This document shows positions 1 through 33,534 of a stretch of DNA of 33,534 nucleotides, piece after piece; within the stretch, counting starts at the first letter, position 1, and each line of letters starts with the position of its first letter. The stretch comes from a virus, in the IMG/VR virus record IMGVR_UViG_3300001750_000017, positions 1 through 33,534 of that record. The stretch is one strand, 5' to 3'. Made by a program: the position numbers and the translations under genes. The notes beneath the pieces were generated by a model that was not told the DNA's origin, did not search any database, and saw only the letters and a list, made by a program, of their open reading frames with translations.

Positions 1-72
1 TTATTACCAATCGCTCCTCTACTCATCATCTCTTCCCTCCACTCTTCTCACTAAGGCCTCGGCTAGCTTTTC
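1..72. repeat. Left copy of 72-bp terminal direct repeat
   Basis: Bases 1-72 match 33463-33534 with a single mismatch (C at 16, A at 33478). Bases 17-72 are an exact 56-bp match. The minus-strand genes on either side join in the usual overlapping way across the repeat. This is either a short true terminal redundancy or an overlap left when a circular or permuted genome was assembled; the mismatch fits strain variation or a sequencing error. Confidence 0.93.
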
Positions 73-390
73 AGGTAGATTCCCATTTATCATTTCGCAC
101 CCTGAAGCAATACCCTCTACATCTACAAAAGTTGATGTAACCCACGTTGCACCCTTCCACCGGAAATCAAGCACGAGAATGCCTTTTAAAGTATTATATT
201 CATGCAAGCTTAGCGCGCATCCAGACAGCCCTTCCCACACGCTTTTTGAACCATAGAATTTCTCCACTAGGGGCTCTATTGCTCTAGCCATCACTACCAG
301 CTTTGTTGCAACCTCATACCTCTTAAGAGCATCGCCAACTTTTATTTTTGCACTACTCACCTTCCTTGCACTTCTTAGCTTTAGCCTCAT
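19..390 (-). CDS. Small late-operon protein, W-V-T motif family, unknown function
   Basis: Function not recognised. The predicted protein is about 123 residues: a helical N-terminal half, a strongly hydrophobic strand pair containing the motif WVT followed by an Asp, and an acidic C-terminal helix. The same pattern appears in the gene at 33168-33491, which follows it across the junction, and in 32407-32712, so these may be paralogs. The frame is open from a TTG at 414, but that start overlaps the upstream gene by 62 bases with a poor ribosome site. I prefer the ATG at 390, preceded by AAGAAG, although this is uncertain. Its TAG stop lies just inside the ATGATG start of the next gene in the circular map, so the two are probably translationally coupled. 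Confidence 0.75.
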   Translation of the reverse strand: MRLKLRSARKVSSAKIKVGDALKRYEVATKLVVMARAIEPLVEKFYGSKSVWEGLSGCALSLHEYNTLKGILVLDFRWKGATWVTSTFVDVEGIASGCEMINGNLPEKLAEALVRRVEGRDDE

Positions 391-790
391 CAAATACTTC
401 TTGCCTGCAATCAACCCCTTCTTTTATCCGGGCGTGATAAGTAAAACAGTCCTCTATGCGCCATACCGCCTCTTTAACCCCTTCCAGCACCAAATCTCTC
501 CACCTTCTATTCCGAGCCACCCGCTGCTCCTGAGTGTAGACCTCTCCGAAGTATTCGTTTATAGGGATGTGTATAGGGGCGTCCCATTTTACCCCCTCCA
601 AGTAAAATCCTACTGTCGAATAGTTCTCTACAACCCGAACCTTAAAAAGGCAATCATCTGGAATCACCCTGCTTTCATCTATCAGCTCCTGCATTTTATT
701 TTTGAGCAACTTTAGAGTCGCCCAATTAGCGCTGTCATCTCCCCACGTTGCCCGGTCTTCGTCCCTCACCTCTATCTTGATTCTCTTCAT
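353..790 (-). CDS. Hypothetical late-operon protein, 145 aa
   Basis: Not recognised. It is a mixed alpha/beta soluble protein with a basic N-terminus (MKRIKIEV), a central run of alternating hydrophobic residues suggesting beta strands, and a C-terminal half rich in Arg, Glu and Trp that should be helical. There is no signal peptide or membrane segment. The start is the ATG at 790, which overlaps the stop of the upstream gene as ATGA and follows a GTGGAAGA purine stretch. It sits inside the minus-strand run of small genes that begins at 4634, so its expression is probably tied to that operon. Confidence 0.8.
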   Translation of the reverse strand: MKRIKIEVRDEDRATWGDDSANWATLKLLKNKMQELIDESRVIPDDCLFKVRVVENYSTVGFYLEGVKWDAPIHIPINEYFGEVYTQEQRVARNRRWRDLVLEGVKEAVWRIEDCFTYHARIKEGVDCRQEVFDEAKAKKCKEGE

Positions 791-1128
791 TCTTCCACCC
801 CCAACTCATGCAGCTCCTGAGCTATCATCTTAGCCAGCGCCCTTCTTCGTCTTTCATGTCTGCGAGGCCTCACTAGCTTGAGCCTTTGTGAGCGCGTCCA
901 CTCTCTTTCCCGCTTACGCAAGAGGGCTTTTAGTTGGCATTTCAAAATATCGTCCGTGGCTTTCTTGGCTCTTTCGGTGAGAGCTTTACTCTCTTCCAGC
1001 GAGCGCTGCATATCCCGTTCCTCGCGCCTTTTCATCTCAGCACAGTCTCGATGCGTGGACACCAAATCAAAGAAAAGATACACCACGACTATGGCACCCC
1101 ATCCATATAAAGCGTAAACCCATTCCAT
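787..1128 (-). CDS. Membrane-anchored basic coiled-coil protein, 113 aa
   Basis: One N-terminal hydrophobic segment (about residues 7-24, ending in Phe-Phe) is followed by a long charged helix (about 30-75) and a very Arg/Lys-rich tail with an RRRR run. The layout, anchor plus coiled coil, resembles an inner-membrane spanin in outline. However, the strongly basic tail argues for a cytoplasmic C-terminus, perhaps binding nucleic acid or lipid. Start ATG overlaps the TAA of the upstream 58-aa gene (TAATG), and its own stop overlaps the next ATG. Function unknown; the spanin idea is weak. Confidence 0.8.
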   Translation of the reverse strand: MEWVYALYGWGAIVVVYLFFDLVSTHRDCAEMKRREERDMQRSLEESKALTERAKKATDDILKCQLKALLRKREREWTRSQRLKLVRPRRHERRRRALAKMIAQELHELGVEE

Positions 1129-1304
1129 TATGACTCCTCCAGTAAAAACCGCTCTATAAACCTGGTATCGACATGACGCCTATACCCTTCCACCAGCTCT
1201 TGCTCAACCGGAGATAGCAACTTATGGTCCCACACTGTTAGCCAGTAGCATTCTCTGTGGGTGTTGTAAACTTCCTGCAGCTTAGAAATAGATTCTTCAT
1301 CCAT
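1128..1304 (-). CDS. Hypothetical small protein, 58 aa
   Basis: This short gene begins with ATG at 1304, seven or eight bases after a strong AAGGAGGGGG ribosome site, and ends with TAA overlapping the next ATG by one base. The product is acidic at both ends (MDEES... and ...LLEES), contains Trp and Tyr residues in the middle, and is predicted to be mostly helical. It fills the only apparent gap between two neighbouring genes, and the perfect spacing and overlap make it convincing as a real gene. No family recognised. Confidence 0.78.
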   Translation of the reverse strand: MDEESISKLQEVYNTHRECYWLTVWDHKLLSPVEQELVEGYRRHVDTRFIERFLLEES

Positions 1305-1317
1305 ATTTTCCCCCTCC

Positions 1318-1821
1318 TTAGCGCCCTTCAGGCTTTTCAGCGCCCTCTATAAGCCCAAGCAAGCGCTCCCGATGAAGAAGCGCCACCTCAGTAGGCATAA
1401 CAACAAACCTGTCCCCGTATTTATTATCCCACAACTTTACTACCTGGGCGTTCCATTCCGGCCAGCATACAAACATCCACCTTAAGCTTGGGTAAATCGA
1501 GATACCACTCTTTAAGAGCCATCTGTTTAACTCCTTCAAGTCTCTGTCATCGTCATTAAAAGCGCGATTCTCCAGATGCCTTTCCACCTCTTGAAACCAC
1601 GCTGCATACCCAGTCACAAGGCTGTGCCCAGGATAAACCGTTACCCACTGGAAAGCTTTCTCGATAAAGCCCTCACTCCAACGCTTCTTACAGTCCTCAT
1701 TCCGGCGTATTACCCGATACCCCTCAAGTTTAAGCTCCGTAGCTTCTAGCGCCTTTAGACGAGAAAAATACTCTTTCTTTTTCTCTTCCGGGTCCTCACT
1801 ATCACCTGGATAAACAATCAC
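1318..1821 (-). CDS. Hypothetical Trp-rich protein, 167 aa
   Basis: Not recognised. It is a soluble protein rich in Trp, Arg and Glu, with an N-terminal charged helix (about residues 9-35) and several aromatic clusters (FQWVTVYPG, LRWMFVCWPEW). The start is GTG at 1821; its GTGA overlaps the TGA stop of the small terminase gene, so the two are likely coupled. It lies directly downstream of the terminase small subunit, but nothing in the sequence links it to packaging. Confidence 0.78.
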   Translation of the reverse strand: MIVYPGDSEDPEEKKKEYFSRLKALEATELKLEGYRVIRRNEDCKKRWSEGFIEKAFQWVTVYPGHSLVTGYAAWFQEVERHLENRAFNDDDRDLKELNRWLLKSGISIYPSLRWMFVCWPEWNAQVVKLWDNKYGDRFVVMPTEVALLHRERLLGLIEGAEKPEGR

Positions 1822-2345
1822 AACCTGCCATCCTTTTTCAAAGCCTCAGTAATATCCTCTACCATCTGTTCAAGCTCAGTGACCTTCTTAATTTCAGCAT
1901 GACTTCTAATCACGCTAATAGCCTTATCAGCTTCTTCAACCGTAATCTCTCCATCTGCTAACTCATGCATAATGGCGTCAGCTCTTTCATCTAGGGTTGC
2001 TTTCGGGTTCTTAGCTAGCAAGCCTTTCAATCTTTTAACCTCAATCCTACGCCCCTTGTCTGTGTAAACATCCGGATGCCTGTTGCGCATGACACGAGAC
2101 CAGATAAACCCGTTGAACTTAGGATTATCTAGATTCCCCTTTGCTTTCCTCTCCCACCAGGCTAAACCCTTCATACGAGCTATTCCATAAGCCGCATCAA
2201 ACTCTTTGTACTTCTTAAGCCAATCATAAAACGTACAGGCTGCTATCGAGGCCTCAGAGCAAAACTCAGCCATTCCATCACCTGCTGAGAGGGTGTCTAT
2301 CAACAGTTGGGGGTAAGTTTCTTTGTATTTTTTAGGTGTCGGCAT
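1818..2345 (-). CDS. Terminase small subunit (DNA packaging)
   Basis: This is the likely DNA-recognition subunit of the packaging motor, which binds the packaging site and brings the large subunit to concatemeric DNA. The N-terminal 60 residues hold a helix-turn-helix typical of phage small terminases: an acidic helix (GDGMAEFCSE), a recognition helix beginning in TFYDWLKKY, then an aromatic helix with LAWWERKA. The C-terminal half is a charged helical oligomerisation and tail region. An ATG at 2354 is only one base from its GGAG, so I chose the ATG at 2345, ten bases away. Unusually, its partner large subunit is at the far end of the operon (10612-11937). The assignment rests on fold pattern, not on a long conserved motif. 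Confidence 0.75.
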   Translation of the reverse strand: MPTPKKYKETYPQLLIDTLSAGDGMAEFCSEASIAACTFYDWLKKYKEFDAAYGIARMKGLAWWERKAKGNLDNPKFNGFIWSRVMRNRHPDVYTDKGRRIEVKRLKGLLAKNPKATLDERADAIMHELADGEITVEEADKAISVIRSHAEIKKVTELEQMVEDITEALKKDGRL

Positions 2346-2796
2346 TGTTTGCATTCTCCAATAAGAAATCTACAGTCTTTCTAAAGAAAGATTCAAATCG
2401 AGTTTTATTCTCTATATCCGGATAATGCTCTGTACAACTGAAGTATGAGAAATAAAAACTCCCCCCCTTCTCCTGAGCTACCTCATCCACTATTTTTACC
2501 ACAAAGATATAATCATACCCTAGATTTTCGGCAGGCTTCGACAAGGCCGCCACATCTTCGAACCGCCAGCACAGAGTTATTTTTTCAGAGCCTCTCTTTA
2601 TACGGATAAATTCCGAGCGCGCACCACTCCCCCCTCCCCCAAAAAGGTGGTCCCATAAAAAGGAAGAACTTTCAAGAGGGGACCATTTACAATAATCATC
2701 CTCGTGCCCCTCTTGAGGAAGCTCAATATTCCCATTCTCATCAAAGACAGTAACTCTTCCTATCCATAAGGGCGGTTCTTTTTCATTTGTCGGCAC
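2332..2796 (-). CDS. Hypothetical late-operon protein, 154 aa
   Basis: Not recognised. It shows a Trp/Ile/Val-rich N-terminus, a Gly-rich loop (FGGGGSGAR, about residues 52-60), several strand-like stretches and a C-terminal helix (FFRKTVDFLLEN). The start is GTG at 2796, nine bases after GAGGAG; no nearby ATG has a ribosome site. Its 3' end overlaps the small terminase start. It has the strands-then-C-terminal-helix outline seen in several small genes of this operon, but I could not align it convincingly with any of them. Confidence 0.75.
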   Translation of the reverse strand: MPTNEKEPPLWIGRVTVFDENGNIELPQEGHEDDYCKWSPLESSSFLWDHLFGGGGSGARSEFIRIKRGSEKITLCWRFEDVAALSKPAENLGYDYIFVVKIVDEVAQEKGGSFYFSYFSCTEHYPDIENKTRFESFFRKTVDFLLENANNADT

Positions 2797-2833
2797 GTAT
2801 TAATTCTCCTCAAAATCCCGTTTATCTAGCCTC

Positions 2834-3241
2834 CTAGATTAAACCTTCGCCGGGGATAGTATAGCACCGACACTCCTTGCAGCGATGCTTAACTGTTATC
2901 TCTAAGTAGCCCCCGCAAAAACACGTATCTGCCCAGGCTGTGCGCAACCTTCCTAAGGAGCTAACAATCACCAGTACCCCCATTGAATTATTTACCAAGC
3001 CCCTTAGATTTCTCCTGGGGTGCCACATAACATCCAGGATGCTAGTGTTCTCTAGGTTCTCCACGCGCCCTTCCACCGACACCAGGTCCTCAGACTCTAT
3101 CGCAACCAGAGATTCTTTACCGATAAAAACTAACTGGTTCGCCCCGATTTGAACCCTATCAAAAACCACCCCAACCAGGTTCGCCCTGAGCACTTGTGCT
3201 TCCAGCACCCCATCCTCTATATCTTGATTTTCATCACACAT
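2834..3241 (-). CDS. Zinc-ribbon-like small protein, 135 aa
   Basis: The C-terminal 30 residues carry a Cys cluster: Cys107-x-Cys109 and, after a short beta hairpin, Cys121-x2-Cys124 (Cys126 nearby). This is the spacing of a zinc ribbon. The first 100 residues look like a beta-rich domain with repeated hydrophobic strands (LVGVVF, LVAIES, VLVIVS). Zinc ribbons in small phage proteins often bind nucleic acid or a host protein; which one is unknown here. The start is ATG at 3241; the nearest GGAGG lies about 11 bases upstream, inside the end of the previous gene, so translation is probably coupled. Confidence 0.78.
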   Translation of the reverse strand: MCDENQDIEDGVLEAQVLRANLVGVVFDRVQIGANQLVFIGKESLVAIESEDLVSVEGRVENLENTSILDVMWHPRRNLRGLVNNSMGVLVIVSSLGRLRTAWADTCFCGGYLEITVKHRCKECRCYTIPGEGLI

Positions 3242-3244
3242 CTA

Positions 3245-3454
3245 TCAGGTATCCTCCCCGTACACAATCTCCACAGCTCTCTCGCTGAAATCTATTTCCG
3301 CTGGAGCAGGAGGCTCCCAACTAGGCTCCTGCGCATAAAATGGTTTATGGCATCGAGAGTAAACCTCAGGACTGCCAGCTTCTTTGCGACTAGTGTATCT
3401 AACCTCAACAAACTCGGTGTCTGACACCTTTCCTTTTACCTCAAACTCAATCAT
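3245..3454 (-). CDS. Hypothetical small protein, 69 aa
   Basis: Not recognised. It is a short acidic protein that starts in strand-like sequence (MIEFEVKGKV) and contains a Pro-rich segment (WEPPAPAE). I place the start at ATG 3454, where it overlaps the GATGATTGA end of the upstream gene and follows a GGGGGAG run. The frame is open back to a GTG at 3475 that lacks a ribosome site. The start is therefore uncertain by a few residues. No membrane segment. Confidence 0.65.
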   Translation of the reverse strand: MIEFEVKGKVSDTEFVEVRYTSRKEAGSPEVYSRCHKPFYAQEPSWEPPAPAEIDFSERAVEIVYGEDT

Positions 3455-3887
3455 CTCCCCCTGTTCCCTCCACACAAATATCTGGCCAATCCATCTTCTG
3501 AACCTCTCTCATTAAGCGCCTTCGAACCGCCAGAACTTTATCTATGAAATAAGCGGCATATTTAATTTCTTCAAGAATAGTAACCTCGTGACAGATAGGC
3601 ATTACCAATTTTTTAGATACCAAGGCATCCTGAACAAAAGTCCAGCCGACTAACTGATATTCCTCAGATGCAGGGTCAAAATCTAATGTACACTTTACTG
3701 GCGCCTCCAACCGAATCACTCTTGAGACTCCATCCTTATCTCGAACCCCCCTCAAGAGCAAGGGCTCACATTTAACCTGTATTTCAATCTCCGCCCGTAT
3801 CCATTCGAGCCTCCTATGAAACTCCTCCAGCAGCCTTCTCTTACTAACATTCTTAATGCTCACTCTCAATTTCTTCTCTGCCCCCAC
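3447..3887 (-). CDS. Hypothetical late-operon protein, 146 aa
   Basis: Not recognised. The order is a basic N-terminal helix (residues about 15-35), a beta-rich middle (including LEAPVKCTLDFD), and a long C-terminal helix with several Arg. The frame opens at GTG 3887, within the 3' end of the upstream membrane-protein gene. Alternatives are a TTG at 3869 overlapping that gene's TGA, or a GTG at 3863. None has an ideal ribosome site, so the first 10 residues are uncertain. The 3' end overlaps the next gene. Confidence 0.72.
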   Translation of the reverse strand: MGAEKKLRVSIKNVSKRRLLEEFHRRLEWIRAEIEIQVKCEPLLLRGVRDKDGVSRVIRLEAPVKCTLDFDPASEEYQLVGWTFVQDALVSKKLVMPICHEVTILEEIKYAAYFIDKVLAVRRRLMREVQKMDWPDICVEGTGGDD

Positions 3888-4069
3888 TTCCGCTCAAGCC
3901 TGCTTCCTGTGGCCAAGCAATACACCACCATCAAAGCCAACATAAAAAACAACCATACGCATAAAACGATAAGAGGCAAAAAAACCTCATACCAACCAAT
4001 AGAGGCAAATCCAGCGAGCTTTACAAACGCCAAAGCCGCGATTAAAAAAAGAGCTGCTTTACTAATCAT
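3866..4069 (-). CDS. Small two-span membrane protein, 67 aa
   Basis: Two hydrophobic segments (about residues 5-23 and 28-52) separated by a tight turn (IGWYE) precede a short basic tail (SRLERKWGQRRN). By the positive-inside rule both ends would face the cytoplasm. Small hairpin membrane proteins in phages include holins, antiholins and superinfection-exclusion proteins, but no specific family is recognised. The start is ATG 4069, with GAAGGAGGG six bases upstream, overlapping the stop of the 54-aa gene as ATGA. The pairing with that other membrane protein suggests they act together. Confidence 0.8.
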   Translation of the reverse strand: MISKAALFLIAALAFVKLAGFASIGWYEVFLPLIVLCVWLFFMLALMVVYCLATGSRLERKWGQRRN

Positions 4070-4230
4070 TCTCCCTCCTTCTTCTTCAAGCTTGGATTAG
4101 GACCCCATGCCTCTTCCTTCTCTCTATCCGACTCTTCTTTTTTCTTCTTATAATCAGGATAGCCAAATATCCCCCGATATACACCGCCTATTGCCATAGC
4201 AATCAACATTGTCGCCATATATTTTTGCAT
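4066..4230 (-). CDS. Small single-span membrane protein, 54 aa
   Basis: This is a short gene with a clear AAAGGAG ribosome site seven bases before ATG 4230 and a stop overlapping the next ATG. The product has one Met/Ala/Ile-rich hydrophobic stretch (about residues 4-22), then a Lys/Glu-rich tail with KKKK and KKKEGE. This suggests a short membrane anchor with a charged cytoplasmic tail. It is coupled to the two-span protein downstream. No family recognised. Confidence 0.78.
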   Translation of the reverse strand: MQKYMATMLIAMAIGGVYRGIFGYPDYKKKKEESDREKEEAWGPNPSLKKKEGE

Positions 4231-4244
4231 AACGTTCTCCTTTA

Positions 4245-4634
4245 TTAATGAACTGTACTATCACATTCGTCACATTCATCATGGTCGCCCATACAGACTT
4301 CCGTTGTTTGATATGTAAACCACTTTCCTAAACCCCAAATCGCCGCCGGAAGCTCCTCGCGAATCGTCTTCTCCGGAAACTCCAGCTCATATAAGCAGCC
4401 TCTTTCCCCTTCACTGGAATCAAAGCTTATTTGCACCTTTAGAAAGCGCCTTTCTGAGGTGGGACCATGCACTACAGTACAAAAATCAATCCTGCCACTA
4501 CTACCTTTGTAAAAATTAAAAGTTAACTCAACCTTTTCTTCTTCATCCACCTTCACAGAAAGTAAAAGCTCACAGTACCTAACAAGGCCTCGACCTTTTT
4601 CCTCCGCGTCGCATCCCCAGTCCATCTTTCCCAT
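4245..4634 (-). CDS. First late-operon protein; C-terminal His/Cys/Asp-rich tail, 129 aa
   Basis: Not recognised. The body looks beta-rich (LLLSVKV, VELTFNFY, LKVQISFD) with a C-terminal helix. It is followed by an acidic tail with Cys, His and Asp residues (CMGDHDECDECD) that could hold a metal ion. The frame opens at 4661, but the ATG at 4634 has a proper GGAGGG ribosome site about six bases upstream and is preferred. It is the first gene after the divergent promoter pair, with a leader of roughly 35 bases, so it should be the most promoter-proximal product of the long minus-strand operon. Confidence 0.8.
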   Translation of the reverse strand: MGKMDWGCDAEEKGRGLVRYCELLLSVKVDEEEKVELTFNFYKGSSGRIDFCTVVHGPTSERRFLKVQISFDSSEGERGCLYELEFPEKTIREELPAAIWGLGKWFTYQTTEVCMGDHDECDECDSTVH

Positions 4635-4675
4635 ATTGTCCCTCCATAAAAACATTAGCACCCCATCGACACCTC

Positions 4676-4705
4676 ATAATATGCTCATGGATACACATTG
4701 TCAAC
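4676..4705 (-). promoter_or_regulatory. Sigma-70-like promoter of the long minus-strand operon (motif copy B)
   Basis: On the minus strand there is TTGACA (4704-4699), a 17-base spacer and TATTAT (4681-4676). Its 30 bases match the plus-strand promoter at 4747-4776 at 25 positions, including spacer bases GTGTA and CATGAG, so more than the -35 and -10 boxes is conserved. The expected start point is near 4669, about 35 bases before the first gene. Confidence 0.85.
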
Positions 4706-4746
4706 ACAAAGACAGGAGGGCATTTCTTACTTCTTTCAGTATTGTT

Positions 4747-4776
4747 GTTGACACCGTGTAAACATGAGTATATTAT
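4747..4776 (+). promoter_or_regulatory. Sigma-70-like early promoter (motif copy A)
   Basis: TTGACA (4748-4753), 17 bases, then TATTAT (4771-4776) is a near-consensus sigma-70 promoter facing three small plus-strand genes. It is arranged back to back with the minus promoter, 41 bases apart, so the pair forms a large imperfect inverted repeat. The shared spacer bases suggest a common regulator. Confidence 0.87.
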
Positions 4777-4821
4777 TTGCTTGTCACTGAGGACATCATA
4801 AACATCAAAAGGAGATTATTT

Positions 4822-5121
4822 ATGACTTTAACAAAATTTGAATACAGCTTGCTAAGGGACCTGCATATATTCCAGAAAGACTTAAGGGATATGTATTCCT
4901 GCCTTGACAAAGCCAATGAGGAAGCTATTAAAATACAAGAAATCCTTCTCCATAAGGTTACTTATCTTGAAGATAACGTTAAAAATACACTATGCAACAT
5001 TGTTGCCATAAAAAGCTTCACTAGAGATTTAAACAAGGTTAGAGGAAGGTTGGCCGTTTCCACGCTTGCAGTACACCAATCAATTAGAGATAACACCTCT
5101 TCTACAGGAGAAGAAAAATGA
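4822..5121 (+). CDS. Early helical protein, 99 aa, unknown
   Basis: Not recognised. The protein is almost entirely predicted helix with heptad-like spacing of Leu, Ile and Val, so it probably forms a coiled coil or helical bundle. The frame opens at 4777, but that TTG falls on the promoter -10. The ATG at 4822 follows AAAGGAG at the right distance and gives a sensible leader of about 40 bases. It is the first of three overlapping or adjacent genes from the promoter at 4747-4776, and its TGA overlaps the next ATG. As an early small protein it could act on the host, but nothing in it shows how. Confidence 0.83.
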   Translation: MTLTKFEYSLLRDLHIFQKDLRDMYSCLDKANEEAIKIQEILLHKVTYLEDNVKNTLCNIVAIKSFTRDLNKVRGRLAVSTLAVHQSIRDNTSSTGEEK

Positions 5122-5288
5122 ATGAACAACTATACAACGAAGTTACCACTCTTTTTGAAGTTATCAATAAAACCCTTCAGAACCCAGCCATCGCTGAAGA
5201 TAAAATAATTAGCACAAAGATAAAGGAACTTGAACAAGCGGCAGCCGGGATGTATGGCGAATTAGCTTTTTCAATAAAGGAGTCTTGA
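5118..5288 (+). CDS. Early small helical protein, 56 aa
   Basis: The gene begins with ATG 5118, overlapping the upstream stop as ATGA, with CAGGAGAAG upstream, and ends in TGA just before the ribosome site of the next gene. The product looks like two helices joined at an Asn-Pro (LQNPAIAED), acidic to neutral, with no membrane segment. No family recognised. The coupling on both sides supports a real gene. Confidence 0.75.
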   Translation: MNEQLYNEVTTLFEVINKTLQNPAIAEDKIISTKIKELEQAAAGMYGELAFSIKES

Positions 5289-5289
5289 T

Positions 5290-5484
5290 ATGAACGACCA
5301 AGCAAACAAAATGTTAAGAGAAACCCATCGTGCCCGCCACCAGTTTCGCAGACTAAAGAGCATGTATGACCGCACTGTGTACTGTAGAAACAGCTCAAGG
5401 ATGAGGAGGCTAAACGCTCTCATAGAAGAGTTGAAATTTAGAGCGGATATGACCTACTCGATATGGATGGATATGATGCTTTAA
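5290..5484 (+). CDS. Early small basic protein, 64 aa
   Basis: The product is Arg- and Met-rich (HRARHQFRRLK, SSRMRRL) and helical with a strong positive charge, which suggests nucleic-acid binding. The last residues are hydrophobic (YSIWMDMML). The start ATG 5290 has AAAGGAG upstream, overlapping the end of the previous gene. It is the last gene of the three-gene plus unit and is followed by a strong hairpin. Family unknown. Confidence 0.78.
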   Translation: MNDQANKMLRETHRARHQFRRLKSMYDRTVYCRNSSRMRRLNALIEELKFRADMTYSIWMDMML

Positions 5485-5520
5485 AAATAGCCCCCCTGGC
5501 CTGGTGTCAAAGCCAGGGGG
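5484..5520 (-). terminator. Intrinsic terminator for the minus-strand gene at 5556-6020
   Basis: A 9-bp GC-rich stem (5492-5500 pairs with 5512-5520; arms CCCCCTGGC and GCCAGGGGG) has an 11-base loop. Read on the minus strand it is followed by CTATTTTT, a typical rho-independent terminator. In the plus direction there is no T run, so it serves the minus gene best, though it may slow plus transcription too. Confidence 0.8.
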
Positions 5521-5527
5521 ACACCAA

Positions 5528-5563
5528 GCAAGTAAGTGGGTCTGTCTGGGGAACCTTACTTGC
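5528..5563. repeat. 9-bp inverted repeat overlapping a stop codon
   Basis: GCAAGTAAG at 5528-5536 and its complement CTTACTTGC at 5555-5563 flank an 18-base loop. The right arm covers the stop codon (5556-5558) of the minus gene. Together with the adjacent terminator hairpin it gives two stem-loops in a row. It could stabilise the 3' end or be a protein site. Confidence 0.55.
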
Positions 5564-6020
5564 ATGCACGAAACTCTAACACAACCTCTTGCTTGTCAGC
5601 AACGTTTACACCTTTTTTTCTTAACTCATCATACAAAGGGGCACGCAAAGAAGGAGGAGTAATAGAAGTTATTTCAACCTCGTACTCTTCATAATCTTTC
5701 AAGGTTAACCAACGCGCTTCAATAATAGAAGCCCATTCTTTTACAAGCTGTCTTTCAGTAGCTGGAGAGTTCCAAGTTATTTTAAGGACCTCAAAAGCCG
5801 GTTCATTTGCTGCCTCTAGCTCAGGGTGATGAACACCCTCATCATCTAGAACGGGAGCTGATGGCGCGGGAAGCGGTTTAATAACCTCAACCTTGTTGCC
5901 GCCTTTTACAAATACCACTTCAAAACCACCATACCTGCTGACACTTTCCTCAAAACCTTTTTTTCTCATGAAGAAAGAAAAATAATCTTCTTCATAACGA
6001 GAATTACGATAAAAAAACAT
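5556..6020 (-). CDS. Hypothetical monocistronic protein, 154 aa
   Basis: Not recognised. The N-terminal 40 residues are aromatic and charged (MFFYRNSRYEEDYF). A Pro-rich linker follows (about residues 48-60, PLPAPSAPVLDDEG), then a mixed domain with strand-helix-strand pattern (FEVLKITW, QLVKEWASIIEARW, YEVEITSI). It has its own promoter (6061-6089), an ideal ribosome site (AGGAGGTGAT) and its own terminator, so it is an independently controlled unit between two plus-strand blocks. Such isolated strong units in phage control regions often encode accessory (moron-like) functions, but the function is unknown. Confidence 0.83.
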   Translation of the reverse strand: MFFYRNSRYEEDYFSFFMRKKGFEESVSRYGGFEVVFVKGGNKVEVIKPLPAPSAPVLDDEGVHHPELEAANEPAFEVLKITWNSPATERQLVKEWASIIEARWLTLKDYEEYEVEITSITPPSLRAPLYDELRKKGVNVADKQEVVLEFRACK

Positions 6021-6022
6021 AA

Positions 6023-6044
6023 TATCACCTCCTGATGGGTGATA
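6023..6044 (-). promoter_or_regulatory. Hairpin overlapping the ribosome site of the 5556-6020 gene
   Basis: TATCACC (6023-6029) and GGTGATA (6038-6044) can form a 7-bp stem with an 8-base loop in the mRNA leader. The consensus ribosome site AGGAGGTGAT lies partly in the loop and partly in the stem, so folding would limit ribosome access. Confidence 0.55.
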
Positions 6045-6060
6045 ACTTTTATCTCACGCC

Positions 6061-6089
6061 ATTGTATTTAAAAAACCAACATTCCTCAA
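6061..6089 (-). promoter_or_regulatory. Promoter of the 5556-6020 gene
   Basis: On the minus strand TTGAGG (6089-6084) is followed after 17 bases by TACAAT (6066-6061), a good sigma-70 match, with transcription expected from about 6054. It does not carry the spacer motif shared by the three other control promoters. Confidence 0.7.
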
Positions 6090-6112
6090 CCCCGTCTGTA
6101 GCCATATAGTTA

Positions 6113-6141
6113 TTCCCAAACTAAGTGGCCATTGCTATACT
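6113..6141 (+). promoter_or_regulatory. Extended -10 promoter of the Cro-like operon
   Basis: TGC directly precedes TATACT (6136-6141), an extended -10 element; a weak -35 (TTCCCA, 6113-6118) lies 17 bases upstream. The expected start, near 6148, falls just before the palindrome at 6153-6173. Confidence 0.65.
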
Positions 6142-6152
6142 TAGCTTTCATT

Positions 6153-6173
6153 ATTACAACCAATGGTTGTAAT
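6153..6173. promoter_or_regulatory. Perfect 21-bp palindromic operator
   Basis: Arms ATTACAACCA and TGGTTGTAAT are perfectly complementary around a single central base. The site overlaps the predicted transcription start of the two-gene plus unit whose second gene encodes a helix-turn-helix regulator, which is the classic position for an autoregulated Cro-like operator. I saw no second full copy. Confidence 0.75.
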
Positions 6174-6198
6174 GTCAATTAATTTACCGGAGAAAATT

Positions 6199-6441
6199 AT
6201 GAAAATTAACACTGTTTGTGCTTACATCTACCCAGAAGGAAAAAGATTTAGAGTTGATTTAGAAGGCGCAGCCAAGTCAACCTTTCACTTCCCAACATTA
6301 GAAAATGCTCTAATTCATGTTAAAAACAATGTCAGTGAACCTTTAAAATTTATCGCATGCCCTCTCTCTGAAGAATTTATAGAGGATAAACCCGTCAAAG
6401 CTTCTAAACCCGGGAAGAAAGATGCCGAGAAGCAAAAATGA
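6199..6441 (+). CDS. Hypothetical protein coupled to the Cro-like gene, 80 aa
   Basis: Not recognised. It shows an N-terminal strand (INTVCAYIYPEG), a short alpha/beta body and a Lys-rich C-terminal tail (KPGKKDAEKQK). The frame is open from 6163 inside the operator palindrome, but only the ATG at 6199 has a ribosome site (CCGGAG). Its TGA overlaps the ATG of the helix-turn-helix gene (ATGA), so the two are translationally coupled and probably work together or share dosage. Confidence 0.78.
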   Translation: MKINTVCAYIYPEGKRFRVDLEGAAKSTFHFPTLENALIHVKNNVSEPLKFIACPLSEEFIEDKPVKASKPGKKDAEKQK

Positions 6442-6698
6442 AAAAAAAACTGAATCCCAACATACAAGAAGCTATTAGTATTTTTGGAACTCAGCAAAAG
6501 ATGGCTAATAAGCTCAATGTGTCTCAAACGGCAGTTTACAAATGGCTTTATTGCTTGCGCAAACCAAGTCCTGAGAATGCCGTTAAAATTCAAGTAATGA
6601 CTAATAGCAAAATAAAGGCTACAGATTTACTGCCTAGCTACCGTGATGATTTTTTTATATCAAAACTGAAATCTGTTTTCAGCTCAGAAATAGGATAG
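6438..6698 (+). CDS. YdaS/Cro-like helix-turn-helix regulator
   Basis: This is a small DNA-binding regulator of 86 residues. Residues about 10-50 match the YdaS/Cro-type fold: a helix ending in IFGTQQKMANKL, a turn (NVSQ), and a recognition helix (TAVYKWLYCL), followed by the typical KPSPENAVKI helix. The C-terminus (TDLLPSYRDDFF) resembles family members that end shortly after the fold. In other prophages such proteins act as Cro-type switches. The perfect palindrome at 6153-6173 in front of its operon is the obvious target. It is coupled to the 80-aa gene upstream. Confidence 0.85.
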   Translation: MKKKLNPNIQEAISIFGTQQKMANKLNVSQTAVYKWLYCLRKPSPENAVKIQVMTNSKIKATDLLPSYRDDFFISKLKSVFSSEIG

Positions 6699-6708
6699 TC
6701 ATTGAGGG

Positions 6709-6734
6709 TGGTGCATGGGAGGTTCCATGCACCA
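6709..6734 (+). terminator. Hairpin after the Cro-like gene (possible terminator)
   Basis: A 10-bp stem (TGGTGCATGG with CCATGCACCA) has a 6-base GAGGTT loop and lies 11 bases after the stop codon. It lacks a downstream T run, so it may protect the 3' end or slow polymerase rather than act as a classical terminator. Confidence 0.5.
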
Positions 6735-6932
6735 AGGTAGCATCCGTGCCATCCAAGAGGATCCTTTCCCCGCCTGAAATTATAATCAACTCCCCCTCAA
6801 AGGCAACCTATACTTCAATCAACCCAACTCAAAGCTCCCCTAGGGGATGAACCCCGCCACTCGTAGAATCAATTCTAAGAGCCTCTAAGGCGTCCAATCT
6901 ACAAACCCTTGTCTTTTATCATCTTGCCGGTT

Positions 6933-6953
6933 AAAAAGGCGTGAGCACCCCTT
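6933..6953 (-). terminator. Candidate terminator of the replication gene
   Basis: On the minus strand AAGGGGT, a short loop and ACGCCTT form an imperfect stem followed directly by TTTTT, about 30 bases beyond the stop of the replication gene. One mismatch in the stem makes it only a moderate candidate. Confidence 0.4.
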
Positions 6954-6981
6954 AGAGTCCAAATAAGGGCATGCTGAGCTC

Positions 6982-8091
6982 CTATCTTGGTGCGCTCTTC
7001 ACCATTTTCCTGGCTTCGGCAATTATCCTCTCAGTTTCTGCTGTTCGCTGAGGACGCCCCTCCATCTCCTCCAGCTCAAATTCTTTTACCGGGGCATAGA
7101 CAGGCGCTTTCTCATTTCTTCCACTTTCTGAACGCCAGTAGGCTTCATCGAGATTCACTGCATCCTCCCAGCGTTCTCGCTGTAGCCAGCGCACGGGATA
7201 AATCCACTCTGGCACAAAGGCGCCGTATTTTTGTTTAAGCCCGGCTTCTAGCACCTGAGCCTTGAGAGCTTTTAGCATGACAAGCGCTAACTCTTCGCTC
7301 GGATTTATTTTTTGATAAACCTGGCGGCATTTCGCTTTCTCTAATTTTTTAGGGTAAGCCTTCCACCAGGCCTCAAACCCCTCTTTCCAATTCGAACTCA
7401 TTCCCTTGTCCTCTTTATCTCCAAAAACCCGATTTGGGGGGTAAGTATTATTATTATTATATATAATATTATTATATATATTATTTATATATATATTATA
7501 TATATTACTTATAGCTTTTGCCCATCTTCTGTTCTTACGAATAAAAGGAAAACTTTGGTCATTCATTTTTTTTGTAAGTCTATGTTTTTCACCGAAAATA
7601 AAAATTCGAATAATTAAATAGAATCTGTACAGGTGTTTCTTCTTTATTTTCATAGCCTTGCGAGAGGCAAACTCGTACACGTCTGATAAAACTAAAGTTT
7701 TCTTGTTATTTAATTGTAGTTTTTCTTCTCGTGATAGCTCATTTTTTAGTCTGGGAACCGGTATTTTAGAGGTTTTTTTGCGTCCATACTGCACAATATA
7801 TGCATTTAGATTTAATATCTGCCCGTAATAATTCCCATTTTCAGAGTACATTATTATCATCCTGTACATACGAAGAACGTTCAATGCCTCCATTGTGTCC
7901 AGAGATTTGGAAGCGTCCAGGGGAAGTATTTTCTCCATCAAGATTTCTTTTTTCCATTCGAATCGACCTTCGCTATCAGAGAAGCAGAGAAGGTTGGTGA
8001 AAAATATTCGAAATGGATAGGCGAAAAGCTTCTCTAAATCCATTAAAGTCGGACTTTCAAAGACGCGCCCTTTTAGGCTGTAACACTCCAT
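6982..8091 (-). CDS. Replication initiator (lambda O / DnaT-like)
   Basis: Likely the phage replication initiator that melts the origin and recruits the host helicase. The N-terminal about 130 residues look like a winged-helix domain. The C-terminal part (last about 150 residues) carries the signature of phage replication proteins and DnaT-like domains: WWKAYPKK, then a helix, AFVPEWIYP, and WLQRERWED. Between them is an odd Asn/Tyr/Ile-rich linker encoded by a 62-base pure A/T tract. The frame opens at GTG 8127, but ATG 8091 has a perfect AAGGAG six bases upstream and is chosen (369 aa). It is divergent from the XRE repressor, as in lambdoid control regions. No helicase, primase or polymerase gene accompanies it. 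Confidence 0.78.
   Translation of the reverse strand: MECYSLKGRVFESPTLMDLEKLFAYPFRIFFTNLLCFSDSEGRFEWKKEILMEKILPLDASKSLDTMEALNVLRMYRMIIMYSENGNYYGQILNLNAYIVQYGRKKTSKIPVPRLKNELSREEKLQLNNKKTLVLSDVYEFASRKAMKIKKKHLYRFYLIIRIFIFGEKHRLTKKMNDQSFPFIRKNRRWAKAISNIYNIYINNIYNNIIYNNNNTYPPNRVFGDKEDKGMSSNWKEGFEAWWKAYPKKLEKAKCRQVYQKINPSEELALVMLKALKAQVLEAGLKQKYGAFVPEWIYPVRWLQRERWEDAVNLDEAYWRSESGRNEKAPVYAPVKEFELEEMEGRPQRTAETERIIAEARKMVKSAPR
7446..7507. other. Candidate DNA unwinding element (origin) inside the replication gene
   Basis: Sixty-two consecutive bases are only A or T, built from TAT/ATT and TATATA repeats, in the middle of the replication gene. Lambda and relatives place the origin inside the initiator gene beside an AT-rich region that melts. 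I did not find clear iterons next to it, so the origin call is inference. Confidence 0.5.
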
Positions 8092-8119
8092 GGCTTTCTC
8101 CTTAAGCGGAATAACAAAG

Positions 8120-8149
8120 GTTGACACTTCGTATCCATCCTATTACTAT
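8120..8149 (+). promoter_or_regulatory. Promoter of the XRE repressor gene (motif copy C)
   Basis: TTGACA (8121-8126), 17 bases, TACTAT (8144-8149). The 30 bases match motif copy B at 21 positions, including the spacer block GTATCCAT. Transcription should start near 8156, just before the repressor gene. Confidence 0.75.
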
Positions 8150-8164
8150 GTTTTTTTTTGTCAA
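8137..8164 (-). promoter_or_regulatory. Promoter of the replication gene, overlapping the repressor promoter
   Basis: On the minus strand TTGACA (8164-8159) is followed after 16 bases by TAGGAT (8142-8137). It overlaps the plus-strand repressor promoter so closely that one polymerase should exclude the other. Confidence 0.6.
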
Positions 8165-8181
8165 TACACAGGAGTTACTCA

Positions 8182-8535
8182 TTGAAAGATAAATTGACCA
8201 TGGGACAGAGGATTACGAAGGCGAGAAAAAACCTAGGGCTTACCCCTCTCGAGCTTGGAGTTGAGATTGGCGGCCTTACCAAGGCTACTATCATTAAGTG
8301 GGAGAGGGACATGGTTAGCCCTTCTGTTCCCAGCTTTATGGCGCTGTGTGATTTCCTGAAGTGCGATCCTCTTTGGTTATTCACAGGGGGTACGACTTTA
8401 AAAAAAGACAATAAAAATGTTCGCCTGAAAAAAGATGCAGCGGCTCAAATATTTGATATTCTTGCTGAACTTCAGAAATTATATACAAAGGCTGAGAGAT
8501 GTATGGAGAAAGTCTCACAACTAAAGAAGAAATAG
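8182..8535 (+). CDS. XRE-family (CI-like) repressor, TTG start
   Basis: This is a likely lysogeny-type repressor. Residues about 7-60 form an XRE/HTH_3 DNA-binding domain: GQRITKARKNLGLTPLELG, a turn, then TKATIIKWERD and the family-typical SVPSFMALCDFL and DPLWLFTGG. The C-terminal 45 residues are a charged helix suited to dimerisation. There is no LexA-type peptidase domain, so it would not be cleaved by RecA like lambda CI. The frame extends to 8158, but AGGAG at 8170-8174 fits a TTG start at 8182, and no ATG has a ribosome site. The rare start codon may keep its level low. It is divergent from the replication gene. Confidence 0.85.
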   Translation: MKDKLTMGQRITKARKNLGLTPLELGVEIGGLTKATIIKWERDMVSPSVPSFMALCDFLKCDPLWLFTGGTTLKKDNKNVRLKKDAAAQIFDILAELQKLYTKAERCMEKVSQLKKK

Positions 8536-8562
8536 TCTACATACATAGCGTTTTCTAGCTCG

Positions 8563-8568
8563 TATAAT
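8563..8568 (+). promoter_or_regulatory. Possible -10 box upstream of the recombination genes
   Basis: A perfect TATAAT lies between the repressor gene and the 58-aa gene. I see no good -35 at 16-18 bases, so it may be a weak or activator-dependent promoter for the 8598-10615 unit. Confidence 0.35.
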
Positions 8569-8597
8569 TACCATTCCATTTCTAAAGGAGGGAAGAC

Positions 8598-8774
8598 ATG
8601 GAATATTACGAGCATCCTAAAACACTTATGTCTGACATTGATGTCGAGCAGCGACATATTCTTAATATGTATTTTGGTTTTTATAGTGAAGCTGAGCAGC
8701 AAAGGTATGAAGATTATACCTGTCGCTGTCAGGATTTAAAAACCGAACCTTTACTTACCAATCCATTTATTTAA
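8598..8774 (+). CDS. Hypothetical small protein, 58 aa
   Basis: Not recognised. A strong AAAGGAGGG ribosome site precedes ATG 8598 and the gene ends in TAA just before the next ribosome site. The product is acidic and Tyr-rich, with two Cys in TCRCQ, and looks mostly helical. It heads the block with the recombination genes and may be a small accessory factor for them; that is only inference from position. Confidence 0.75.
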   Translation: MEYYEHPKTLMSDIDVEQRHILNMYFGFYSEAEQQRYEDYTCRCQDLKTEPLLTNPFI

Positions 8775-8787
8775 TAAGGATATTATT

Positions 8788-8931
8788 ATGGGTTTTATTT
8801 ACAAGTACCATCAGTCACGCTTTTCTTCTGACGGCAGGTTTTATTTAGTTGAGCCTAAGAAGAAAAATATTATACTGAGGTTTTTAAAAAGCATTTACCT
8901 GGTGTTAACAGTTACACCAACTTATTATTAA
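8788..8931 (+). CDS. Hypothetical small basic protein, 47 aa
   Basis: Not recognised. It begins with ATG 8788 after TAAGGA. The first half looks like a beta hairpin (MGFIYKYHQSRF, GRFYLVEPKKK) and the second half is hydrophobic (ILRFLKSIYLVLTV), which could be a membrane-associating helix. It lies between the 58-aa gene and the Sak4-like gene, whose AAAAAGGAG site follows immediately. The short length leaves some doubt. Confidence 0.62.
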   Translation: MGFIYKYHQSRFSSDGRFYLVEPKKKNIILRFLKSIYLVLTVTPTYY

Positions 8932-8945
8932 AAAGGAGATAAGTA

Positions 8946-9839
8946 ATGGCTTTACGGGGAAAAAACCCTGCAGAATTATGCGGGGAAAAAAGGGCTAAGA
9001 TATTATTGTATGGAGAACCTGGTGTAGGTAAGACTACTACGGCACTTAAATTTCCGGCTCCATACATAATCGACACTGAAAAAGGAGCTGAACACAAGGA
9101 TTACCTCGAGTTGCTAACAAAAAATAAGGGGGCTATTTTCCAGTCCTGTGATTACGATGACATAATGGATGAGGTGAAGTCTTTAACTTTTGAAAAGCAT
9201 CCGTTTAAAACTTTGGTGATTGATTCTATCACTCCAGTTTTTGAGGGACTCAAGAGAAGTTATGGCAAAGATGAAAAAATAGGAACTTTGTTTAGCAGGG
9301 ATAAGCATGCTGCTAATGGAGATTTAACTGACTTAGGTCTTCTTTTACTGCGCCTTGATATGAATATAATCATCACTTCCCATGCGAAAATGAAATATAA
9401 AATGATTGCCGATGATTATAGCGGGAAAAAAACCTTAGAAGCTATCGGTTTTTGCGGGATAGGGATTGAGACCTTAAGTTATATTTTTGATTTTGAAGCT
9501 GAGCTTCAATTTCGTGGTAAGAGGCATGTAGGGAATGTTTCTAAGACTAGGTTCAAAGAACCCTTCCCGGTTGGGAAAGATATCAGCTTAGAGTTTAAAG
9601 ATATTGCTGAAAAATATGGAGAAGAGATCCTTCTAAAAGAGTGCGAGAAAGCTATCCAGATATCCGAGGTAACCGGAAAAAAAATTCACGACTTAATTGT
9701 AGCCTTGAAAATATCAGCTGATAAAGTTCAAAGATGGCTTACTAAATTTGAAGTGGATAAACTTTCTTCTTTAACTGAAGAAAACGGACTCCAAATTATT
9801 GATGCTATATTTAAAAAGCATCCTGAACTAGCAAACTAA
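8946..9839 (+). CDS. Sak4-like RecA-fold recombination ATPase (AAA_24)
   Basis: This is a P-loop ATPase of 297 residues in the Sak4 group of phage recombinases, which promote annealing or strand exchange on single-stranded DNA. Walker A is GEPGVGKTT at residues 23-31. Walker B is the hydrophobic strand ending in VIDS (Asp93). A conserved TSHAKMK segment follows in the middle, typical of this family. The C-terminal about 80 residues are a helical extension. The start ATG follows AAAAAGGAG. The gene directly downstream encodes an SSB-like protein, matching the known Sak4-SSB pairing. It probably rescues broken or circularised phage DNA. Confidence 0.85.
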   Translation: MALRGKNPAELCGEKRAKILLYGEPGVGKTTTALKFPAPYIIDTEKGAEHKDYLELLTKNKGAIFQSCDYDDIMDEVKSLTFEKHPFKTLVIDSITPVFEGLKRSYGKDEKIGTLFSRDKHAANGDLTDLGLLLLRLDMNIIITSHAKMKYKMIADDYSGKKTLEAIGFCGIGIETLSYIFDFEAELQFRGKRHVGNVSKTRFKEPFPVGKDISLEFKDIAEKYGEEILLKECEKAIQISEVTGKKIHDLIVALKISADKVQRWLTKFEVDKLSSLTEENGLQIIDAIFKKHPELAN

Positions 9840-9849
9840 GGAGAAAATT

Positions 9850-10305
9850 ATGCAGTTCCCAAAATTTGATATTGACAAGATTGATTGTTCCGTCTCACCC
9901 ACATCCACTTTGCGTGATGGTACCTATAGTTTTACTGTTAAATCAGCGGCTGATCATATTTCCCAGTCCGGAAACCCTTGTATTAAACTTACACTTCAAT
10001 GCGAGGATGATGATGGAAATAGGGGCCTCGTGTTTGATTATCTGACTATGTCTGCATTATGGAAGTTTAAGCAATTAGCCATCTCTGTAGGGGATTCTTC
10101 TTTATGTGTTTCAGAAGGCCATATTGATCCGAGTTCTTTCCTTAATCAGCAGGGTATGGTTGAGATTGTTGTGCAAGCGTCAGAAGGATACGCGCCTTCC
10201 CCTAAAGTTAAATTCTATCGGCCCGGGGAAAAAGAAGTGGCTTTCTCTCCTTTATCACCAGTTGACAGTAATGGGTTTGATTTAGATAACCCTTTGGATA
10301 TTTAA
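9850..10305 (+). CDS. Single-strand DNA-binding-like protein (DUF669-like)
   Basis: A 151-residue beta-rich protein resembling the DUF669 group found next to phage Sak4-like ATPases and thought to be single-strand DNA-binding proteins. Visible features are an OB-fold-like strand pattern (GTYSFTVKSA, NPCIKLTLQCEDDDG, GMVEIVVQASEG) and an acidic C-terminal tip, DLDNPLDI. That tip resembles the acidic end with which bacterial SSB recruits partner proteins. The start ATG follows TAAGGAGAAA and lies 10 bases after the Sak4-like gene, so both are made together. Confidence 0.75.
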   Translation: MQFPKFDIDKIDCSVSPTSTLRDGTYSFTVKSAADHISQSGNPCIKLTLQCEDDDGNRGLVFDYLTMSALWKFKQLAISVGDSSLCVSEGHIDPSSFLNQQGMVEIVVQASEGYAPSPKVKFYRPGEKEVAFSPLSPVDSNGFDLDNPLDI

Positions 10306-10306
10306 A

Positions 10307-10615
10307 ATGCTAATCTTGACTCTGAAAGAAGAGATAAAGGTTCTTCTATATATGGGAGAGAGAATTTACTCTCTCTCTCTCTCTTATAATGGGGATGAAA
10401 AAGTTCAGTTTAAAATATTCGAGAAGTCTGGGGATTACTTTTTCTTTAAGGAAAAATTTATTTTAAATAAAAAAGATGCGGAACCCTATTGTTTTAAGGG
10501 CTGTGTGAAATTTTTCTACATAAGTTCAAAAACAAAGACTGTGGTTATGGGGTTTGAAGCCCCTCCGGATGTTCATATTATAAGAAGTAACTGCAAGAAA
10601 AAATTACACGTCTAG
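10307..10615 (+). CDS. Hypothetical beta-rich protein, 102 aa
   Basis: Not recognised. The predicted protein is beta-strand rich (KVQFKIFEK, DYFFFKEKFIL, CVKFFYISS, TVVMGFEAPP) with four Cys and a basic C-terminus. The ATG at 10307 lies two bases after the upstream stop with a poor ribosome site; the ATG at 10349 after AAAGG is an alternative. Near the N-terminus a run of eight CT units encodes Ser-Leu repeats. The stop overlaps that of the large terminase on the other strand. Confidence 0.68.
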   Translation: MLILTLKEEIKVLLYMGERIYSLSLSYNGDEKVQFKIFEKSGDYFFFKEKFILNKKDAEPYCFKGCVKFFYISSKTKTVVMGFEAPPDVHIIRSNCKKKLHV

Positions 10616-11937
10616 TAGGGGTCCCAATCTTTCATCTTTCTAACCCCTCCTGCAACAGTTTTAAGGCCATGCCAACCCAGGGCAAAGTACCGGAGCGCAT
10701 CGGCTCCATGCGAAGCCCAGTTGTGCACGGGAGCTGAATAAGTTTTTTTTGTGGGGTCGTACTGAGAGTGGTACTCCTTCAGACACTCCATTCCATAATC
10801 ACAATTTTCAGCGTCAATACGAAACCTTTGAAAAAGAGCCCTAACTGCCTCTATCCCGTCAATGATGTAAGCTTTCTTAACGGTCCTAAAATTTATTCCA
10901 CACCGAGCGGCATACTGTTTTCTGGTTAAGCCTGAACTTAATTCTTGCACCTCTATATCGTGAGGTGCGAAATGGATATCAAAATGAACTTTGTGTTTTT
11001 TTTTGAAATCATGCATGTATTTTGCATAGTGGTCCATGGGCTGCCTGCGGTTTTCATAATAAGAAACCAGCCTAATCTCCGACCCTTTCACCTGTATTAT
11101 CCAGATTGACGTAAAGTCATCTATCCCCAAATCCCAAGAGCTGTATGTTTTTAATTTAGGCTCTGGTTTAAATACCCCCACTCTTTGTTCGTCATAGGCT
11201 TTTTTAATTTGAGCTGCATAGTAAGCTCCCGGGAGGGCGGCTTCAAATGAGCAGTAGAATTCCTGCTGCACAATCTCCTCCGACATCCCACTGGCTCGTT
11301 CTTCATCTATTATTTCCTGTGTGACGACCGGTATGGTTTTGGCTGCGTCTCTGAATGTGTCTTCTACTGTCAGAACCCGAGTCAACCATTTTGGGTTGTT
11401 TTTATTCTGAGTCAGCAGCTTGTAAAAATGATTGTGTCCTCGAGGTGTCCCATTGAATATAGCCCACCCCCCATTCTCAGCTAAAATGGGACGCACGTAT
11501 TCCCATGCCAGTGGATTGTGGTGCTGAGTTTCTGAGCTTATGTAGCCTATGGGGTTGGTCCCCATGACACGGTCGTAATAATTAGTTCCACCAAACTTTA
11601 GGATGGAGCCATTTTTAAATGTTATTGAAAGCTTGGAGTTATTTGTCTTAGCGACTAGACGGTCAGGTATGTGGTCCAGGTATCTCATCCCGTTGCGGTC
11701 AATACCATCCCACATAACATCCCTGGCCTGGGTTGCCGTGGGAAACATATAAACATATGTTCCCACTCTCATCTGCGTTGCTGCTACAGCAAGATTAAGG
11801 AAGCACTTGTCTTTTCCCGCTCGACGGTGCTCCACAGTGACGATTCTCTTGTATCCTTTTACAAAGAAATCATGGAATAATGCTGACTGATAAGTGCGAG
11901 GTTCAAACCTGTGAGGAAGCTGAATAACGTTTGCCAT
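10612..11937 (-). CDS. Terminase large subunit (TerL)
   Basis: The ATP-driven DNA packaging motor and nuclease, 441 residues. The ATPase half has a Walker A-like loop HRRAGKDK (37-44), a Walker B strand GYISSE (131-136) in which Ser replaces the usual Asp, as is common in this TerL subgroup, and the coupling motif GTPRG (163-167). The nuclease half shows WDLG (Asp269), an Asp in APHD (Asp327) and HGADALRY (Asp413), the expected RNase H-like metal ligands. Start TAATG overlaps the holin stop. It is the last gene of the minus operon. Its length is normal to slightly short for podovirus TerL. Confidence 0.95.
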   Translation of the reverse strand: MANVIQLPHRFEPRTYQSALFHDFFVKGYKRIVTVEHRRAGKDKCFLNLAVAATQMRVGTYVYMFPTATQARDVMWDGIDRNGMRYLDHIPDRLVAKTNNSKLSITFKNGSILKFGGTNYYDRVMGTNPIGYISSETQHHNPLAWEYVRPILAENGGWAIFNGTPRGHNHFYKLLTQNKNNPKWLTRVLTVEDTFRDAAKTIPVVTQEIIDEERASGMSEEIVQQEFYCSFEAALPGAYYAAQIKKAYDEQRVGVFKPEPKLKTYSSWDLGIDDFTSIWIIQVKGSEIRLVSYYENRRQPMDHYAKYMHDFKKKHKVHFDIHFAPHDIEVQELSSGLTRKQYAARCGINFRTVKKAYIIDGIEAVRALFQRFRIDAENCDYGMECLKEYHSQYDPTKKTYSAPVHNWASHGADALRYFALGWHGLKTVAGGVRKMKDWDPY

Positions 11938-12329
11938 TATTTAGATTTTATCTTCATCTCTTTAAATGCGCTGAGAGCTCCAATACCAAGCAGAGCGCTA
12001 AGCAGGGTCATATGCTCCGTAGTGTTAATGTCGGGCATATGGAAGCCCCATGCCACAAGGAAAGGGCGGGCTACCCAGTCCTGAAGAAGCCCAAGGGCCG
12101 CTACCCACCCTAAGGTTGAGCGCCATCCATTGTCGTAGAACCCTCGAAATTTTGCGTTAACCTTGTTTATTTCAGCCTGCATGATATAGGGCTTCTGTTT
12201 AACCATCGCCATAAAGGCGTCGGCCTTAGCTCGCTCTTCGTCTGAAGTAACTAACTTGTCGGCAGCATTGCCAATAGCATCTACTGCATCAACAATCGGC
12301 TTGCTTAATATGTTTGAAAAAATACCCAT
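11937..12329 (-). CDS. Holin (3TM / GTA-type family)
   Basis: Probably the membrane protein that times lysis. The 130 residues have an amphipathic N-terminal helix (IFSNILSKPIVDAVD), the conserved TSDEERAKADAF segment, a Trp/Arg-flanked hydrophobic stretch (GWVAALGLLQDWVARPFLVAW) and a last hydrophobic helix (TLLSALLGIGALSAF) ending in Lys residues. This is the layout of the holin family associated with gene transfer agents and many podoviruses. The start ATG follows CAGGAG, and it sits between the endolysin and TerL genes, the expected lysis cassette. No spanin gene was found nearby. Confidence 0.82.
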   Translation of the reverse strand: MGIFSNILSKPIVDAVDAIGNAADKLVTSDEERAKADAFMAMVKQKPYIMQAEINKVNAKFRGFYDNGWRSTLGWVAALGLLQDWVARPFLVAWGFHMPDINTTEHMTLLSALLGIGALSAFKEMKIKSK

Positions 12330-12331
12330 TA

Positions 12332-12805
12332 CTACTCCTGTATAAAACTCTGGTAGTTATCAATAAAATCACTAGTGATCCCTTTTCCTTTATATGTATT
12401 ATAATACTTTTTCCAGTAATTGGCCATTCCTTCTACATCTCCTACCTCAGGGAGGGCTTCTGCGACCCTAAGGTAGTGTATTCTAGCCATTACAGTGGCG
12501 TAACGAAGGTCGTAAGTTATCTTCTCAAAGTTGTTGCTGACATGTTCTCCGTAGAACATCTTTATTTTTTTGACCAGCTCAGGCTTATAGTACAAATAGT
12601 TCCCCCAAATATCCTTATAGGTATTGGGCTCCATTTGATATATTCCACTTGCTGGCCCTGATATCTGCCTCAGGTAATAACCGAGGTGGCTTTCTTGCGC
12701 TGCTGTACCAAGGAGTAAGTCCACAGCTTTTTGAGAAAATAATTCCACATCCAAAAGAGCTGGTGTAATCACGCACTCCACAAGGTCTGTTTTTTTTATC
12801 CCCAT
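12332..12805 (-). CDS. Endolysin (lysozyme/transglycosylase-like)
   Basis: Likely cuts the glycan strands of peptidoglycan at lysis. Residues about 30-60 show the lysozyme-like core: GTAAQESHLG with the probable catalytic Glu38, then SGPASGIYQMEP. The rest is helical with aromatic residues (YWKKYYNTYKGKG). There is no signal peptide or membrane anchor, so it depends on the holin directly downstream. The start ATG at 12805 has TGGAG six bases upstream. A virion role is possible but less likely given its neighbours. Confidence 0.8.
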   Translation of the reverse strand: MGIKKTDLVECVITPALLDVELFSQKAVDLLLGTAAQESHLGYYLRQISGPASGIYQMEPNTYKDIWGNYLYYKPELVKKIKMFYGEHVSNNFEKITYDLRYATVMARIHYLRVAEALPEVGDVEGMANYWKKYYNTYKGKGITSDFIDNYQSFIQE

Positions 12806-13069
12806 TTATAACTCCAGGTAGTAGATGACATCTTCAATGGAGTATACAACCTTTGCGTTGCCTTTCCATCCGGCATGCCATTCTTCCTGGTGCGGAGTTA
12901 ACTTGCACGTCCGATTTTGCTTTATTTCAAACAAGTGGTTCTTACCCCTGAAGCCAACGAGGATGTCTGGGCACCCCCTCCCTACATTCGTAAGGTCGTG
13001 AACCGTGGCGCCCACAGACTTAAGGAGTGTTGTTATCTTCTTCTGGTTTAGGTCGACTCTTGAGCGCAT
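12806..13069 (-). CDS. VRR-NUC domain nuclease, 87 aa
   Basis: A compact PD-(D/E)xK nuclease. The core is GCPDILVGF (Asp35) followed by HLFEIK (Glu48, Lys50), the catalytic set of the VRR-NUC family, and a final strand VVYSIEDVIYYLEL. Family members resolve branched DNA or act as structure-specific nucleases, so this protein could remove branches from replicating DNA before packaging. It lies between the fibre-assembly-like gene and the endolysin, four bases from its upstream neighbour, in the late operon. Confidence 0.87.
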   Translation of the reverse strand: MRSRVDLNQKKITTLLKSVGATVHDLTNVGRGCPDILVGFRGKNHLFEIKQNRTCKLTPHQEEWHAGWKGNAKVVYSIEDVIYYLEL

Positions 13070-13073
13070 TCAT

Positions 13074-13595
13074 TTAAGCCACTACATACGGGACCGTAGG
13101 CCAATCCGCATTAATATCCACACTCTCTGGGTCAGTTGATGCGTCAATTACAGTGTAGAGAGCTCCGTAGTTATCAGCGCATGCCTCAATCAATAGCGCT
13201 TCCCCTTTCTGTATTTTCTTCAAATCGTCAAGAACTAAATCCTGAGGGTCCATGCTGGTATCATTCCACTTTAAAGGAAAGGTCAGCTCTCCTCTGTCCC
13301 CGGAGGCGATTAGTGTATTGATACAGTTTCGCTCTTCACCGCTTGAGGAATATATCTTATCGTTATAAGAAATATCCCCCTCCATATATCGCATCATCAC
13401 ACTCATCAGGTCACCTTTGCGCATATCCTTACGCTGGTCTAAAGTGTATTCCGGGTCTGGAGTGTTGCCTTCGGCAAGCCATTTCTGGTAGGTCAGCCAG
13501 TCTGAATTTGCTGAGTCATTGGGGATATATTTAATCTCACCACTTTGGCTGTCTTTATAGATAACGCCGCTTCCTGAAATTTGATATGTAATCAT
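13074..13595 (-). CDS. Tail-fibre assembly-like / fibre-associated protein, 173 aa
   Basis: The segment WLTYQKWLAEGNTPDPEY (about residues 33-50) is characteristic of tail-fibre assembly and related DUF-type proteins encoded after fibre genes. The remainder is a mixed domain with DLKKIQKGEALLIEACAD and a hydrophobic C-terminus. Its place directly after the long fibre gene supports a role as chaperone or tip-associated protein. The start ATG at 13595 follows AGGAGAATAAA. Confidence 0.7.
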   Translation of the reverse strand: MITYQISGSGVIYKDSQSGEIKYIPNDSANSDWLTYQKWLAEGNTPDPEYTLDQRKDMRKGDLMSVMMRYMEGDISYNDKIYSSSGEERNCINTLIASGDRGELTFPLKWNDTSMDPQDLVLDDLKKIQKGEALLIEACADNYGALYTVIDASTDPESVDINADWPTVPYVVA

Positions 13596-13604
13596 TTTAT
13601 TCTC

Positions 13605-15467
13605 CTATGTAAGTTCAGCTTGAGCCCACCAATGGCCACCAATAATGGCATTATTAATCAACCAGGCTGCTCCTATTTCCGATAGGCTAAACCCAGCCGT
13701 GTTCCCATCTCGAAGCGTCACAGGCCCTGCAGCTGGGGCTTGTGGGCTCCAAGTTGTCTCCTCCCATTGACCTAAGGTGCCACTACGGTTCGCTACATTC
13801 ACCGTGGGGGTTGCGCGCTTGACTGTTTTATATGGTATTGTTAAAGAAATATGTCTATTATTTGCAGTCCCATTATGCACCTCGGTAATAGCCTGGCCCA
13901 CTTCTGTAGCAGCTCTCAGCTGACCAAAGTTATAACTTTGCTCATAGTATCTTTGGCATAAGGAAATTTCTTGCTCCACACTGCGGTATGGGAAGGTGGA
14001 TGGAATTATATCCCCTGGCGTTATCGACACTAAAGCTATCCTAAATATATTGGCCGCCGATGCTACTCCATTCACCTGGTTGGTGGAAGAGATAATAGAG
14101 GTGCCACTTGTTGTCCATGCATCTAATGTGGATGTGCTTATATCGGGCCCTGAAGCCATAGAGAAAAACACTCTTAAGCCAGACCCGTTATCTATATTCC
14201 AATTCCCCACGTTTGCAATAGTTGGAATTGAGATGGTAACTTTCTCCCAAGTATTGGCGACCGAGATTGTATATTCTTTAACTAAAAATCTTCCAGAATC
14301 GAAATTTTGAAACCCTATAGAGTGGATTCCGACTGTAGAAGATTTTACATAAAACTGAAGAACCGCTGTTGATTCAAATATCTCAGCAAAATCAAACCCC
14401 TCTATAATATATCGGTACCCAAAGAAATCATTGGTAGCCGGGGAAGCTATCGCATTTACGACTGTAAGGCCTAAAGAGTGCTGAGTGTGGTAATTCGCAA
14501 CACCAAAAGAAGGGGCGTCCGTAATCTTAGCGCAGGTATTTCCAGTTACAGCCCCATCCTGAATCATTTCAAACCTGTCAGCCACATAGATATCTCCACT
14601 TCCTGTGGCCGTCGTTAATCTTTGGAATGGGTTTGTGCTAAAGTTACCACCAATAATAAGATTGGTATCACTTTCGGCAATCTCGAGCCCGGCGATTGCA
14701 TTCGTGTTGGCGGTAATGTTGGTAGCGTTAGTTGTAATATTACTGGTGTTGGTTGCAATGTTAGCTGTATTGGTGGCAATATTAGCCGTGTTGGTGGCAA
14801 TCTGCCCTCCAAATGTATCCACTTTGACCAGCTGGTCATGAGCCGTGATGGAACCTGCCGCAGCACTCTCAAACCCAACAATACGAGAGCCGTCACTTCC
14901 CACGCCTTGAGATGCCAGTTCAGAGCGCAGAGTGTTTACATCTGCATTTGGCTCCAGCTTGGCCTTTGTAATTCCTGTACCAGTAGCGTTCATTTGCCAG
15001 AATTCTTCGGCATCTAGGATGGGGAGATGTACGTCTCTGCTTTTATCAACAATGGAGGCGTCCTGGTATCGAATAGATAGCTCGGAAATTCTCATTTCAT
15101 TATCTTGGGTGAAAATGATCTCCTTATTCAGGTCATTATTTATTTCATCTGCAGTAAAGCCGCCAGGCTTAAAGTTTGATGTTCTTTCTACGGGCGCATC
15201 TCTTTGCAGAGTGATTCTGTCAAGAGCAGCCGCCCCACTCACCAGAACAACGGTGCCACCGCCTGAAATACCTACGCCAGTAACATTGTAATGCACGTCT
15301 AAAATAAGAATATCTGCCGCATCATTTCCTGTCTGCCCGCTGGGTGTTTGGTAGACTAAGATATCGGATGCTTTGCTGATAACAAAGTCGTAAGTAAAAA
15401 CTGTTTGTGCAGCCGCAGCCACATACTGGTTTCTAGGAAGATTGTCGCTTACAACATAACTCACCAT
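13605..15467 (-). CDS. Tail fibre / receptor-binding protein
   Basis: A 620-residue fibre. The N-terminal about 150 residues match the T7-type fibre anchor domain that binds the tail tube (ending with FTADEINNDLNKE and HLPILDAEEFWQM). A trimeric coiled-coil shaft follows, with five 7-residue repeats (IATNTAN type). The C-terminal 330 residues start with NLIIGGNFSTNPFQR and look like a carbohydrate-binding beta-sandwich plus a tip. A TTG at 15482 extends the frame, but ATG 15467 has AAGGAG six bases upstream. Host specificity should lie in the C-terminal part. Confidence 0.9.
   Translation of the reverse strand: MVSYVVSDNLPRNQYVAAAAQTVFTYDFVISKASDILVYQTPSGQTGNDAADILILDVHYNVTGVGISGGGTVVLVSGAAALDRITLQRDAPVERTSNFKPGGFTADEINNDLNKEIIFTQDNEMRISELSIRYQDASIVDKSRDVHLPILDAEEFWQMNATGTGITKAKLEPNADVNTLRSELASQGVGSDGSRIVGFESAAAGSITAHDQLVKVDTFGGQIATNTANIATNTANIATNTSNITTNATNITANTNAIAGLEIAESDTNLIIGGNFSTNPFQRLTTATGSGDIYVADRFEMIQDGAVTGNTCAKITDAPSFGVANYHTQHSLGLTVVNAIASPATNDFFGYRYIIEGFDFAEIFESTAVLQFYVKSSTVGIHSIGFQNFDSGRFLVKEYTISVANTWEKVTISIPTIANVGNWNIDNGSGLRVFFSMASGPDISTSTLDAWTTSGTSIISSTNQVNGVASAANIFRIALVSITPGDIIPSTFPYRSVEQEISLCQRYYEQSYNFGQLRAATEVGQAITEVHNGTANNRHISLTIPYKTVKRATPTVNVANRSGTLGQWEETTWSPQAPAAGPVTLRDGNTAGFSLSEIGAAWLINNAIIGGHWWAQAELT
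14697..14801 (-). repeat. 21-bp heptad repeats in the fibre gene
   Basis: Five tandem 21-base units encode IATNTAN, IATNTAN, IATNTSN, ITTNATN and ITANTNA. Asn and Thr at fixed positions fit a trimeric coiled coil. The first units are nearly identical in DNA, so copy number could change by slippage or recombination without breaking the frame. Confidence 0.85.
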
Positions 15468-15478
15468 GTCATTCTCCT

Positions 15479-18019
15479 TCAAGGATTAAATAAAAATTTC
15501 TGGCCATTCTCTTTCTCTAGTCGATGCTTCATTCTTCGCTTATATCCTGGGCTAACCCTTTCCTGTAGCCTATCCAGAAACAAATAGTCTAGCAGAGTTC
15601 GAGTGAACCATAAATTGATAAAAGGCGTATTATTCTCTACTAAATGCAGAGTACTATTACTTGGGTTATCTAAGCCTCTTACTTGGGCTAATATCTTCGC
15701 CACATCATCCAGGGTTCCCGCCGAAGGCCCGAGTAAAGTCTTGGTAAAGTCTCTTCCAAATCGGTCATATTCTCCAAACAAAAAGTCACCGTAAATGGCG
15801 CCACCACCACCCTGGAGGAAGGCGGCCAACCAAGTCCTGGCTAGCTTCGGACTTCTCGGCTCTCTGTTTTTAACGATGTCTTTCGCTGACATTGCAACAT
15901 ACCCTAGCGCGGTTGAGCTAATCATAACCTCAACCAACCCCATGATGTCAGCGTTTCCACTTATAAGTGAGTCTATGGCGCCTTGGTCTCCACCCCCTAC
16001 AAGAGCTCGACCTAGCACTCTCTTCGTGAATGCGATAGAGTAATATTTAAACTGGCCAACATAGCGAGCAAACTCACCCCATAGAGTGCCAGGTTGAGTC
16101 CCTCTAATAATTAGAGCCCGGTCAGAAGCTGATGGTTGAACATTGGCAGAGTCCGTTTGGTCGATAAAGAAGGTTCTTAGCCTGTCTTCTAGGTCAATCC
16201 TTGTTCTATCCAGGAGGGATGGGCTTACTTCTTCCGGGCTTTTGCCAAGGTAAGCAGCTATCTTCTCTTTTGAAAGGGTCTGTGCCGAGTCAGGCGTGAT
16301 AAATATTTCATTGCCATGGGGTTTTACTCCATTCTTCCTGAATAAGTCCCACTCCTTTCCCTCTATACCATAAATCCTTAAAGCTCTTTGAACGCCTGAC
16401 TCCAGTCCTTCGAAGCTCACATCTTTATGAAGGGCTAAGTTTTTTGACAAGGTCATGCCGATGCTTTGGCGACTAACTTGGTCCCACCATTCATTACCCG
16501 ACAGCTTGAAAAATGTTTGCATAGCTTTAGTCATGTGGCCACTGGGGGTGTCGGGGTTGGCAAAGTAAGCATTCATATTCCCAATATGCGAATCTGAATA
16601 GGTGCCCATTAGTGCGCCAAGTATTTTCCGCTCCTTATCACCACGGCCCTTCAGGAGTCCAGCGACTCCTTCTGAGTATCGGTCCAGGAAACCTATTCCA
16701 TGCTCTCGCATTAAAGCCGCACGTGGCGCCAGGTCAGCAATAGAGGTCAGTGTTATTAACCCTAGCTTAGCAAGGACGTTATTAGACCTAATGGCTCGAC
16801 CTATTTTTGCTGATAAATTACTTACTACTATTCGAGTATCTCCGTTCAGCTCTGCAAAAACATCTTTTGCAAATCTAACAGATTTTTTGAGTTTCGGATT
16901 TGATTTTTCTGACTGCGATACGTCTTCAATTAAAGAATCTAGAAATGCCTCCGGATTGGTTCCCATCTTCTGAAGGAGGCCTAGGTTTTCACCGGTGCTT
17001 TTAAGGCTGCCTATAATAGAGTCTTGGACGGAACCGCTGCCGTATCTCTGGTTATACTCAAACCATGATGAACCATCTTTGAAATGCAGCTTTCTTGACT
17101 GGCTCAGCTTCTTAGCCAAGTTACCTGGGCCTTTAAATACAAATTCCCCCGGAGTTTCATTTGCCTTAGATGCGGTCAGGTGTATGCCGCTTACCAGACC
17201 CTCATGAACTTCTTTTAGATACTCTTCTTTATCCCCAAAATATTTAATACGGCTCCAGTCAAGCTTGGGGTTTATAAAGTTTTTCCACTTGTTGAAAGCT
17301 ATTTCTTTAAGGCGCTCTCGAGTTTCAGCAAAACTTCTTGTTGCGCTGAAAATCTCACTCCTTAGCTTAACGCGCTCAGATATTGAATCAGCTGCGTGCA
17401 AAAGTCTTTCTGGATTGTGACTCTGCCTGCCCATGTATTCCGGTAAATCCCCAACTGGAACACCTTCTCTTCTTAGGAGTTTTCTTGCATTATTAAATGT
17501 GTCTCTTACTACTGACGATAAAGCCTTGGCTGATTCATTTTTTGATGAGCCGGCCTCAAACATTTCCTGAGCTAAGGACTCTTCAATATCGCTGCTCTTA
17601 AAGGAATCTAGTAAATCATCTTTTAGGAGTCGAACTAATAAATCGCTTAACATCTTTTGGGAGTTTGATTTTTGAAGAGCTCCGACGGAGAACCTGCTGT
17701 TTTTAATATTTGATTGGACACCATCTAAAAATGCGTTCAGGCCCCGAGTCTTGTCTTTAAAGCTATTGATAAGCGTCAATGCATCATTTTTTTTTATAAC
17801 ATTTAAAAGTCGATTGTATTTTTCAAATTGCTCAGCCACTGAGAGCTCGTCCACCATCTCTTTCCCTGTTTGCCTAAGCGCGTCTTCCATTGTTGTGGCG
17901 GATGACTTAACTTTCTCCTGAGCTGTATTCCTCAGCTCCTCAATTAATCTCTCAGCATCCTTAGAGTTTATGATCCCCTCTGCTGATTTTCTTATTTGCT
18001 TGGCACAAAATTTACTCAT
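15479..18019 (-). CDS. Internal virion / ejection protein, 846 aa
   Basis: This is the last of the large virion genes before the fibre and occupies the place of T7 gp16. The sequence is mostly helical. Its middle includes the phrase PEYMGRQSHNPERLL (about residue 200), which resembles conserved motifs of large polyvalent-type ejection proteins. A hydrophobic stretch near residue 700 (LVEVMISSTALGYVAM) could insert in a membrane during DNA entry. No lysozyme domain was seen. ATGA overlap with the upstream 598-aa gene suggests that the two together correspond to one large ejection protein. Function assigned by position and composition. Confidence 0.75.
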   Translation of the reverse strand: MSKFCAKQIRKSAEGIINSKDAERLIEELRNTAQEKVKSSATTMEDALRQTGKEMVDELSVAEQFEKYNRLLNVIKKNDALTLINSFKDKTRGLNAFLDGVQSNIKNSRFSVGALQKSNSQKMLSDLLVRLLKDDLLDSFKSSDIEESLAQEMFEAGSSKNESAKALSSVVRDTFNNARKLLRREGVPVGDLPEYMGRQSHNPERLLHAADSISERVKLRSEIFSATRSFAETRERLKEIAFNKWKNFINPKLDWSRIKYFGDKEEYLKEVHEGLVSGIHLTASKANETPGEFVFKGPGNLAKKLSQSRKLHFKDGSSWFEYNQRYGSGSVQDSIIGSLKSTGENLGLLQKMGTNPEAFLDSLIEDVSQSEKSNPKLKKSVRFAKDVFAELNGDTRIVVSNLSAKIGRAIRSNNVLAKLGLITLTSIADLAPRAALMREHGIGFLDRYSEGVAGLLKGRGDKERKILGALMGTYSDSHIGNMNAYFANPDTPSGHMTKAMQTFFKLSGNEWWDQVSRQSIGMTLSKNLALHKDVSFEGLESGVQRALRIYGIEGKEWDLFRKNGVKPHGNEIFITPDSAQTLSKEKIAAYLGKSPEEVSPSLLDRTRIDLEDRLRTFFIDQTDSANVQPSASDRALIIRGTQPGTLWGEFARYVGQFKYYSIAFTKRVLGRALVGGGDQGAIDSLISGNADIMGLVEVMISSTALGYVAMSAKDIVKNREPRSPKLARTWLAAFLQGGGGAIYGDFLFGEYDRFGRDFTKTLLGPSAGTLDDVAKILAQVRGLDNPSNSTLHLVENNTPFINLWFTRTLLDYLFLDRLQERVSPGYKRRMKHRLEKENGQKFLFNP

Positions 18020-19812
18020 ACTGGGTTCCTTACTAGGCAGTCTACAGCCTCAGCGATGGATTTTTTTATCCTCTCAAATTTCGAAGCAACTTCCTTCCCC
18101 TCTTCAAGGATTTCTTTATCTTCTTCCGATAGCTCTAGGCTATCCACTATTGCCTGCATTTCATCTAGGTCGCTAACTTCTGGTTTCTCTGGTATAGATT
18201 CCGCGTCTTTATTGTAGGCGTCATTCCGCTCTTTATTTACTACAGAGTCGCCTTCGTATGAGTTAATCTTTTTTGACGATGCCTTTAACGCATTTATGTC
18301 AACCGGTCTTCCTGAATCCTGTTGGATTATATCCTCTGTTTCATGGTGTTTAATTTGATTTTCTAAAATATTATTTTCTTTCTTTCTTTTTGATATCTCT
18401 TTTCTTACCTCTGTTATTCTTTTGGTTGGTTTTTTTGACCCTTTTATCTCAAACAGCCTGTTTTCGGCGTGTGAAATTTTCTCGTTAAACCCATCGAGTT
18501 CCTTGCTTAATCTTTGAGCTTCTTCCGGGGATTTTTCTCCAATCTCTTTTTCAATCAACTCGGACGACTCTTTATGCTCTGAGACTCTTTTGTTTATAAA
18601 CTCCTCTTCCTTCCCGTTAATCATGTCAGATAAAAACTGTTCGTCCTGGGGAGTCCTAAGCTCTTTTGGCGTGCCGGAAATAGTTAATGATTTTTTTATC
18701 TCATCGTTTAATGGTAGCTTTTTTAAAAAAAGACGGTCAGATGCGGTCCGCTTAAAATCTGGTTTCTCTAATATTTCTTTCCCTTTTTTTATTATATCCT
18801 TAGCATGAAGCGGTTTGTCTTCAGAGACAATCCCTTTTACCTTTTTATCGAACGCTTCCTTATCCTTGATAGAAACTTCTTCATTCTCAAGTGATTCTAT
18901 GGTTTTTTTATTCTCTGACTGCTTTGCAACTATTGACGCACGCTCTTCAGGGGATATATTCTCTATCTCTCCCTTGTCATTAAGGCGAGCATCTCGATAT
19001 CCATTATTTATTATCTCATCAACATGAACGCTTTTACCAGCTGACATTTGGTTGGCAGCTGTCTCAACAGCTTCTCGATAAGACTTTCTAGTTATAGGCT
19101 GATGGAAGCCAAACTTACCCCTGATTAACCCTCCCAGACCAGCGTTCAAACCGATGGTGGCTATTGCATTTATTGCCGAAGGGTCTTCACCATAAACTGT
19201 GTCACTCTCAAACTCTACTGCAGCACTGGGGATCGTTGCCAAGGCAAACTCACTAAAACCTACCCCGGCTTTTCTGGTGGTTGCTAATGATGTTTCACCT
19301 ATTTTCTCTAAAATAGAACTGTTTGTTTTGCCCATCATAAAGTTAGCGCCTTTAAAGGCTGCAACGTTAATAGGGTCAAGAACAAAACCAAGTGATGAGC
19401 CAGCAAATCTAGATGCTACCGAAAGAAGGCCTGGGTTCATTCTTCCGAGCCTAGCCTGGGTTGCCTCTTTGACGTCTAATCTATGGGCAGCTGCGCGAGC
19501 AACACTTTCAGGGACACCATCACCGGATGTTTTTAGCTTATCAAAAGAAAGGCTTTCTCTGAATAAGTCAGATTTCTCCCACTCATCCTTGGTTAACTTT
19601 TTCCCCTGTCTCGCGTCTTGCGATAAGAAAGTATTGGCTTGTGACAACAGGCTTAATGTTGGTCCGGAGCTAAGGCTTTCAGCCGCGGATAATCCGAGCC
19701 CATCAAAAAAACCAGTAGTCGGTGCGGTTTCAAAATCCGATACATCTCTAGTTGTATTCTCTGGAAGGTATATTCCAGTTAGATTTCCTTCTGTCTCACT
19801 TTCTACACTCAT
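18016..19812 (-). CDS. Internal virion / ejection protein, 598 aa
   Basis: A helical, very charged protein. Residues about 120-250 are Gly/Ala-rich with amphipathic or hydrophobic stretches (INAIATIGLNAGLGGLI). The C-terminal 330 residues are Lys/Glu-rich coiled coil. It lies between two other ejection-type genes and overlaps the next by ATGA. In related phages the equivalent genes encode proteins stored in the capsid core and injected with DNA. No enzyme motif recognised. Confidence 0.72.
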   Translation of the reverse strand: MSVESETEGNLTGIYLPENTTRDVSDFETAPTTGFFDGLGLSAAESLSSGPTLSLLSQANTFLSQDARQGKKLTKDEWEKSDLFRESLSFDKLKTSGDGVPESVARAAAHRLDVKEATQARLGRMNPGLLSVASRFAGSSLGFVLDPINVAAFKGANFMMGKTNSSILEKIGETSLATTRKAGVGFSEFALATIPSAAVEFESDTVYGEDPSAINAIATIGLNAGLGGLIRGKFGFHQPITRKSYREAVETAANQMSAGKSVHVDEIINNGYRDARLNDKGEIENISPEERASIVAKQSENKKTIESLENEEVSIKDKEAFDKKVKGIVSEDKPLHAKDIIKKGKEILEKPDFKRTASDRLFLKKLPLNDEIKKSLTISGTPKELRTPQDEQFLSDMINGKEEEFINKRVSEHKESSELIEKEIGEKSPEEAQRLSKELDGFNEKISHAENRLFEIKGSKKPTKRITEVRKEISKRKKENNILENQIKHHETEDIIQQDSGRPVDINALKASSKKINSYEGDSVVNKERNDAYNKDAESIPEKPEVSDLDEMQAIVDSLELSEEDKEILEEGKEVASKFERIKKSIAEAVDCLVRNPV

Positions 19813-19814
19813 TT

Positions 19815-22160
19815 CTACTCTTCATCCTCATCTAAACCAAGTATTTTCCTAATGTCATTCTCATCACTAACATCAAATAAAGACTTGTTTTGCTCCTGAG
19901 AGAAAGTTTCCCCTTGTTTCTGAGCTTCAAATGCTTGCTCTGCAGCCGTCTGAACATTTAAGTTCAAAACCTTATTGATAGGACTTGATGGGTTAGCAAG
20001 TTGTGAGAATGAAAATGAAAAATCAACACCATTCTTTAGCTTTACTGGGGAACCTGAGCCATCGGCCAGGTACATTCCTGAGTCATCAGCCTTGTTTTGA
20101 AAGAACGAATTTCTCATCAAATCTGAGCGATAAGTTATCTGTCTAGCACCTTCTGAAAGCTCGGGGAAATAAGTCGGAGGAACTCTTAGCTCTAGATTTT
20201 TACCAAGCTCATCTCCTTCAAAAATCCTGACTCCCTCTACGTTTCGCAATCTTTCCTGGAATGCTTTCCCTATGGCTACTATCCTAGAGATTGGTACTTG
20301 AGACTTAACCGGCACCCTAAAGTTATTTCCGTTATAAGAGCTGTACTCGTAGTTTGAATTTATTACCGATGTCGCCTTTTTTGATGCATCACCCTTCCCC
20401 ATTTTCCTTGCAAGAATGAGTGACAATTTGTAAAGCTGCTCTCTGGTGTTATTTATCACAGGGACAGTGGCTCCATTTCCAAGAGTAGATTCCCATACCG
20501 AAGTGTCTTCCGCCACACTAGAGCGTAAGGATTTAAGGTCTACAGAGTCTTTGACGACTTTCTCCAGGTCACCCGTGGGTAAAGACCATGCGTCGGTAGC
20601 ATCTGGAATTAAAGATAGAACTTGCTCATTATTTAACATGGAATTATAAAACATAGAGGCTTGATGGGCTCCAGCTCTATTTAAATCCCTCAAGGCGACA
20701 GAGCTATACTTCCCGTGCTTGTCAGCCTCTGCTCTTATAATCGCTGCTTGCTCAGCAACATTTGTTCTGGCATTGATTTCCTGGGCAATAAAAGCCGCCC
20801 TATCATTTGGAACCACCCTTACTTCATCCTGGGTTAGACCCATGTTTTTTTGTGTGGCAAGCAAAGCTTGGTCAGTAACCTGGGCTAAATGCTTAGCATC
20901 CTCTTCCTTACTTAAGACCCCTCGCATACCTGAATCATTGTATGATTTAATCGCATTCTGAACTTCTGGCGAAGGGAAAGTGTATCCTGCTGGATTATTC
21001 TTAAATTCTTTTATTTGCTTTTTATTTTCTTGCTCTATCTGATTAAACTCACTAAGACGCTCAGCAGCTCCGGGTCTCGTTAGGTCTATTCTTTCCCTGG
21101 CCCTGTTTATCATTATGTTTTTTTGGGCGATACCCTCATAGCGAATAGCCTCTGCTGTTGTCCAAAACTTTTTAGCCCCCTCTACTTGACGCCTGAATCT
21201 ATCGGCTTTGTGAGGTGCTGCCATCTCCACCATTGCTATACGCGCTTCCACATCCTCGGGAGCCTCTCCATTTTGGATTTGAACCACCGTATCTTTCATT
21301 ACTTCATTTATCTTATCAGCCCGGACCCGGATAGATTGCTTTCTCTGGCGGAGAATACCTCGCATCTTAATGGTTAATCTCTCTTTTTCCTCGGGAGATA
21401 GTCCAGTTGTCTTGGAGTCTTCAAAGATTTTTAAATATTTATCACCGTTTTTAAACTTCTCTTGAACAACTAAAGGTTGGTCGACCTCGTCGTTCTCAAG
21501 TGCTCGGTGAAAATCACCCAGATAGGTCTGTTCTTGGAGGGATTTGTTTAAACCTTCTTTAAGGGCGGTAAATTTTGATGAGCTTATAAGGCCAGATTCT
21601 AAGGCTAAGTTTAAAGACTGAACAACCTGACCATTTATGCCCGCCGCTGATATTGCATCCCCTTCAAAAGCTTGATTTTCTGCATCTGTCTTATTTTTAA
21701 AGTAACTTTCATCTAAATCCGCTTGCATCCGGCTGGTTGCCACCTTTCGCAGGCTGCGTCTGATATCTTCTTTCCCGCCCTCCACATAGGCAGACGCGAT
21801 ATTGGTGATGGCTGCCCGGTTTTCCGGCTGTATAGAAGGCATGACGCCTTCTAAATACCCGGCTGCGGCATTCTGAAAAGACCCCAAGCTATGGGTTCCA
21901 AAGTTTTTAGGGTCTAAATGCTCTTCCTTTATTCTGTTTATGTTGTCTCGGATATCAATACCGGCAGCTATTTTAGAGGTTTGTAGCGCTTGCTTATCCT
22001 CGACGGCTCTTTTCTTTTGTATTAATTGGCCTGAAACAAATGCTTTATTACTCAATCCATCTAAAGCTGATGTTAATTTGGCAAAAGATTGACTAACCGG
22101 GGCATCTGATTCTTGGGGTTGAATGGCAACCTGGCTTTGAAGTTGAAGTAAGCTTGGCAT
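19815..22160 (-). CDS. Internal virion protein (T7 gp15-like), 781 aa
   Basis: A large, nearly all-helical soluble protein whose size and order (after the gp14-like gene and before the last ejection proteins) correspond to T7 gp15 (747 aa). The N-terminus is Gln/Ser-rich and the C-terminus acidic (ILGLDEDEE). It probably forms part of the inner core and the periplasmic tunnel for DNA entry. The start ATG overlaps the previous stop (TAATG). Identification is by synteny; no catalytic motif is visible. Confidence 0.75.
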   Translation of the reverse strand: MPSLLQLQSQVAIQPQESDAPVSQSFAKLTSALDGLSNKAFVSGQLIQKKRAVEDKQALQTSKIAAGIDIRDNINRIKEEHLDPKNFGTHSLGSFQNAAAGYLEGVMPSIQPENRAAITNIASAYVEGGKEDIRRSLRKVATSRMQADLDESYFKNKTDAENQAFEGDAISAAGINGQVVQSLNLALESGLISSSKFTALKEGLNKSLQEQTYLGDFHRALENDEVDQPLVVQEKFKNGDKYLKIFEDSKTTGLSPEEKERLTIKMRGILRQRKQSIRVRADKINEVMKDTVVQIQNGEAPEDVEARIAMVEMAAPHKADRFRRQVEGAKKFWTTAEAIRYEGIAQKNIMINRARERIDLTRPGAAERLSEFNQIEQENKKQIKEFKNNPAGYTFPSPEVQNAIKSYNDSGMRGVLSKEEDAKHLAQVTDQALLATQKNMGLTQDEVRVVPNDRAAFIAQEINARTNVAEQAAIIRAEADKHGKYSSVALRDLNRAGAHQASMFYNSMLNNEQVLSLIPDATDAWSLPTGDLEKVVKDSVDLKSLRSSVAEDTSVWESTLGNGATVPVINNTREQLYKLSLILARKMGKGDASKKATSVINSNYEYSSYNGNNFRVPVKSQVPISRIVAIGKAFQERLRNVEGVRIFEGDELGKNLELRVPPTYFPELSEGARQITYRSDLMRNSFFQNKADDSGMYLADGSGSPVKLKNGVDFSFSFSQLANPSSPINKVLNLNVQTAAEQAFEAQKQGETFSQEQNKSLFDVSDENDIRKILGLDEDEE

Positions 22161-22624
22161 TATTTAGTTCCTCCATCTAGTGAACTTTTAAATACCGACT
22201 GTCCGGTGCTAAATTGTGTGGCCTGAGATAATGATTCTCCCGCTAGATTTATTAAGGTGGAGGTTTCATTTCTCGTTGCAGCGCTAATCTTCTGGTTGAT
22301 AAAGCTCTCTCTGAACTTGGTATTTAAAGCATCCGCCTTTTCATCCTCGTTAAAAGCATTAAAGTCGTTTGCCTGCACTGAGCGAAAACTAGGGGATGTT
22401 ATCTCAATCCCGCCAGCCCCGGCCCTAGCTACATTGGAAGAAAGAACTCGAGAAAGGTTATCTATTCGCCTTATCGAGCGCTGAGTAGCTGCCACTTTTT
22501 CCTGGGTTCTCCGTGTTCTTAAGCTTGACCGTTGGAGGGCTGCCCCCTGTCTAGCCTGAAAAGCCCCGATACCTTTGGATACTCCACCCAATACTGTGAA
22601 AGCTGTTGTTACTGGGTCACCCAT
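22160..22624 (-). CDS. Internal virion protein (T7 gp14-like), 154 aa
   Basis: A small ejection protein. A Gly/Ala-rich N-terminus (FTVLGGVSKGIGAFQARQGAA) suggests membrane insertion, and it is followed by an Arg-rich coiled coil and an ARAGAGGIEITSPSF segment typical of podovirus gp14-like proteins. T7 gp14 forms a pore in the outer membrane during infection. The gene lies between the tail nozzle gene and the gp15-like gene, as expected, with single-base start/stop overlaps on both sides. Confidence 0.77.
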   Translation of the reverse strand: MGDPVTTAFTVLGGVSKGIGAFQARQGAALQRSSLRTRRTQEKVAATQRSIRRIDNLSRVLSSNVARAGAGGIEITSPSFRSVQANDFNAFNEDEKADALNTKFRESFINQKISAATRNETSTLINLAGESLSQATQFSTGQSVFKSSLDGGTK

Positions 22625-24552
22625 TAAATATCCACCTCATATCCAACGCCTCTAATAGTTGCTGGTAGAGGCTGGTCCTGTGTAATTGTAATTTTTTCTC
22701 TTGGGTCCCAACCCTGAAGAAGAGGGACTTCTGAAAAACCAGTTTTTGGCTCAATGGGATTAAAGCTGGTTGAATCACCAAACTCTAAAGAAGGGACCAA
22801 CACGCCATTAACTTTAAGCCCTAACGACTTAAAGTAATCAAGGAAAACAGTCTTTATCCTCTTTGGTAGATATAGATTGTTTCCAAGCTGAGTAGGTATA
22901 TTAAGAGGCATAGGAACCATCTCTGGGATAAAATTAATTCCCACCTCTACTGTAGAAACTTCTTTCTCAAGAGTTACTTGGCCACCAGAAACTTGTTGCT
23001 CATTGAAAATCAAACCATCCCCTATGATGCTAACCGTTTTACCTTCAAGATGAGTGAGACCTGTTATAACACTTTCAGGAGTAACAAACTCCTGGTAAGA
23101 CGCACTATCTGTAAACCTATTGAAGTCTAATTTTTCCAGGTAAAACACATCTTGTGAATCTATGTTTCTCTTTATCACGAAATATACTTCGTTGTTGATG
23201 CTTGTGGTTTTACCAAATTCACCATCGGTAGTACACAAGGTCCACGCACTTACTCCCTGCTCTTGCAGGGTTTGATAAACTGCCAGAGTTCCATCCGAAT
23301 TTGGATAAAACAAATATGTCCCATTGTCTCTGTCCGTATTCTCAAAAGACGAGCTATCAAGAGGAGTTCTAATTAGCTGAGGAGATAAGACACTAATGTC
23401 CACCTCATCATACTTAACCTTCTCCGCATTATAACCCAGACTGCGAATAATTTTACCACCTTTATCGATATAAATAATTTGATTATCAATAAATGAAATC
23501 TCAGGGTCTGCAATTCCTCTGCTCGTTTGCTCAGCAAAAAAAGCATTGGATGGGGTTAAAGGTGCTTCCTGCACTAGAGAGGTTGAATGCTCCCCATGAG
23601 TAGTAAATACAAGGAGGCTTGTGTAGCCAACTGTATGAATAATTTTATTACCTTTTCTCCCGTGAATAATAACTGAAATAGCATCTGCATCATTAGTGAC
23701 CGAAGTATTGAAATTGAAATAGTCATTTGTAGCGGATAGGAATATGCCGTTAGGAAGTGACATTGTCCCTCCAAACGTAAGTCTATTCTGGAAAAATGTT
23801 ACAGTTTTTGGCCAGCCTCTGCCATCAGAAAAAGCAACCTCACCAAGGAAGGAAAGAGTCCCCAGGATGGCTGCCCCATCAATGAAATCAGTAACCGTGA
23901 AGCCGGTGACTTGAGTTCCGCTAGTAAAGCCGGTAATGCGTACTGTACCCCCATTTCCTCTATAAAGACCACCAACATGCTCGGCAACAAATACGGGGCC
24001 TGATGAAGTAAGAGTAATATTCCCTGAAGTAGCAGAGGGGGTAAAAGTAACGGAATCATAATCGTTCCTAAAATCATATGAAGGAAAGAATCGGAAAGAT
24101 GGTGCGCCTAAGGTCCATCCTGCGTGCGCACTTGTTCTTACCAGTTCTCTTGGTTGATTAGTTCCATCTACAATAATTAAGCGATCAATGCTTTGGGTTA
24201 CGTTAATGTTCGGGATGTCGGCGGCTAGATAGGGACTAGCCAGGTTGGCCACCAAGGAATCTTCAAAATATATCCGAATAAACCCGGGTACGAAAAGCAA
24301 AATATAAACTGAACCATCTGAATGCTCAAAAGAATGCATAGCAACATCAGAAAAAGAAGTTATTCCAAAAGAAGAGACATCTTGAATGAAGGATAATCCA
24401 AACCTTCTTTGCAGCCCCCCTTGAGGAACAGTTAAAAAGTTTCTTATTTTTTGGGCACCTTTATAGTAAGGCTCGTAATTTACCCGCCCATGTAAAAGAG
24501 GATCGAGCTCCCCAGCAGTAAAGTTAGATTGAATGCTAACAACGGTAGCCAT
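22624..24552 (-). CDS. Tail tubular protein B (T7 gp12-like nozzle), 642 aa
   Basis: The nozzle of the short tail. The N-terminus has the family signature FTAGELDPLLHGR, then KIRNFLTVPQGGLQRRFG, and the central part is a beta-propeller-like region with repeated strands (RLIIVDGTNQPRELV, VTFFQNRLTFGGT). Length is usual for the podovirus family. A TTG at 24582 extends the frame, but ATG 24552 is chosen after an AGGGGAT site. It lies directly downstream of the gatekeeper protein and upstream of the ejection proteins. Confidence 0.88.
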   Translation of the reverse strand: MATVVSIQSNFTAGELDPLLHGRVNYEPYYKGAQKIRNFLTVPQGGLQRRFGLSFIQDVSSFGITSFSDVAMHSFEHSDGSVYILLFVPGFIRIYFEDSLVANLASPYLAADIPNINVTQSIDRLIIVDGTNQPRELVRTSAHAGWTLGAPSFRFFPSYDFRNDYDSVTFTPSATSGNITLTSSGPVFVAEHVGGLYRGNGGTVRITGFTSGTQVTGFTVTDFIDGAAILGTLSFLGEVAFSDGRGWPKTVTFFQNRLTFGGTMSLPNGIFLSATNDYFNFNTSVTNDADAISVIIHGRKGNKIIHTVGYTSLLVFTTHGEHSTSLVQEAPLTPSNAFFAEQTSRGIADPEISFIDNQIIYIDKGGKIIRSLGYNAEKVKYDEVDISVLSPQLIRTPLDSSSFENTDRDNGTYLFYPNSDGTLAVYQTLQEQGVSAWTLCTTDGEFGKTTSINNEVYFVIKRNIDSQDVFYLEKLDFNRFTDSASYQEFVTPESVITGLTHLEGKTVSIIGDGLIFNEQQVSGGQVTLEKEVSTVEVGINFIPEMVPMPLNIPTQLGNNLYLPKRIKTVFLDYFKSLGLKVNGVLVPSLEFGDSTSFNPIEPKTGFSEVPLLQGWDPREKITITQDQPLPATIRGVGYEVDI

Positions 24553-24556
24553 GAGC

Positions 24557-25135
24557 TCATCCCCTATTGTATCCCGAACCAAACCTCACATCGATGAAAG
24601 GAGCATCAACAATTGGCTGGTTAGGATGAGAGTAACCATCGGTAGCTAGAGCTCTTCGGTAGGCTAATTCCTTTCTCTTCTCCATCTTTTCCGCATAAGA
24701 TTCCTGAAGAGCAACCCCAAGAGATAAGTAATCCGCAATCGCATAAACAAAATATTCAACAAAGGTGGGTGGCAGCAGATGTTCAGGTGTTAAAAATCTG
24801 TATTCCGCAGTCAGGTCAATATTATTGCTAAAAACCTTGTCTTCGTAGATATTATAATTGGTGAGAGGATACAGCCTAATCAAGGCTAAATAATCTGAAG
24901 GAAGCTGAAATACATACTTCCAGTCGTCAATAATTGGGGTCGATACTAACCTACTTAACTGCTGAAGCCTTACATTAAATCTCCAGCTATCCGAGGATAA
25001 AAGAGAAGGATAGAGCAAGTCGTATGCTTGCTCTGCCGCAGGGCCAATAGGGCCAATAGAGGTGGTTTGGTTTATCACCCCTTTGCCTATCAAAGTTACT
25101 GCATTGGATATTATCTGTATCCGTGTAAATGCCAT
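24557..25135 (-). CDS. Tail tubular protein A (T7 gp11-like adaptor), 192 aa
   Basis: This protein would form the ring that joins the portal to the nozzle. The start AFTRIQIISNAVTLIGKG is typical, and the central DSWRFNVRLQQL and LPSDYLALIRLYP patterns are characteristic of the family. The C-terminal helix (ESYAEKMEKRKELAYRRAL) is followed by a short tail. Size and position before the nozzle gene are as expected. The start ATG overlaps the preceding stop (TAATG). Confidence 0.87.
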   Translation of the reverse strand: MAFTRIQIISNAVTLIGKGVINQTTSIGPIGPAAEQAYDLLYPSLLSSDSWRFNVRLQQLSRLVSTPIIDDWKYVFQLPSDYLALIRLYPLTNYNIYEDKVFSNNIDLTAEYRFLTPEHLLPPTFVEYFVYAIADYLSLGVALQESYAEKMEKRKELAYRRALATDGYSHPNQPIVDAPFIDVRFGSGYNRG

Positions 25136-25377
25136 TACAAAGTAATCGCGGCCACAGTAACATTAGGAGTGGTGGCTGTTACCACACGAAAACTATTAGC
25201 ATCGGAGGCTGCCACGAAAATCGTGTCCCCAATTAGGAGGCTAAGAGCAACCTGGTCGAAGTATGCAGAAGCATCAACAGTAGCTATCGCATCTGCCTCT
25301 GTTTTGTAGGTGTGAGCGGTAGGTGCGCCCTTCTGAGAGTTGCTACCGTTACTGAAACCATTTAAATCAAAAGCCAT
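25135..25377 (-). CDS. Single MAF-domain structural protein, 80 aa
   Basis: It consists only of the N-terminal domain shared with the two genes before it: MAF, a Ser/Gly/Asn segment, AP or APT, YKT or YAY, then DAIATVDASAYF and a GD turn, ending in strands RVVTATTP and VTVAAI. Similar short proteins occur in podovirus structural modules and are thought to decorate the head or form head fibres. It lies between the two longer paralogs and the tail adaptor. The ribosome site is AAGGAGA. The role is inferred. Confidence 0.72.
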   Translation of the reverse strand: MAFDLNGFSNGSNSQKGAPTAHTYKTEADAIATVDASAYFDQVALSLLIGDTIFVAASDANSFRVVTATTPNVTVAAITL

Positions 25378-25412
25378 AATATTTTCTCCTTGTGAGAATT
25401 AAAAAAAACCGA

Positions 25413-26042
25413 CTAGCTTAGCGGGGTCAATACCCAGTTAACCTTGATTGAAAATACTCCTGCTTGAGTATTTGTATCATTTGTAACCTCAAGTAACGTG
25501 TCCGAACTAATGAAAATTGGGGGGACCGAAAAAATAACTTTTACATCTGTTCCATGGGTAGTTAAATTATCGGTATGCAGTGTATTTGCGCCCTCTTTGA
25601 AGGACACAAGGAAAGGGCCGACTGCCGCTCCAGAATAAGAATACTCAATCCTCTCAATCTGGTAGCTTGTTGGGTTTGATGGGTCTAGTTGAGGCGCGAA
25701 AATACCCTCTGTCTGAGGTGGGGCTTGAGATAGCATATGGTTACCAATCGTTTGGTAAACCACTACATGCCTACTAGCAGTCTCATTGCCAATAATCTTG
25801 GTAGTAACCGAGCCAAATGAGGATGAGACCACCTTTAATACTGCGTACAAGCTAGGCATAACACCCAAAGAAGTAATACACTCAAGAATGTCGCCACGCT
25901 TCAATGTGACCGCCTTATCGTTGAAGTAATTATTTGATGATACTTCAGCTAGGTCATCTACACTCGAGTAGGCGTAAACCATAGGAGCGGCGGTATTCTT
26001 TCCGGAAGAAACCATGTTAAATGTTTCAAGTGTAAAAGCCAT
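25413..26042 (-). CDS. MAF-domain structural protein with beta-sandwich tail, 209 aa
   Basis: Residues 1-75 are the MAF domain (MVSSGKNTAAPMVYAYSS, NNYFN, LKRGDILE, VLKVVSSS). Residues about 90-209 form a separate beta-rich domain with strands such as RIEYSYSG and VGPFLVSFKEGANTLH. The C-terminal domain resembles that of its upstream neighbour in layout and in segments (PFLVSFKEG versus PFGVSFLVG; INWILQP versus VNWVLTP). This shows a duplication followed by divergence. Probably exposed on the virion; function inferred. Confidence 0.75.
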   Translation of the reverse strand: MAFTLETFNMVSSGKNTAAPMVYAYSSVDDLAEVSSNNYFNDKAVTLKRGDILECITSLGVMPSLYAVLKVVSSSFGSVTTKIIGNETASRHVVVYQTIGNHMLSQAPPQTEGIFAPQLDPSNPTSYQIERIEYSYSGAAVGPFLVSFKEGANTLHTDNLTTHGTDVKVIFSVPPIFISSDTLLEVTNDTNTQAGVFSIKVNWVLTPLS

Positions 26043-26051
26043 AATAAATCC

Positions 26052-26678
26052 TTAGCTTGCTGGTTGTAAAATCCAGTTAATGTAAAGCCCAGTAACACTT
26101 GGATGAGGCTGGCTGTCATTCCTGAAGACCAGAGGGTCATTTGCCCCTACAAGCTGAGAGCTTGTGAAGCTCCCTTTGTTGTTGGGTCCAACTGAGGTTA
26201 AGTCAAGCGAATGAACAACAGTTGCTCCTACCAGGAATGAAACTCCGAAAGGACTGCCGCTAAGCTCGATGTAGTTAAATGTAGCCCCTAGTAAAGTGAA
26301 AGTAGCTACACCACTAATGGTTGTCGGAGGGTAAATATTAAATGAAGTTGGGGTCGCTACACTAATCTGCGTGTTATTAATGTGCTGAGTTAAAGTTATA
26401 ATTCCAGAAGCACCTAAGCCTCCAAAGCTTATTTCTTCAACAACAACCCCGCTAATTGAGGAACTTACTACTCTAAAGAATTTATATACTGGCGTGGCTG
26501 CCATATCTAAAGAGGATTGAATTAAGTCATTCTCACGAAATTTTAAATAAGCCGCGTTAAAATAATTAGCCAACTCGACTGTTGCGGCGGAATCATTTGT
26601 AATGTAAGCGTACGTAGTAGGGGCAAATGTATTCATCCCTGATGATATTGTATTTAAACCTTTTAATTCAAATGCCAT
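26052..26678 (-). CDS. MAF-domain structural protein with beta-sandwich tail, 208 aa
   Basis: This is the first of three tandem relatives. The N-terminal 80 residues hold the common domain (TISSGMNTFAPTTYAYIT, ANYFN, FRENDLIQ, FRVVSSS). The C-terminal 120 residues are beta-rich and end in YINWILQPAS, like the second paralog. The start ATG has GGAGAATAG upstream, following a hairpin after the capsid gene. Placement next to the major capsid gene suggests a head decoration or fibre protein. Confidence 0.75.
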   Translation of the reverse strand: MAFELKGLNTISSGMNTFAPTTYAYITNDSAATVELANYFNAAYLKFRENDLIQSSLDMAATPVYKFFRVVSSSISGVVVEEISFGGLGASGIITLTQHINNTQISVATPTSFNIYPPTTISGVATFTLLGATFNYIELSGSPFGVSFLVGATVVHSLDLTSVGPNNKGSFTSSQLVGANDPLVFRNDSQPHPSVTGLYINWILQPAS

Positions 26679-26696
26679 TTTCTATTCTCCAGAAAT

Positions 26697-26720
26697 GTGG
26701 GAGAGCCTAAACTCTCCCAC
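26697..26720 (-). terminator. Stem-loop after the capsid gene
   Basis: GTGGGAGAG and CTCTCCCAC make a perfect 9-bp stem with a 6-base loop, 16 bases beyond the capsid stop codon. On the minus strand it is followed only by ATTT, so it is probably a partial terminator or an mRNA stabiliser that sets high capsid expression apart from the genes behind it. Confidence 0.65.
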
Positions 26721-26736
26721 CGCGTTACCAATATTC

Positions 26737-27576
26737 TTAAACAGTTTCGTCAATGCTAATTTTAACGATACCTTTGTCGTCTACAGGAATAGCGCCACCC
26801 TGGAAGATACCAGCGCTGAGCCAAGATAGTTTCTCAGGGATGTAGTTAACTTCAGTCCTAAAGTTAAGACCTGTAGCAAAGCCTACTGAGTCGTGCGCGT
26901 ATGCAAAGCATGTGCGGTCCGTATCAGTGCCCGGCAAACCACCCTCTCCCATGGTAGGAATAACTTTAAACATAAAGTTAAATATCTTAAGGTTATCCAA
27001 GCCGCCATTATTAAGAGCCATCTGACTAACAAAGTCATTGCTTGTAATTTTTTCTTGGTCCAATAATTGAGCCTCTGCCCCAGCAGTAAGCGCAATAGTG
27101 CGACCTTCTCGTCCTACACCGTTAGCATTTAGGAACTTGTTGATGTCGCGAAGCTTTGCAAACGTAAAGCCAGTGCCACCTACGGGAATAAGATTGGAGG
27201 TAGTTGATGAGTCTAGTGCGCCAATAAGGATTTGATCACTCCGACGACCAATCGCCATAGCAATCGCTTCTGCTAACTCTCTCTTATCGTCAAAAGCAAC
27301 TTCTTGTTGGTCAAAGATATCGGTGTATTCGACAGCATTCCAGTTGGTTAAAATAGCTTCTTTATGTACATAAGTGATATTCATAGGGCTAACATCATCT
27401 TGCGATGCTTTTTGTTGAGCCATACCTTCGCCCATTAATGGGAATTTAATGCTCTTGCCTCGTACATCTGATTTTGTTCGGACGGTGTCGCGCAGGTGAA
27501 AGCCTTTCGCCTGGTAAATGGCTTTAACCAAAGACGAAAACTCAATACTTGCAACTTCTTTTAAAAACTTGGACAT
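26737..27576 (-). CDS. Major capsid protein
   Basis: The 279-residue shell protein. The sequence shows the pattern of podovirus HK97-fold capsids: an N-terminal arm (LKEVASIEFSSLVKAIYQ), an E-loop-like stretch (RGKSIKFPLMGEG), the long helix around RELAEAIAMAIGRRSDQILIGAL, and the P-domain end (VNYIPEKLSWLSAG). It follows the scaffold gene but has its own promoter and a hairpin in the leader, which suits the need for hundreds of copies. The ribosome site is AGGAG, eight bases before ATG. Confidence 0.9.
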   Translation of the reverse strand: MSKFLKEVASIEFSSLVKAIYQAKGFHLRDTVRTKSDVRGKSIKFPLMGEGMAQQKASQDDVSPMNITYVHKEAILTNWNAVEYTDIFDQQEVAFDDKRELAEAIAMAIGRRSDQILIGALDSSTTSNLIPVGGTGFTFAKLRDINKFLNANGVGREGRTIALTAGAEAQLLDQEKITSNDFVSQMALNNGGLDNLKIFNFMFKVIPTMGEGGLPGTDTDRTCFAYAHDSVGFATGLNFRTEVNYIPEKLSWLSAGIFQGGAIPVDDKGIVKISIDETV

Positions 27577-27590
27577 AATTGTAACTCCTA

Positions 27591-27615
27591 AATAAATTAA
27601 AAAACCTAATTTATT
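27591..27615 (-). promoter_or_regulatory. Leader hairpin of the capsid mRNA
   Basis: AATAAATTA (27591-27599) and TAATTTATT (27607-27615) form a perfect 9-bp stem with a 7-base loop, ending just upstream of the capsid AGGAG site. AT-rich hairpins at this place can stabilise mRNA and keep the ribosome site open. Confidence 0.55.
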
Positions 27616-27740
27616 CGGGTGTCACAACCAGTATTACAGGGAGGGCCGAAAACAATACGCTTAGTTATCTGTCCAGTCTTTCAGGGCAGGCCAAGCAACA
27701 GCGCGGATAGAGATAAAATCCCTACCCACACCTTTCGTTA

Positions 27741-27769
27741 AATATATCCAAAATCAATTTAAATGTCAA
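27741..27769 (-). promoter_or_regulatory. Capsid gene promoter
   Basis: TTGACA (27769-27764), 17 bases, TATATT (27746-27741) on the minus strand, just after the scaffold stop codon. Transcription would begin near 27735, giving a leader of about 160 bases. A 9-bp inverted repeat (27751-27759 with 27777-27785) flanks the -35 box and may be an operator. Confidence 0.8.
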
Positions 27770-27783
27770 TATTTATAATTGAT

Positions 27784-28590
27784 TTAATTTGTTCCGTAAT
27801 GAGCCTCAAACTTTTTAGTGGTTTCAGCCCGGAACACGGGGTCTGTCATGTAGCGAGGGTCTTGGACTAGCTGCTCCAAATACTGTGCATTTAGCTTTTC
27901 TTGATATTGAGAGGCTTCCTTGGCGCTTGGAAGGCCAGATTCTCGGGTTAATTTGCGCAGTTTATCTAGCATCATAACCTTCTCTGCCGACGTTGCCATG
28001 GACTTTAAGGACTCCGCCTCTTCACTTGAAAAGTTATTGTTAATCCAGGATGTGACCGTGTTGATTTTCTCCTGGCCATCTGGTCCTAGCTTCTCTATTT
28101 CGTGCTCGGGAGTGGTCTGCGAGGATATTTTTCCTTCAATGTATCTATTTACAATTCCATCAAAGATATCTTGAGACATGTTTTGTTCTTTTGCATAAGA
28201 CTGAAAGTCCTGAAACATAGGGTCAGAAGAATCAAAAGACCAGTCCTCTCTCTGCTCAAAGGATTCAACGCTGTACTCCTCTGGAGCACCAGAAAAAGAA
28301 CCGAGCTTTCGCTCTGCGTCTTTATATGCTTTTGCTTGAGCGGCTTGTGAGCCGAATTTTGAAGATAAGTAATCTGGCTTAGGGCCAGTGCCTGGGACAT
28401 TTTCATCGATGAACCAGAGCTCTAAATCAGGATTAGCAGGTGCGGCATCAGGCACGTCTGATGAAGGTGGTTGAATGGGTGCTGACCCGCTTTCATAGCC
28501 TACAGCGCTCTCGGATTGAGCACTCGAGACGTCTACCACACCAGACTCTAATGATACTCCGTTTTCGCTAGAAATCAAGCTTTCACTCAT
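27784..28590 (-). CDS. Scaffold / capsid assembly protein
   Basis: A 268-residue acidic protein with a Ser/Glu-rich, Pro-rich and probably disordered N-terminus, a middle helix-rich part (FQDFQSYAKEQNMSQDIFDGI), and a C-terminal helical tail with LVQDPRYMTDPVFRAETTKKF and basic residues. This is the layout of T7 gp9-type scaffolds, whose basic C-terminus binds the capsid. It lies between the portal and capsid genes, as in other podoviruses. The start ATG overlaps the upstream stop (ATGA), after AAAGGAG. Confidence 0.87.
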   Translation of the reverse strand: MSESLISSENGVSLESGVVDVSSAQSESAVGYESGSAPIQPPSSDVPDAAPANPDLELWFIDENVPGTGPKPDYLSSKFGSQAAQAKAYKDAERKLGSFSGAPEEYSVESFEQREDWSFDSSDPMFQDFQSYAKEQNMSQDIFDGIVNRYIEGKISSQTTPEHEIEKLGPDGQEKINTVTSWINNNFSSEEAESLKSMATSAEKVMMLDKLRKLTRESGLPSAKEASQYQEKLNAQYLEQLVQDPRYMTDPVFRAETTKKFEAHYGTN

Positions 28591-28847
28591 GATATATCTC
28601 CTTTAAGTAGGTGTAAGACCTCTCGAATCAGGGTATTTTGACCCTCTCGGGTGCGCCCAAAATTTTCATTCTCATGGATTGGCAAAACCGGGGCTTCCAA
28701 ATAATTCTCTCTCCACAAATCCAAGACTGCCTTCCCTTCATCCGAAGAGAATAGCCTCTTAATGCACCTCGCGTAATGCAGCGTTTTATCATCCGCATCC
28801 GTGTTTGCACTCTTATACTCACTCGAGTATTCACTTTCTTTTGTCAT
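28587..28847 (-). CDS. Bbp19-like small head-region protein, 86 aa
   Basis: A small protein of the type found between portal and scaffold in many podoviruses and similar to Bbp19 of Bordetella phage BPP-1. It has an aromatic/charged helix YARCIKRLFSSDEGKAVLDLW, then a C-terminal TREGQNTLIREVLHLL. Its role is not known; the position suggests head assembly. It overlaps both neighbours (ATGA). Confidence 0.7.
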   Translation of the reverse strand: MTKESEYSSEYKSANTDADDKTLHYARCIKRLFSSDEGKAVLDLWRENYLEAPVLPIHENENFGRTREGQNTLIREVLHLLKGDIS

Positions 28848-30382
28848 ACTAAATCACCCTCCTCTGGGTTGCCTTCTTCTTCCTCAGGCTGCTCTCCTTG
28901 CGCCTGTGCCTGTGCCTGGTCAATCGTATCTTGAACCTGTGCTGCATCCTTTATCAAGATAGGGTCTACACCCAACTTCTCTCCTACCCACTCACTAAGT
29001 TGAGCTGCATTCACCCCTCCAAGGGCGAGTTCAGGGCCAACAGCCGCCTGCATAACCTCAAGGTATCGCGTGAACCTTGAAAGCTCCGCTTCTTCCTCTC
29101 TGCGGTTAATAGGAGACTCGTAGGACAGGGCAACTTGTTTTCCATCTATCTTGATATCAGGGAATAATCCTTTCTTCTTAAGAATAAACACTACGCGGTC
29201 AATAATCTTCGGCAAGAACTCCACCTGAAGGCGCCCAAAAGCCGGTCCAATCTCTTCGATGAGAGCTTGATTCCTAATAGATATTTCTGTGGCTGTTTTT
29301 GCTGGGGAGTTAATGGGCCCCAAGGGGTCTGCAAACATGAGGGAATTAACCTGGCTCATCAAGTTCTCGCGCAGCTCCAACGAAAAATTAACATTACTAT
29401 CGAACTGCAGAGGCTGCAAAGGCCAGCCACCTGAGCCAGTTTGATTTACTGAGATTATAGTATTGGGCTCGACTTTTACATTGAATGGATTTAATACTCC
29501 ATCATTAAAAGCCATCAATGGAGGGGCCACCTTAAGCGCTCCACTTTTAAATTCAAATCTAGCTAGCTCATTAAGGCTTAGCATAGATGGAAGAGCATTT
29601 ATTACCGGGCCCCTGCCTAGAACTTCAGTGCTCCTCTTGGACCATCGATAAACAATCCAACGAGATGATGAAGACTCCTCCTCTAAAAGAATATCTCTAG
29701 AGCCAGATGTGAGCAACATGAACTTATACATCTTGGTCTTTTCGTCAAATATAGTCCCTTCAATCAGCTCAGTAACAGCCGTGATATCTCCTCTAACCGC
29801 CTCTTCCATCGCCGCAGTAAGCTTGGCGCCGGGCCACATAAACTTTATATTCCTAATTGGGATGCGATTAAAATCTCTCCACACGGTCTCAATCGTTCCA
29901 AACGGCCCCTCTTCAGGGTAGAAAGTTTCAATAGGAACCACCGTGAAAATAAGAGGGTTTTCATCATCACCCTCAACACATGTAACTGCAGCTGTACCCA
30001 CAGCAAGGTCAAAATAAGATTCGTTAACAGCAAGGTCAAAATTGGAAGCATGAATATACTCAAAAATCCTCTTTGTCGCCGCCTCTAACTTCTTATTTAT
30101 ATCGTGTTGCAAGTTCTCCGGGATGTCCTTTCCTGATATAAGCTTCACCCACCACACCCCTGCCGGAGTTAAAAGAGATTGCATTTTGGATGCGAAAGTT
30201 ATAACGGCCTTTACCATGGTGGTATCGAATACCCTAGCCTCTTCTCTTTGACCTGGAGTTATAACGCCAAAGGTGTATCGGTGCGGCTGAGAGAAAAGAT
30301 AAGCATCTTCAAGTAGGCTTCGCCACTCCATAGCCCTGGCTTTAGCTTCGGCGTACCGAGCAAAAATCTTGTTATCTAACAT
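28844..30382 (-). CDS. Portal protein (head-tail connector)
   Basis: The 512-residue portal forms the dodecameric ring through which DNA passes. It matches the podovirus head-tail connector family: SLLEDAYLFSQPHR near the N-terminus, then ITFASKMQSLLTPAGVWWV, SYFDLAVGTAAV, ETFYPEEGPFGTI, GRGPVINALPSMLSLNELARFE, SPAKTATEISIRNQ, and the final ALSYESPINRREE. The C-terminal 40 residues are Gln/Glu-rich and probably disordered. The ribosome site is AGGG, six bases before ATG. It heads the conserved structural block. Confidence 0.95.
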   Translation of the reverse strand: MLDNKIFARYAEAKARAMEWRSLLEDAYLFSQPHRYTFGVITPGQREEARVFDTTMVKAVITFASKMQSLLTPAGVWWVKLISGKDIPENLQHDINKKLEAATKRIFEYIHASNFDLAVNESYFDLAVGTAAVTCVEGDDENPLIFTVVPIETFYPEEGPFGTIETVWRDFNRIPIRNIKFMWPGAKLTAAMEEAVRGDITAVTELIEGTIFDEKTKMYKFMLLTSGSRDILLEEESSSSRWIVYRWSKRSTEVLGRGPVINALPSMLSLNELARFEFKSGALKVAPPLMAFNDGVLNPFNVKVEPNTIISVNQTGSGGWPLQPLQFDSNVNFSLELRENLMSQVNSLMFADPLGPINSPAKTATEISIRNQALIEEIGPAFGRLQVEFLPKIIDRVVFILKKKGLFPDIKIDGKQVALSYESPINRREEEAELSRFTRYLEVMQAAVGPELALGGVNAAQLSEWVGEKLGVDPILIKDAAQVQDTIDQAQAQAQGEQPEEEEGNPEEGDLV

Positions 30383-30385
30383 GTA

Positions 30386-30628
30386 CTACCCTAGCAATGA
30401 GCTTAATGTTCTATTTGGAATCTGTTGCTGCGCGCCGCCTGTAGTCTTGGAATCGATAACATCCAAAGGCGTACGACTAGAACGAGCTCGAAGGAGCCTC
30501 ACTCTTTCTGAATCTAATTTTTTCTTTTTTTGGCTCTCGACTCTCTTTGCATCTGCGAGCTCTGCCTGAGCAGCCCGCCTGTCTCTCTTGGCATCTTTCC
30601 TAGCCCTGCTTCCGGTAATATCACCCAT
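30386..30628 (-). CDS. Small basic coiled-coil protein before portal, 80 aa
   Basis: Not firmly recognised. It has a strongly charged helix rich in Arg/Lys/Ala/Glu (residues about 8-50), then a Ser/Arg segment and a Gly/Gln-rich C-terminus ending NRTLSSLLG. Short proteins of this composition are often seen directly upstream of podovirus portals. The start ATG follows TTAGGAG; the stop lies three bases before the portal start. A structural or assembly role is possible. Confidence 0.75.
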   Translation of the reverse strand: MGDITGSRARKDAKRDRRAAQAELADAKRVESQKKKKLDSERVRLLRARSSRTPLDVIDSKTTGGAQQQIPNRTLSSLLG

Positions 30629-30637
30629 AAGAATCTC

Positions 30638-31075
30638 CTAATTCAATGTTTGAATCCTGGTTATTGAATAAGGATACTTGCTTTTCCTTTCGCATTCAAA
30701 TAAACCTTTCCATAATTTATAAGGAGTCAAACCCTTGAGAGGTGAGCCAAGTACATACTTGACCATATTTACGCAATTCAGGAAGGGGAGGCTGAATATA
30801 GAGTGAAAATAGAGCTTGTATCCTCTATCCTCATTAATATCTACCTCAACTACCTTTATTGGTTGCCCCTCTTTTTCAGACTCGAGAATTATTCCACTCG
30901 GTAAATCAAAAGAGGCAGGACAGTCTAATATTTTAACATTAAGCCTGTCCGTGCCGGGGTCGATAAGGGTCCAGTTGAAGTCATCTTTTGTAATGAGGAA
31001 GCAGTGGCCGAACCCAGGCTTACAGTAAGCCTGGTGCCATAAAGAGCTTGACCTGAATATTACCCAGTACTTCAA
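30638..31075 (-). CDS. Papain-fold-like candidate (permuted NlpC/LRAT type), 145 aa
   Basis: This is a gene of the kind often seen next to podovirus portals. It starts YWVIFRSSS, then shows KPGFGHCFLI (His24), WTLIDP (Asp39) and a helix beginning NCVNMVKYVLG (Cys101), and ends with LTPYKLWKGLF. The order His first, later Cys at the start of a helix in an NC motif, matches circularly permuted papain-fold proteins such as LRAT-like and permuted NlpC/P60. A catalytic function is inference. The start is TTG 31075 with a weak ribosome site; an MxxWVxFR start is typical of relatives. Confidence 0.7.
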   Translation of the reverse strand: MKYWVIFRSSSLWHQAYCKPGFGHCFLITKDDFNWTLIDPGTDRLNVKILDCPASFDLPSGIILESEKEGQPIKVVEVDINEDRGYKLYFHSIFSLPFLNCVNMVKYVLGSPLKGLTPYKLWKGLFECERKSKYPYSITRIQTLN

Positions 31076-31084
31076 GCTCTACTC

Positions 31085-31336
31085 TTAGCAGCCCAATGAA
31101 GACATAGCCATCAAGGTGTCAGCCATCACTAGAATCTGCGTGAAACAAGCGACCGCCAGAGCTACACCGCCCAGAGACAATACTAATGATAAATTAGAAC
31201 GAAACCGTTCAACTGTTAAGCATATAGCTACAGCTAAACACATAATAAAAAATACGCCGCCTACAGCTGAGACAACATAGATACTTGGAGCAATTTGGCC
31301 TGCCGCTAAAGCGCAGACATTATCGATTGAAGACAT
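31085..31336 (-). CDS. Two-span membrane protein, 83 aa
   Basis: Two long hydrophobic segments (about residues 18-40 and 47-70; YVVSAVGGVFFIMCLAVAICL and LVLSLGGVALAVACF) are joined by a short basic loop (TVERFRSNLS). The C-terminus is short and hydrophobic. A GTG at 31423 would add 29 residues but overlaps the upstream gene and has a poor site; ATG 31336 after AAGGG is preferred. The hairpin topology with a charged loop resembles small holins, so this may be a second holin, an antiholin or an exclusion protein. Function unknown. Confidence 0.72.
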   Translation of the reverse strand: MSSIDNVCALAAGQIAPSIYVVSAVGGVFFIMCLAVAICLTVERFRSNLSLVLSLGGVALAVACFTQILVMADTLMAMSSLGC

Positions 31337-31397
31337 GGAGTACCCTTGTGAGTTAACACCCACCCCTATTGGCGGGGTACGAACTTTAAACCAATAA

Positions 31398-31808
31398 TTA
31401 ATCAGAGTCAATAATATTATCACCTTTTACTCTTCCCCTCCTCTCTATCTCTTCCTCTAAAAAACAAACAACCTTGCCAGCCTCCTTAATGGCATGATGC
31501 ACCCTATCCGGACCCTGCATGCCTTCAACCCCGCTATAATCTACGCCCTCATCACTTAGGTCTAGCATGCTAGTTATACCCTTCCCCACATGAGTCAGCT
31601 CAGGGCGAAAACTAAACCAGGGCACCTGAAAAGGCTCAAAATAAATATAAAAGGCATAACAGGTGAGCTCTTCTTTTTTTAACCCTTTTATTCCACTTGT
31701 TCTTACCTGGATTTCTAAGGCTGTGCTTAGCGCCCGATACATTAAAGTTTTTCCCGCAGGCCAACCTTCGAGTGCCTCTGAACTTTTTACCCATACCACT
31801 GAAAACAT
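31398..31808 (-). CDS. Hypothetical late-operon protein, 136 aa
   Basis: Not recognised. It begins MFSVVWVKSSEALEG, contains a strand-rich aromatic middle (CYAFYIYFEPFQVPWFSF) and ends in a charged C-terminal helix (AIKEAGKVVCFLEEEIERR) followed by an acidic tail. The outline, strands then helix, recurs in the small genes of this operon. The start ATG 31808 follows GAGGGGG at a good distance. Confidence 0.75.
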   Translation of the reverse strand: MFSVVWVKSSEALEGWPAGKTLMYRALSTALEIQVRTSGIKGLKKEELTCYAFYIYFEPFQVPWFSFRPELTHVGKGITSMLDLSDEGVDYSGVEGMQGPDRVHHAIKEAGKVVCFLEEEIERRGRVKGDNIIDSD

Positions 31809-31817
31809 ATTACCCCC

Positions 31818-31958
31818 TCATAAAACCAAAACCACAAAAACCGTATCACTCTTCTTTCTCTTAAGCGACGCCACCTTCTTCTTATTCCCAATCAAGAACT
31901 CTATCACCTCAGGGTGGATAACTTGCTTGTGCATTTTTCTAATCTTTTGGAGGTTCAT
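31818..31958 (-). CDS. Small basic protein, 46 aa
   Basis: Not recognised. The ATG overlaps the TGA of the upstream gene (ATGA) and an AAGGA lies nine bases upstream. The product is very basic (KKKVASLKRKK) with a hydrophobic C-terminus (TVFVVLVL), which might let it bind nucleic acid or sit on the membrane. The exact overlap supports a real gene, and it fills an otherwise empty gap. Confidence 0.66.
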   Translation of the reverse strand: MNLQKIRKMHKQVIHPEVIEFLIGNKKKVASLKRKKSDTVFVVLVL

Positions 31959-32410
31959 TTGTGAGAATCCTTCTTCCAGTACCACTTAAAATCTCTTTCT
32001 TTCGAGTCCCAAGTTCCAACCCATCTCACCAAGCCTCTTGACGCAAGCGCCCCGGACCTAAAAACCAATATCTCAGCCTTAAGGCCGCCAATCTTGTCCT
32101 CAATAATTAATCTTTTCCCATGCCTGCTTCTTCGCCATATTATATTATCTGCGGTGAAATTCTTTTCCTCAAAAAGATGCTTGGTCATGGACATATTTGA
32201 GCTGCCAAAGTAATTAATACCCGTAGTATAGATGGATACAAAGCCATCAGGGTAGAACCTAACCCTGGTCTTGCTCAATAGCTCTTTACTATCAGAGGTT
32301 TTTGGCTTAAGCAAAAGCCACGTAGAGCTCAAGCAATGCCGGTTAAGCTTCTCATTCCATACCCAATCCACATCCACATCTAAAATCTTCTCTATTTGGC
32401 TAATAATCAT
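31955..32410 (-). CDS. Hypothetical late-operon protein, 151 aa
   Basis: Not recognised. An N-terminal helix (IISQIEKILDVDVDWVW) is followed by a domain with alternating strands (TRVRFYPDGFVSIYTTG, LIIEDKIGGLKAEILVF). The C-terminus is Trp- and Lys-rich (DFKWYWKKDSHK). The start ATG overlaps the stop of the upstream gene (ATGA) and has GAGGATG upstream. No membrane segment or known motif. Confidence 0.76.
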   Translation of the reverse strand: MIISQIEKILDVDVDWVWNEKLNRHCLSSTWLLLKPKTSDSKELLSKTRVRFYPDGFVSIYTTGINYFGSSNMSMTKHLFEEKNFTADNIIWRRSRHGKRLIIEDKIGGLKAEILVFRSGALASRGLVRWVGTWDSKERDFKWYWKKDSHK

Positions 32411-32712
32411 TCTTCATCCTCTCCCTTCACCTTGCTTATAACTTTCGAAGAAAAATACTCAATAAGCTGTTCTACCTGGATTTCTTGATTCAAGAAATCC
32501 AGCATAATCCTGGTTGTCCACTCCTCCTGTTTATAGGTGAACTCAAATTGAAGAGCATAATCAAGATTGAGGAACCAGCAAAATGTAAGCCTAGGACTTT
32601 CTATTTCTTCTCTAACTTTAGCTTGTATAAGATTTTGTTCAAGCCCTTTCGCAATCCTGTTAACGTACCCCCGAGTACGACGTGGAGTACCCCTTCGTAT
32701 TTTAACTTTCAT
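32407..32712 (-). CDS. Small late-operon protein, W-T-T motif family
   Basis: About 101 residues, unknown function. An Arg-rich N-terminus (KIRRGTPRRTRGY) precedes a strand (FEFTYKQEEWTTRIMLDF) and an amphipathic acidic C-terminal helix. The hydrophobic strand, x5, W-T-T and a following Asp align by eye with the proteins at 19-390 and 33168-33491. The ATG at 32718 is only one base from AAGGAG, so the second ATG at 32712, seven bases away, is chosen. The Arg-rich start may bind nucleic acid. Confidence 0.75.
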   Translation of the reverse strand: MKVKIRRGTPRRTRGYVNRIAKGLEQNLIQAKVREEIESPRLTFCWFLNLDYALQFEFTYKQEEWTTRIMLDFLNQEIQVEQLIEYFSSKVISKVKGEDEE

Positions 32713-32764
32713 CCTCATGCTCCTTAAGGGCGCTCATCAACTTTTCTCTAGTTAACTCGCTCAT
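32702..32764 (-). CDS. Possible 20-aa coupled leader peptide
   Basis: A tiny ORF (MSELTREKLM...) starts with ATG overlapping the TGA of the 136-aa gene and runs through the ribosome site and start of the next gene, ending 11 bases inside it. Continued translation through this ORF would bring ribosomes to the next start, as in coupling leaders. It is too short to be sure. Confidence 0.35.
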   Translation of the reverse strand: MSELTREKLMSALKEHEDES

Positions 32765-33171
32765 TCGCCTTTCCCCCGGCTAATCACAGTCCGGCACATC
32801 CCTGCTATTCCGTACTTCATCTTGAATTTACCCCCTGTTTTTAAATAATCCTTCATCCTAATCTGAGGGATAAAGAAGAATCTAGGGTGAATTGGGGATG
32901 GCTTGGCAATCTCTTCCAGTATCTCTCTTCTCCCCCGAGGGGACGCAGCTATTTCTTCTGCATCGGTATGTAGCATCATATTATCGCGGGAAGGGTCGGT
33001 AACAATCCCATGGGGGCTCCTGACCCACCAAACTAGAAGGGTGGGCACAAAACTTAGGTTGTCCTCTATTACCCATTCGATATGCTTATAAGTCGGGAAC
33101 CGGCCAATCAACCCCACCATGAACCTATTCACGCGTCTTTCGACCCATGCTTCATCTCTGCTTACACTCAC
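32761..33171 (-). CDS. Hypothetical late-operon protein, 136 aa
   Basis: Not recognised. It has a charged N-terminal helix (AWVERRVNRFMVGLIG), a strand region with repeated Trp (KHIEWVIED, LLVWWVRSP), and a C-terminal basic segment (RMKDYLKTGGKFKMKYG). The start ATG overlaps the upstream stop (ATGA), and its own stop overlaps the tiny ORF. No known motif. Confidence 0.75.
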   Translation of the reverse strand: MSVSRDEAWVERRVNRFMVGLIGRFPTYKHIEWVIEDNLSFVPTLLVWWVRSPHGIVTDPSRDNMMLHTDAEEIAASPRGRREILEEIAKPSPIHPRFFFIPQIRMKDYLKTGGKFKMKYGIAGMCRTVISRGKGE

Positions 33172-33491
33172 TCTTCTTCTATCTCCCCTCTTAATTGCCT
33201 CAACCTATTCCGGAGAGGGCGAATAAAATCCCTGCCTTCATTTGACTCATCATAAAGCATGGCTGTAACCCAGCCAGACCCTGCCGCCTCCATTTTAACT
33301 TGAGCAAGCCTGGTGACTCGGACAGGCGATATTTTCTCCCACGCGGCAATATCGATATTCTTCATTTCCCCACTATCTAACTCGGCTTTAAATTCAGCCT
33401 CCAAAATAGTTGAAAGTCTTAACTTAACCTCGGGACCCCAGGCAGGGTCCGTATCCATAATATTATTACCAATCGCTACTCTACTCATCAT
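33168..33491 (-). CDS. Small late-operon protein, W-V-T motif family
   Basis: A protein of 107 residues, unknown function. After a variable first half it shows VKMEAAGSGWVTAMLYD, which lines up with the WVT-Asp strand of the 19-390 protein, and it ends with an Arg/Glu-rich helix. The start is ATGATG at 33491/33488, about six bases after GGAGGG, inside the terminal repeat. In the circular form this ATG overlaps the TAG of the 19-390 gene. The single repeat mismatch would change its fifth residue from Val to Gly. Confidence 0.78.
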   Translation of the reverse strand: MMSRVAIGNNIMDTDPAWGPEVKLRLSTILEAEFKAELDSGEMKNIDIAAWEKISPVRVTRLAQVKMEAAGSGWVTAMLYDESNEGRDFIRPLRNRLRQLRGEIEEE

Positions 33492-33534
33492 CTCTTCCCT
33501 CCACTCTTCTCACTAAGGCCTCGGCTAGCTTTTC
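33463..33534. repeat. Right copy of 72-bp terminal direct repeat
   Basis: Identical to 1-72 except for A at 33478 (C at 16). It contains the ribosome site and first codons of the gene at 33168-33491 and, in the other frame, the end of the gene at 19-390, which shows that the genes connect across the join. Confidence 0.93.

Follow-up and report, generated by a model that had tools for sequence, protein, structure and literature searches.

Candidate operators in the spacers of divergent sigma-70 promoters of a podovirus, with a conserved counterpart in the MEP301 phage family

Two divergent promoters of a podovirus genome, m and p, resemble each other in the spacer as well as in the -35 and -10 boxes, and the spacer of m resembles a strongly conserved element in the equivalent promoter of the MEP301 phage family. 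On balance these spacers probably hold operators: a phage-encoded regulator, acting as a repressor, is predicted to bind at m, at p and probably at a third promoter, x. Binding, repression and the use of one protein at all three sites are predictions from sequence comparison.

The window, the whole stretch of 33,534 nt analysed here, is an entire viral record. A 72-bp direct repeat at its ends (positions 1-72 and 33463-33534, 71/72 identical with one mismatch) shows that it forms a circle of 33,462 bp, even though the record carries the class linear. The phage is a podovirus with structural genes related to those of MEP301, pelagiphages and small Vibrio podophages, and the window proteins scanned include no RNA polymerase and no integrase. 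Because the window closes into a circle, m heads a run of minus-strand genes of ∼27.5 kb, which passes from 4661 through 1 and 33491 to 10612. The first gene of the run (4245..4661, with a probable start ATG near 4634 behind GGAGGG) belongs to no known family; the run then passes a terminase small subunit-like gene (1818..2354) and the portal, capsid, tail and lysis genes, and its last gene, beyond the circle junction, encodes the terminase large subunit (10612..11937). An earlier note had placed the whole late minus operon under the promoter pair. Structurally the circular contig bears this out, but the capsid gene has a strong minus-strand promoter of its own (27741..27769, 11/12 box matches) in which the motif is absent. 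Beside the capsid gene, 25413-26042 and 26052-26678 appear to be a tandem duplication, both N-termini matching phrog_18004. The same note had also placed the early plus genes under the pair, which was overstated: p does face plus-strand ORFs, but only three small ones of no known family (4822..5484, comprising 4822-5121, 5118-5288 and 5290-5484) lie before a minus gene in convergent orientation (5556-6020), which has a terminator-like hairpin of its own (5522-5490). No DNA-binding family could be assigned to the genes behind m and p.

Promoter m lies on the minus strand at 4704-4676 (TTGACA ATGTGTATCCATGAGCA TATTAT) and p on the plus strand at 4748-4776 (TTGACA CCGTGTAAACATGAGTA TATTAT), so that both have the boxes and the 17-nt spacing described in the earlier note. 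Each matches the sigma-70 boxes (TTGACA/TATAAT, 16-18 nt apart) at 11 of 12 positions; a score of at least 11/12 is reached by just four window sites, m and p included. The 25 of 30 shared bases that had been claimed are likewise found, as 24/29 identical positions plus one preceding G; within the spacers 12 of 17 bases agree, including GTGTA and CATGAG. Of the pairs that the promoter-like spacers of the window form, more than 99.9% are less alike: among 1,251 promoter-like spacers of 17 nt, 173 of 781,875 pairs (0.02%) reach 12/17 identity. A combined m/p pattern allowing up to three mismatches has no other site in the window and none in 100 shuffles. The operator-like elements are TGTATCCATGAGCATA in m and TGTAAACATGAGTATA in p, each an imperfect dyad (TATCC-ATGA-GCATA and TAAAC-ATGA-GTATA, respectively) with four of five pairs. 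Two other readings of the spacer, as a DnaA box and as a palindrome centred on CATG, failed on inspection.

Conservation of the spacer is seen in the MEP301 family. Among the named relatives examined, MEP301 has one 11/12 promoter, which heads the leftward operon and has the spacer CAATGTATCTATGAGA. Host promoters are to be expected in this phage, since its published genome has no RNA polymerase gene (PMC8024684); the word ‘promoter’ is absent from that paper (PMC8024684), and literature searches found no description of an operator in the family. Relatives of MEP301 were fetched through rusA rather than through the motif, because selection on the motif was to be avoided, and this gave 80 contigs in which promoters were picked as TTGACN-N16-TATRMT with the spacer ignored (43 sites, 21 of them non-redundant). 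In the 21 promoters, spacer positions 6-16 carry 1.42 bits/column, against 0.65 for spacer positions 1-5, 0.38 for the 40 nt upstream and 0.57 for the 40 nt downstream; the values for the boxes (1.70 and 1.77 bits/column) are fixed by the search pattern. The conserved core, TATCT-N3-AGATA, is a dyad with a variable centre that extends into the -10 box, and it is kept without an adjacent duplicate. Relatives that retain only the -35 and -10 boxes, which the earlier note had considered as counter-evidence, are thus not what this family presents: its members keep the spacer.

Like m, the MEP301 leftward promoter is of the sigma-70 type, heads an operon with terS and structural genes, and has TGTATC(C/T)ATGAG in its spacer at the same distance from TTGACA. 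It differs in its 16-nt spacer and perfect dyad, and in having no second copy of the element back-to-back with the first. The rightward promoter of several family genomes also carries the element, ∼0.75-2.35 kb away and on the opposite strand, as in G060 (TTGCAC AAAACGATATCTATGATA TATAAT) and in MEP301 itself (∼34690-34720, TTGCAT TAATCGATATCTTTGTTA TATACT); in G060 and G061 the leftward and rightward cores are identical. Within the family genomes the dyad is restricted to these two operon promoters, apart from one match (‘site B’, TATCTGYRAGATATTAT) that lies inside the MEP301 acetyltransferase gene and was judged to be coding. The presence of one element in both directions is thus a pattern of the MEP301 group; its positional counterparts in the window are m and x, and p is an additional copy next to m. 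A sub-branch of the family (L194, L199, L204-L210 and L218) has a shifted element, TTGACT-AGATATCTTTA(G/C)ATGA-TATGAT, before the gene of the winged-helix/Rep-like protein, an instance of operator turnover within the family. In MEP301, the conserved promoter is followed first by a minus-strand ORF that the annotation lacks (33110-33343); a second unannotated ORF, which is cysteine-rich, occupies 33682-33881 on the plus strand, where a minus gene is annotated.

The search of related phages for the spacer motif, which the earlier note had proposed, succeeded in the MEP301 family and found nothing in more distant relatives. The motif is absent from Vibrio phages ZCVPP1, CKB-S2 and 1.257.O, Alteromonas phage ZP6, Dunaliella virus SI2 and the pelagiphages Hodr and HTVC028P, and from 80 capsid relatives, many of which are partial contigs. 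The m/p region has no DNA similarity to the phages searched, and neither the plus gene behind p nor the portal has relatives among the viral contigs; as no close relative of the window phage was found, p has no conservation footprint of its own. Searches of viral contigs with the full pattern returned nothing, or chance matches in unrelated coding genes (L006, L007), and a looser pattern gave 28 stretches, in which the intergenic-looking matches outside the MEP301 type (L031, L038, L041/42 and L026/27/32/40) show no detectable capsid-gene kinship and are compatible with chance. One contig, L056/L057 (G009 contig 138, 34,441 bp), which was binned in a Flavobacteriaceae MAG, encodes a capsid protein that shares 44% identity with the window capsid; it is probably a podovirus genome.

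A matrix built from 12-13 MEP301-family spacers, with the window sequence excluded, ranks m first among 67,044 window positions. The site stays first when MEP301 is left out and comes third with the TTGACC/G branch alone, while in the main matrix runs p ranks 55-63 and x about 190-235. An equally good site occurs somewhere in 11 of 60 random genomes, and what counts in this result is therefore that place and register coincide: by a rough estimate of our own, the chance that the best match of the genome falls in exactly the m spacer and in register is ∼1e-5, with no correction for the roughly ten relatives examined. The agreement is with the left half and centre of the element, TATCT-ATR-AG at a fixed distance from TTGAC, which is present in m and matched less well by p. 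In place of the family's right half AGATA, N3 centre and 16-nt spacer, the window has AGCATA or AGTATA, an N4 centre and 17-nt spacers.

The third site, x, is a plus-strand promoter at 8121..8149 (TTGACA CTTCGTATCCATCCTAT TACTAT, box score 10/12) that precedes the gene of an XRE protein and is the positional counterpart of the MEP301 rightward promoter. The left half of the element, GTATCCAT, stands in its spacer in register with m; the window holds five copies of this 8-mer where 0.83 would be expected, and two of the five are those in the spacers of m and x. A reverse promoter-like site at 8164-8137, facing the gene of a Replication-initiation-like protein, overlaps x (together they span 8121-8164), and because of this overlap the two may be mutually exclusive in use. 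That minus-strand gene (6982..8127, phrog_270) is of the same PHROG class as the MEP301 winged-helix protein, and a run of TAT/ATA repeats lies inside it at 7440-7510; AT-rich stretches of this sort can mark a replication origin. Elsewhere in the window, a perfect palindrome, ATTACAACCA-A-TGGTTGTAAT (6153-6173), sits within the spacer and -10 box of an 11/12 promoter at 6178-6150, which has the minus gene 5556-6020 on one side and the plus genes that lead to a YdaS-like gene on the other; it is a second, different operator-like site.

The spacer likeness of m and p could have arisen by inverted duplication, a piece of ∼38 bp having been copied from m to p or the reverse, in which case the shared spacer would be leftover ancestry rather than the product of selection. 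Both promoters do lie in an imperfect inverted repeat (4676..4776), recovered by a repeat search of the window, with 38-bp arms at 4676-4713 and 4739-4776 that are 79% complementary and separated by 25 nt. The repeat continues for ∼9 bp past each -35 box on its upstream side, where m and p match at 6 of 9 bases, nearly as well as in the spacer (71%), and for this reason the pair alone does not separate function from duplication. The MEP301 family favours function, in that it keeps the spacer element with no neighbouring duplicate, and m is the best match to that element in the whole window; duplication as the full account is unlikely, but it may be how p arose, which is compatible with function.

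Chance, through the sampling of many promoter pairs, has in its favour that strong boxes need no regulator, that many promoters and relatives were compared, and that random genomes can hold an equal matrix match. The rarity of spacer pairs so alike, and the place and register of the best genome match, make it very unlikely. Instead, the host RNA polymerase might favour promoters with the motif, or a host regulator rather than a phage protein might bind it, which would account for its presence in both the window phage and MEP301, yet with no shared DNA-binding protein detected. Against this, MEP301-family genomes have the dyad nowhere but in the two operon promoters and one coding match, and the other strong window promoters (27769 and 6178) have no such motif; a host origin is quite improbable.

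A phage regulator thus remains the preferred reader of the element, and the candidates differ between the two groups. In the MEP301 family, each of the 43 listed loci with the promoter has, in the operon and adjoining rusA, a gene for an RHH (CopG/Arc-like) protein (32729-32890 in MEP301), and its strand PFLVRLTP is nearly invariant (PFLVKLTP in L190). The Rep-like winged-helix protein of the family was set aside as the regulator: it diverges to about 35% and its recognition helix is changed, yet the operator core does not vary with it. Because the RHH strand is nearly invariant under the same core, the RHH protein is the better candidate in that family. In the window, the DicA-like XRE/HTH_3 protein (8182..8535, plus strand) is the first candidate, and its own promoter, x, has the left half-element in the spacer; a YdaS/P22 Cro-like DNA-binding protein (6438..6698, plus strand) is the second. 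The RHH protein has no match among the window proteins scanned (early proteins), and tblastn found no counterpart of the XRE or YdaS-like protein in MEP301.

The mechanism proposed here takes m and p as host sigma-70 promoters, each of which has an operator in its spacer that extends into the -10 box. A sigma-70 promoter that scores 11/12 and has its boxes 17 nt apart should need no activator; since the boxes of m and p are already near consensus, a repressor overlapping the spacer and the -10 box is the simplest reading. Binding would shut off the leftward run (through m) and the short rightward operon (through p), and probably also the XRE/recombination operon through x. In favour count the likeness of the m and p spacers, the conservation in the family, the first rank of m, and the way in which m and x repeat the both-direction pattern; against it count the imperfect dyad and differing spacing in the window, the ranks of p and x far below that of m, and the lack of detected counterparts for the candidate regulators across the two groups. 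The earlier suggestion of a regulator that probably recognises the spacer thus gains strength from the family conservation and from x, and may be held with moderate confidence for m and with less for p. The further suggestion, that early and all late genes are under joint control, finds support in part only.

Operators embedded in phage promoters are known in principle. In the lambdoid divergent regions (lambda OR, P22, DicA/DicC), as in the window, phage promoters diverge; regulator sites overlap the boxes there, as the candidate sites would in the window, and the window phage encodes DicA-like and YdaS/Cro-like proteins. The lambdoid regions differ in that they share tandem operators, whereas each window promoter has its own single candidate site, and in that the window regulator genes (at 8182 and 6438) are not directly behind m and p. 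The dyads that overlap the two window promoters are imperfect, and a conserved dyad is seen only in the MEP301 family. Phages also have RHH repressors of the Arc/Mnt/CopG type; with these the comparison holds for the MEP301 family, which has an RHH gene.

More tentatively, and with considerable doubt, podoviruses that depend on the host polymerase may share a conserved circuit, in which the same operator lies in the sigma-70 spacers of both directions and its logic outlasts an exchange of the DNA-binding protein between distant lineages (an RHH protein in the MEP301 family and perhaps the XRE protein in the window phage); a second copy would have made the back-to-back pair of the window. Gene control in marine podoviruses that have no RNA polymerase of their own is little studied. 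A spacer operator that dozens of phage contigs and one distant relative share at the head of their main operon would provide a concrete DNA target, with a short list of candidate binding proteins: the RHH protein in MEP301, and the XRE or YdaS-like protein in the window phage.
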